Source of the DNA: Oehlia diaphana | Lineage: Eukaryota; Glomeromycota; Glomeromycetes; Glomerales; Glomeraceae | Length of the DNA: 64,000 bases | Assembly: GCA_003833135.1 (NCBI GenBank) | Contig: QZLH01000001.1 | Coordinates: forward strand, 345,002 to 409,001 | Direction of reading: 5' to 3' | Shown here: one piece after another, positions 1-64,000 of the stretch | How the letters are laid out: every line of letters begins with the position of its first letter | How positions within the stretch are numbered: the first letter of the stretch is position 1 | The notes under the pieces: model-generated | Databases searched by the model: none | The model's input: the letters and a program-made list of their open reading frames with translations, nothing else | Told to the model about the DNA's origin: nothing | Translations under genes and position numbers: made by a program

Positions 1-919
1 TTTGTGTATTTTTGGTAAGTTCATTTTCTAAAACAAGTTAAATGAATTCCGACTTTTTTGGTAATTTCAGCAAATTGTTGAACATGTTTCTACACTTTGC
101 GTCATATCTAATAATATAGTTATTTTAACCTTTAAAACAATACAAAATAGTAATTGAATTACAGTAATTTTAGTTATTTTCAATATTTTGGTTGATCAAA
201 TATCCGTAGTAACAAAAGCAAATAATCAAACCAATCGGTTTATTGAACATGGGGGAAAGAAAAATTTTTGAAATAAACAATTATTGTATTATATGAACTT
301 TGAAAAAAAAAAAATGTTATCAAGGGTCTCGTAATAAAATAAATAAACATATGCATTAGATAATAATAATATAATAATATCAGGGTTCAATTAACGCCCA
401 ATCATATTCATTCCAAATGGAGTTAACTACAGTATAATCACGATCAAACAGTATTTTATTTAAATCAAAACTTTTATCAATTACCGACAATGTTATGAAT
501 TAATGAATAAGAAGTGATAAATTGAATTATTTTATATTGGATTTCGTTAGAACATTTGGAAAGATTATGTAGATCCTAACAATTTATTTGTGCAATTAAT
601 TCCTAATAAAGTTAGTCCCTTAAAATAATTAGAAATTTTTTAAGGAAAAAAAATTGATACTTCGAACCAATAACTTTGCTTAAATATATAACATCTAATC
701 AAATATCAAGATTTTTTTTTTATACCTACAAACTATTCCTATTGGATGATGACAATATGATTGGGATTAGGACAAATTACTCGTTTGGTAAATTTTTACA
801 AACGGGACGAAATCGGTTCGAAATTACTAGGTAATTATTTCGACATAATGAACATAGAAGTAATTTGATTTTCTTTTATTTTCGGAACGTTTCGTTAACA
901 TTTAAAATATTCGATGTGA
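1..919. other. Intergenic, no gene seen
   Basis: AT-rich DNA with short poly-A/T runs and frequent stops in all frames. I see no exon-like stretch, RNA gene or repeat partner here. Confidence 0.6.
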
Positions 920-1088
920 TAAGTGCACGCACTATATAAATTCTCTTTAAGTGCACGGTGGGCCTGGTCCCAACTTATAAGAGCCTACTCTCTACAAATG
1001 CACACCCTCTCTAAATGCACATTCTATCGTACTATTTTTTTTACTATGGTCCCAAGGGGAGTGCAACTTAGAGGGATGTTACTGTACA
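920..1088. mobile_element. Decayed copy of the TA-flanked DNA element found at 29,445-30,360
   Basis: The stretch carries repeated aaatgcac-type units, two GGTCCCAA blocks, and a right end that ends ...TTACTGTA. The same order (repeated AAATGCAC units, GGTCCCAA, a G-rich stretch, then GTTGACTGTA) occurs at both ends of the element at 29,445-30,360. The left terminus is no longer recognisable and the copy is diverged, so this is an old internally deleted or MITE-like relative. The 96-residue open frame across it has no protein-like composition and I do not count it as a gene. Confidence 0.55.
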
Positions 1089-2220
1089 CATTTTCTATCG
1101 TTTTTATAGAAATTAAAGTATATCTATTTATATTATTTCTAAAAAAGAAGATAATCCAGATATTTCTTTTTCTAATGAATGTATTTCACAATTTTCTCGA
1201 GTTATTGTTCTAGTTGATTCTTAATAATAATTAAGGTTGGTAACAAACAAATAAATAAGAGCGATTTCTTTTAGAGTAAATCAGTAAATCATTGATTAAT
1301 TAGGAATTGTATATGTAATTATGTCACAATTTGTTATCCCGTAATATGTAAGGGCAGTGACATTTATTACGTAATATTTTAGGGGGTGGAAGTGTATTTA
1401 TCCGGGAACTTCAGTATTATTTCCGAAAATACCCTTTTTTTTGCAATACGACAAATTTTATAAATATAATAAAAATTTTTAATATTTCTTTAAAATTTGC
1501 TTTCTTTCATTTATTATATTTTTTAATCTGAAATATTTATATTTCATAATTTTAAGTGTCTATTGCTAAACAATTATAAAAGCTTTTGTTAAAAGGTAAT
1601 AGATCGTTCTAATTGCCTATTAATCTAAACAATAAAAAAAAAAAAAAATTTAAACGCTCAGCATTTATTTTTTTTAAATATTTATTCACGTCTAAAAAAA
1701 CCTATTCCGTAACTCCTAATTCTCGCTTTAATTTAAGAATTTCCATCAAAGTTCTTTTTCTCTCTCAAAGAAATCATCTGTTTTTCTTTTTCAAGATCAT
1801 CATTTACAATGAAGTTTGGGGGACTTTCTTCGATTTCAGTGCATACGGCTTAACCTTATTAGAACAATTTCTTTTTACTATAAAAATAAAATAAAGTTAA
1901 AAATATAGTAAATAAAAATTTTCATCAGCTTTTAAAATAATACTAACTGCGTTACAACGCCAAGATCTTTCCCGGTTTTTCTAATACCATATTGATCTTG
2001 AGTTTGACATGTAATGAAATTTCTATTATCATACTTTTTAGCTCTAAATAATAATGATAAAATATTAATCAAATAATTTAAAATAAATAAATAAATAAAT
2101 AAATAAATAGGCCTTAAAATTGCGATAACGATTTACCGTCTCGATTTTCATTTGCATGGCATGAGCTTATAATCATTGGTGACCTTTTAAAGTTATTTAT
2201 AAGTTATTGATTGAATTATG
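1089..2220. other. Intergenic, no gene seen
   Basis: Very AT-rich, with a 30-base AAAT-type microsatellite near 2,080-2,110 and homopolymer runs near 1,630. The 93-residue open frame at 1,613-1,894 is made of lysine/phenylalanine-rich low-complexity codons and looks accidental. Confidence 0.5.
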
Positions 2221-2224
2221 CACA

Positions 2225-2497
2225 GATTTTTCAAATTTAAATTTAATTATGAAGTAGTAAACTCTACGCAAATAGTAGTATTGCACAATTGTATAGTAGA
2301 CTATAATCTACACTCTCTGTTGTGAAAATATATAATTGATGTTGTATAGTATAATATAGTATAACCTTTCACAATTGAACAGAGGATGCCGAGTATAATT
2401 TCTGGTTAATACTATATAATTAAAATATAGTATTTTAATTATTTTATGATTTGCGCGGAGTTTACTTCATCATAATTGAATTTTAAGTCATCCGAAT
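2225..2497. repeat. Long imperfect palindrome, MITE-like
   Basis: The left arm at about 2,236-2,275 (core AATTATGAAG...GTAAACTC...CGCAAAT) is matched in inverted orientation by about 2,447-2,487 (core ATTTGCGCGGAGTTTACTTC...). Inside, a second pair lies at 2,313-2,326 and 2,368-2,386 (CTCTGTT...GTGAAA against its complement), so the segment could fold into a long imperfect hairpin. No coding capacity is seen. Exact termini and target duplications are unclear. Confidence 0.5.
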
Positions 2498-2599
2498 TTG
2501 ACCACTAACATTACAGTATTAATGTGTTGATATGTGTTACATGAAAAAAATTAATATTTAAGAACAGTATTTTCGGATATATTCTTGAATATTTTAATA

Positions 2600-2925
2600 T
2601 TTGTTATACTGTATAGTAATGATGCCTCCGATGGTGTATAGTATAGTGTAAACAATTATACTAGATAAAAAAATTAATTATACTGTATAGAAAAAAATTA
2701 TAAAAAATTATACTGTATAGATTTTTGGAGCTTAGAGGTATATATCATACTCAATATCGTTTAACCGAATATTTATCTGAGTATTCGAAAATTTGATATG
2801 TACTGTATACTCAGCAGTTCATAATTTGCGGAACCGCTTGGCAAACTTGGCAAGTAGACTCAATTGTAAAAGGAATTACCGAAAAAAGTAAACTGTATAG
2901 AGTATCTATACTGTATATAGATAAA
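2600..2925. repeat. Cluster of ACTGTATAG motifs upstream of the Atg22-like gene
   Basis: The word ACTGTATA recurs at about 2,611, 2,677, 2,711, 2,801, 2,889 and 2,910, several times extended to TATACTGTATAG, with a looser GTATAGTATAATATAG run at about 2,346. The cluster ends some 290 bases before the ATG of the Atg22-like gene. It could be a promoter element array or simple low-complexity drift; the sequence alone does not decide. Confidence 0.35.
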
Positions 2926-3217
2926 AATAAAATTGTTTATGGATAATGTAAAGATTTTCGTTTAACCGTAAATGGATATTGCGTACATATGCCCCCTGAA
3001 TTATTTTTACGTTAGTTTTTTATCTATATAAATATCACTAATTATTTTAAAATTATTGAAACTCCAAAAAAAAAGATTTTCTTTTAGTTAGTAAGTTTTG
3101 TTATTTACTTGATTATATTAGTACTTATTGTTATAATATTCACATATAATTTAAAACTAACTAAATTCTTTTTCACGTTGGAAAATTTGTTAGATAAAAT
3201 AACTTGGTTTCTAAAAA

Positions 3218-5424
3218 ATGACAGAAATTTTACCTCTTAATTCCGAAACGGAAAAGAATGAAGAAACGATAGTTGAAGAGATTATCGAAGACGATGAGAA
3301 AGAACCTTTAACAACAAAAGAATTGAGAGGATGGTATTCGTACAGTTTTGCCGTAAATTTCTTATAATCCTTTTATAATCATTTGGTCATGAAAATTTCG
3401 AAAGAAAAAGATGAACCTTTTTTATCTGTTATTTAGGTCGGTGCTTACGACACTGCAATAATAGGGTGTAAATATTAATTCTTTATTATTATCAAGGAAA
3501 ATTCGAAAAAAAATATCTTATATTTAATATTTATATATATACTATATATTATTATTTTTTAGTATTTATTCCAGTTGTACTTGAAAATCTTGCGGGAAAA
3601 GCTGGTTATGAACTTGACCTTGTTACTCCCTGTAATACTGTAAGTTAGTTAGTTACTTTCATCCATCAATTAAATAATTCGGTTAATAATGATGGTTTTT
3701 CACGTGATCTATTTAGACGGTAAAAAATTATAAATGCGTAGTGAAATTTGGAACTGAATATGTTGATACATCAAGTTATTCTTTATATATACTTGCACTA
3801 TCCGTACTTTTTCAATGTTTTTTATTTATTGGTGGAAGTGCATTAGCTGATCACGGAGGTAATTACAAACTTTTAATAAAACAGCATATAAAATATTTTA
3901 TTAAATCATATAATAATGATTTTTTTTTTATATCAGCGAACCGAAAGAAATTTCTTCTGTTTTATTCATATACTGGAGCCATTGCTACAGGTCTCTTCTC
4001 TCTGTTACTAAAAGCTGGGGATCAAAGTGGTATGCACAATTATTAGTAAACCGATGAATTGCTCTTCATTAAAATATAATTTTAATTTATTCGCATATTT
4101 TTTTTTTTATTTCAGAATGGTATTGGATTGCAGGCATATTAACTATAATCTCGTAAGTATCAGTATATACTTTTATCAATATAATTGTCATCACTTTTTA
4201 ATTTCTTCAATTATTTTTATTAGGAATTGTTGTTATGGTGCAGCATACGTATTTTACTTGGCATACATTCCAATATATTCACGTATACATCCAAAAGTGT
4301 TATTACTAAAAAAAACGAATCCATCCAAAGAAAATTTAATAAAAGCTCAAGAAGAAATTTCAACAAGTTTATCAGCAGCTAGTACGAGTATAGGATTTGT
4401 AGCAGGATTATTGGTAATATTTATAGGATTAGGTATTGTTCTTGGGATAGATTCACCTGATTTTGGATTACAATATGCAATATCTTTTGGTGGTGGCTGG
4501 TGGATAGTTGGATTAACTGTCCCTTTACTTTTATTAAAAACACATCCACGACCTCCTTTGCCAAGGTAAGTAAATAAATAAATGTATTTTAATTCAGTTA
4601 AAAGAAAATTTAATATCTAATTTATGTTTATTCCTTCTTTTTTTTTATTTTTAGCACTGAAAATATATTTTTGTACTCCTTCAAAAGAACCTTTAAAACA
4701 ATTTTATCAACAAAGAATTTGTGGCAAACTATGAAATTTTTAGTGGCTTGGTTTTTTTTAAGTGATGGAATAAATACTGTAGCCCCATTAGCTGCTTTAT
4801 TTGGAAAAGTAAATCTTAATCTTGAAGATAAAGATTTAATTATAATAGGAATTGTTGTTCCATTGTCTGCAGCAATCGGAGTTTATTTCTTTCGGTTAAT
4901 AGAAAAAATTTTTAAATTATCCATAAAATCAATGATATTAATTAATTCATTCTTAATAATATTGGTACCCGTATATGCATTATTAGGATTTGTATTACCA
5001 TTTGGGTTAAAAGAAAGATGGGAAGTTTGGTTATTTACTGTTTATTTTGGATTAAGTTTAGGTAGTGTGCAATCTTATTGTCAAACTTTGTTTTGTCGTT
5101 TAATACCAAGAGGGCATGAGAATGAATTCTTTTCACTGTATTTAATTACAGCAAAGGTATATATATAACAATTATAAAACTATTTATGTAATATATTAAT
5201 TACTTATTTAAAAAAATTATTTTTCCTTTATGTAGGGATCCAGTTGGTTAGGTCCTTTGATAACAGGTGCTATATCTAGTGCTACTCATGATACAAGAAG
5301 TGGATTCTGGTTTTTAGCTATATCATTATTGTTTCCTTTTTTGATTTTTTTAACTGTTAATATGGAGAAAGGTATAGAAGATGCTAATAATTTCGCTAAG
5401 AATGAAATGGAAGAAAAAGCTTAA
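3218..5424 (+). CDS. Atg22-like vacuolar amino-acid effluxer (MFS-related)
   Basis: Nine exons: 3218-3352, 3437-3467, 3563-3639, 3717-3858, 3937-4029, 4116-4152, 4224-4565, 4655-5156, 5236-5424. All introns are GT-AG and the frame is continuous for 515 residues. An acidic cytosolic N-terminus (about 30 residues) precedes the family signature ELRGWYSYSFA. Next come LFIPVVLE, a cysteine-containing luminal loop, SALADHG (the Atg22 GalADx motif), many hydrophobic helices, and the C-terminal SSWLGPLITG...TRSGFWFL block. Atg22 proteins export amino acids from the vacuole during autophagic recycling; that role is known for the family and inferred here. The start is the first ATG before the acidic leader. 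Exons 2, 5 and 6 are very short (31, 93 and 37 nt), so automatic models may break here. I am confident of the family; the substrate is unknown. Confidence 0.88.
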
Positions 5425-6678
5425 AAAACCGAGATTAGTAATTTATGATTTACAATATATGGATGAAATTAACTAATAACTGATAATAATTTATAAAAAT
5501 TATAAATCATACCACTGGTGTTCAACACCATATGTATTATATTTTTTTTTTTATTTATTTTATATAAATTTATTTATTTTATATTAAGAAAGATGTTTCC
5601 ATTAATAAAATATTATAATTCATATTGCAATATTAAATGATGTAGCATATATACTTCACATATATTTTTTCTTAATTTCTCAATTTTTTTTTTTATTTTG
5701 CAATATTTGTTGGTAAAAAAGTAACAAGTAAACTTTTCCTGACCATTTTCATTTTTCAGGGGTGCTGAACAATTTTAATTAGAGTGACTTCTTTAGTTTA
5801 AGTTATAGTTTTCATGAAAACGCATACTATGGTGTTGAGCATAATTTAATAATAATTTAATAATAATTTAATAAATAATTTAATATGTATAATAATTCAA
5901 ATAAAAAAAATTTATTAATTTATTAAGAATTGATCCGGCTTGTAACAAGATACCCTTGATTTTTCATGACGAATTGATTTTTTCTGACCTTTGTAGTACG
6001 CCGAAAAAAAAGCCGTCAGGGTTTACAAATCGTTATTGATGAGAATTATCAATACTAATTAATCTTGCTCTTCCTTGACGCTTCTCTGATTAAATTTAGA
6101 ACCTTCCAATTGTTCAGTTCGCTCACTCTTATTTTGTTGATCGTTGTATTCAAAATATGTCATCATGTCTCAGCAATATAAGCATCAAAAATGTAGTTAC
6201 AGTATATCAATCAATCAACTTTAATATACTGTATTCGTACACACTTTTCATGTGAATCAAATGTAATATGAATTTCATTTCTGCTAAAGCGTTCATCGAT
6301 GCTTTTGGCTCTTTTTTCTTTTCTGATAATTTCGATCGTAAAATATATTTGCTTCTACGCTCTTTAAATCAGAAAATTAATATACGTCATCAAAAAACTA
6401 GATATTGCGCTTAATGCTACTACAATTAAAGATTTTTTTTATTGTAGAGAAAATGATCGAAATGGAAGTTGAATATAAACAGAGGTAATAATTATACATA
6501 ATTAGCTAAACAGCCTAAACTATTATAGATTTGTTTATCAAAAGTCACGCGCCAAGTTGATATAACTCACCATACCCAATAAACAGCCAATTAGAATCAA
6601 TGATAAACGATTTTATCCATCATTTTTTTATTTTATTACATTTTTTTTTTTTTTTTCAAAAAAAAAACCTAAAAAATC
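5425..6678. other. Intergenic, no gene seen
   Basis: Contains the 3' end of the Atg22-like gene (several AATAAA-like words near 5,600) and then AT-rich DNA with repeated TAATAATTTAA near 5,840-5,880. Nothing else is identified. Confidence 0.5.
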
Positions 6679-7978
6679 ATGGGTCAGTTTTTTTTTTTTA
6701 ATTATATATATATTCATTAAATCATGGCAAAATAATTTTTTTTTTCTTATAAATTAAAAAATTAAAAAAAAAAGATCATAAGGAAGAGCAAGAACAAGAA
6801 TTAGAAGTGTTGAAATCGATTTATCCAGACGAATTTGAGGGTACTTTTTTTTCATAATATTTCAATGCGCTCGTAAATTAATATTTCTTATATTAAATAA
6901 TTCTTTAAAATTACTCTTTTTAGAAATTTCGGAAGGAGAATTTCGTATTCGACTCGAACCTGAAGAACAAGATAGTACAACACCGCGTAAGGTTTTTATA
7001 TAATTTTATATATACATATATTTAAACATTTTTGTTTTTTTTTTCTCAAACATAAATTGATTTTTTGATTCATTAAATAAAAAGTAACTTTAGGATTATA
7101 CATAAAATTTACACCAACTTATCCGGAAGAAGTTCCAGAAATATCAATAGAAACGATAGATGGATCTATTGAAATTGATGAACGTGAGAAATTATATTCA
7201 GAGTTGATGAATGTGGTAACGTCTCCTTTAAATTAATATATATATATAATATTTTTTTTATTTATTTATCTGTATTTGATTTTTGAAATTTTTGGGATCC
7301 TGCCTTCCCATTGTTGGAAGGTTTTTTTTTTCTTGTAACGTGCTCTAATTTAGGCACAAGATTCATTGGGAATGGCAATGGTGTTTACATTATCATCATT
7401 ACTTAAAGATTTACTGACAACATTTGTGATAGAAAGAAGGGAAAAGAGAAAGAAAGTAGAAGAGGATAAAATTAGGAAAGAAATTGAGGTGAAACAAAAA
7501 TATAAATAATTTATTTATTTATTTCATAATAATACTATTTATTAATATTCCACTTTTTCTTATGATGGTAGGCAGAACAAGCAAAATTTCAAGGAACAAA
7601 AGTTACGGTTGCATCATTTTTGGAATGGAAGGAAAATTTTGATAAAGAATTAGAAGAAAAAGAAAAAGCAACTAAAAGTTTAGCTGCTATAAAGAAAGAA
7701 GAAGCTAAAAAATTAAAACTCACGGGTAAATTCGTTTATTTACCAAAAATAAAAATTAAATAATAATAATTTAATTTCATTCTTTATTAAATTAATTAAT
7801 ATATATAGGAAGACAATTATTTGAACAAGATGAATCTCTTGCTAAATCAGATATGACATATATGGAGGAAGGAGATGTTACGGTTGATGTTTCATTGTTT
7901 GAAAGGGAAGAGGATATGAGTGATGATGAAGAAGAAGACAATAGTGTACTTGATTTGGTCAGAAATAGCAATGATTAA
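6679..7978 (+). CDS. GIR2: Gir2/RWDD1-type RWD-domain protein
   Basis: Seven exons: 6679-6682, 6775-6840, 6924-6986, 7094-7215, 7354-7488, 7572-7725, 7809-7978; 237 residues, close to the usual 240-265. The RWD domain starts at residue 2 (DHKEEQEQELEVLKSIYPDE) and includes the YPEEVPEI core; the LGMAMVFTLSS helix follows. Next is a charged coiled coil (about 115-145), then GTKVTVASFLEWKENFD and LTGRQLFE, and a very acidic tail. In yeast, Gir2 binds Gcn1 and the Rbg2 GTPase and dampens Gcn2 signalling; RWDD1 is the animal relative. The start rests on a 4-nt first exon (ATG plus one base) spliced with a GTCAGT donor. That gives M-D-H-K-E-E-Q, the family's usual N-terminus, and no other ATG is in frame nearby. 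Family is sure; the first exon is likely rather than proven. Confidence 0.87.
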
Positions 7979-8184
7979 TTAATTTATTTTTTAATTTTTT
8001 TAAGGTATTTAATAGTGATTTAATATATGTACATCCATACTTCCAATATTAAGTTAAAATATTTGATTTTTTTTTTGTTTCAAAAGGTCGATTTATGAAT
8101 GTTTCAAAAATTAAAATCTTTTACTCAAGGCGAACTAATATATTTTCGCCCCTCATACTTGATTGTTTACCCTTCTTTAAATAA

Positions 8185-9480
8185 TTATGGTTTAAATTCA
8201 AATAATCCAACCCTTTCCACAACAGGAAATTCAATGGTAGATAAATTTTCATTATTAACGTTTAATCCTGCAGTAATGACTTGACCTGGATGAATAGGTC
8301 CAACACCTGAGGGTGTACCTATATGTATAAAAAAATTAATCTGTATTTAAGACAAATGCTTTTTTTACTATAATAAAAAGAAACAAACATCTAAACTTAC
8401 CTGTTAATATCAAATCACCCTTTTCCAGTTTCATGATTGAACTTACGTATTCAATTAATGTAGGAATATTGAATATCATGTCTTTTGTAATACCGTTTTG
8501 TTTCATTTCTCCGTTTAACTAAATGTTTTTAGATGTAAAAATCCAAAATTATCAAGAATGAAAAAATTTTTTTTTAATTGATTATAAATTAAAATAATAT
8601 ATACCTTAAGCCATAAATTTACATTATGAGGGTCTTCTATTTCTGATTTTGGAATAAATTTTCTAAAAATTGAATGAATGAATGAACAAACCAAATTAAT
8701 TACGTAGATATGATTTTCGGATTTATATCCATTCTCAAAAATATAGCGCACAAAAATCATCGAACATCTATTTATGAAAATGTCAGCTCACCCAATTGGA
8801 GTAAAGGTATCAAAACCTTTTGCCGCACTCCACGGTAATCCTTTTTTCTTTACTACATCCTAACAATTGACTTTAATATAAATAAAGAAGTTACAAATTA
8901 TAACTCGAATTTATATATAATTATTACTTGGAGATTACGCGCCGTCAAATCAATACCAAGCGCGTATCCTAGAAAGAAAATTATTTCGAATTGAATAACG
9001 CATTTAAAGCAGAATATGTACGTGAAAGACAAATTTTACGCGTACAATTACCTTCTACATAATTCATCGCTTCTGATTCTCGGATATCCCTACCATCTTT
9101 ACCTATTACAACACCCAACTCGACTAATTAAGAACCGAAAAAAATGTTAATAATATCAGAATAAGAGCGGAATTCAAAAGGTTAAGAATAAATACTGTAT
9201 ATGTATATACCTTCATGATGAACAATACAACCTTTAGGTATTTCTACTTCTTCACCTGATAATAAGTAAGAAGAAGTTGGTTTAAGAAAAAAGAACGGGG
9301 AAGTTGGAACAGCATTACCAAGTTCTTTTGCATGTTCACTTTAAATTAAAAAAAAAAAAAATATTAATGACGAAATCATTCAGAATTTTTGATAACATTG
9401 AAACATTTTAAGGGAGCGAAATACCTAAAATTGCGACCTATTCCAACGATTTTTTTTCCAATTTTTGTAAAGTTCTGCAT
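8185..9480 (-). CDS. Fumarylacetoacetate hydrolase-family acylpyruvase (FAHD1-like)
   Basis: Eight exons on the minus strand: 9425-9480, 9211-9338, 9052-9123, 8928-8968, 8792-8859, 8605-8662, 8401-8518, 8185-8318. The product is 224 residues, the length of FAHD1. It opens with [13 protein letters not shown], then [11 protein letters not shown], the [11 protein letters not shown] metal-binding block (HxE plus later E and D), [22 protein letters not shown] and the terminal [19 protein letters not shown]1-type enzymes hydrolyse acylpyruvates and decarboxylate oxaloacetate, usually in mitochondria. The substrate here is inferred and I see no strong presequence. The gene is tail-to-tail with the Gir2-like gene (206 bases apart) and head-to-head with the next gene (525 bases). 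All catalytic blocks are present. Confidence 0.9.
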
Positions 9481-10005
9481 AGTTCACGAGAATTTTGAAA
9501 ATGCTCTCGTTTATTTATCATTTATGTTACCAATTCACGTGAAATGAGATCAGATCGATCACTAACAAAAAAACAGTACTAAACTCAAGATTATAAGTTT
9601 TTCCGTTCTTTTCTGTTGTTTCACAAGTACAATTTGATTTTTTTTTTTTTTTAAAAAAAAAAAGAGGAAAAATCAAATTTCTTAATATTCCTTTGGTAAC
9701 TTAATTTGGAATGTAAAAAAAAATGCGTATTTATATTGCAAGTTGACAAAGGAAACTAATACAAAGAAGTCTAATATTTTTAGATTTAAAAGGTTACACT
9801 ATCTTGATTCAATATAAGCTGTGCATATTTTGCATATTTGGTTATATAAAAAGGTACATTTAAAGCAGATTTTAAAGCCTATCATTTCATTCCTTTATTT
9901 TCACACGATTAATCGATTTTTTTTTTTTTTGTAAATATATATATATTCATATTTTATTTTTTTTTTTTAAAAAAAATATATTAGTAGAATAACAATTTAA
10001 TAAAA
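9481..10005. promoter_or_regulatory. Shared divergent promoter region
   Basis: This 525-base gap separates the start codons of the acylpyruvase (minus) and the coiled-coil protein (plus), so it must hold both promoters. Poly-T/poly-A tracts lie at about 9,635-9,660 and 9,920-9,975, which in AT-rich fungi often mark nucleosome-poor DNA. No specific factor site can be named. Confidence 0.4.
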
Positions 10006-11297
10006 ATGGCACAAAGCGAAAGACCTTTTTCCGTAGGTTCAGAAAAGGATGTAAAGCTGGATTCACCAAAGTCACCTAAAAAAGAAAGTATTGAAAAAAT
10101 TGACAATGATAAACTTAAGGTAGGAAAGAAACTTACGATAAAAGTGATTATATTTAAATTTACTAAATTCAGTTAGAATAACGATTATATACGAAATGAA
10201 TCAATTATAGATTCAAACTGAACTCGCCATTAAACAATTTCGAATAACACATTCAACACCTTCCGAACAACATTCAGAATTATTACATTTTATAGCAAGA
10301 AAAGAACGTAAAGTATTAGAATTACGAGAAGAATTAAAAAGACATGAAGAAGAATTAAGATTATTGAAAAAACAATGGGAGGCCAATATTACAAAAAATA
10401 TTGATGAAGAAAGTAATAGTAATTCACCTTCTTCACCAGCGTCACTTTCTTCCATTACAAATAATTTAGAAGGAGAAACGAATAATTTTATGAATGGGTT
10501 GGGTAAAGGAATTGCAGGTGTTATTGGTGGAATACAAAAAGTTAAAGAGAGCGAATTGTACGTATTAATTTTTGTGATAATAATTATTGTAGTAGAAATT
10601 AGATATGGGATCAAATAAATGGTTTAATATTAATTCTTTTTTTTTTATTTTATTTGATTTATTTTATTTGTTTGTTTCATAGGACACAGGAAAAATTATC
10701 ACAGATTAAAAGTGTAGTTGCTGACGTGGCCAATTCACAGCCGTAAGTTTTTTGTATTTTAATTTATATTATCCATTGATCAAAGTTTTACAACTTACTT
10801 ATAAATAATAATTTATTAGAGTTCAACAAACAAGGCGTAAAACGGCTGATTTTACTTCAAATGCGTGGAATAATTTAAGCAAAGGAATTTCCACCTTAGC
10901 ATCTTCTGAAACGTATGTCAAATTTCAATCTCATCATTTGAAAACATTTTGATTTTATTAATAATCTATGATGTATGATGTATGATGTATAATGTGAAAG
11001 ATAATTAAATTTTTTTTTTTTTTTAATAGAATTCAAAATGCCAAGAAAAAAACTTGGAAAACAGTATATACAATTAATGAAGCATTAACATCACCAACTG
11101 CAAAAACTACAAATAACACAACGGAGGAATCATCATCGGTAATTTTTGATGATGGTAAAAGAACAAATACTGAAACAACGACGATAACAACGTCAACAAC
11201 GACAATAACACCGGTTATTTCTCAATCACCATCAGAAGAAATTGAAGATCCTATATTACATGTTATCGGTGATGATTTTAATGAGTTTATTATATAA
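10006..11297 (+). CDS. Coiled-coil protein, DUF4048-like, function unknown
   Basis: Five exons: 10006-10119, 10211-10557, 10683-10742, 10820-10912, 11030-11297; 293 residues. A charged, serine/proline-rich leader (1-38) is followed by a strong heptad region (about 60-95: ARKERKVLELREELKRHEEE and onwards to KKQWE). After it come a serine-rich linker, a short glycine/hydrophobic patch (FMNGLGKGIAGVIGGIQ), a conserved-looking WNNLSKGISTLASSE segment and a threonine-rich acidic tail. The layout resembles fungal proteins annotated with DUF4048, but that match is from memory of the pattern only. Amphipathic repeats of the type LGKGIAGVIGG and NLSKGISTLA could bind membranes. No enzyme motif is present. 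The model is well supported by splice sites and frame; the function is not known. Confidence 0.72.
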
Positions 11298-13069
11298 AGG
11301 AATGTAGATAGAAATGTTTAGATACCTATTCATTAACTTTTTTGAGATAATTAATTATTAAAATCTAAAAAAAACCAAAAAATTGTATTTTTAAAGTTAG
11401 TAACATTCATGAGTTACATGTGATTTAGTTAAAACATAACTACCATTATTTGTTTAATCGATTTTACTTTATGTGATTACACGAGATTAATTAATATATC
11501 GCGTTGTACGATATACCATATTTGTTGACAATTTCAAGATTTCACATTAAAATTTTCGATTTAATTTTACGAGTTTTATCCGAAGGAAAATTCGTTTATA
11601 GCCATTTTCGCATATGACAATTGAACTTAATATTTTTTTTTTTTTTTTTGTGCATTTAATAACCCCCAATAATTGGGCGTAAAATCTCTAGTTTTTCGTG
11701 GTATTCCAAAAAAATTAAAATAGATAAATTTGAAACACGGAGGAATATTCGGTTGATTCCATCGTTTATTTGAAATACAATTTATCCAATTAATAATAAG
11801 AAAATCGACAAAATAAATATGACGAAAATTTTTGATTATCTCATTAAAAAGTTTAATTTTAGTAATATTTATTTATTAAACAAAAAGAAAAATAATTGAT
11901 TTTTTTGGGGAAAAAAAAAACTTCTTTGATGGATTAATATGTCAATTTCGACCAAAACAGACTAAACTTTAACTTGTATTATTCATATGATATTGAATTA
12001 ACCTTATGAAGATCATAATTTTAAAAAATAACAAATATGCAATCACCCCAAAATAGTTCAGTCATATTCTTTTGTATCGCACAGAATCCGACTGATAATA
12101 CGATTGTATAAGGAAAGTTTGTATAAAATATATAATGTTTGAATATGATATGCGAATATCAACCATATGTCATTTGTCCATATGGGAAGATTCATGATTT
12201 TTTTTTTTTTTTTAATGCAAATACGCAAATACCTCAAATACCGAGTACAGATTTTTATGACATTTGTATTTTCAACACGTTTCTTTAATTTATAATATGC
12301 ACATTTCTTCCAAATAAAAAAAGGTTACAATTGCATTAAAATAAAAAAAAACGTAGCCAAATAAAATATTTCTTCGCCCCAAAAAATTTGCCTCAATTTC
12401 ACACATCATGGGGTAAAAAAAAAATCTTTTTTTTTTATATAGTAATAATATAAATAAGGTAAGTACTCTGTAATTGTTTATTTTGGTAGTTGCCGTCCTG
12501 TTTGGGTTTCCCCTTTTGTAATAGATTTATAAACATCCCATAATTGAAATTTTTTAGTATTATTTGTAAAAAAAAAAAAATTATTGTATAAAAAATAATA
12601 TATATATATAAATATCTATATGTACGGTATTTAAATATTTAAATGAACCCTTATAATTTAATTTCCCCACAAATATAATTTTTTTTTTTTTTTTTCTTAT
12701 TAAAGTTTAATTTATTTATTATTTAAAGATTCTTTTTTTCAAAATTATTTTTTTTAAACAAAACAATACTTATTGGTAAGTTTTATTTTTATAATTGTTT
12801 CCAATTGGATTGGCTCAATTTTTGCATTCTTCCGCCTGATAAAGCTGATAATTATGGCAGTATGTATGGCTTGCATATATCAAGCAGCTAATTCAGTGAC
12901 TTTATTGGATCATCATTTCAAATTTAATTTTATATATAAATTATTCATATTCTTGACATTTCCCATCATAACAATTATTATTTATTTTTTCTTCAATATC
13001 AACACAAAAAAATAAAATAAAATAATAATAATATATTATATAGAATCTGCCAAAGTATCTATTTACAAC
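11298..13069. other. Intergenic, upstream of the lipase gene
   Basis: 1.8 kb of AT-rich DNA with poly-T/A runs. An 80-residue hydrophobic open frame at 12,773-13,015 starts at TTG, has no ATG near its start and no recognisable motif, so I leave it out. A short GC-richer patch lies near 12,480-12,525. No other feature is seen. Confidence 0.45.
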
Positions 13070-15721
13070 ATGTCTTCGCATAGATCAACAACATCATCAT
13101 CTCGTACAACATCACGAAAGCATTCAACAACAATCAAATCAACATCAACCAAAAAACATTCTCGAAATATAATTGATGAATTTACTTTAGATTATGTAAA
13201 TGAAGATCATATAGAAGCATTTGCTAAAGCATTAGCGGAAGATCCTGAACAGGATACTACTGAACATATTGCTGCGGTTACAGATTTTATGCCTATTAGA
13301 CAAAAAATTAAAAAGAAGAAACCTAAAGTACCAAATGGATTTGACGGTATTTCTTATCATATCGTTAGATTCCCTTTAATGGTATGTTATTGTCAAAAAA
13401 AAACCATTTTATTTCGTTTTTGAATAAATATTTTTTTATATATAATATCTTATTTTATATAATATTTTATTTTATTTTATAGTTATCCATTTTTATTGTT
13501 ATTGCCTTTGAATTGTTATGTTATGTTTTGGTTAGACAAATAGTAAATCTTTGGGAATATTTTATTCAGTGGTAAGTAATTTAAATCATTTTTTTCCTCT
13601 AAAATGGAAAAAAAGAAACTAATCTTTTAATGGCCCTTTTCAATATAGGAGAGGTGAAAGATATTTATTAAGAGAAAAATTACGTCATTCCACAACATAT
13701 AAAGAATGGAAAGAAGCAGCACAACAACTTGATTCATATTTTCATTATGATGAATGGAAATATGAAACTCCTTTCGGTTATTATGATTTTAATTTATTAC
13801 AAAAAGTTAATAAAGATTTAAAAAAATTGAGAGATTCATCAACTTTATCAAGTAATGATTCTCAATCTTTGTTAAAGAGTGTCTTGCAAAATTGTGTTAA
13901 AAATAATTTTGCTGGAGTCGAAAATGCAAGATTATATTCTCAAACTTATTTTGGTACGAAAAAGATTGTTGAAAATTATATTGATGAAGGTAAAATAATT
14001 TTAATAAAAAAAACTTTTTTAATACACACACATATGTATATTATACTTATTTTATATATATGCAATTTTTTTTTTATAATTTTAGTGACGGAATCGCTTA
14101 ACTATTTACGAACATCAAAATCATTGCCGTTAGAAGAAAAACGTAAATTATTCAGAAATACACAAAAAAATTATGGAAGGACGGCATTATGTTTAAGTGG
14201 TGGTGCAACTTTTGGATTTTATCATTTAGGAGTAGTAAAAGCGTTATTCGAAGCAAATTTATTACCAACAGTTATAACGGGAACAAGTGCGGGAGGTTTA
14301 ATAGCCGCTCTTGTATGTGTACGTACTGATGATGAATTAGTTCAAGTACTTAAACCAGAATTAAGTCAAAAACTTACAGCATGTTCTGAATCAATGGATA
14401 TTTGGGTTAAACGTTGGTGGACATCTGGTTCAAGATTTGATGCAGTGGATTGGGCACGTAAAACTTCATGGATTACAAAGGGTAGTTTAACCTTTAGAGA
14501 AGCTTATGAAAGAACCGGTAGAATACTTAATATTTCTGTTATACCTTATGATCCACATTCTCCTCCCAAAGTTTTAAACTATATAACAGCGCCTGATTGT
14601 GTCATATGGTCTGCAGGTAAAATTAGAAACTTGGTTAATTTGTTTTCATTAATTTAATTTAATTTAATTTAATATTTAAATTTAAATATTAAATTAAATT
14701 TTTTACTTATCACGTAGTTATTGCCAGTGCAGCAGTTCCAGGAATCTTGTGTCCAGTTGTTTTGATGCAAAAATTAAAGAATGGATCTATCATACCATAT
14801 AATTATGGAAATAAATGGAAAGATGGATCACTTCGCACGGATATACCAACTCAATCATTACATATGCATTTTAATGTAAAAAACACAATAGTATCACAAG
14901 TTAATCCGCATATTCATTTATTTTTTTATGCTCCAAGAGGATCAGTTGGTAGACCAGTTAGTCATAGACATGGTAGAGGATGGAGAGGAGGATTTTTATT
15001 ATCAGGTATTGAACAATATTTAAAATTAGACTTAAGTAAATGGTTAAAATGGATAAGAGATTTAGAGTTGTTACCTAAAGTTGCTGATCAAGATTGGAGT
15101 TCTATTTGGTTACAAAGATTTGAAGGTAATATTACTATATGGCCAAAATCAAAAATATCCGATTTCTTTTATATTCTTACAGATCCTGATTATGAGAGAT
15201 TAGATAAAATGATTACAACTGGTCAAAGAGTAACTTGGCCTAAACTTCATATGATTTCAAATCGATTAAAAATTGAGAGGGCAATACAAAAGGGAAAAGA
15301 TCATGTTAGAAGAGAAGAAAGAAAAATATCAAGATATCAAAGAAATGATGATGCAACAAATGATGTTCATGTTGGACATGGTAGAACTATGTCATCTCCT
15401 TCAATTGTTCAATCTCTCGTTAATCTTAATACTACTAATAATACTAGTGGTGGAAGTGGTAGTGATTATTTTGATCAATCTAGTAGTGGACAAGAAGAAT
15501 CTGATGAAATGTTAATTAGTGGTGGAGCCACTGATAGTGATAGCAGTAATGGTGGAAATTTTAGTGAAAGTAGTAATAGTAATAATGGTAGTATTGATGA
15601 TGATGATGATGATGACATTCTTAATGATTTAAAATATGATATGATTGCAAGTCAATCATCATCATCATCATCTGAAGATGATGGTATTATTACTCCTGCT
15701 GATGGACAAGATTTAATTTAA
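13070..15721 (+). CDS. Patatin-domain triacylglycerol lipase, Tgl3/Tgl4/Tgl5 type
   Basis: Five exons: 13070-13381, 13483-13571, 13649-13989, 14086-14616, 14718-15721; 758 residues. A Ser/Thr/Arg-rich leader is followed by a hydrophobic segment at about 105-127. DUF3336 follows (about 134-270), with RGERYLLREKLRHSTTYKEW, YYDFNLLQ and LYSQTYFGTKK. The patatin domain has the oxyanion loop GGATFG (about 286-291), nucleophile elbow GTSAG with Ser315, and the DG dyad partner Asp460 (WKDGSL). The tail is a long low-complexity Ser/Asp/Asn-rich region that ends acidic. In yeast this family releases fatty acids from lipid-droplet triacylglycerol and also has lysophospholipid acyltransferase activity. 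Triacylglycerol is the main store of arbuscular mycorrhizal fungi, so droplet lipolysis is the likely job. All catalytic residues are intact. Confidence 0.9.
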
Positions 15722-16364
15722 CCTTGAATCGTTATCAAAAAACATTTTTAGTTAGCATTGTTAGAGTTACTATTTATGTTTATTATTCAGCTTTAAATAA
15801 ATAAACAGCAATTGTGATCACGTGTTTATCAAGTCATATATATCTTTGCATTATTTGCATTAGTAATTTAATACTCGATTTAATTAATTGTTATAAGTTT
15901 TAAATAAAAAAAAATTTTTTTTTTTTTCTTACAAATTAGTCTTGATGAATTTTTCTTAATAATCGAAAGTTAACTGATTAAAAGTGAAGAAACGAAAAGA
16001 TTTCGCGAAAAATGTCATGTCAACACTCAACACATATATGATTAAAGATGATGTGATCTGAAAAAGTGCATTAAATGGAAGATATTTACGATTGTATTCG
16101 GAAGAACAAGATTAGAAACGTTTTAAAATTAAGGAATTGTTTATAGGCGAAATCACATTTATTGAAATATTCGACGTTAAAATAGAAATTATATACTTAA
16201 TTCAGTAATTTGTATCTTGATAATAACGTGATATAATTCAGAATTTTCAGAATTTCAGATCATACAGTGTAAAATCGGAATAATATGCAAATTATATATA
16301 CAGTATATTTAACAATAAATTAAAAAAAAAATTTTTTTTTTTTTTCATACACAGTTGGTACCAT
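15722..16364. other. 3' flank of the lipase gene, no gene seen
   Basis: AT-rich DNA with ACAGTATAT-type words near 16,300. No open frame or RNA gene is recognised. Confidence 0.5.
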
Positions 16365-16525
16365 TAGCATCTACTATGATACCCCAAAGGGTGAGCCAGA
16401 CACGGGACGGGTAGTGTGCGCCCATCTGAAAGTGATCACGCAAGGTTACACTAGGTTTCTATATTTGAAAACTCACACTAGCTGCAGTAACCAAGATTCA
16501 GGCACATTTTGCAAAAAATTGGGTA
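16365..16525. repeat. GC-rich island of unknown origin
   Basis: About 160 bases clearly richer in GC than the surroundings, with blocks such as GGGTGAGCCAGACACGGGAC and GCGCCCATCTGAAAGTGATC. GTGATCAC occurs here and again at about 16,551. GGTACC-type words sit at both edges (TTGGTACC near 16,356, GGGTACCC near 16,521). It has no long open frame and I find no tRNA A/B boxes. The look is of a dispersed repeat or a structured RNA remnant. Confidence 0.35.
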
Positions 16526-16921
16526 CCCATGTTTATTTAGTTTAATATTAGTGATCACTAATTATACTAGTCATTAATGTAAATTACGAACTCGTAAATG
16601 AAGCCAGACATTCCGAAGGGGTTAGAAACTGTTTTTAAGTTACTCCATGAACTTTTTTTTACGCCATTCAAATATTTATATATTTACTTATTGTGAAATT
16701 GTACAACTCTAACTCTAATGCAGGGTGAGCTTTCAAATAAATCTCAAAAAGATTGTCTATAGTTCGTTTTTTGCTCTATTATATATGTGTATAACTATCT
16801 CGGCCAAATATGAGGCTTATTTTGGAAAAAATGGTACAGATTAGTCGTATACAAAAGTCGTTATTTTTCATCAATAGATAATTTACCAAATAAAAAGATT
16901 TGAAATTTAATTTTTTGTGCC

Positions 16922-18601
16922 ATGTATCAATTTGGTGAAGAAATAAGATATAGACCGTGTGTTCGATGCAAACAAGTAGATTATTCAAAAAGTAAATTTT
17001 GTGAGACTTGTCTTTTAAAAAATCATGAGGAAAAATATGGAATATGTTTGGAGTGCAAACAAGTAAATACGGGGAATAATTGGTGTAAAGCTTGTAATTC
17101 AAAAAGATTTCAACAAAATTTTAATAATTGGACTAGTGGTAATAATGATATTGATAAGTTCATTCAAAATACTCAGTTATCGGCAGAAACTTGTTTTCAA
17201 AAGTTAGAATGGATATCTTATGATAGATTTATTAACCCTACGTATATTTCAAAAGGTGGATTTGGTAAAGTATATAGAGCAACTTGGAAAGAAGGTTATA
17301 TTTCACACTGGGATACGCGTAAAAATCAATGGGGTAGATCTAATGTAAATAAGTTTGTAGCTCTTAAAAGTTTAAATAATTCACAAAATGTTACATTGGA
17401 ATTTGTTAATGAGGTACAATATGTTATACCATATAAATTAATTTATTAATTTTTTGATTACTAATAATTATTTATAATAATTAGATTACATCACATCTAA
17501 AAGTACATGACATTAAATCACCGCATGAAGTTATTAAATGTTATGGAATATCTCTAGATCCTAAAACAAAAGAATATATTATGGTCATGAATTATGCTGA
17601 AATGGGAAATCTGCAAAATTTTTTGAACAATAAATCAAAAAGATTGCATAAAAGTTATAAAATAGCTATAAAATTGTATGAAGGGGATTTTAATTTGTAT
17701 TTGCGAATGTGGAAATATAAACTTGATATTTTAGCGGGAATTTCAAGTGGACTTAAGAAAATCCATGGTAAAAGATTAATTCATCGAGATTTACATATTG
17801 GAAATATAGTATGTAATCACTCAAACCCTTCTATAACGGATATGGGATTATGTAAACCCGCAAATTATCATGAATTGGAAAATAAAAATAGTAAATATGG
17901 CGTATTATCTTATTTGGCTCCTGAAATTTTAAGAGGACAAGATTATACCCAAGCTTCTGATATTTACAGTTTGGGTATAATTATATATGAAGTAATTTCA
18001 GAATTGCCACCATATAATAATATTGCTCATGACGAATTATTAGCATTAAATATCTGTGAAGGATTAAGGCCTAGATTTAATATTAAAGTACCCCAATTAA
18101 TTTTGCATTTAATCAAAGAATGCCTGGATGCAAATCCATCAAATCGACCACGAACATGTAAAATTTCAAGAACTTTTTTAGCATGGGCGCAGGAAATTAA
18201 TAGGCATGTAATGAGTAGAAAGAATTATGTAATGAATATAGATAATCAAGCGGAATTAACTAAAACAGAAATAATTAAACAAATTGAAGAAGTAGAAAAA
18301 ATTAATAGTTCATCACATAATAATTCATCTTTGACAAACCAAATACATCCTAAAGCTTTTTATAAAAGTAGATTATTTGATTTTAAAGATCTTCCTGAAC
18401 CAAAGAATTCTGATGATTATTATGAAACATATGAAAATATATCAAGCAAAATATATTCAGGTATTAAATTAATATATATAAACTATTTACTTGTTTATCC
18501 ATCAAGTTATTTATATCAACTAATCATTTACAGGAAATATACTAAAGTCAGACAATAGCGATTGTTTAGAATCGTTAAGAATTACTGAATCTTCTGTATA
18601 A
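16922..18601 (+). CDS. Zinc-ribbon protein kinase of the expanded mycorrhizal-fungus family
   Basis: Three exons: 16922-17413, 17485-18460, 18534-18601; 511 residues. Two tandem zinc ribbons open the protein (Cys13/16/27/30 and Cys42/45/55/58), followed by the family leader FNNWTSGNNDIDKFIQ (67-82). The kinase domain has a good glycine loop (KGGFGKVYRATW), Lys149 in VALK, HRD with Asp266, metal-binding Asp283 (as DMG rather than DFG) and YLAPEIL. Key catalytic residues are therefore present and it should be active. There is an unusual basic insertion between helices D and E (about 215-235). The C-terminal tail carries the LFDFKDLPEPKNSDDYY motif common in this family. Substrate and pathway are unknown; relatives are usually grouped with tyrosine-kinase-like kinases. 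The start is the first ATG in frame, 12 codons before the first CxxC. Confidence 0.88.
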
Positions 18602-19645
18602 ACAAACGTAAGTTTAATTAAATGTGAATCTAGTAAGATTATTATTAAACTTTCTGACTTTATAGTAATTAAATATATTATTTATTTACTGTTTTTTCTT
18701 ATATTTTTCTTTGATTTTGATAATTATATAAATATAGCAAGTAAATGTATTTTGTTCAACATTGATTATAGAATTATTATGTTTCTTTATATAATAAAAA
18801 TCAGTTTGTAATTGAGCAATAATGAGATAAATTTTAAAAAAATCAAATATAACTTATTAGTAAAAATACTATGTATAATGCATATTTTTGTATATTCAAG
18901 AAATTCGAATTTATTTCTAGCCCATAGTGAGATTTGATATTACCACCCCTAAATTCATTTTGATTGGTTAATTTTTAATTTGGCTGACTAAATTTACATT
19001 TTTTTTTACAAAACCATTTTATTTAAATTGTGAAATTTGTTGATAAATACATTAGATTGCAAAGTTATGCATTTATAATTGTTAAAAAATCATTGGTTTA
19101 AAGCTTATTGATTGAAATTTATCAAATCGGAGAGCCGGTTGTGTCTATTGATTCTATTCTTTACTAAGTCAATGGTTAGACATACAGTTATTTAAAACAT
19201 CCTTGTAATTAAAGCTATCCATTTTTTCTCTGCTGATCAAACTCATGATTAAAAAATCACATGATAAAATTAAGTAAATCGTGGAGTTGAAAAAAAGATT
19301 ACTTGTATTTTTTATTAACAATCGTAAAATAAATATTTATTTATAATGTATAATTCAATGCCATTATCTATCTATCCTTCCCGTCAGTTAATATCGAACT
19401 TAAAGATTAGTATTTATTTTATTTATTTTTAATATTAAACGATATAACACGACTTTAATTTCTAAAAGGTAAAAAACACTTAAAATGAAGAAAGAGATCG
19501 AACTATTGCAACTTTATTCAAAATATTATATAAATATTAATTAATAGAATTATGGTTTATAGTTAAGATATATTGTAATAACTTCGTTGATTAGATATGA
19601 AAATTTAAAATCAAGTGTTTGGATGTAATAAGTACAAGAAGTAGT
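18602..19645. other. Intergenic, no gene seen
   Basis: AT-rich DNA after the kinase gene. No open frame, repeat partner or RNA signature is recognised. Confidence 0.5.
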
Positions 19646-20018
19646 AGCCCTGTTCATTTCCGGTCGGTTGGGTTTTTCGGTCGGGTCTCGGGTTTCATTT
19701 TTTTTGGTTGGCCTGATCTTCGACAACAAAAGCCCTGTTCAAAATCGTTCGGTGGTCGGTTGTAGTTTAATTTGATTGGCCGGACCTGCTTGCATTTGTT
19801 TGCGCGACCGATCTTTTAGACCAATATTTTTTTAGGTTTTTTGGATCGAACTTTTTCTACCAATAAGATTGCTTTATTCCTGATTGATCGAAAAATGCGA
19901 CCGAGCGATTTTGAACAGGGCTAAAAAAAAAACAAAAAAAATTGGGTTTTTTTAATTCGGGAAAAAAATAAAACACCACGGTGACCAATCAAAACCATGT
20001 TGCTAAATGAACAGGGCT
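19646..20018. mobile_element. MITE-like element with AGCCCTGTTCA termini (outer)
   Basis: The ends are perfect 14-base inverted repeats beginning AGCCCTGTTCATTT, flanked by the direct repeat AGT on both sides (19,643-19,645 and 20,019-20,021), consistent with a 3-bp target duplication. It is 373 bases long and non-coding, with repeated GGTCGG/TTGGCC words. A shorter element of the same family sits inside it. A 3-bp duplication would suit PIF/Harbinger-like or CACTA-like transposases, but none is encoded here, so the superfamily is open. Confidence 0.72.
19731..19922. mobile_element. Nested MITE of the same family (inner)
   Basis: Inverted ends AGCCCTGTTCAAAATCG match perfectly for 17 bases and go on for about six more with one mismatch. 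The flanks are AAA on both sides (19,728-19,730 and 19,923-19,925). It lies wholly inside the outer copy, so it inserted later or arose by internal rearrangement. Confidence 0.68.
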
Positions 20019-20021
20019 AGT

Positions 20022-21023
20022 GTTTCGAGTGAAACTAGATTCACTTCGATAATACTGGTATGAAAAGGATAGTCTTTTTTCCTGGAGACATACACGAGGT
20101 ATATAACTTCCGCTCACAAAACACACGAGGTGTTCTCAGATTTTTAGTCAAAAACACATTTCGCACGATATTACATGAAAAATTTGCCCTTTTTTTCAAA
20201 CTGACAAAAGTCCTAAACATTCTTAATTGTCATATTGACACAAATTTTTCATCATTACTTTACATTTTTAAACTCAATAAAATTAGTATCATTTGAAAGT
20301 TCATACGTGATACTTTTAATGTATCGTAAAAAAAGTTATATTTTGTAATAAACTTTGCCCCATTCGAAGTTCGAACTAATTTATGTAGTACAAAATTTTT
20401 AATTAGTGATTGGCTGCGCTGGAATCTGTTATGTAATAACCGCGTCTTATTTTTGGCTGAACTCTGTGAGAAGAAAAATATATATACTTTATTTTTTATC
20501 TTACATTCTTTTCTTTTACATCATTGTATTTAAAAATATAAACTTTTCAACATCCATTTGACGCGTATACCAAAGGTGTTATCAATAAGTCTCAGGTCTC
20601 ATAGCTGAAGAGACTTTATATATGACGCGTCGTATGTGATTTTACGCGTCGTTGGAGAGAGGATGAGAGAGAAGCCGCAAATTGACTCTTTAAAAGAGAG
20701 CCAAAAGTAAAGAAAATAGGAGGAGTACTATATATTTATGAAAAATTCGAAATGGTCATCAACAAACCATACCATAAGGTAAGCTTAAGATCCCTGCTTG
20801 GTCTTCTCAGTGTGTGTGTGAGCTGAATATGTGATACATCGTCTAGAAAAATAAAACACCATTGGATATCATGTCTTTCAACTCAGCAGATACACCTAGC
20901 GAAACTGGCTAAAACTACTTCGTACATTTGATATTCACTATTATAATACGTAATGTTATATACATTTCTCCAGGAACGAAAAAATATTATTAGAAATAAT
21001 TTCCGATCCCAATATACGACGCC
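20022..21023. other. Intergenic with an ACGCGT cluster
   Basis: No gene is seen. The open frame at 20,060-20,296 has no recognisable motif. ACGCGT (the core bound by fungal MBF cell-cycle factors) occurs at about 20,562, 20,624 and 20,644 within 90 bases, beside a 34-base GA-rich stretch. No gene start lies close downstream on either strand. Confidence 0.4.
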
Positions 21024-22370
21024 TAGGGGAGGATACCAGAAGACCATTTATTATCGTTTCCACTTCCTTCTATCGTAATTAAGTCCTAATATTTACGCGA
21101 TGATCCCATTAGATAAAATCCTATTACAGCTCAGGCCTACTGATCATAGAAATATTTAGGATTTTGTAAGGTTTCCTATACTTTTTTTGATAATATTTGT
21201 GTTTGTATTTTTGATAATTTGAATTTTAGCTTGTATTTTCGGGCTCAGTCTTTCTTATCAGACATATATAATATTCAAATGGTACTTAGATAAATCATCA
21301 TCAATAGGTACAGCGTTCTTTTATGACATATTGACAATTTAAAAATGATACGATTGATATTTGTAAGAATGTTGAATAAGTTATGATGCCATGTATATGG
21401 TAAGTACAAAGGGGCTGGTTTCTTCCCAATTGCGCCCAAGGTTACAGCCTGAACGGAGTCTTAGTTATTTTTTATAACTATCTTATTTTAATTCTTTAAA
21501 ATTTGTAGGGTATGTTCTCATTCGTTTTCTCGATAAATAAATGGCTCAGGAGTTCGGGAGATTCAGGTCATCATTCCACTATGTATGGTATGTACAAAGG
21601 GTGGTAGGACATCCGATGACCCTGATATTTCAAATGAATTTTTCTATCTTGATATTTCAAATTCAATTGACGGGAGCGTTACTATTTAAATAGTCCACAT
21701 GATTTTAGTTGTTTCATTTAATGCAGATGAGTATGCAACACAATCAGAATGGCGGAGAACATAAATTGAGCTCAGAAAATGACGTAACAAAGATTTTTCT
21801 ATTATTATTAAATTGAAGTCATCTTAATTGAGCGAGATATAGGATTTTGAAGTAAGTACTGCTCATATAATATAAATGTATTTTATTTTAACTTTTTTTT
21901 AAAAAAATTTTACAAAAATTGTAATGTTTATCTGGCTTGAATTAATAACTAATAAGTAAATTAACAAGAAAATTGGAATGAGTGATTTACTTTAATGGGA
22001 TGCTCATACAGGCTTTTTAACGTTCAACGGTGATTATCCGATCAATAAAGGAGGAATTTCAATATTTAATTCATCCGAATAATTTTCCTCGAAGTCGTCT
22101 TTACTTAGTAAGAACATTTTGATATTTCTAAACCATATTTTGATTACATAATTACGTAAAAACTTTTTAAAGAATATTATTCATATATTTCCTCCCCTAT
22201 TCGGTTTCCTCCGAAGGAAATGGAAACGATAATAAATGGTCTTCTGGTATCATCCCCTATCCGGTTTCCTCTGAAGAAAAAGGCAATTTACGGTCTTCTG
22301 GTATCCTTCCTTATTTGGGTTTCTCCGAAGGAAGTGGAAACGATAATAGGGTTTCTGGTCTCCTAATGCT
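21024..22370. repeat. Inverted and tandem repeat unit, possible transposon remnant
   Basis: About 48 bases at 21,026-21,073 (containing CCAGAAGACCATTTATTATC) reappear in inverted orientation at about 22,205-22,253. On the right the unit is repeated three times in tandem (about 22,193-22,370, period about 62 bases, each with a GGTTTC.TC.GAAG core and GTCTTCTGGTAT or a variant). Inside, a second pair of direct repeats (ATGTATATGGTAAGTACAAA near 21,391 and ATGTATGGTATGTACAAAGG near 21,583) is seen. Nothing in the interior looks coding. This may be a non-autonomous element whose right terminus was amplified. Confidence 0.5.
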
Positions 22371-23461
22371 ATGCGGGTGATAAAGGATAACGACTAAAAA
22401 ATATGGGCGAGTGTTAGAAAAAGGGACAACTGTTAACCGAATTTTTTTTTTGAGTAAAAAATATTGATCACTGTACTACAAATTTGTTATTTCGATCCTT
22501 TTTCTAGCAATGTTCTTTCAAATATTAAAAATCTGTCAAAGTATTTTAATTTGGCCATTATTTGCTTATATAAAACAAAGAAAATTAGATTAGATGAAAA
22601 TTAATGATTAATTTAAGGGATAGATGGATAAAGAAATTAGATTAGATGGATAAATGGATAATAATATTTATTATAGGCAAATTAAATTATATAAATGGTA
22701 AAAATAATGATAAATTTCTTTCAAGTTTATTAGAATTAGATGTAATTTATATAGTAATTAAATAATGAACTTAACAAAACTGAAATTGTAAGATGTAATA
22801 CGAATTATTTTAAATTATATTTTGTATAAATTTGGAAACTCCAATTTAATAATAAAAACTATAACGATTACCCAAATAACTCAATAAAATCACAAAAAGT
22901 AGTGTAACCAAAATTTATTTATATAAAATCGGAACCTGATTTTCATTGCATTGATAATATGAAACTCTACTTATAATGAATCAATAAATATGGGTTTGTT
23001 TACAGTTTGTAAGATAAAACGTGAATTATTAATTATTTAATTATTTTATTTATAAATTGGGAATTTCCAATATTCATTTTACATTGATAATAATAATGAA
23101 TAAGGTGCTTGATATTAAAACTTAACGATAATGAACCGATAATTATAGTTAAAAAAAAATCATGCGCATGTTTAAAACGAAAAGAATTGAATGTAATAAA
23201 TAATTAAATATTATCAAGTAAATGAGTATGATGTATAAACTTTTGTAATAACAATAACTTAATTTATTGTGACACGGCAACTTTAACCTTTAATTAATGC
23301 TATTTCAGGTGATTTGATCTACAAATCCATTGAGATTGCCTAAATCTTTTCATTTGTTTGTTTGTTGGTTTTAAAATTCGGAGTATGTAAGCCGTAATAA
23401 CAGATATAAAAAAAAAATAATTCCACAGCATTTTCACGTAACGAAAAAAAAAAATTCTTTA
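22371..23461. other. Intergenic, no gene seen
   Basis: AT-rich with TTAGAT/GATGGATA repeats near 22,585-22,660. It is the upstream flank of the kinase pseudogene. Confidence 0.5.
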
Positions 23462-25513
23462 ATGGCTGGTATTATTAGACAAAATTTAGTTTATGCAGCG
23501 CTCGATAAAGCAGATTCTTTGACGGATTTTGAAAAATACAAAAACATAGATAGCCGTTATGAATTTAAAAAGGAAACGGTTCTTAACGATGAAACTCTTA
23601 ATGAAAATGAAAAAATCGAAGCCATAAAAATATTGACTAAAGATTACGATTATTTTAAAGTACTTTACAATACGGGAACAAAAAGATTGTGTAAAGAATG
23701 TCAAAAAGAATGTTTAGCCACATTATATTGTGAACATTGTATTCGAATCTTTTTGAAAATAATTTTTCGAATTGGACATCTAATAATAATGATATTGATA
23801 GTTTATTACAAAGATGTCAAGAAGAATCATTTCGTCCAAACAAAATACTTGAATGGATACCATACGAAAAACTACAAAATATTGAATATTTGACTAGAGG
23901 CGGTTGTTCTGAAAATTTATACAGCAGATTGGATCGACGGACAATACATCGAGTGGGATCAAGACAATAAGCAATTAAAAAGAACCGGATCTCATAAAGT
24001 AATACTTAAAACATTGATAAATGTTTTAAATGCTAATAGAAGTTGGTTCGAAGAGGTCATATTATTTCAATTTACTTTATATGTAAAAATACATTTTAAC
24101 TAATGACTAATTTATAAATATTATATATATGTTTATAGGCAAAAGTTCATTTAACTATTGGGAACAAAAGTACTGAGATCGTTAAATGTTATGGGTTAAC
24201 CCAAGAGCCAAAAAATGGAGTTTATATGCTTGTGATGCAATTAATGGATACGAATTTAAAAAAATATTTAAATAATCATCATCCGCTTACGTGGAAAGAA
24301 AAAATAAAAATATCTTATGATATTGTAGATGCGCTTCATAGTATTCATAGTAATAATGCGATTCGTCGAGATCTGCATTCCGGAAATATTCTATATCTGA
24401 AATCCAAAAATTATTGGTACTGATATAAGTGATTTCGGATTTTGTGGACCTGCTGATAAATCACTAAACAGTGTATATGGAAATCTTCCTTACATAGCAC
24501 CTGAAGTTTTAACTAGAAAAGAAAATACTTTTAAATCTGATATATACAGTTTTGGTATGCTCATGTGGGAAATTGCATCGGAACAAACACCTTTTCATAA
24601 TTGTAAACATGATTTTTATCTTGCAATGGGTATAGTTAATGGTTTGAGACCACGAAACATATCAGGGATTCCATCAGAATATAAAGAATTAATGAAAAAA
24701 TGTTTAGATGCTGATCCGTTACAAAGACCCGATATTGATACTCTTTTTAATGAGATTGAAAAAATGTGGAAAAACTCTTACACTGAGCCTGAATTTTTAT
24801 TAACTCCTATTTTATTGTTTCCCCGAAATTTTCAACCTAGTTCAAGTTCTAAGTTACATTCATTATCAACCAGTAGTAAACTTCATCGATTTAAAAACTT
24901 ACCAGAACCAGTAAATGCGATTGGAGGTAATTATAAATTTATTATCTTTTATTACTTTTACCCATTTTTAACTACATATTTAAATAATTAACGTTAAAAA
25001 ATTCTTTCTTTTTTAACAGAACTAGAACGTAATTATTATTTTTTTTTTATAACATTAATATAAATAAATATAAATGTAAATGTAAATTTAACAAAATTTT
25101 ATTTTTTTGTAGCATTTCATAGCAGACCATATGACTTTAATATACCTCATACCCGTAGTAAGTTTAATTATAATATGATATTATTATTATATTTATATTA
25201 TATTTATAATCTTAGTATTAATATAACAATTCAAATTTTTATTTAGATTTGGAAATCACTTCCGAAGGTATAATTTTAAAGTTTGATTACTTTTATACGT
25301 AATATTATATTAATATTATTTATCATACCGGTAATTTGTTAGATAAAGCAGAACCAAAATCGAAATTCTTTGAAATAATATATTATTATATAGGTGAGTC
25401 AATTATATCTTTCTTTACAATTCATTTTGAATAAAGTTAATAAAAAGATATCTTTTAATTTAATAATAATAGAACGCATTAAAAGAATATTTGAAGTATT
25501 TTTTTTTTACTAA
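23462..25513 (+). pseudogene. Frameshifted zinc-ribbon kinase gene of the same expanded family
   Basis: Reading across frames gives a whole family member: the YEFKK...DETLNENEKIEAIK leader, one CxxC...CxxC ribbon (CKECQKECLATLYCEHC), NNFSNWTSNNNDIDSLLQ, the kinase lobes, YIAPEVL, the SDIYSFGMLMWEI helix and RPDIDTL. The tail has LHRFKNLPEP, then small exons at 25113-25157, 25247-25267 and 25343-25394 and a last one starting near 25473 and ending at 25511-25513. The frame breaks at three places: after the ribbon (about 23,740-23,750), in the glycine loop (about 23,915) and before the DFG (about 24,410). The catalytic HRD reads RRD. Three breaks plus a lost catalytic-loop histidine argue for real decay rather than a single sequencing error. 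No intact kinase can be made from it as it stands. Confidence 0.82.
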
Positions 25514-25870
25514 AGATATTATTGCAAAAGTCAATTTTCTAAAATTAATTATTTTAGTGTAAAGTATATCTTATTTCATTGGTTTTTATAAATATATTTA
25601 ATTTTATTATTTTTATTTTTAATATTACGAAAAGAACAGTGTACATATTTCATTATATTAATATTAGCGAGTGCACAATTTTACTGATAATTAAACATCA
25701 CAACTTATGGAGTAATTTACTACTTGTTTTAACTCAGTTTATTGTCAATGAAAATCAAATTTATATAACAAAAGAGAATATACAATATATGTCTAAAACT
25801 TAATAACTTTTATATATTTGATATATTCGATATAATATTAATCTTAACTATTCGCTTCTTAATTGCATTT
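25514..25870. other. Convergent 3' flanks
   Basis: The gap between the tail-to-tail kinase pseudogene and the pseudokinase gene. A 74-residue hydrophobic open frame here has no recognisable motif and is left out. Confidence 0.45.
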
Positions 25871-28241
25871 TCAAGCTAATTTAATACCTTTAGTTTTACA
25901 CATAGCAATAGCTTTAGGTTGACCAGATAAAGCAGCTAACCTAAGATAATTACTACCTTTCTCTTCATCTTTATTAGCACCAATACCATTATATAATATA
26001 TTACCAATATTATACATAGCAGTATGATTACCATTATCGGCTGACATTTGAAAATATCTTATGGATTCTTTAATATCCCTTTTAATGGCTTCACCTGACC
26101 ATAAACAATGTCCATATCTCAATTGAGCATCTGCTAAACCAAAATCTGCTGCTTCTTTAAAATATTCTACAGATTGTTTAACTCTTAATTGTTTTGCATT
26201 TTTATCCTCAGGATCTTCTATTGGACATAAATCATAATATAAATAATATCCTTTCCAATATCTAAATTTAAAAATATATAAATATTAGTATTTATATGAT
26301 TTTAAAAAAAAAGTAAGTATCAACTTTTTTTGATTACTTACTTAGCAAGCATATCATCAAGTTCAGAGTGTTGACAAAAGGCTTTCCATGCTTTTAATCT
26401 ATCTCCATTCTTCTTATGTTCTGCGATAGCTTCTTTAACACTCAATGTATCAATATCAATTACACTTAAATCTAAAGATAATTCTAAATCATCAGGATCT
26501 GGTAAATCTGATTGAGAAGGACCACAAATTGGGGAAGAAGTCGGAGTTTTCTTTGGTTTATGAATTTGATAAATATCATTTAATGTCATAAATATGTCTT
26601 TTAAAGAAGGTCTTGCGCTTGGACTATCTTGCATAGCTAAATAATAAAAAAAATATATATAGTATTTATATAATTATATATTTTATCAAAATGTTAGATA
26701 ATAAAAATCATGATTTATAATACCTTGATATGCAATTTTAACCCATTCATTAGGTACACCAAGACTGAATGATGGTCTATATTTTTGATTAACTACTAGA
26801 TTTCTTATTTGTACTATATCATTTTCCCTTTGAAATGGTAATTTTCCTTCAGCAATTTCCCATAATACCATACCAAAACTATAAATTTCACATTTTGCAG
26901 TATAAGGATTATTATGATCCTTTAATTTTTCAGGAGCCATCCATCTTACATTATCAATAGTTGCTTTAACATGTGTACTAAAATCTCTAAATCCACGACT
27001 TAAAGTAAAATTGGCTAATTTAGCACAACGATGACGAGTTATTAAAATATTTTCTGAACGTATATCGTGATGTAATATGGATACGGTATGTAAAAAAGTT
27101 AATCCACGAGAAATATCAATAGCAATTTGAGATTTTTCAAGCCAACTAAGTGGTCCATAATCTGTATAATATTCTTTAAGATTACCATATTCAAACCATT
27201 CAGTTACCATATACATTATTTCTTCCTCATTAACAAATCCATAAAATTTTACTATATATTTTGATTCTTTAAGTTTTTTTAATATAGTTACTTGACTCAA
27301 TATATCATTAATTTGTTTCTTTTCTTCTTTATCAAAAATTCTTTTCTTTAATGCTACTTCTTCCCCTTTACGTAATTTTTTAATTACTTTATTACCACGT
27401 TTAACCATTTCAGGTGGATCAGAAAATTCATTCATTGGAATAGTTGCATCAGCTATAATATCCTCATTTTTTGAAAGTAATTTTTTTTGCCATGCTAAAT
27501 TCCATTGTGTAATATCATCTAATTTAGCATTAATTCCTGATACTTCATTAGCAATACCTCCTTCAATATCATGTATATACTATAATTTTTTTTTTTTAAA
27601 AAAAAAAAAAATCTTAGGAATTAGGAATTTTTTTAAAAAAAAGTATTTAAAAAAAAGAGGCTTATTTTTTCATTAATTACCTTATTCATTTCCTTAATAT
27701 CATGACTCAAAATCTTTTTCTCTTTTTCCATTTGAATTTGGTTAGTAACAGCAATAGAAAAATTTAAAACTCTCATTAAACCTTCAAATTCATTAGTTAA
27801 ATCAAAAAAATCTTTTTCTATACTATTAGCAGCTAAAAATCTTCTTAAACCTTTAATTTGAGAAATTTCTTCAATAAATTTTTTTATTTTACTTACTATA
27901 ATAACTAATCTTTGAAAATTTTTATAATATTCTTTTGATTTAAATAATGATTCATTTTCTAATCTACGTATTTCTAAATTTTTTACAGCGGTTTCTGCGG
28001 CTGTAGTTCTTGATAATAATGATCCACATATCCTTTTATTATGTTCTGCTGTTTGATAAATATTAATTATATCTGATGTTAACCTTGATACTTCTGTTAT
28101 TAATGGTAAAAATGGTGATATTGAATCTGATACTTTTGATGCTCCAAAACTATTAATTGTCGCATCTGTTATGTTTAATGCACGTTCTACCACCGTATTT
28201 ACGTTGGTATTATTATCCACTTTTGCACTTTCTTGAGACAT
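25871..28241 (-). CDS. Pseudokinase with MLKL/Cbl-N-like N-terminal bundle and Sel1 repeats
   Basis: Four exons on minus: 27681-28241, 26724-27579, 26342-26636, 25871-26261; 700 residues. Residues 1-187 are all-helical and charged (SPFLPLITEVSRLTSDIINI, then NFQRLVIIVSKIKKFIEEI), like the MLKL / Cbl N-terminal four-helix fold; a brace-like helix follows (188-230). The kinase-like domain (about 245-500) keeps Lys265 (VALK) and Asp359 (HHD). However, the glycine loop is degenerate, the usual helix-C Glu appears as Gln283, and DFG is NFT (Asn377), so it lacks the metal-binding Asp. The C-terminus has two to three Sel1 repeats (about 590-700; LRYGHCLWSGEA, MYNIGNILYNGIG). MLKL is the necroptosis executioner in vertebrates, a membrane-permeabilising bundle under pseudokinase control. 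A similar role here is only an inference from architecture; scaffolding is the alternative. Confidence 0.82.
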
Positions 28242-29444
28242 AATTTATTATTATTATCAAAAAAGAAAGGAAGAGGAGGAAACTAAAAAAAAAAAAATTC
28301 TTTTGTTTTTTTTTCTTTTTTGTTTTAAAAAAAGTTTATAATTTTTTACGCAAAATTTATACTTTTTTTTTTTATCTCGATTAAACGGATAATAATATTA
28401 ATTAATTCCGGAAAAAAAACCATACAATATCTGTAATATTATTTAGTCGAATAGAATTATTCTAAAAAGAAAGTAGAATCATCTTTATGGAAAATTGAAT
28501 TTTTCCATATGGTTAATTTGTACTTGGGTACACGACAGACAAAAAAGGAATAACATCTGCGGATCTGCGCCATTTTCGTAATACTGGTTTTTTTAATAGG
28601 AACAATCAAAACAAAACCTTATAAGAGATATTGAAAATGAATCTGGATGCACAACATACAGTACAGTTTTTTTAATAAGTCATACGAGATTTGTCTATAC
28701 CCTTCTTATTTGCTCAATTATAACAATGAGTTATGTCAAGAAGGAACCTTCAATAATTTACAGAAAAAAACCTCCGAGAAGGACGAATGACAAACGTAAA
28801 TTTCCGAATGAGGTCCACGTCCGAATGTAACCCGGAGTTTTCCTAAAAACAAATAGTTAACTGTCTTCGCTGCCTTCGCTGCCCTCAATATGTTGTTACT
28901 TTACATGGTAAAATTTGATTCAAATCAATTTCAGCCGATGATGTTTATTAGTAAATCAATGACCAATGATATACTATGCCAACTGTGGCATACTATGAAA
29001 TTACTTATACCATATATTCAGTATACATTCCAGAAAATAATTCCACTCATTCGATAAAACCTTCACTATTAACTTCTTTTGAAATAATAATGAATCACTC
29101 TATTATCGAAATATCTATAAGGGAATAGTTGTAACAAAATACAGATCAAAATTTCTTCTGCGAATGTTCGATCGAGTTCTTTCTTTTCTAAGAAATAATC
29201 CCGAAAACCCTTATCACAAGCCTTTAGCCTTTGTTATTTTATAATAACATAGTGTCATATTACTAATACTATATATAGCTAATAGTCTTCTAAGTGACAT
29301 ACTACATCTGCTACATCTTCGGGATGAATTTTATATTATTCGGAAATGATAAAACGGAATTTTTTATTCTAGAAAGCTTATTGGCTGATTCACTTCAATT
29401 ATCTAAAGGTAAATACCGAGTAAATGAAGGTTTAAATTGACATA
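28242..29444. other. Intergenic, upstream of the pseudokinase gene
   Basis: Poly-T/A rich near the start codon, then mixed-composition DNA. No gene or repeat partner is recognised. The 5' half presumably contains the pseudokinase promoter. Confidence 0.45.
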
Positions 29445-30360
29445 CAGTCAACTCTCTATAAATGCACACCCTCTATAAATGCACCTTTTATCTAGTCCCA
29501 ACTTGGGCCTTAATGCTAAATGCACGGTTTTTATATATATATATTCTGTAAATGCACCCTTTATAAAAAAATTTTATATAGTTTACTTATAAAATNNNNN
29601 NNNNNNNNNNNNNNNNNNNNNNNNNNNNNNNNNNNNNNNNNNNNNNNNNNNNNNNNNNNNNNNNNNNNNNNNNNNNNNNNNNNNNNNNNNNNNNNNNNNN
29701 NNNNNNNNNNNNNNNNNNNNNNNNNNNNNNNNNNNNNNNNNNNNNNNNNNNNNNNNNNNNNNNNNNNNNNNNNNNNNNNNNNNNNNNNNNNNNNNNNNNN
29801 NNNNNNNNNNNNNNNNNNNNNNNNNNNNNNNNNNNNNNNNNNNNNNNNNNNNNNNNNNNNNNNNNNNNNNNNNNNNNNNNNNNNNNNNNNNNNNNNNNNN
29901 NNNNNNNNNNNNNNNNNNNNNNNNNNNNNNNNNNNNNNNNNNNNNNNNNNNNNNNNNNNNNNNNNNNNNNNNNNNNNNNNNNNNNNNNNNNNNNNNNNNN
30001 NNNNNNNNNNNNNNNNNNNNNNNNNNNNNNNNNNNNNNNNNNNNNNNNNNNNNNNNNNNNNNNNNNNNNNNNNNNNNNNNNNNNNNNNNNNNNNNNNNNN
30101 NNNNNNNNNNNNNNNNNNNNNNNNNNNNNNNNNNNNNNNNNNNNNNNNNNNNNNNNNNNNNNNNNNNNNNNNNNNNNNNNNNNNNNNNNNNNNNNNNNNN
30201 NNNNNNNNNNNNNNNNNNNNNNNNNNNNNNNNNNNNNNNNNNNNNNNNNTAATTTTAGATTAATATCATATAGATTTATATGTATTCTATAAATGCACAC
30301 CCTCTTTAAATGCACTCTTATACCTGGTCCCAAGGGGGTGCATTTATAGAGAGTTGACTG
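29445..30360. mobile_element. Short DNA transposon with TA target duplication (Tc1/mariner/pogo-like), interior unsequenced
   Basis: The ends are perfect 23-base inverted repeats starting CAGTCAACTCTCTATA, flanked by TA on both sides (29,443-29,444 and 30,361-30,362). Each end carries further AAATGCAC units in tandem and a subterminal GGTCCCAA or AGTCCCAA block. TA duplication with CAGT-type termini is typical of Tc1/mariner and especially pogo elements. Positions 29,596-30,249 are N, so whether a transposase remains cannot be told. If the gap size is right, the element (about 0.9 kb) is too short for a full transposase gene. Confidence 0.8.
29596..30249. other. Assembly gap, 654 Ns
   Basis: Run of undetermined bases inside the TA-flanked element. 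The gap probably reflects failure to assemble a dispersed repeat. The two open frames spanning it are artefacts of N translation. Confidence 0.98.
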
Positions 30361-30699
30361 TAATTAAACAGACTTAAGTGCAATGCTGGCCAAAATTATA
30401 ATAATTTCAGCCGAGTCAGGCAAAATTACGACCAGATTTTTGCTCGCACTGTGGTTTTGACTCGAGAGTCAAAAAACTTTTTTAAATCCTTATGTTTTTT
30501 TGCCCGCCATTTTAGTGTTATTTTATTCAAATTTAATATTCTTACGAAAAAAAAATAATTTTAATCAATATACATAACGATAAATCAATACTTTAATTAC
30601 ACAGTTAAAAAACAAAATATTTAATATTATACTGTATAAAATGAATAAAAAATAAACGTTATTGCTTATTAAAAGAAGAGAACAAAACTATTATATAAT

Positions 30700-33600
30700 T
30701 CATTCTTCTTTCTTTTCGCTATCACTATTAATCCAATTATTAATCCATTCTTTAGATTTTTCAATAATAATTTTTTCTTTTCCTTCATTTTCTACCATTT
30801 TCTTTAAAGCTTTTTCAGCTTTTTCATGACACATTTCACTTTCATCTTTAAAATTTTCAAACATAATAATTTCCAGATAAGCAATAGCAATACAAGTACT
30901 TAATATTTCCTCAATATCAGTCTTACCAATCTCTTTTTCAATTTCTTGTTTTAAATTGATGAAATCATTCAAATCATTTTTATAAAAAAATTCATAAAAT
31001 GATTTATTTGGCAAGAATTTACCATCAAAAGATTGTAATCCTAAAAATTCGAATAAATTTTCAATTTTTGGCTCTTTATGATTAACGTTAACTTTCTGTA
31101 GTGCTGCTGGCGTAACTTGCAATGGAGTACTATATTGAAAAAAAAAAATTTTTTATATCAATAACCCTTTCATATTAAAATAATATAATAAAACATGTAT
31201 ACCCACTCTTGCTGTAATCCTCCAACGACAACTAACAAATTATGTAAATATTCGATTCGATTAATCTTTTTTTTTTGTTTCAAAAATAGTTATTTAATAA
31301 ATTATAAAATAAAGTATACGTACATGATCTTTTCATTTTCCTCGCTTAATTAATATTATTAAAATTAATTAATGTTAAATTTTTTCCCTTTTTTTTTTAA
31401 AAAAAAAAAAAAAATTACAGAATACAATTTTTTTTACCTCTACCACTAATATACATACTTGAAGAAGATAAAAAAGAGCTAGCTCTTGCTGTAAAAAACT
31501 GGGGAACTTCCCTTTTCTGTGGAATTGTTCGTGCTTCAGATACAGTTTCATTGTTTCTTTCATCAATTGCAATAAAACTACAAATAAAAAAAAAAATATA
31601 AAAAATAAGTAAAAAATATAATTAAATTATAATAAATACTATTAATTTAATACAATTATACCTTGTATATTTTGAAGCTAAATTATAAGTTTTACCAAGT
31701 TTAACAATATGTTCTTTAACTAATGAATCTGGGATATGTGTATCAACATTTTTAGGATGTTTATGAATAAATGATTTTTCATAATTAAGATCTTGAATAA
31801 GTTTCCTTGCCGCTAATCTATGAATCTTTGAACCTTGTAAAGTAACTGGATCCAAAGGAACATCAAGTTTCATAGGGCCGTCTTGAGAAGTAGCTGTTAA
31901 AGTAATAATCTTACGTGGTTCAATATTTTTTTCCAAAATACAATAAACAATAAATCGAACACCAGGATAAATAGGTGGAATAATATATGGAGCTTGTTGA
32001 ACTTTAGTATCAATGAATATATCACTTTGTGATGGCGATTCTGTATTATCATTCGTAAAACTAGTAGCGGATTTATCCACTTCAGCTTGTAACTCTTTCT
32101 TTTCCTTTGATTCCGATAGATCAACATCAGTCCAAGTAATATTATAATCCTTAACTGGTGGTTTTAATGCATTTTTTAACATTCCAATGACTTTTTTATC
32201 CATTCTTTCATCATTTGTTACAAATTGAGCATATCCTTTACCAGCACGAGCAACAGATTCAACTAAATTATGAGAAACAGAATCGCCTATTCCTAATGAA
32301 AAAAGACGTAAATCATCTTTCTTTTTTTCTTCATTTTGACTTACAAGTCTTACAATTTGATCAACATTCCAAACTTCACCATCTGTAAGAAGGAATACAG
32401 AAGTTGGTACATCATCCCTTGAATTTTTAAATACCCATTCTAATGCACTATAAATTTCTGTTCCTCCATAGTTTGATTTCATTGTTTGAGCAAGATTAAG
32501 AGCTTCAGATAAAGATGTTTCAGAATAGGATTGACTTTTTGGAAAAAGAGAATCATAATGAGATCCGAAAGAAATTACATTAAAGTAACAATCTTCAGGA
32601 AGTGAGCGTAATAACAATTCAAGTGCTTGTGCGGCTTTTTTCATAGGTTCAACACTCATTGATCCCGATCTAATTAAAAAATTTTTTTTAATTTTTTTTT
32701 TATTAATTGAACAGAAAATTTCATTTGGTAATTAAATTATATCATACCTATCAACAACAAAAACTAGTTCAGATATGGTAGTATTTAATGATAGTTTTGG
32801 AACCAAAGTTAACATAACACAGTTAGTTTTTGTTTCAGGATTATACTCAACAAAAGCTCTGAAAGAAATATAAAGAATTTTTAATTATTTATATTAAAAT
32901 AAAAATCAAAAAAATAATTACGTAAAATATTTACCGAGGTTGATCAAGGTCTTTACTTTTAATTACAAGAATAAAATCTTTTTCTAAATAAGTAGTTTGT
33001 TGAGTTAAAGTAATTTTAGAAATTTTAGGATTTTCATCAATATTCATTTCAGTAGAAATTTTATGTGAAGGTGATTCAATATTTTGAATAGATGAAGTCA
33101 TTCTACAAGTAATAGCAAGATTTAAATAAAAATCTGCTTTATTAGAATAAGACACAACATCAGGATTAAGAATTTTTCCATCATTTGAAGATGATGAATA
33201 TTCTGAAGAACCATATCTTGGAGCGATATTAGTTGGTAAAACAAATCGAATATTCTCAGATTCAGAATCATGTTTAAGTTCGGTAACATATGTAATCTTC
33301 ATGACTACGGTTTGCCCTGACGTAATATTTCCAACAGAACATTGAAACACATCTTCGGATTCAGATTCTAACAAATAAGCACCATGTCCTTCCTAATCTT
33401 TCAAGAAAATGAAAATCAATTTAACTTAAATATACATAAACTTTGAAATTATTTAAATTTATCTGATATAACCTGAACTGCTTCAGTATATTCTTTAGCG
33501 GCCTCTTTTGATTCTTTTACGATACCCTTTACTTTTCTCTGTCCATCAATTTCTGCCTCAAAGCCGCAGACTGCTGCGGCTTCATAAATAGGAAATTTAT

Positions 33601-33909
33601 AGAGGGCTTCAATGGTATTTTTTTCAACATTTTTGTAAGTCTGGCTGATCGTAACTATAAAAATGAAAAAGATTAATATTATATAAACTATAATCCTAAT
33701 AGAATTTTTATTCGATAAATTTAACGAACCTTCAGCGATCATATCAACGACTAAAAAAAAAATTGCAATTTAGGGAATATCATTATAACGAAAATGAAAA
33801 AATAATTAAATAATTACAACAACTTACTAGTAGCTTCAACAGCAACATTTTGTAAAGGAATTGGTTTTAATTCTCGTTCAACAACAAAGCAGAGTCCGTA
33901 AATTTGCAT
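30700..33909 (-). CDS. VIT + VWA domain protein, tandem paralogue A
   Basis: Nine exons on minus: 33828-33909, 33730-33750, 33473-33654, 32935-33392, 32748-32858, 31662-32669, 31438-31577, 31207-31231, 30700-31129; 818 residues in continuous frame. The N-terminal VIT domain (about 10-150; FPIYEAAAVCGFEAEIDG, CSVGNITSGQ) is followed by a VWA domain with a complete MIDAS site (Asp284-x-Ser286-x-Ser288, Thr355, Asp381). Then come a beta-rich region and a C-terminal module starting ENLFEFLGLQSFDGKF. The order matches VWA5A/PARP4-type intracellular VIT-VWA proteins, which act as adhesion or scaffold proteins; no enzyme domain is present. No signal peptide is seen, so it should be cytosolic. The start is the only ATG in exon 1 and is shared by paralogues A-C. 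It has two microexons, of 21 and 25 nt. Biological role in fungi is unknown. Confidence 0.88.
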
Positions 33910-36473
33910 TTTGGGAAAAAATATATAATAGAAGTTGAATCAAATTTAAGTGAGAGATAATAAATACAGTATTTTATTTTTAAATTTATATAGTAAAGTT
34001 TATATACGTCATTCATTAACCCATTTAGGCCAATTTGGCTAAATTTTAGGCTAAAATAAGATCGTCATCGACTTACTCGATGAGTGTAAGTTTGACTCAA
34101 CAATGCTCGCATGTTTAGGAACTTTCCAATATTAATATTTTTTTTTTGTATGATAGTAATTTATTTGATGCTTTTTTTGCTTTGAAAACTTAGCTTTAAT
34201 ATCATTTTTATTAATTTCTGCAAGAAATGCCGCTTAAATGTTAACTTAATTAAATTATTTTATATTCTATTCATTTGGAATCTTAACACAAACAATGAGA
34301 TAATAGTTTATCGTTGCGGAATATTCAATTTTGGATACTCATACCCGAATATAAATTTATTCCGTGTTTTTTTTTATTCAATGTTATTCCCGTAAATGTA
34401 TTATATTCACGGAATTCATAGCCTCAAATATGGAAATTATCAAGTTGCTTAGATTTTTAGTTATTTTCCGTAAATGTGGTAAATTATTACAAAAATTCAA
34501 ATAAATTTTATTTATGATTCCTTATAATTAACTTTAGATTTAAAATCGGATAAATCTTCAATTTGTGATTTCAAATTCATCTAAAAATATATAACATTTC
34601 TTCGTACCTAAAGAGTCAGTTATGCAGTATATAACAACTCGTTGGTTTATCCTTACGCATAACCGACAAAAAAGATTAATATACTGAAAATATTAATAAT
34701 AATACTAAAGAACAAGTTGATATTAATGAATAATACGGGCAAGATAATGTCACTCTTTTAGAAACGTGTACAAAACATCTTTCTCAAATAATTAGAGAAT
34801 TAGAGCACTTATTAAATAAAGCTTATAACACTAAAGTTATGATCAACCATTATTGAAATAACGTGAGCAATTTTAAAATAATATTATTCTGATAGTTATG
34901 TAGTTATTAAAGTACCAAACTATTGTAAAATAAATTTTATCTTTTGTATTAATAAATATAATAATTATTTATAATAAACATAATTATTAAATTTTAAAAT
35001 TTTACTTAAGTAAGGCTTCGATAACAGGAATTTGCAGAAAACGTCCGGAAAACGTACCGAAATATGACATTATTCAGATATTATCTGGACTATGAAGACA
35101 AATTTCAGACAAATTCCCGGAATTCCTTTTCCGTGTCAATGTGAATAACTTAATTTAGTTTTTCCTAGTAGAAATTACACATTTTAAGTGAAACTGGCTT
35201 TATTTTTCTTTTTTCGCTTATCTATGACGTAGAAGTATTTATTGTATACAAATAATAAAATAAAAATATATTTAATAATTTTTAGAAAAAAAAAATTTAG
35301 ATAAATATTTGAATGTTGAAACGAGATAATCAATAATGCGAAAAGCATGTAATTCTTGACACCAGACATGTAAAGCAACTGTTATTTCTTAAAGGACTGG
35401 CTCTTTTGTTGGTAAGAGATATTAATTTGAATGATATGTCAAACTTTGATGTCAAGATTTAGGAAATGATCAATTTATATCCTTAATCCGAGTTAATGGA
35501 TTGTTAATATCTATGTAGATTGATTGCTATTTTTGCGTAAAAGAATGTAAATAAATTTTTTGCATCAACATCATAATAAATAATATAGAGAGACAATTGT
35601 AACCGCTCAATTTTCTCGCCTTTCTCAGTCGGAATGATCTATCTGATTTAGCGGGTGGTAATTAAAGTTTTTAAAAATATGATACCTACGAACTAGCAAC
35701 AATGGTAGAAAATCTAGCGTGAAATATTCTTCGATGAACAATTCTTGTTATTACAAGAATTTTTTCATAATTTTTAATATAATATTACTGTATTCTCTTT
35801 TCTTGGGATTTTTCCTTTCATTATGATGACAAATTCTTTGAACTATTTAAAACATGTTTCGTTAAAATCATTTAATCTAATTCAATCAATTATCCATCTT
35901 TTTTTTTTTTCGTCGAAACTCGAAACAACTGCATTTATTTCAGAAAATTAAATATATCTTTTCGTTTGACCATATATCCACCTGAGCGGTAATACTATTA
36001 TCTTTAAGCTTAAAAAATGATATGGCAAAAAAAATGCATTAATTAATAAAGAAGAAATTATTGAATAAAGTTCTGGACATGCTATTTTCGGTCGTGGCCG
36101 AACTTTAAAATGGAATGATTTCTGGATTTGCAAATTAATAACCAATTACATATTCAAATGTTTTGAAAGGAACCACCAATAAATTACTTTTCAAGTTGAT
36201 AATCGATAATTGAATGACATATCGGCTGATTGGAAAAATCAAGTCAATTAATATTTAAGCTCAGTTGATGGGTTCATTATATAACTGATGGGTTACTTAC
36301 ATATAAAATTATGGGAGGCTTTTCCAGATCAGTCGATATGATCATCCGATAATTACACTAAAAAATCATGAGATACGATCAAACATTTTATTATAAAAAG
36401 TCATGTATGATTAATACTTTACAATTGTGCATAATAATAAATATTTTTTCAGAATTAAATATTGCCTGTCAAA
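33910..36473. other. Intergenic, upstream of paralogue A
   Basis: At 34,016-34,030 lies TTAACCCATTTAGGC, which recurs with one inserted base upstream of paralogue B (40,823-40,838). A possible decayed coding fragment on plus lies at about 34,745-34,855 (a run with the word LSQIIRELEHLLNKAYN, stops at both sides) that I cannot place in a family. The 65-residue open frames at 35,184 and 35,948 (minus) show no motif. The rest is AT-rich DNA. Confidence 0.4.
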
Positions 36474-36782
36474 ATGCACAATCGAATCTTTCCAATCCTA
36501 ATCCTTGCCTTCACCATCTTTCTTATATGCAACACTCAGGAAGTTCCCAAGAGGCCAAGTTGTCCAAGAGGATATGTACGTTCAACAGTATCAGGAACGA
36601 AGGGCAAATGTGTTTATGGATGTCATACAGACGCAGATTGTAACAACGATCCATTCACTAATTATGCGGTTTTAAGCAAATGTCTCAAATCAACACGACC
36701 TCATTGGTTATGTGACTGTGCTCATGCTTGTCTTAATGATGGCGAATGTGTTAGTGGAACTTATTGTAATAAATATTTGTAA
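36474..36782 (+). CDS. Small secreted cysteine-rich protein (candidate effector)
   Basis: Single exon, 102 residues. A classical signal peptide (MHNRIFPILILAFTIFLICN, cleavage probably after about residue 20-22) is followed by a Kex2-like KR at 26-27. The mature part has ten cysteines spaced x15-x3-x5-x13-x9-x1-x3-x5-x5. The half-motif C-x3-C-x2-D-x-[DE]-C occurs twice (CVYGCHTDADC and CAHACLNDGEC), suggesting an internally duplicated disulfide knot somewhat like WAP or EGF modules. No transmembrane segment follows. Small secreted cysteine-rich proteins are common effector candidates in mycorrhizal fungi, but function is not shown by sequence. I chose the ATG at 36,474 because the signal peptide starts there; an AG preceded by a T-rich tract just upstream could be a 5'-UTR splice site. 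Confidence 0.75.
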   Translation: MHNRIFPILILAFTIFLICNTQEVPKRPSCPRGYVRSTVSGTKGKCVYGCHTDADCNNDPFTNYAVLSKCLKSTRPHWLCDCAHACLNDGECVSGTYCNKYL

Positions 36783-37101
36783 GAAGAATTTATGTATTGT
36801 AAGTGTAAGTTTTATTTTAAAAAAGAAATAATTTTATAATATATAATACACTATTATCCCCTGGTCGGCACCATTTACACGATTATGCAAATGTAGCTGG
36901 GTAGCAAATTTTATATGTATTTATTTATCCGTTTCTAGGAAATTTTGCGGTAAAATTAACCATTGGTTATACTATAATGGACTGATTTGAAAATTTGGGT
37001 AAATCGGAAAGATTTTGGCAAACATTCTTAAGAACAATTTTCACATCGTCTTTTCGTTCCTTCACTAAATAAAAGTTTATTATGATCATAATTTATTGTT
37101 A

Positions 37102-37246
37102 ATTTTTTATTGCTTCCGTTCTTTCATCTGCTATAAGAGATTCATCATCAAAGAATTGTTTGTTTTGTTTTCGAAATTCATATCGTTTGGTTATGTCATT
37201 GTGAATATTAGGATCTGCTAATGCACTAGCTCAGTCTCGCTTCTAA
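37102..37246 (-). pseudogene. N-terminal fragment of a zinc-ribbon-family kinase gene
   Basis: Translated on minus, this reads ALADPNIHNDITKRYEFRKQ, then DDESLIADERTEAIKN and a stop. It matches the leader of the kinase pseudogene at 23,462 (AL.KADSLTDF..., YEFKK..., DETL..NEKIEAIK). A TGA lies just upstream in frame and no zinc ribbon or kinase domain follows, so it is a broken remnant about 45 codons long. Confidence 0.6.
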
Positions 37247-37511
37247 AACACAAAAAGTGATTAATAACGTGACTATCGATAATCGATTTTGTGATACAAA
37301 AAAGCATGATCAACGTAATTGCTATCCTAGACCAACATCATCAAAATTATCACTAACAAATTAATATATCGTTATTTTTTTCTATTTCAGTATTTGTCAA
37401 ATTTAATATAAAGATAATCATAACAAGTATACTAACTAAATATATAGTATGTTAAAAAATACACTAAAAATAAAACTAATACTACAAATAATACCTATAC
37501 ATAAACTCACT

Positions 37512-40500
37512 TCATAATATTTTTGATTGGCCAGATTGACCACATGATCGCGTCATCAAAATCACCCAATTTTTAATCCATTCTTCAGCTTTTTCAATAA
37601 TAATTTTTTCTTTTTCATTATTTCCAATCATTTTCTTAAAAACCTTTTCAGCTTTTTCATAACACATTTCACATTCATCTTTAAAATCATCAAACATAAC
37701 AATTTTCAAATAAGCAATAGCAATACAACTAGTTAATATTTCTTCAATTTCCTTTTCACTCAATTCACTTAATTCTTTTTCAATTTCTTGTTTAAAGTTA
37801 TTAAACCCATCTAAATAATTTTTATAAAAAAATTCATAAAATGTTTTATTGGGGAAGAATTTACCATCAAATGATTGTAACCCCAAAAATTCGAATAAAT
37901 TTTCAATGTTTGGTTCTATATGAAAAACATTAACTTCCTGTCGCGATGCTTGTGGACTTCTTGAAAAAAAATTTTTGAAAAAAAAAAATATTAATTAACA
38001 TCCTCATATTATAGAACATAAATGAATATGTATACTAACTCTTCAACTAGATTTTCTGAATTAGCCACTAATAAATCATATAAATAAATATTCGATTAAT
38101 TTAAGTGAGTGTCATTATTTAAATTCATTAAATAAATAAAATTATAAAACAAACATACAGAGACTTTTCACTTAGTGAATATTAATAATATTAAATTAAT
38201 GTTATTAAATGTTTTCTTTTTTTAAAAAAAAAAATAAATAAATAAATAAAAATATTCAAATAGTAATTTTTACCCATTACGGAACTCATGCTATATGAAC
38301 ACAAATCGTCCATATCTCTATACGATGCATACGATGCATACGATGCAATTAATTGAGGGACTTCTCTTTTCTGTGGAATTATTTGAGACTCGGATAAACT
38401 TTCATTATTTCGCTCATCAGTTGCAATGAAACTATAAAAAAATTATAATTAATAGGTAATATACAAAATAAATTAATCGCAAGTTAATTAAATGAATTTT
38501 ATACCTTGTATATTTCGATGCTAAATTATAGGTTTTGCCAAGTTTAATAATATGCCCTTTAACTAATGAATCTGAGATGTGTTTATTAGCATTTTTAGGA
38601 TGTTTATGAATAAATGATTTTTCATCATTAAGATCTTGAATCAGTTTCCTTGCCGCTAATCTATGAATCTTTGAACCTTGTAAAGTAACTGGATCTAAAG
38701 GAATATCAAGTTTCATAGGGCCATCTTGAGAAGTAGCTTTTAAAGTAATAACTTTACATGGTTCAATATTTTTTTCTAAAATACAATAGACAATAAATCG
38801 AACTCCAGAATAAATGGGTGGAATAATATATGGAGCTTGTTGAACTTTAATATCAGTGAATATATCACTTGGTGGTGGTGATAGCGGTTCCATATTGTCA
38901 TCACTCATAAAACTAATAGTAGGTTTATCCACTTCAATTGGAGTCATATCTAATTCTTTTTCATCCAATAAATTGACCTCAGTCCAAGTAATATTATAAT
39001 CCTTAATTGGTGGTTTTAAAGCATTTTTTAACATTCCAATGACTTTTTTATCCATTCTTTCATCATTTGTTACAAATTGAACATATCCTTTACCAGCACG
39101 AGCAACAGATTCAACTAAATTATGGGAAACAGAATCACCTATTCCTAATGAAAAAAGACGTAAATCATCGTTCTTTTCTTCTTCATGTTTACTTACAAGT
39201 TCTACAATTTGATCAACATTCCAAACTTCTCCATCTGTAATAAGAAATATAGAAGTTGGCATATCATCTCTTGAATTTTTAAATACCCATTCTAATACAT
39301 TATAAACTTCTGTTCCCCCATAATTTGATTTCATTGTTCGAGCAAGATTAAGAGCTTTAGATAAAGATGTTTCGGAGTAAAGTTCACTTTTTGGAAAAAG
39401 AGAATCATAATAAGATCCAAAAGATACTACATTAAAATAACAATCTTCAGGGAGGGAACGTAATAATAATTCAAGTGCTTGTGCGGCTTTCTTCATAGGT
39501 TCAACATTCATTGATCCCGATCTATTTAAAACATTTTTTTTATTAATTGAACAGAAAATTTCAATTTGTAGTTGAGTTATAACATACCTATCAACAACAA
39601 AAACTAATTCGGATATAGTAGTATTTAATGAAAATTTTGGAACCAAAGTTAGCATAATACAATTAGTTTGTATTTCAGGATTATACTCAACAAAAGCTCT
39701 GAAATAAATTTAAATAATTTTAATTATAGTATTAAACAAAAAATAATTACGTGAAATATTTACCGTGGTTGATCAAGGTCCTTACTCTTAACCACAAGAA
39801 TAAAATCTTTTTCTAAATAAGTAATTTGTTCGGTCAAAGTAATTTTAGAAATTTTAGGATTTCCGTCAATATTCATTTCAGTAGAAATTTTATGTGAAGG
39901 TGATTCAATATTTTGAATAGTTGAAGTCATTCTACAAGTAACAGCAAGTTCTAAATAAAAATCTGCTTTATTAGAATAAGATACAATATCAGGATTAAGA
40001 ATTTTTCCATCATTTGAAGATGACGAGTATTCTGAAGAACCATATCTTGGAGCGATATTAGTTGGTAGGACAAATCTAATTTTTTCTGATTCAGAATCAT
40101 GTTTAAGTTCGGTAACATATGTAATCTTAATGACTACAGTTTGTCCCGATATAATATTTCCAACAGAACATTGAAACACTTCTTCGGATTCAGATTCTAA
40201 CAAATAAGCACCATGTCCTTCCTAATCATTTAAGAAAATGAAAGTTAATTATATTAAATAATATTTTGAAATTATTTTAAATTATATTACCTGAATTGCT
40301 TCAGTATACTCTTTCGCAGCCTCTTTTGCTTCTTTTACGATGCCCTTTACTTTTCTTTGACCATCAATTTCTGCTTCAAACCCGCAGATTGCTGCGGCTT
40401 CATAGATAGGGAACTTATAGAGCGCTTCAATAGTGTCTTTTTCAATATTTTTATATGCCTGGATGATCGTAACTAATAAAAAAAGAAAAAATAAATAAAT

Positions 40501-40747
40501 AAAAACCACAATGAATAATCATAATATCGTTTATATAAATTTGACGTACCTTCAGCGATCATATCAACGACTTCAAAAAAAATTGGCAATTAATGGATTT
40601 AATCAATTTTGGGAACATCATTATAAAAAAAATTGAAAAATAAGTTATAATCAACATGAACTTACTATTAGCTTCAACAGCAACATTTTGTAAAGGAATC
40701 GGTTTTATTTCCTGTTCAACAATAAAACAAAGTCCGTAAATTTGCAT
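37512..40747 (-). CDS. VIT + VWA domain protein, tandem paralogue B
   Basis: Nine exons on minus, same plan as A: 40666-40747, 40550-40570, 40291-40472, 39764-40221, 39588-39698, 38505-39521, 38274-38431, 38040-38067, 37512-37959; 834 residues. VIT and VWA domains are complete, with the MIDAS DRSGS, YGGTE and TDGEV motifs. It is very like A across exons 1-6. Differences cluster in the linker: exon 6 has a longer acidic loop (PPPSDIF), and exon 7 holds a small Ala-Ser-Tyr triplet (ASYASYASY) from a 9-base tandem repeat. The C-terminus runs past the usual NW end into a new tail (ILMTRSCGQSGQSKIL), most likely from a lost stop codon. No break is seen, so it should be functional. Confidence 0.87.
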
Positions 40748-43473
40748 TTTAGAAAAATAAGTGAGTGAAGTGTGAGAGAATCAGTTCTGATATGAATATT
40801 AAACATGTACGTTATGCGTCAATTAACCCTATTTAGGCTATTAGAATAGGATCAGATTATTGATCGTAGTACACTCACTAATCAATCAACAACAAAATGC
40901 GAGGTCTTCAAATAGTAAAAATAATTTGATTTCTTAGCAATGAAAATGAAAATGTGTGCACATGTTGAGCTTTTGAGACTGACTTTCATTCCTTTTTGTG
41001 GAGCAGACGTGACGTCATACAAATCGGCATAGCTATATTTTTGAAGTTATATCTAATGACATTAATAATTAAACGAGGTAATGCGAGTAATTTCTAACAG
41101 CAACTTGTCACAAAGACAGACGACTTGCTATGGCACGTATTAGCCACGTAAACTAAATTTTTTCTTAAAGGATATGGAGTTTATTGTTAAAATCAGAATC
41201 TGCAGTAAACTGCCCAGTAACACCCGAAAAATTCCGCAATTGGCCCACATTACGGCATTATGCACGAGCACGAAAAAATCAAGTCCCTTAAACAGCGGAA
41301 ACGCCGTGGGTTTATAAAGTATGTCACGTGATTGCGGAATTACTGTGAAGTAAATACTATCATTATGACCCACTTGTCCACAAAAATTTTATTTCAATTC
41401 TTGTCTAAAGCGTCTAATTTTATAAATAATGTACAAAGAATATTTAAAATTCTCGTTTATAAATAAATACTATGATACAAAGGTCGGATGTTGAGCGTCA
41501 AGAATCACATAATAATATTTGATAATTTAGCTTATTATCGCTGCATGCAAATTACTTAATAAATAAAATAATTTTACTAAATACCAATTTTAACATTTAT
41601 TGAGTTTAAATGACCTATGTTTGATTAAACTAAAGTTAACCTTTTGTATGCAATACGCTTGAATTTAATCAAAAGAATTCTCAATAAATTTTAATCTACT
41701 AATAATAATTTTTGGACCATATTATTAAAAAAAAAGTGAGCACTGAGCAAAAATTTTTATTCGAATATTTCCATTATTTCTATACAGTAACTTGCAAGGA
41801 TAACTTTAAATTGGCGATGCAAAGGTTTTATGAGAAAAATTTCTAATTTTATAAATAAAATATATATAAAGTTGTAGGCTTGTGGCGCAATGAGATAAAA
41901 ATTTTGAAAGCTATTAGTTTAGAGTACTACACTATTATTATACAAATTTTTAGACCTTAAAATTAATAATTATTTTTGTGGCGTTTGTAATAATAAATTT
42001 CTGATTACATATCAATCAGATAGAGTTTTATCATCATTAATAAGGTACATATAACAATATTCAGATTACTGCCATAATTATAGTCTATGAATATAAACGA
42101 TTATGCGTGGTGGATAATAAGGACTATAATATTTTATCAATTTATAGTTCAAGTTATAATATGGTAATATCGGATTTCATTTTATTGTGCTAGAGTTGTC
42201 ACAATGCTGTGCTTCCTTCGATCATAGAATCCAGAAAAGAAAGTCTTAATATTTTCTACAATCTGAAAAAATTAAACTTTTAATTTCAGTCAGGCACCAG
42301 ACCGTTTATAAAATAATAATGTTCCGTAAATTATTATGAAAATATTTTAAGGTTGATTCCTTTATTATTACGAAATAATTTTACAATATTCATAATTAAC
42401 TATACTCTAAGTGTAATATTTTTTAAATGTAGTGTTTTCGAAGACCCCGATGAATGTTAAATTGGCTAGTTATTGTGATTTCGTAATAATATCGTGATTA
42501 AGTGATGTAACATACTGTATGAAATTGTCACTTTAAGAACAACCTTTTTTTTTTTGGAAAACTTCGCAGAATAGAAAACTTCTAAATCAATTTGCAACAA
42601 TGATTGGTAGATAATTATTAGAAATCTTTCTTTTTTAATTAGAAAATTTTTTGAAAGTTCCTTCACAACCCTTTATATGCTTTTTAATAAAATATTTTTT
42701 GTAAGCATATCTTACAACCCATTATTATTAATTATAGTTTGTTCTAATATGAAAATATGCGGATACCCTAATGAAGTTGGATTTGCTCTTAATCATCGGA
42801 ATGTTCTTTATAATAATCTCCTATCAATGGGAAGAACAAAAAGTAAGGTGATTGGGTAAAACTCGGTGAGAAATTTGATTTAGAAAAACAGGAACAGTAC
42901 AGGAACGTTTATGAGTTGTAATCCTAAAAAAGATCTTTATCATAATAATGATTGAAAATAAACAGCATTGGATCCATTTGGTATCATTACTAAATGATCA
43001 CAAAAATAATTTACTCTAGCTATTCAAATTAGCATCAATAAGGAATTGAGATTTAGAATTTGCACAGACTGTATAATGACTGCATGAATTTTGCCGGTTT
43101 ACAGCACAATTTCTCGACGGATGGCCAGAGTTATGAAGAGTTATGCGTGAGCATGTGATCAAACGGCCAGCGTTAGGCTGTCAGGAAAATGTCCTGTCAG
43201 GAAACGGTCTGTAAGCAGAATTTTGGACATCAAATTTACATGAAATTATCAGGAAAAATAAGTAAACAATGTTAGTAACAGGATGGAATTATATTCTATA
43301 TTCATTTAGAAACTTTTATACAAAAGTCTAAATTTTTTATGCTAAATTGTTATTATAATTTATTTAAATTACTATTTATTACAATACATTTTCTTAACAG
43401 CTAATAAATGAATTATTTTAAGCTACACTTACAGTATAAATAAACCCTAACTAATACATATTTAATAACACCT
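40748..43473. other. Intergenic between paralogues B and C
   Basis: 2.7 kb. The TTAACCCTATTTAGGC element shared with paralogue A is at 40,823-40,838. A 77-residue minus-strand open frame at 41,140-41,373 and a 60-residue frame at 42,677 have no motif support. A 15-base direct repeat (AAAATGTCCTGTCAGGAAA-like) lies near 43,185-43,205. No RNA gene is recognised. Confidence 0.4.
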
Positions 43474-46400
43474 TTACTTTCTCCAATTTTTAATCCACTC
43501 TTCACCTCTTTCAATAATAATCCTTTCTTTCTCTATATTTCCAATCATTTTCTTTAAAACTTTTTCAACTTTTTCATAACACATTTCACATTCATCTTTA
43601 AAATTATCAAATATAATAATTTTTAAATAAGCAATAGCAATACAATTGCTTAATATTTCTTCAATTTCTTTTTCACTTAATTCATTTAATTCTTTTTCAA
43701 TTTCTTGTTTTAAATTATTAAAATCATTTAAATTATCTTTATAAAAAAATTCATAAAATGATCTATTTGGTAAAAATTTACCATTAAATGATTGTAATCT
43801 CAAAAATTCAAATAAATTTTCAATCTGTGATTCTTTATGATTAATATTGGAGTTGTTAATTGGTGATTGTGTAAATGAATCAAATGAAAATTGTCGATGA
43901 GTTGAATCAAATCCAAAACCAGCTTGAGAATTAGTAGATTGTCCAAATAAACTAGGTTGAGAATTAGTAGGTTGTTCAAATAAACTAGGTTGAGAATTAG
44001 TAGGTTGTCCAAATAAATTAGGTTGAGAATTAGTAGGTTGTCCAAATAAATTAGGTTGAGAATTAGTAGGTTGTCCAAATAAACTAGGTTGAGAATTAGT
44101 AGGTTGCCCAAATAAACTAGGTTGAGAATTAGTAGGTTGTCCAAATAAACTAGGTTGAGAATTAGTAGGTTGTCCAAATAAACTAGATTGAGAATTATTA
44201 GGTTGTTCAAATAAACTAGGTTGAGAATTAGTAGGTTGTCCAAATAAACTAGGTTGAGAATTAGTAGGTTGTCCAAATAAACTAGATTGAGAATTATTAG
44301 GTTGTTCAAATAAACTAGGTTGAGAATTAGTAGGTTGTCCAAATAAACTAGGTTGAGAATTAGTAGGTTGTCCAAATAAACTAGATTGAGAATTATTAGG
44401 TTGTTCAAATAAACTAGGTTGAGAATTAGTAGGTTGTCCAAATAAACTAGGTTGAGAATTAGTAGGTTGTCCAAATAAACTAGGTTGGCTATTTTGGGCA
44501 GCAGTTTGTCCAAATCCAAAACCAGTCGGTTGTCCTGATTGAGTTTGTCCAAATCCAAAACCAGTCGGTTGTCCTGATTGAGTTTGTCCAAATCCAAAAC
44601 CAGTCGGTTGTGTAGTTTGTCTTAATCTAAAACCAGTCGGTTGTGTAGTTTGTGCAGATCTAAAACCAGTAAATCCTGATCGAGTTTGTCCAAATCCAAA
44701 ACCAGTCAGTTGTGTAGTTTGTCTAAATAAAGTAGGTTGAATGATGGATTGGGCTTGAGCAGTCATTTGCTGTTGTTGAGATTGTTGTGCAGAACTACCG
44801 AATTGAGAAGAATTAGTACTTTTAAATATATATACAAAAAAAAGTTTATAATAATTTTTTTTTTGGACAAACGGGAATAACTTACGCAAATGTAGCTATA
44901 ATATAGAAATAATTAATTAATAACATATACTAACATATACATAAATAAATAAAAAAATTTTTTTTTTACATACGTCTAAATCCAAAAAAATTAGCATGTT
45001 GGGGAACGATTCTTTTCTGTGGAATTGTTTGAGATTCAGATACAACTGTTTCAATATTTTTTTCATCGATTGCAATAAAACTAATAAAAAATATATGAAA
45101 GTATAATATTATTATTAAGAAATAAATGTAATTAAGTTATAAAAGTAAATTTACACTACCTTGTATATTTCGAAGCTAAATTATATGTTTTACCAAGCTT
45201 AACAATTTGTTCTTTAACAAATGAAGCTGGAATATGTTTATTAGCATTTTTAGGATGTTTATGAAAAAATGATTTTTTATCATTAAGGTCTTGAATAAGT
45301 TTTCTTGCCGCTAATCTATGAATTTTTGAACCTTGTAGAGTAACTGGATCTAAAGGAATATCAAGTTTCATAGGACCATCTTGTGAAGTAGCTTTCAAAC
45401 TAATGACTTTACATGGTTCAATGTTTTTTTCCAAAATACAATAGACTATAAAACGAATACCAGAATAAATTGGTGGAATAAAATATGGAGCTTGTTGAAC
45501 TTTAATATCAGTAAATATATTTATGGTTGGTGGTGGTGGTTCCGTATTATCATCACTCATAAAACTAATAGTAGGTTTATCAACTTCCATTGGAGTTATG
45601 TCTAATTCCTTCTCTTCGAATGGTTCGACATTGGCCCAGGTAACATTATAATCCTTAATTGGTGGTTTTAAAGCATTTTTTAACATTCCAATGACTTTTT
45701 TATCTATTCTTTCATCATTTGTTACAAATTGAGAATATCCTTTACCGGCACGAGCAATAGATTCAACTAAATTATGAGAAACAGAATCACCTATTCCTAA
45801 TGAAAAAAGTCGTAAATCATCTTTCTTTTTTTCTTCATTTTCACGTACGAGTTCTACAATTTGATCAACATTCCAAACTCCGCCATCCGTAAGAAAAAAT
45901 ACGGAAGTCGGCATATCATCCCTTGAATTTTCAAATGTCCATTTTAATGCACTAAAAACTTCGGTCCCGCCATAATTTGCAGTCATTGTTTGAGCAAGAT
46001 TAAGAGCTTTAGATAAAGATGTTTCAGAATAAAGTTGACTCTTTGGAAAAAGAGGATCATAATGAGATCCAAAAGATACTACATTAAAGTAACAATCTTC
46101 GGAAAGTGAGTGCAATAATAATTCAAGCGCCTGTGCAGCTTTTTTCATAGGCTCAATTCCCATTGATCCAGATCTATTTCATATTCAAAAAAATAAATAA
46201 ATAAATAAAAAAAAGATGAAATGAATTTAATAATACACTTATAATTGAATTACATCATACCTATCAACGACAAAAATTAGTTCAGACATAGTTGCATTTA
46301 ACGCAAATGTTGGAACCAAAGTCAACATAACACAATTAGTTTGCGTTTCAGGATTGTACTCAACAAAAGCTCTAAAAGAGATTATATCAAAAAGATTAAC

Positions 46401-47451
46401 GATTAAAATAAGAAAGAAAGTAAATGCAAAATTATTAATTAAAATGTTTACCGTGGTTGATTAAGGTCTTTACTTTTAACCACAAGAATAAAATCTTTTT
46501 CTAAATAAGTAATTTGTTCGGATAAAGTAACTTTGGAAATTTTAGGATTTTCATCAATATTCAATTCAGTAGAAATTTTATGTGAAGGTGATTCAATATT
46601 TTGAATGGTTGAAGTCATTCTACAAGTAATAGCAAGATCTAAATAAAAATCTGCCTTATTAGAATAAGATACGACATCAGGATTAAGAATTTTTCCATCA
46701 TTTGAGGATGATGAATATTCTGAAGAACCATATCTTGGGGCGATGTTGGTTGGTAGAACAAACCGAATTTTCTCCGTTTCAGAGTCATGTTTAAGTTCAG
46801 TAACATATGTTATCTTTATGATTACAGTTTGTCCTGATGTAATATTTCCAACAGAACATTGAAACACATCTTCGGATTCAGATTCTAACAAATAAGCACC
46901 ATATCCCTTCTGATTAATTAAAAAAAAAGAGAATTAATTCATTTACATACAGAAAAAATAACATTGAAAATTATTAAAATATTTTCACCTGAACTGCTTC
47001 AGTATATTCTTTAGCGGCCTCTTTTGATTCTTTTACGATACCCTTTATTTTTCGTCCATCGATTTCTGCTTCAAATCCGCAGATTGCTGCGGCCTCATAA
47101 ATAGGAAACTTATAGAATGCTTCGATAGTATCTTTTTCAACGTTTTTATAAGTTTGGCTAATCGTAACTATTATAAAAAAAAAATAAGTAAATAAAAAAA
47201 ATAAATAAATAAATAAAATAAAATAAATAAAATATAAAGAATTATGGACAATAGTATCTTATAATTGATCAACACGAACCTTCAGCGATCATATCAACGA
47301 CTGAAAAATAATTTAAATATATGATTAAATTAATTGGAATAGCAATTTAAAATATAGAATCAAGATATTTACCATTAGCTTCTACGACAACATTTTGTAA
47401 AGGAATCGGAGTTACTCTCCACCCAATAAAACAAAGACCGTAAATTTGCAT
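43474..47451 (-). CDS. VIT + VWA protein with nucleoporin-like FG repeats, tandem paralogue C
   Basis: Nine exons on minus: 47373-47451, 47280-47300, 46989-47167, 46452-46909, 46261-46371, 45160-46173, 44974-45080, 44886-44895, 43474-44818; 1,107 residues. VIT and VWA are as in A (MIDAS intact). The last exon, before the shared C-terminal module, has an insertion of about 325 residues absent from A, B and D. It has a Q-rich start (QQSQQQQ), several TGFGFGQ repeats, then 17 copies of an 11-residue SQPSLFGQPTN unit with a higher-order period of three (33 residues). FG/LFG repeats separated by polar N/Q/S/T spacers are the hallmark of nuclear-pore FG domains. Exon 8 is only 10 nt long (PTFA junction), needed to keep frame. 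Calling the tract a phase-separating or pore-targeting domain is inference. Confidence 0.85.
43925..44490. repeat. 33-bp minisatellite with 99-bp higher-order period (encodes FG repeats)
   Basis: On plus the unit reads AAATAAACTAGGTTGAGAAT followed by TAGTAGGTTGTCC. About 17 copies occur. Every third unit in the middle carries the same variants (LFE and PNN instead of LFG and PTN), giving three nearly identical 99-base blocks. This points to recent unequal exchange or slippage. The open frame in another reading frame across it is a by-product of the periodicity. Confidence 0.9.
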
Positions 47452-49357
47452 ATTGAAAAAATATCAATAAAAATAGATAATTGCTATGCGGAGAAGCATT
47501 AAATGCCAATGAATTTATATTCTTTTTTTGCGGAAATGTAATTCCAGCAAAGCCAATATTAGGTATTAAATTACCCTTTTTCATACTGATCAGCAAATTT
47601 AGCCGCAAGCGCAGTAAGTTGCCAACTTATTCGTACTACTGTGCCTGCGGCCTGGGATAAAACAAACTGTACACTAATAAATAACGATAGTAAAAAGAGA
47701 AATTTCGTAATAATTTCCATGAAACTTTTATGAGTCTGTATTTATCTCTTATGCATATCAAATTTCGTGAATGCTAGAGTAGAAAAGGGTTGTTTATCTA
47801 GAAATTCAGGAGGAAATTATATGAGATCAAATGTTTATTTCCTTTGAGGTTGGTATGTTATAAACGCCCTAAATTGAAACACCGATAAGTTGCCATATCT
47901 GTAAACTTCTTTGCCAGATGTGGTAAGTGGAGAAGACAAAACCCTATGTTTTATATATAAAGATAATTTTTATATTCTTATATATTTATATAATACTGTT
48001 AAAGAATTTTATTTGAAATAATACATAGAAGGACCAATGATAAAATTTATAATAAAGACTGAACCTTTACGTTCCAGATATTCAATGATACTGATGCAAA
48101 GGTAAAGACAAGAATTATTCGATTTGGTAAGCAACGAAGATAAAAGGACAAAGCAGTTAGCTAACAAGATCGCGAGAAACTCAAGCAGGCTGAAGCGAGA
48201 CGTCAAGATAGGAAACTTGCTAGGGCTTCAAATATTAAATACATTCCATAAAAAAAAAAATGCATTTTTGTCTCTAATTCTATCAAAAAGTATATTTAAA
48301 TGAATAATGTAATGCTTGAAACTGACATTCATCTTGATCCTATAATCAAATAAACGTTAACCGCATAAATGTCATTACTCCACAATAAATTCACTTTCGT
48401 CCTAAAAAGTTAGAACAGATCCTTTTCTAGAAAGGCTAGGAGCAAAATAAATTCTGGATTATTCTTTGATCAGATTCAAAGGTTTGTTCTCTAAATACAT
48501 CTTAACTTATGTATCTTATAATTTATACTAAAATTATTATTGTAGCATTAAAGAATTCACTTAAATTCTCTTGTGATAGCGGACTAAGTTGTTGCTTTAT
48601 AACATACCTACTACGATTCTATCCAAGAAAAAGTAAAAATAGAGGGGCATTTATGAAATGAAAAAAAATCAATTTAAAATGTGCTTTAATAATTAATAGT
48701 TTCACTTTATCCATAATTTAATATGGATGGGAGCAATTATTTTAAAAATTATGATCCTACAACCCTCATCTATCGAAAATAAATATCAAGGCTTTCTAAT
48801 ACTGTATACAATAAAAAAGCTGGTTTGGTTTCGCTTAGTTCTTGTTTTTGGCGCAGTACGAAGACGTTAACAGAGTATTCATAATAAATTCTGTCTCTAT
48901 AATGCATGACCTGAAATCTCAAAATGGATAACAAAATCCCACGAACAATTTATAGTACGATGGAACGATGTTTTTGCTCATGTGTTAACTAATATGCAAC
49001 TTGAAATGTATAAATACCAGCTGCGTAATTATGTGCGCCAAAGATAAAGGACCAAGATGAGATCAAGAAAAAAATGTTTGCAACAATCTTCCGAAATAGG
49101 GTTTCAACATTATTTCTTTAAAGGATATGCTCGTACTTTTAAAGTAAGCGTCAATTAGTTTATAATAAAAAATTTTGGTGTTATTTTCGAACTTCATTTA
49201 TTATTCTTATAGATTTAGATACATATATTTTACTGTAAAATGTATAATTTATTTATTTAATATATACTGTATTTCGGTAACCATAAAAAATAAAAAATAT
49301 CTACATATTATACATAAATACTACAAAACAAAATTTTCATCAAAAGAATATTATAAA
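47452..49357. other. Intergenic between paralogues C and D
   Basis: 1.9 kb with no supported gene. The minus open frame at 48,009-48,206 and the plus frame at 49,175-49,447 show no motif; the latter overlaps the antisense of paralogue D's last exon. Confidence 0.4.
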
Positions 49358-52300
49358 TTACTTATTCATAACCCAATTTTTAATCCATTCTTTAGCTTTT
49401 TCCCCAATAATTTTTTCTTTTTCTTCATCTTCAACCATTTTCTTTAAAGCTTTAACAGCTTTTTCATAACACAACTCACTTTCATCTTTAAATTTTTTAA
49501 ACATAATTATTTCCAGATAAGCCAATGCAATACTAGTGGTTAATATTTCCTCAATTTCTTTAATACCAATATTACCCATTTCTTTTATAATTTCTTGTTT
49601 TAAATTGATGAAATCATTTAAATCATTCTTATAAAAAAATTTATAAAACGATTCCTTTGATGAGAATTTACCATCAAATGATTGTAATTCTAAAAATTCA
49701 AATAAATTTCCAATTTGTGATTCCTTATGATTGACTTTAGATTTACTATCATCAAATACACTTCCAATTTGTAATTCTTTATGATTAAATTCAGATCCAA
49801 TGTATAGTCCTGTTATTGTAGGTTGTCCTGTTTCTTTTGGTTCGGATTTTGCTGGTATAAGAGATCGAATTCTATTGAAAATAATTTCTTATTTCATATT
49901 TACAGCGTAATCAAAAAAAAAAACTTAAATTAAACTACTGACCCCAATCTTACTAAATCCATTATATTAAACCCGCCGCCACGAACGTTTAAACTTGCAT
50001 CCTAATATTTAAGTCGATTAAAGATCATTTAATAAAAATCACTCTTATACATTAAACCAATATTACTGTTAATAAGTGTGTTTCATTACTTTAAATATAC
50101 AAAATATTAACATTTCTTCTTACCATTACTGGATGTGATATCCCACTGTATGTACTGAATTGAGAAACTAATTGAGGAACATTCCTTTTTTGTGGAATTG
50201 TTCGAGATTTAATTAGAACTTCACTAATTTCATTATTTCTTTCATCGATTGCAATAAAACTAATAATAAAAAGAGATAATCATGATTATTATTCAAAACT
50301 TTTATATAATATAATCAAAAAGAAAATAAATAAACAAAATTATACCTTGTAAATTTTGAAGCTAAATTATAAGTTTTGCCAAGTTTAACAATATGTTCTT
50401 TAACGAATGAAGCTGGAATAAATTTACCAACATTTTTAGGAAGTTTATGAATAAATGATTTTTTATCATCAAGATCTTGAATAAGTTTTCTTGCCGCTAA
50501 TCTATGAATTTTTGAACCTTGTAAGGTAACAGGATCCAAAGGAATATCAAGTTCCATAGGATGACCATCATGAGAAGTAGCTTTTAATTTAATAGTTTTA
50601 CATGGCTCAATATTTTTTTCCAAAATACAATAGGCCATAAAACGAATACCAGTATAAATTGGTGGAATAATATATGGAGCTTGTTGAATCTTAATAGATG
50701 GTAAAGATTCTGTCTCATCACTCATAAAGCTAATAGCCGATTTATCATCTTCTTTTGATTCCAAAAGATCTAGACTAGTCCAAGTAATTTTATAATCCTT
50801 AATTGGTGGTTTTAATGCACTTTTCAGCATTTCAATAACTTTTCTATCCATTCTTTCATCATTTGTTACAAATTGAGCATATCCTCTACCAGCACGGGCA
50901 ACAGATTCAACTAAATTATGAGAAACAGAATCACCAATTCCTAATGAAAAAAGCCGTAAATCATTCGTTTTTTCTTCATTTTTACGTACAAGTTCTACAA
51001 TCTCATCAACATCCCAAACTTTGCCATCTGTAATAAGAAATACAGAAATTGGCATATCATCCCTTGAATTTTCAAATGCCCATTCTAATGCACTATAAAT
51101 TTCTGTTCCCCCATAATTTGACTTCATTGTTTGAGCAAGATTAAGAGCTTTAGATAAAGACGTTTCAGAATAAAGTTGACTTTCTGGAAATAAAGAATCA
51201 TGATAAGATCCAAATGATATTACATTAAAGTAGCAATTTTCAGGAAGTGAATGCAATAACAATTCAAGTGCTTGTGCGGCTTTCTTCATAGGTTCAATAC
51301 CCATTGATCCTGATCTATTTCATATTCAAAAAAATAAAAATTCATTGTAAATTAAATGGAAATTTCACTTCAAAAATTATTTACATAGGTGACATACCTA
51401 TCTACAATGAAAACTAACTCAGACATGATTACATTTAACGAGAATTTTGGAACCAAAGTCAACATAATACATTTAGTTTGTGTTTCAGGATTGTACTCAA
51501 CAAAAGCTCTAAAAAAAATATATAATTATATTAAAAATGAAAAATAAAAAAAAAAATTATGTATATATAAATACAAAATTATTAATTAAAATATTTACCG
51601 TGGTTGATCAATCTCTTTACTTTTAATCATGAGAATAAAATCTTTTTCTAAATAAGTAATTTGTTCGGATAAAGTAATTTTAGAAATTTTGGGATTCTCA
51701 TCAATATTCATTTCAGTAGAAATTTTATGTGAAGGTGATTCAATATTTTGAATAGTTGAAGTCATTCTACAAGTAACAGTAAGATCTAAATAAAAGTCTG
51801 CTTTATTAGAATAAGATACAACATCAGGTTTAAGAATTTTTCCATCATTTGAAGATGACGAATATACTGAAGAACCATATCTTGGAGCGATATTAGTTGG
51901 TAGAATAAATCAAATTTTCTCTGATTCAGAATCATGTTTAAGCTCGGTAACATATGTAATTTTAATAACCACGGTTTGTCCTGATGTGATATTTCCAACA
52001 GAACATTGAAAAACATCTTCGGATTCAGATTCTAACAAATAAGCACCATGTCCTTTCTATTCAATTCAAGAACAATTAAACTTATATATAAAAATAATGC
52101 ATTAAATCATTTTTAAATTTTATCAGATATTACCTGAACTTCTTCAGTATATTCTTTAGCGGCCTCTTTTGATTCTTTTACGATGCCCTTTATCTTTCTT
52201 CCATCAATTTCTACCTCAAATTCGCAGATTGCTGCGGCTTCATAAATAGGAAATTTATAGAATGCTTCGATGGTATCTCTTTCAACATTTTTATAAGTCT

Positions 52301-52567
52301 GTCTGATAGTAACTATTAAAGATGAATTATAGTATATTTATAAGGTTTAAAAAAAAATCATATCATATAATTTGACCAAACTACGAACCTTCAGCGATCA
52401 TATCAACGACTAATATTTAAAGAGAATTAAATGAAATATCATTTTCATATCATGTATAAAAAAATTGTCAAGTAAACCGGCTTACTTTTAGCTCCGATAA
52501 TAACATTTCGTAAAGGAATAGGATTTATTCCTATTTCAGTTGAAAAACAAAGACCGTAAGTTGACAT
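49358..52567 (-). pseudogene. VIT + VWA protein, tandem paralogue D, interrupted by an in-frame TGA
   Basis: Nine exons on minus: 52486-52567, 52389-52409, 52134-52312, 51599-52056, 51398-51508, 50346-51314, 50124-50259, 49943-50001, 49358-49871. Splice sites and frame are all preserved, giving 843 codons including the stop. However, codon 143 in exon 4 (51,910-51,912) is TGA where A, B and C have CGA (the KIRFVLPT segment; NIRFVLPT in A), a single C-to-T transition. Downstream VWA motifs (DRSGS, YGGTE, TDGKV) are intact, and the C-terminal module is present with a duplicated HKE.QIG segment. With only one lesion it could be a very young pseudogene, an allele, a sequencing error or a readthrough site. 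As written it would make a truncated VIT fragment. Confidence 0.75.
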
Positions 52568-53257
52568 CTTGGGAAAAAATTAAAAAATTATTAATTTCAT
52601 TTCATTGCCCTATTATATTATTTGTCAATGCGTGGACCAAACTTTATTTAGTAAGATTAAACACTTAGACAACCTTTCGATCACATGATAAAAAAAGTCA
52701 TCATCTAAAATTAGGCAAAATGTGAAATATAGAAATATAACAAGACAGAAAGACATTTATGGAATGATATCACACAGTATACAATTCAAGAAATATACAT
52801 TCTTTTATTTAAAAAAATTCATTACAAAAAAAAAAATTATAAATCTTAAATCTCAACAATTGTAGAAATCATGAAATATCGTCCAATAAACCTTGTAGTA
52901 AACAGATCAGAAAGTTCGTTAACTTGAATTCTAAAAGAACTATGAGAAAGATAATTGAAATTTAAAATTTGTTAAGTGGAATAAAAAAAAAAAAAAAGAT
53001 TCCTCAATAACATGAAGCCAGGCTAGTGAATATTTAAATAAAAATGATTGTTGCATTTGTGATAGGATTGGGGGTATTTTCAAAGTGCGATAAACATTAG
53101 ATGTAGATGTATTGAAAAATTATGAAAAAAAAAAAGATCAAATGTTCGTTATTTAAACCAATATGTCCAATTCGCCTGTATAGGCATATATATAAACGAA
53201 GAAAATATATAGAAAAATCCTCTTTTATATCCAAACCTAATATCGTCATTAATATCT
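52568..53257. other. Intergenic upstream of paralogue D
   Basis: AT-rich. TTTTTTCCCAAG directly precedes the ATG of D on minus, as TTTTTTCCCAAA does in A. No other feature is seen. Confidence 0.4.
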
Positions 53258-56200
53258 TCATCTATTTCTTTTCTGTCCAAAAACTGATTTGTATAGCATG
53301 GAAATTATTCCAAGAGTAAACGTCGTAGCTACCGTAGTTACTAAATAAACTATATTAAAATCTAATTTATTCAAGTCGTCATGTTGTTGGACAGATTTTA
53401 GATCTTTTTGTAAAACTTCTCGGGATGTTATCTCTATAGGAGGCTTCTTCTTGCTTTTAGATTTTATGCTTAATGATTCTTTAGTTGGAGAAACAATTTC
53501 TCGTGACGCATTGGTAGCTACAGTTATATTATGAGTAGTATACATATCAGCATTTCGCGTTGATTCACCAGGTGATGACGCATTTGGTGATATTGGAGAT
53601 ATCTTACGTTGACTTATCTTGCCAGCTGAAATATTTACTCCTGTTAAGGATTCTTCGGAATTTTCTTGTTTTTCGATCAATTTTAGTTTTTCGATCGCTT
53701 TTAATACATCCGCATTAATCATATCTTGATCATTTGCAGGTGCTATTACAGTTGTGGGCATTGAAGATACCTTCTCATCAGCTGTGGCACTACTTTCTGG
53801 TTTTTCATATTGAACAGATGAAGGCTCAGCTATTACTTTGACTTCTGTTGTTGAATTAATATTTTCTTTGATAACGAGTTTTTCTCCACTCATGATATCG
53901 TATTCTTTTGCCTTTTCTTCAACGATAATCTCTCGAGTTTTATCTTCCATGTGTGATTCATTATTAAAAATGGTCGATTGCGCAGGCATCTCTCTTACGA
54001 GAGTGCTTTCGAGATTTTCATTTACATTTGTAGAAGACGGGATTCCTTCTTGTTTTGTGACTGTCTCCTCAACAAGGGACGTTGAAAGGATTTCATGCGA
54101 TTCGGTTACTTCATTATTTGAATTAATTTTTTCAATTACGTGATCAGACTTGGGAGTACCAGTATTTTCTTCAATTAATGCCCAAGTGTCCTTATTCGAC
54201 CATTCAACTTGAGTATTCTCGGACCATACATAGGCCGTTGACTCGTACGATTCTAGCCATGTACTAGGAATAGTTTCATCCATCGATTCATCCTTAGCCC
54301 AAGTATGATTTAATATAACCTCCTTAATAGACTCTGGAGATACTCCTTCAGGATATGTCTCTCCATTGAAGTGATTGAACATATCATCATAGGTCGAATA
54401 TTCATTATCATCATCCTTATTATAATCATCCTCCTCATAATCATCATCCTCATCATCATCATCATCATCATTTTCATTTATTGGGTCAAGTTCAGGTTCA
54501 TAAGTTTCTTCATAATCCACATCTGTAGAGGGCATTATTGTTTCTGTAGCATTAGTTGTTGAATCGGGTATTTTAACGCTTGAAGGTGAAACATTCTGTT
54601 CGTGTTTTTCATCGATTGAAGGAGGTTTATCCTCGATAAATTCTGTAACTTTAGATTCATTGATGGATTCATCTTTAATAATAGATTGTTCAGTAAATTC
54701 ATTGATGGATTCATCTTTTATAATAGATTGTTCAGTAAATTCATTGATGGATTCATCTTTTATAATAGATTGTTCAGTAAATTCATTGATGGATTCATCT
54801 TTAACGACAGATTGTACAATAATAACTTCGTTACTCAATTTACTTAATCCCTCAATTCCAGAGTTGGGTGTCTCTTGGGTAATTGTTGTTATCGAAGAAA
54901 TTCCTTCATCTTGATTATTGGATACCATTACTTCCTTTGTTTTTTCAGAAGTTACTTCACCGGAAATATTAATTTCTTTTTCAATAAATGTAACAGGATT
55001 CGTTGAATCATCATGTGAAGTGGATGAAGTATATTGAGACTCTTTTAGAGTTTCCTCATCAATAACGATATCAGGAGTCTTTTCAATGGATTCATTATTT
55101 GCGACGTGCTCTGCGGATAACTTTTCGTTATCAGATTCAATAATTGTTTCTTTCATAATTGAGGTGGTTTCAATCTCTAGTGCCTCTGATACGGAATTGT
55201 CACGTGATTGGTCAATTTGAACTGCTTCGGAAGATTCAGTAGAAGATTCTGTGATCTTTTCTGTAACATCTGATTCAACGTGAACTTCATCAACAAACTG
55301 TTCAGTTTTTTTAGAAACCTCCTCGTGCTGATGCACGATCTGATCATCATCATGCGGGTGCTGTTCTTTCTGATCATCAGTTGTTGCTGTGACCTGATCA
55401 TCAAAATGCTGGTAATGTTCTTTTTGATCATTATTAATACTGACCTGACTTTCCTCATGCTGATTTTGCTCAATTTGGACTTCAGATAAGATCTGTTTCT
55501 CCCCTTGTTGAAGCTGAATTTGATTTTCCTCGAGTTGAAGTTGATCTTTTTGGATATCAACTTCGTCCACATTTTGATTTAGTTCTTGGTCCTCGTTTAC
55601 AAGTTGATTTTCATTAAAATGTTCTTTGTGATGGATTTCAGATTCAAGATTTTCAACTTTCTGCTCTTCATCATCTTTTTGATCGTCAGTCATTTTTTCT
55701 TCTTCAGATGGAAGAGGAGGTGGTAATGGAACTTCATCTTTTTGATCCTCAGTCATTTTTTCTTCTTCAGATGGAATATGAGGTGGTAATGGAATGTCAT
55801 CTTTTTGATCCTCAGTAATTTTTTCTTCTTCGGATGGAATAGGAGGTGGTAATGGAACGTCATCTTTTTGATCCTCAGTCATTTTTTCTTCTTCAGATGG
55901 AATAGGAGGTGGTAATGGAACCTCCTTTTGATCCTCAGTCATTTTTTCTTCTTCAGATGGAAGAGGAGATGGTAATGGAACCTCATCTTTTTGATCCTCA
56001 ATCATTTTTTCTTCTTCAGATGGAAGAGGAGGTGGTAATGGAGGTTTCACCTCAATTACATGATTATAATTCCCACTTTCATCAGGATAAGAAGGTGTAG
56101 TAGGATCCAATACCCAATTACCGTCAATAACAAATTTATAAAAATATTTTTTATCTGGTACTAAACTTAAAGTAACTTCGCTAACATTATCAGCATTTTT

Positions 56201-56326
56201 ATTCATATCTATTGGAGTCCATAGTGGATTTGGAGGATCAAATGAACCAGCAATACAAATATGATTACCCCATTGTGACCAAGTAAATGTGATTGGTACA
56301 TGTTGTGAATTGTCTACGCTCGACAT
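53258..56326 (-). CDS. CBM48 (AMPK-type glycogen-binding) protein with acidic repeats and C-terminal tail anchor
   Basis: Single exon, 1,022 residues. The N-terminal CBM48 (about 10-92) has the WSQWGNHICIAGSFDPPNPL start, KKYFYKFVIDGNWVLDP and a YNHVIEV end, with the tryptophans expected to bind glucan. Six proline-acidic repeats of 20-21 residues (PPPLPSEEEKMTEDQK type, about 94-225) follow. Next is a long disordered acidic region with a 14-residue repeat (IIKDESINEFTEQS, three to four copies) and a DDDDDEDDDYEEDD run. The last 35 residues hold a hydrophobic segment (VTTVATTFTLGIISMLYKSV) and a basic GQKRNR end, a typical tail anchor. Yeast Crp1/Mdg1 share the CBM. Animal STBD1 pairs a glycogen-binding domain with a membrane anchor and tethers glycogen for glycophagy. 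A glycogen-to-membrane tether is my inference. A single long exon is unusual beside its intron-rich neighbours. Confidence 0.85.
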   Translation of the reverse strand: MSSVDNSQHVPITFTWSQWGNHICIAGSFDPPNPLWTPIDMNKNADNVSEVTLSLVPDKKYFYKFVIDGNWVLDPTTPSYPDESGNYNHVIEVKPPLPPPLPSEEEKMIEDQKDEVPLPSPLPSEEEKMTEDQKEVPLPPPIPSEEEKMTEDQKDDVPLPPPIPSEEEKITEDQKDDIPLPPHIPSEEEKMTEDQKDEVPLPPPLPSEEEKMTDDQKDDEEQKVENLESEIHHKEHFNENQLVNEDQELNQNVDEVDIQKDQLQLEENQIQLQQGEKQILSEVQIEQNQHEESQVSINNDQKEHYQHFDDQVTATTDDQKEQHPHDDDQIVHQHEEVSKKTEQFVDEVHVESDVTEKITESSTESSEAVQIDQSRDNSVSEALEIETTSIMKETIIESDNEKLSAEHVANNESIEKTPDIVIDEETLKESQYTSSTSHDDSTNPVTFIEKEINISGEVTSEKTKEVMVSNNQDEGISSITTITQETPNSGIEGLSKLSNEVIIVQSVVKDESINEFTEQSIIKDESINEFTEQSIIKDESINEFTEQSIIKDESINESKVTEFIEDKPPSIDEKHEQNVSPSSVKIPDSTTNATETIMPSTDVDYEETYEPELDPINENDDDDDDEDDDYEEDDYNKDDDNEYSTYDDMFNHFNGETYPEGVSPESIKEVILNHTWAKDESMDETIPSTWLESYESTAYVWSENTQVEWSNKDTWALIEENTGTPKSDHVIEKINSNNEVTESHEILSTSLVEETVTKQEGIPSSTNVNENLESTLVREMPAQSTIFNNESHMEDKTREIIVEEKAKEYDIMSGEKLVIKENINSTTEVKVIAEPSSVQYEKPESSATADEKVSSMPTTVIAPANDQDMINADVLKAIEKLKLIEKQENSEESLTGVNISAGKISQRKISPISPNASSPGESTRNADMYTTHNITVATNASREIVSPTKESLSIKSKSKKKPPIEITSREVLQKDLKSVQQHDDLNKLDFNIVYLVTTVATTFTLGIISMLYKSVFGQKRNR
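55680..56045. repeat. 60-66-bp coding minisatellite in the CBM48 gene
   Basis: Six head-to-tail copies of a unit containing CAGTCATTTTTTCTTCTTCA (plus strand) encode the proline-acidic repeats. A second coding repeat of 42 bases lies at about 54,655-54,800. Confidence 0.85.
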
Positions 56327-56363
56327 TCTTTTTTTAAAAGTATTCTATAAAAGTCTATTTTTG

Positions 56364-56394
<31 letters not shown>

Positions 56395-59300
56395 ATTATT
56401 AGATATTGATTACCTCAAGGAAAAAAAAAAAAATAATTATTACTTTTATGATGATGATCATCAAAAACAAACAAATAAATAAATACGCAGCAATGGCATT
56501 ATGAATAAACAATCTGTGTCACGCTTAAATGAATCCCACACCACACACATACAACCAAGATTTCGGTAACCTATCATACAATTATAGAAGTTCAGATTTA
56601 CCTTTTAATCGGATGTAGTATTGCTCCTCGTTGTCACAATCTTTATACGTGAGTATTATTTACAAAGGGTTAAGGAAAAAAAAAATTTTTTAAAAACAGT
56701 AAATTTATATATAAAAAAAAAAAAGAAAGAAAGTGACGACAAAATAATTTTCTTATTTATATATTTTCAAAAAAAAAACAAAGCTTGAAGGGCTTTCAAA
56801 CAAGTAATAATAATTTTCTTTATTGAAAAAGAAAAAAAAAAAAATAAAAAAAAAAAAAAAAAAAATTTGATGAAAAAAAAAAAAGGTATTGTGGATAAGT
56901 GGGAATGTAATGGATATTTATGAGTTTTTTTTTTTTTACGTGAATCGATTATTTTTAGCAATTATAATAAAAGTATATAGAAAGAGATATACAGCATATT
57001 TGATACATAAAGTAAAAAAAAAAAAAATTTTTTTTTTCCTGGACAAAGAAATTTGATACCAAAAAAATAAAAATATATACAGGTCCTAGCGTAAAAAAAA
57101 AAAGGTTGTTTCCCAACCTTCCATTAAACGTTAATTCTAAATTCGTAAATGTAAATAAAAAATATATATTTGTATATTTTTAAAGTAGAACCTGATCATA
57201 AGATAAAGTAACGAAAAATTTTTTCTGACAAGGGGGAATGGGCTTTTTTTATATATATAAATGGTAAAATAAAATAGAATATATGCATATACATATATAC
57301 ATATATATATTTTATGTTATGTATGTATGTATATATATATATATATGTATGTATGTATGTAAGTAAGCATGTATGAATGTATATTTTTTTTTTTTTCTTT
57401 CTGATAACATAATAAAAAAAAAAAATTATGTGATGATTGTCGTGGAGAAAATTTTTTTTCTACCCTTAAAAAAAAAATGATAAGGGATTTTGAAGATTAA
57501 TGAAAAATTTCTTTCTTTTTTTGGTAAAATGGATGTATTTATAATTTTGTAATATATAATGAGAAAATAATGGCACTTTTTTTAATAGGAAATAATCAAC
57601 AGCAAAAAAAAATTTTTCTTAACTTGTGAGAATTTTTTTTTTACAAGTTAACAAGAATCTTTTCTAGTTTATAAAAAAATATCATTTCTTTTCTTTCGAT
57701 ATATTTTTTTTTTGTACGTGCGAATAGAATCAAATAAAAAAGCGAGTAACGAAACTTGTTTTAATAATAATAAAAAATCAAAAAAAGGCAACAAGAAAAT
57801 ATTCTAATTTTTTTAATTTATAATTTATTAATTAAAGTCTTTACTAAATTAAGTATTTATTTTTCTTTATTTATTTATTTATTTTCCACTCAGATCCGAT
57901 ATTTTTATAGCGTGAGCAAAAATCACACGTTTAATAAATATTGTTATCATAATCTTGTAATCTTGATAAAAGTTTGAAAAATACCAAAAAAAAAAAATCA
58001 TTAAAAAAACGTGAAATTATATTTCTCGAGAATTTATCGCAATATCTTTTTTTTTTTAAATTTTACCCTATTTTTTTTATTTTTTTCAAAAAATTTATTA
58101 TATTCTCCCTTTTTCCTCTAATCTAAATAAAGTAATTCATATGATAACCTTGAAAACATATTCATTCAAGATCTACTTCGTTATTATCGTTATTATCAAT
58201 TATTACTATTGTTTACATATTTATTATTTTCACATTATTTTCAACTAAATCACTATAAATAATTAAAGGTCTAACTTGTTTTTAATTTCAACGTTTTCGG
58301 TTTTTTCGTTGTTTTTTTTTTTTTTTTTTCCCCCAAAAAAAAAATTTTTTTTTTTTTTTTTTTTTTTTTTCGCGAATATAAACATGTAATCATTCACAAA
58401 GAACTATAAGATTCTTAGATTCTTTGGATTCTTTCTAATGTAATTTTATGTCAGTTTTCGTTATTCTTTTGGGGATGATTTTCATCTCCCCCAAAATAAT
58501 TCTTGGCCTAAATTAAAATTATATTTATGCCAAAATTATATTTGTCACGTGATAATTATGATGATACGTAAGGTTACGTTACAATTATCCTAATTATCCT
58601 AATTATCCTTATCTTCCCTATCGTCCCTATCATGATGATATCGGACTCTGTTGCTGCTGTTGTGGATCAAATTGTAAAAAAAAATTTTATAGAACCAATT
58701 ATGTGATTTTGTCTTTCTAATGTGATACATTCTTGAGAATCTTTATCAAGTGATATTTTTTTTTCTCTTTTTTTTTTTATAGATATTAACTCCGTTCTTT
58801 TAAAAAAAAAATTTTTTGGTTGCTCTTTATCAAAAATAGTCTCTTTATTTATCTCACGCGTTTTTTTATGCCCGTTTAACTAGATTTGTACACTAAGTAA
58901 AAAATGTACCTGGGCGTCAAAAAAAAAAAAAAAAAAAATATAACAATCAAATAACAAACAATCAAAGTAAAAAAGCCGAAAGATGCAATGTATCGTAAGA
59001 GAATTAATTTACTTATGTTTTCAAAATAATGAAAAAATTTTTTACGTTTTTTTGAAAAAATTGTTGGATTGAAATGTTTAGGAATGAATGAAAATTTTTA
59101 ATAATGTATGTTTCCCTCTCTTTTTTTCTTTATTATTAAAATGAATGTGTGTCTGTTCACATTATCCGCTGTAATCAATTATTAAAAATTCTTTTTGAAC
59201 ACAAAACGCCCCATATGTTTATTTCCAAATATTACTTAGTTTTCATATGATTATTAAAAACTCCATGGGGAAAAATTCATTATGTGCGAGAACACATGAT

Positions 59301-59680
59301 TTTAAAATTGAAAAAAACACATACCTATATCACGTGGTTTATCTAAAATGTTGTCATCATATTAAAAACATTTGGTTGGATGAATTAAAGGTGCTTAATC
59401 ATAAAAATCCCGGAAAAATATAAAATTATACAATCCCCTCCTTTAATTAACCTTTTTTTTTTTCTTTCTTTCAAAGTGTAATTTCATTTTTGAATAATAG
59501 AATGATCGATCCCTATGACTTTTGCGATGTTATCAATGTTCTTAACAAAGCATTTGGTTATTAGTCTTCTTTAATCCAAAATGATGAATATCCGCCTCCT
59601 TTGTACTGTTTACTCTCCAAATAAGTGAAAATATACGTTTATATAATCATGAGAGTGCAATGAAAAAATATATATCATCA
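56327..59680. other. Long low-complexity intergenic region
   Basis: 3.4 kb dominated by poly-A and poly-T runs, with TATG/TA microsatellites at 57,285-57,365 and a run of TTTTCCCCC/AAAA near 58,316-58,400. It has no supported gene. It probably contains the promoter and 5' UTR of the CBM48 gene. The last 85 bases of the T-rich run reappear near 62,670 (see findings). Confidence 0.5.
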
Positions 59681-59681
59681 T

Positions 59682-59822
59682 TTAAACTTGTAACCGGGAC
59701 TCAACAGTTGCTTCATCTGCTTCATCTGCTTCATCTGATTCCTTTTTACAAATTCCAATTTGATGATATTTGATCTCTTGAAAAAATTTAATGTTTTGTG
59801 CTATTTGGTTTCCTTTATCTTC
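59682..59822 (-). pseudogene. Possible exon remnant, protein-like but unassigned
   Basis: On minus, after an AG at about 59,824, the frame reads DIEDKGNQIAQNIKFFQEIK, then KESDEADEADEATVE and a stop. The composition is protein-like (amphipathic helix, then an acidic Glu-Ala-Asp repeat from a 9-base tandem repeat). No start codon or upstream exon is found and I cannot name a family. Confidence 0.3.
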
Positions 59823-59839
59823 TATATCCCTACCATGTT

Positions 59840-60628
59840 TTATTTTAAATAAACAATGAATTGGTAATTATATTTAACTATTAATAAGATCATTATATCC
59901 CCACACATTTTGCTTTCCTAATCTATTCTATTCCCCTATATCACATTGGTGAAATTCTAACCCCCATAGGATTAGCTTAACCCTTTGTTGATGCTAAGAA
60001 TGGTTGGAGACATCAGACATGACATATTGAAGAATATGATCATCACTATTTCTAAAGGTAAGCATGCCATCTGACATCCCCCTATTTCACACTTACAATT
60101 CTACAATGATAAAAGGATTATATTATTATTAAAACTCAATTATTAATTCCCTTCTTTCTAGAACATACATCCACGTATCACCTAATCACATGTACATTTA
60201 ATTAATGTTAAAAATATATAACTATTTTTTTATTAGAGTTGATTATTAACAGCAAAACAGCAAAAGTAATTTTGTACATCAAGAAAAGAAAAAATATACT
60301 TATTAATATATATATATATATATATATATGTAAATAAAAGTAATTTTCAAATTTATCCTCAGATTCACCCTCAGATTCACCCTCAGATTCACCCTCAAAT
60401 TCATGAGAACAAATTTATAAATAATTATTAATAAATCTATAACGCTCTTAATAATTGTGAGCAAATATACAACAAATACATAATAAATTCTAAATTACGT
60501 ATTATTTTACCTAATTAACGTTTCGATCCCTTCTTTTGAAAGAAAAAAAAAATAATAATAAATGCTTTTGTAAAAATGAACCAAGACTCACCATCTTAAA
60601 CTTTAAATTGTTCCAAAAGTGATTTTAT
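59840..60628. other. Intergenic with short repeats
   Basis: A (TA)n run lies at about 60,308-60,330 and a 12-base repeat (CCTCAGATTCAC, three to four copies) at about 60,356-60,398. On minus this repeat would read Gly-Glu-Ser-Glu, again coding-like but without a gene around it. Confidence 0.4.
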
Positions 60629-61776
60629 TTATTCCAAAAGTGTTCCAAAAATAGTATCCCAAATTTTACTTGTAATTCCATAACCTAATTCATAATTCTT
60701 ATAATGATGAGCCAAATGATAAGTCTTCATTTCTCTCAAGTGTTTACCAAATGGTTTAGCATGATGGAGATGATAATGAGTTAAATCATAACAAATATAA
60801 CCAAACACTGCTCCTGCAATTAAACCATGTCCAATTGAAACTGGAAAAATCGAATATACAAGCTGTATAATTGGAATTGCAATAGCAAATCCAAGAACTG
60901 GTGGCATTACAAGACGAAGCCTAAATAAATATATATGTTATTATAATAGAATTGATTTTAAAATAAAAGGTATCACTCTAATAAAAAAAAAACTTACTTA
61001 TCCATTGGCAAATAATGATGTATTCCATGCAAAGTAAAATGTACACAAAGGGCAAAAGGATGATCAGGTAAAATTGCATCAACGTGAAATAAAAATCTAT
61101 GAATTCCATATTCCAATAAAGTCCACATTCCAATTCCAATAAGAAATAATATACTAACAGGTTTTGATCCTAATTCTGATGCCATGAATATATGATATGA
61201 TACTATTGGAAGCCACACTATTGGAATCACATACCATGGAGTTTTTGTTAACAATTCTAACCAAGGGTTCTCAAATAATTTTGCTGAATATGGAAGATGT
61301 CGTGGTTGATGAATTTGTTTAAGGTAAAATTCTTTACTAAAATTACAATTAAACATTTGAACAAATAATGGTCTATTAAGGTTAAGAAATTTTTCTTTCT
61401 GGAGATCAATATTAACATCAGTGGTTTCCGGATTAAATTGATCAATTTTTTCATCAAATCGATGATTAGTAAAAATTTTATTATCCATTGAATTCAAAGA
61501 ATTATTGTTATTAGGTCCCTCAACTATTTCTCCTATACACAAATCTCCTAAAATTTCATATGCAGTTTCGGAATGCTCGTGTGAAATCGGGTCAATTAAA
61601 GTTTTCGTCACGTCTTTGCCACCCCATTCTTTAATTAACTCTGGTCCACCTGGGTGGTCCATTGCAAATTCTGTCACGTCATAAACTTTGTTATTATGAA
61701 TAATCCATAGGTCTGAAGTTGTATTATGTTTCGCCACCTCTTCACGAGTGTATCGAAAAAGCATTCGTCCCGGCAT
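60629..61776 (-). CDS. Fatty-acid 2-hydroxylase (Scs7/FA2H type) with cytochrome b5 domain
   Basis: Two exons on minus: 60998-61776 and 60629-60920; 356 residues. The N-terminal cytochrome b5 domain has haem ligands His41 (DHPGG) and His68 (HEHSE). A linker is followed by membrane helices and the fatty-acid hydroxylase di-iron histidine clusters HRFLFH, HGIHH, HYHLHH and HLAHH. Scs7/FA2H hydroxylates the alpha carbon of very-long-chain fatty acids in ceramides at the endoplasmic reticulum, using electrons from the fused b5; known for the family. All histidines are present. I start at 61,776 (MPGRMLFRYT); the open frame continues upstream without an ATG, and a TTTTAG just before could be a 5'-UTR intron end. 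Length is close to the 370-385 of relatives. Confidence 0.92.
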
Positions 61777-62509
61777 TATATTTCTAAAATACAAATAAAA
61801 GGTTGCAAATTAATTAGCGGTTTTATTTGAAAAATAAACAAAAAAACGAAAATCATTAACCGTATAAATAAATTACCGTGTAAATTTTATAAATTAATAA
61901 AAGTTACGTGAAGACACTATTGATCGCGAGAGGAATGGTAACAAACGATTGATTATTAAAGTTCAATTAGTCAACTTGGCTAGGCTGTTAGAAATTATAA
62001 GGTTAACTAGCACGACATTTGAGACTATCAAACTAACCATTAATTAATAAAAACGAATGAATTATTCTGCGGCTCTGCGCCACAAAATTTGATATGATTA
62101 TCATCTAACGCGGGTAACGAGTAAATATTTTACCGTAATTCCGTAATTCCGTTTTAAAATTTTGATGTTTTGCTACACAAAAAATTATATATCGTCATGT
62201 TTACAATCATTTCCATTGTTATCTACGTATTTTTTAATATTATCAATATACTTAGAATGGAAAAATTAATTTATTATTCGTACTGCGTCTATTTTAGTAT
62301 TACTTGCAGATATATTTATTCCACGCGGCTAAAATATTCCCATATTATCAATTTGTAACACTTGTAGTTTGAAATATTAGTGGACAAATTAAGATTGTAA
62401 CTTTGAGATTACAACTTGCATCTATTCTAAACTATGGGGGGATATATAATATATATATGGTATATATGGATGAATGAAAACTGATCATTGAGAATATATT
62501 TAATAATAA
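61777..62509. other. Intergenic upstream of the hydroxylase
   Basis: The word CTGCGGCTCTGCGCCA near 62,068 resembles CTGCGGATCTGCGCCA at about 28,557, upstream of the pseudokinase. No gene is seen. Confidence 0.35.
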
Positions 62510-62512
62510 GAA

Positions 62513-62553
<41 letters not shown>

Positions 62554-62622
62554 TTTTTTTTTTTTTTTTTTTAATTTTTATTTTTTTTATTTTTTTTTTT
62601 TTTTTTTTTTTTCCCTAAAAAA

Positions 62623-62686
<64 letters not shown>

Positions 62687-62859
62687 CCCCCAAAAAAAAA
62701 TTTTTTTTTTTTTTTTTTTTTTTTTTCGCGAATATAAACATGTAATCATTCACAAANAAAAATTTTTCATCAGGGAAAAAAAATTTTAATAAACTAAAAA
62801 ATTCTTTTGAAATTTCTATCATAAATTTTTTTTTTTTATTTTTGAAAATTTGAAATTCT

Positions 62860-62899
<40 letters not shown>

Positions 62900-62900
62900 T
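62510..62900. repeat. Homopolymer block, probable local misassembly
   Basis: Alternating poly-T and poly-A runs. About 85 bases at 62,670-62,756 copy 58,316-58,400, and about 105 bases at 62,758-62,862 copy 63,318-63,422, with a lone N at 62,757 joining the two. The lysine-rich open frame here is an artefact. Confidence 0.7.
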
Positions 62901-64000
62901 ATCTTTTTTTGATAATCTAATTAATCTAATTAAAAATATAAAACCTTTCTTATCTCATTTTTAAAAAAGAAAAAAAAAAGGAAAAATTATCAAGAATTTT
63001 AAAATTTATTTTTTTTTTTATAAAATTATCCATATGATTATATTCTTAACTAAATTGTTCATTTTTAAATCTTTTAATTACTCCACGTCAATTATATCTA
63101 ATCGCCTCTTTTCATAAAGATTATAGCACGTGAAAAGCCGGAGACAAATTTCAAGCGCCATAAACAAAAGCATTATTAATAGATAAGGAAACTTAACTTC
63201 TAATGGAAATTGTGCGACAAAATATTGTACGCGTCTTTATACTTAATCATGTGATTGCGCGAAAATTCGGGATTTATTAAAAAAAAAAAAACCATCTTTT
63301 ATCAAAAAAATTTTGAAAAAAATTTTTCATCAGGGAAAAAAAATTTTAATAAACTAAAAAATTCTTTTGAAATTTCTATCATAAATTTTTTTTTTTTATT
63401 TTTGAAAATTTGAAATTTTATTTTTTTTTTTTTTTTCTTTCTAATTTCGTCCTACAGATTCCATCTTTCAATTAATAGGGCTACATTTTGAGATTTTAAA
63501 AGATTTTTCTTTAATTATAAATCAAAACAAGTTGATCATAACTATTTATCATTAATGATGTTTCTATGAAACGATGAAACGACGATTATCACCTGTGATG
63601 GCATGATTTTAAAAGATCCTAATTGATTTTCGATATGGGGCGTTCGGAAGATCTCATCGAATACTGGAAGTTTAAGAATTTATCAAAATAATTGTGGCTT
63701 ACACGGGAATATTTTTTTTAATCAGCTTAAGAAAACTTTTTCTAATGATCAAAATTTCTCGCTCGTGTGACAATTTAAACGTGTTAACGTCAACGCAAAA
63801 AGATCTTGTACTATGTCATTTCGATGCAACAAATACTTTATTAGACTTTTTTAGTGTTGTGACTCAAGGGGTAACAGTACATGGTCCGGGTTCTATCAGT
63901 AAAGTCTGATTATTATTTTAACAAGATGAAATAAAAAGAGTGATTTTTTTCAAAAAAAAAAAAAATTTTTTTTTTTTTTTTTTTCCTTAACAATAGCAAA
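62901..64000. other. Terminal intergenic region, no gene seen
   Basis: AT-rich. The 71-residue frame at 63,694-63,909 has no motif and starts at a non-ATG codon, so it is not called. Confidence 0.45.

What the first reader, a model, noticed from the sequence alone, without database searches (positions are those of the whole stretch)
43474..47451. A VIT/VWA protein has gained a nuclear-pore-like FG repeat domain
Copy C of a four-gene tandem array has about 325 extra residues of GFGFGQ and SLFGQ repeats with N/Q/S/T spacers, placed between VWA and the conserved C-terminal module; A, B and D lack them. The nesting of 33-base units into 99-base blocks shows recent growth. FG tracts drive phase separation or entry into the nuclear-pore permeability barrier, so one paralogue may have a new location or assembly state. 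The repeat and its absence elsewhere are seen; the function is inferred.
Basis: partly seen in the sequence, partly recalled or inferred. Interest (0 to 1): 0.85.

Follow-up and report, generated by a model that had tools for sequence, protein, structure and literature searches.

The report
Fungal protein with nuclear-pore-like tether
In arbuscular mycorrhizal fungi a family of intracellular VIT/VWA proteins has, at least twice, turned the floppy link before its C-terminal domain into an FG-repeat stretch of the kind that lines nuclear pores; copy C in this window is one case, with a very young repeat array, and what the stretch does is untested.

Summary
Confirmed: copy C (43474-47451, minus strand, 1107 aa) carries a 331-residue FG tract (23 FG, 4.8% charged residues) between its VIT-VWA core and a conserved helical C-terminal module; A, B and D lack it. 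It holds 17 near-identical 33-bp units, including three identical 99-bp blocks. A published R. diaphanus protein differs from copy C only by lacking two of these blocks.

R. irregularis and R. clarus orthologues also carry the tract. So do an unlinked paralogue (contig C256) and its relatives in other genera. On a tree of 124 VIT-VWA cores the FG state changes twice, and one FG clade is rejected (p-AU 7.9e-7, 59 rows). By position, length and helical fold the C-terminal module corresponds to the CTD published for Vwa1/VWA5A, and the tract is its disordered tether.

Best reading: the tether became a charge-depleted FG domain, compositionally like this genome's own Nup58 FG region. Published per-repeat energies predict, for 23 repeats, roughly tenfold enrichment in an FG phase but little self-condensation. 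Nuclear-pore entry is inferred. Neutral repeat growth remains a strong rival: the units are young, four have lost the G, and the tract evolves faster than the core.

The parts
43474..47451 (-). Copy C: VIT-VWA-[FG tether]-CTD gene, 9 exons: 47451-47373, 47300-47280, 47167-46989, 46909-46452, 46371-46261, 46173-45160, 45080-44974, 44895-44886, 44818-43474; 1107 aa
   Evidence: Spliced model with GT-AG introns; published R. diaphanus protein P0001 identical apart from a 66-aa deletion
43825..44817 (-). FG tract, residues 661-991 of copy C (331 aa, 23 FG, 4.8% charged)
   Evidence: Pfam PF13634 51.5 bits
43916..44487 (-). Array of 33-bp units encoding PSLFGQPTNSQ (17 units); includes three copies of a 99-bp block
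   Evidence: published allele lacks two 99-bp blocks
44503..44713 (-). 39-bp array encoding the GFGFGQT..QPT repeats
43474..43824 (-). CTD: helical C-terminal module, residues 992-1107
   Evidence: Shared with A, B, D and found in 112 of 126 sequences examined; AlphaFold2 model pLDDT 93.2, all helical
46989..47451 (-). Exons 1-3, first part of the VIT domain (VIT = residues 18-128)
   Evidence: Pfam VIT 6.5e-35
45160..46909 (-). Exons 4-6: end of VIT, VWA (residues 276-432, MIDAS DRSGS / YGGTE / TDGGV) and post-VWA core
   Evidence: Pfam VWA_3 6.4e-26; MIDAS pieces; core residues 16-467 match human PARP4 621-1063 at 2.6e-50
30700..33909 (-). Copy A: VIT-VWA-CTD, 825 aa, 85-aa charged linker, no FG
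37512..40747 (-). Copy B: VIT-VWA-CTD, 838 aa, 85-aa charged linker, no FG
49358..52567 (-). Copy D: VIT-VWA-CTD, 842 codons with an in-frame TGA at codon 143 (51910-51912); no FG

Best explanation
Copy C is an intracellular VIT-VWA-CTD protein (the Vwa1/VWA5A kind, not a nucleoporin) in which the disordered tether between the ITIH-like core and the helical CTD has turned into an FG domain. The FG tether is under loose selection for composition rather than sequence: few charges, N/Q/S/T/P spacers, one FG about every 11 residues. It most likely makes the protein FG-philic. It can bind nuclear transport receptors and partition into an existing FG phase, foremost the nuclear pore barrier, while the VWA/MIDAS face and the CTD bind partners; the long tether should also loosen any docking of the CTD on the VWA domain. 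Shown: the anatomy, the charge-depleted FG composition, at least two state changes to an FG tether at the same place, retention in orthologues. Inferred: intracellular location (from the published family), FG-phase partitioning, receptor binding, pore or nuclear-envelope location, effect on CTD docking.
For: Anatomy and placement; disordered loop between core and CTD is published for Vwa1/VWA5A (PMC10539598). FG enrichment beyond composition in 14 of 14 FG linkers (0 of 2000 shuffles each), FG the most enriched dipeptide in 12 of 14; charge 4-18% in them against 11-37% in the 53 other linkers. The trait recurs: 18 of 113 scored cores, 2 changes on the tree; one FG clade rejected, p-AU 7.9e-7, 59 rows. 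Retention: all six copy C clade rows (three species) and all eight rows of the C256-type clade have it. In the C256 type, 21 of 28 FG phenylalanines align with F between R. irregularis and Funneliformis geosporum, against a mean of 15.4 and maximum of 20 in 60 dipeptide-shuffled controls. Copy C tract resembles the FG part of this genome's own Nup58 in composition. Published energy of 255 J/mol per GLFG repeat (PMC9579204 section 6) gives about 11-fold partitioning for 23 repeats.
Against: No localisation, binding or expression data. Units are young and four of 17 carry G to E, which breaks the FG. The tract is 66.6% identical to R. irregularis P0002 where the core is 98.4%, as expected if only loosely constrained. 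Of 7 FG relatives scanned, only 1 passes the Pfam nucleoporin cut-off, 1 matches below it and 5 do not match; the C256 last exon does not match either. The energy figure is for GLFG 12-mers, not SLFGQ, and the folded core would oppose partitioning. No NPC-anchoring domain found. The conservation of FG phenylalanines is only modestly above the shuffled control.
Confidence: 0.42

Rival explanations
1. Neutral repeat growth. A short N/Q/S/F/G-containing stretch in a tolerant disordered loop expanded by slippage or unequal exchange; the FG character is a by-product of which unit happened to be amplified, and the protein works as its sisters do.
For: 17 units show only six kinds of codon change from consensus (5 amino-acid changing, 1 silent; random changes would be 22% silent), four units have lost the G of FG; two R. 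diaphanus sequences differ by exactly two 99-bp blocks; tract 66.6% against core 98.4% identity to R. irregularis P0002; different unit order in each species.
Against: Neutral growth does not predict that strongly FG-rich linkers arise twice in one family while 95 of 113 scored members have fewer than 5 FG, that FG is the top enriched dipeptide in 12 of 14, or that the C256-type linkers keep FG across genera.
Confidence: 0.3
2. Tether-length switch without FG function. The lengthened uncharged tether lowers the effective concentration of the CTD at the VWA domain and so relieves the autoinhibition proposed for Vwa1; the residues matter only as flexible spacer, or as a Q/N-rich self-associating region.
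For: [quoted passage not shown] copy C tether is about 371 aa against 84-119 aa in A, B, D.
Against: Does not explain the specific FG enrichment or the loss of charge. CTD docking was not tested here and is only a prediction in print.
Confidence: 0.2
3. Chimera or assembly artefact: the tract comes from a nucleoporin gene joined by mis-assembly, or was recently captured from one.
For: Tract resembles FG parts of two other genes in this genome, 62-68% identity at the protein level; local alignment beats 60 of 60 dipeptide shuffles for both.
Against: Same tract, same place in the published R. diaphanus protein and in R. irregularis and R. clarus orthologues; codon identity at shared words is 0.62 and 0.66 against 0.51 and 0.58 expected from codon usage alone, far from a copied stretch; frame open, flanks match sister copies.
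Confidence: 0.03

Closest known systems
Vwa1 (Dictyostelium) / VWA5A (BCSC-1) intracellular VIT-vWFA proteins (PMC10539598)
   Same: VIT, then VWA, then core remainder, disordered loop, about 100-residue helical CTD
   Different: The passages read describe no FG domain in that loop; copy C has 23 FG and about 5% charge there. Vwa1/VWA5A letters were not aligned here.
PARP4 / vPARP
   Same: Best solved relative of the core (PARP4 621-1063, E 2.6e-50); linker, then a C-terminal helical domain (MVPID/INT) that gives a profile match to the fungal CTD
   Different: No BRCT or PARP domain in copy C; FG counts in 8 mammalian PARP4 linkers examined were 0-5, clearly beyond shuffles in 2, borderline in 1, not in 5; vaults are reported missing from fungi (PMC2964712, PMC7916137)
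FG nucleoporins, e.g. this genome's Nup58/p45 (contig C728) and Nup98
   Same: Median FG spacing 9 (Nup58) and 11 (copy C), N/Q/S/T-rich spacers, charge-depleted, Pfam PF13634
   Different: No nucleoporin anchor; lower FG density than Nup58 here (6.9 against 10.9 per 100 aa); FG part lies between folded domains
Engineered perfectly repeated GLFG domain prf.GLFG (PMC9579204)
   Same: Near-perfect short FG repeat (12-mer GGLFGGNTQPAT there; natural 11-mer PSLFGQPTNSQ here)
   Different: 52 repeats there; 17 SLFGQ-type units plus GFGFGQ-type repeats here
Non-nucleoporin FG-repeat proteins such as C. elegans GLH-1 (PMC8311347)
   Same: FG domain on an unrelated folded protein; meets that review's rule of 5 or more FG in 200 aa (18 in copy C)
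   Different: The words VWA and von Willebrand do not occur in that review's main text

Membership tests
VIT-VWA-CTD (Vwa1/VWA5A type) | VIT domain followed by VWA domain | tested here: met
   Pfam VIT 6.5e-35, VWA_3 6.4e-26
VIT-VWA-CTD (Vwa1/VWA5A type) | MIDAS residues DxSxS, T, D in VWA | tested here: met
   DRSGS, YGGTE, TDGGV in copy C; which residues define MIDAS is recalled
VIT-VWA-CTD (Vwa1/VWA5A type) | C-terminal helical CTD of about 100 residues after a disordered loop | tested here: inconclusive
   Module found in 112 of 126 sequences including chytrids and a moss, all-helical model pLDDT 93.2, weak match to the C-terminus of a solved VWFA protein 9e5c_4s, E 0.091; Vwa1 and VWA5A sequences themselves not compared
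FG nucleoporin | FG-repeat region scoring over the Pfam cut-off | tested here: met
   PF13634 51.5 bits, cut-off 32.2
FG nucleoporin | Nucleoporin anchoring or scaffold domain | tested here: not met
   No nucleoporin family besides PF13634 in the Pfam scan to E 1
FG nucleoporin | Location at the nuclear pore | not testable with these tools
   needs tagged protein
PARP4 / vPARP | ITIH-like VIT-VWA core | tested here: met
   phmmer to human PARP4, 174.8 bits
PARP4 / vPARP | BRCT and PARP catalytic domains | tested here: not met
   absent from copy C Pfam scan, present in P0121
PARP4 / vPARP | C-terminal MVP-interacting domain | tested here: inconclusive
   hhalign P 1.8e-4, probability 49%, best of 27 PARP4 windows, P 7e-4, probability 26%, with 12 sequences; similar helix order; but the fold lists for the CTD model show no PARP4 row while the PARP4 model finds 9bw6_B
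Vault component | Major vault protein in the same genome | tested here: inconclusive
   PF01505, PF11978, PF17796 gave 0 matches, but no positive control rang

The most novel reading that the evidence does not exclude
Glomeromycotina, which appear to lack vaults, have twice fitted a nuclear-pore-type FG domain into the tether of a vault-protein-like VIT-VWA-CTD scaffold. This makes a family of soluble, non-nucleoporin FG proteins that ride in the pore's FG phase and bring partners held by the VWA face and CTD to the nuclear envelope, paralleling the reported docking of vaults at pores in animals.
Probability: 0.15. Interest if true: 0.78.

Novelty: new variant of a known kind. Interest (0 to 1): 0.5.

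Why it matters
FG domains are mostly studied in nucleoporins. A family where a folded core and C-terminal module are shared while the FG tether is present or absent among sisters, and has arisen more than once, is a ready natural experiment: sister copies in one array (A and B, and D if it is alive, against C) are matched controls for what an FG domain does to a soluble protein. The copy C array is also a natural near-perfect FG repeat with a known length difference of two 99-bp steps, close in design to the engineered GLFG repeats used to measure pore physics, so predictions such as 'each repeat adds a fixed partition energy' become testable with natural sequences. The possible kinship of the CTD and the PARP4 vault-binding domain would give that domain relatives, which a 2023 annotation did not find among characterised domains of other human proteins.

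Tried and rejected

Recent capture from a nucleoporin gene: codon identity only slightly above codon-usage expectation. Conversion from the C256 paralogue: the R. clarus copy C linker shows no likeness to the two Rhizophagus C256-type linkers tested beyond dipeptide shuffles (z 0.1 and 0.9). Against that, the same R. clarus linker gives z 3.3, 1.7 and 4.4 with Gigaspora, Cetraspora and Funneliformis linkers, copy C itself z 2.3 to 4.0, R. irregularis copy C z 2.9 to 8.7, and one R. irregularis linker z 11.0 with the C71 FG gene: periodic FG arrays align with each other, so this test cannot exclude an old exchange.

PARP4 as a third FG case: of 8 linkers tested, FG was clearly beyond shuffles in 2 (7 and 13 of 2000 reach it), borderline in 1 (97 of 2000) and not in 5, so not adopted. 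phmmer of the tract against PDB: none. A search with the C-module of the C256-type protein P0083 reached only itself and R. irregularis proteins of the same type. C71 as a nucleoporin: a 42-residue neighbour frame found nothing useful, so left unnamed. One of 7 rows (C50, 15% identity) is an unrelated repeat and was set aside.

Paper searches for an FG-bearing VIT-VWA protein: searches found 0 papers; some searches found 1, 13 and 262, of which 1, 8 and 12 were listed, and none of the titles or abstract starts shown names one. Searches were on vaults. Only CC-licensed PMC papers are held, so this is no proof of absence from print.
Full report
What is there. The window is from a 108.8-Mb fungal assembly in 1672 contigs; the protein encoded by copy C matches a published Rhizophagus diaphanus protein at 100% over the compared core. 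Four tandem minus-strand genes (A 30700-33909, B 37512-40747, C 43474-47451, D 49358-52567) encode VIT-VWA proteins. Copy C splices from nine exons into 1107 residues: VIT 18-128, VWA 276-432, core remainder to about 621, a linker of about 371 residues, and a C-terminal module 992-1107. Residues 661-991 are the FG tract: 331 aa, 23 FG, Q 63, S 53, P 36, T 35, F 35, G 33, N 28.

Is it more than chance. In the copy C linker FG occurs 24 times against 3.7 expected from the same residues shuffled; none of 2000 shuffles reaches it. Pfam Nucleoporin_FG gives 51.5 bits against a cut-off of 32.2. In the search of the own genome with that family only copy C was listed over the cut-off (by exon, a lower bound).

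How young is the array. The 17 units of 33 bp show six kinds of codon change from their consensus, five amino-acid changing and one silent, where random point changes would be 22% silent. Four units have G to E, which removes the FG. Units 2-4, 5-7 and 8-10 are identical 99-bp blocks; the published R. diaphanus protein P0001 lacks 66 residues, i.e. two such blocks, and is otherwise identical. Whether this is an allele or an assembly collapse cannot be told here. Against R. irregularis P0002 the core is 98.4%, the CTD 95.7% and the tract 66.6% identical.

It is not a private gain. A search with copy C residues 250-660 found 365 relatives, of which the best 120 are listed and were used; the other 245 were not seen. 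R. irregularis (P0002, P0003, P0005) and R. clarus (P0004) orthologues carry FG tracts with other unit orders. The own genome has two more members with the C-terminal module: one on C256, whose 582-aa last exon is FG-rich, and one on C41 without FG. Relatives of the C256 type with FG come from R. irregularis, R. clarus, Funneliformis geosporum, Glomus cerebriforme, Gigaspora, Cetraspora and Racocetra; that these span more than one order of Glomeromycotina is recalled.

Tree. VIT-VWA cores only, linker and CTD left out. With 67 chosen rows (of 124 usable) 14 were FG (5 or more FG in the linker, a threshold set before the tree) and 53 not: 2 changes. With all 124 rows, 18 FG, 95 not and 11 unscored because the CTD is missing: 2 changes, and starred branches force 2. 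Without 8 long-branch rows, an AU test rejects all FG rows as one clade (p 7.9e-7, 59 rows); the copy C clade has support 99.6, the C256-type clade only 62.7, so three origins are possible. Counts of changes do not tell gain from loss; an FG ancestor would need several losses.

Two kinds of linker. All 14 FG linkers exceed 2000 of 2000 shuffles, are 4.1-18.0% charged and have FG as most enriched dipeptide in 12 of 14; the other 53 are 11.1-36.5% charged. A few of these 53 also have more FG than expected: P0094 and P0100 four each (0 of 500 shuffles reach it), P0119 four (1 of 500), P0109 three (3 of 500), P0017 and P0044 two each (7 of 500), so the loop may be prone to FG. By a published rule (5 FG in 200 aa; PMC8311347, passages read) 19 of 126 sequences are FG-repeat proteins.

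Is FG kept by selection. Between R. irregularis and F. geosporum 21 of 28 FG phenylalanines align with F in the C256-type linker; aligning to 60 dipeptide-shuffled linkers gives a mean of 15.4 and a maximum of 20. Much of the raw excess seen is therefore alignment bias and the rest is modest. In copy C itself selection on single units looks weak.

Comparison with real nucleoporins here. The gene on C728 is Nup58/p45: its coiled-coil part hits solved Nup58 chains (2osz_A, E 1.6e-10) and Pfam PF15967. Its FG part has 10.9 FG per 100 aa, median spacing 9 and 1.6% charge; copy C 6.9, 11 and 4.8%; C256 6.8, 10 and 3.0%. A second FG gene on C71 (14.5 per 100) was not identified. Codons at shared five-residue words agree 0.62 and 0.66 against 0.51 and 0.58 expected, so copy C was not lately copied from either.

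The C-terminal module. An iterated profile from six own-genome seeds finds it in 112 of 126 sequences, chytrids and a moss included. AlphaFold2 gives an all-helical fold, pLDDT 93.2; no solved fold matches convincingly. Boland et al. 2023 (PMC10539598; passages, outline with abstract and the first of two parts of the Discussion read) describe intracellular VIT-vWFA proteins Vwa1 and VWA5A with a CTD of about 100 residues after a long disordered loop, predicted to dock on VWA. By position, length and fold the module is that CTD and the FG tract lies in that loop; their letters were not compared here.

PARP4. The core's best solved relative is human PARP4. The A1 profile of 29 CTDs from fungi, a moss and one unnamed protein matches PARP4 1571-1681 with P 1.8e-4 (probability 49%, score 27.9), while 25 other windows that do not overlap it score at most 13.7 and one overlapping window 24.7. 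With 12 non-human sequences P is 7e-4, probability 26%. Models show a like order of helices: fungal 4-11, 24-29, 35-48, 54-97, 100-118; PARP4 2-7, 19-25, 29-38, 41-71, 84-90 and 92-109, with three short ones after. Against it: Foldseek finds the solved PARP4 domain 9bw6_B for the PARP4 model (E 6.8e-10) but no PARP4 row is among the 50 of 168 shown for the fungal model. PMC10450202 (passages read) says this PARP4 domain bears no homology to previously characterised domains of other human proteins, so the link, if true, would be new.

How it may work. In PMC9579204 (passages, and sections 6 and 9 read) each GLFG 12-mer adds 255 J/mol to partitioning at 21 degrees and 150 mM salt, and at 27 degrees 26 repeats did not separate until 300 uM. 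For 23 repeats this predicts about 11-fold partitioning and little self-condensation. This is a transfer from another motif and ignores the folded core. PMC7916137 and PMC2964712 (passages read) report that vaults are missing from fungi and that vaults associate with nuclear pores in animals; PMC12547018 and PMC7618893 were read in passages and change nothing here.

Verdict. The event is older and recurrent, not a single new gain; only the 33/99-bp array is young. Function is open between FG-phase partitioning (0.42), neutral growth (0.30) and a tether switch (0.20).

Noticed in passing
51910-51912: Copy D has an in-frame TGA at codon 143 in the VIT region; the published R. diaphanus protein for this gene (P0030) starts downstream of it, so the stop may be real and D a pseudogene or an N-truncated form.
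   Followed up: partly
43474-43824 and PARP4 1571-1681: Possible kinship of the fungal CTD with the PARP4 vault-binding domain (hhalign P 1.8e-4; similar helix order; not shown by Foldseek).
   Followed up: partly
53258-56344: Minus-strand 1028-aa open frame with an N-terminal AMPK1_CBM glycogen-binding domain (E 2e-15; only the first 241 residues from the ATG were scanned), in-frame 63-bp and 42-bp repeat arrays and, by eye, a C-terminal membrane anchor: another protein grown by in-frame repeats.
   Followed up: partly
G000:C256:55608-59329 (L006, L012): Unlinked paralogue with a tract of about 400 residues and 27 FG; two of its orthologues (P0079, P0083) have K instead of T in the YGG(T/K)E part of the VWA metal site.
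   Followed up: yes
G000:C41:110536-113755 (L007, L013): Sixth VIT-VWA-CTD member, without an FG linker.
   Followed up: partly
G000:C728:18512-19267 (L018): Nup58/p45 nucleoporin gene with an SQPSLFGQ-type FG tail much like copy C's array.
   Followed up: yes
G000:C71:12046-12744 (L020): FG-rich gene with 75 FG in 517 aa (GGFGFGQTTQPAA repeats), probably a nucleoporin but not identified.
   Followed up: partly
29596-30249: Stretch of N (654 bases) beside the array, a gap or withheld sequence.
   Followed up: no
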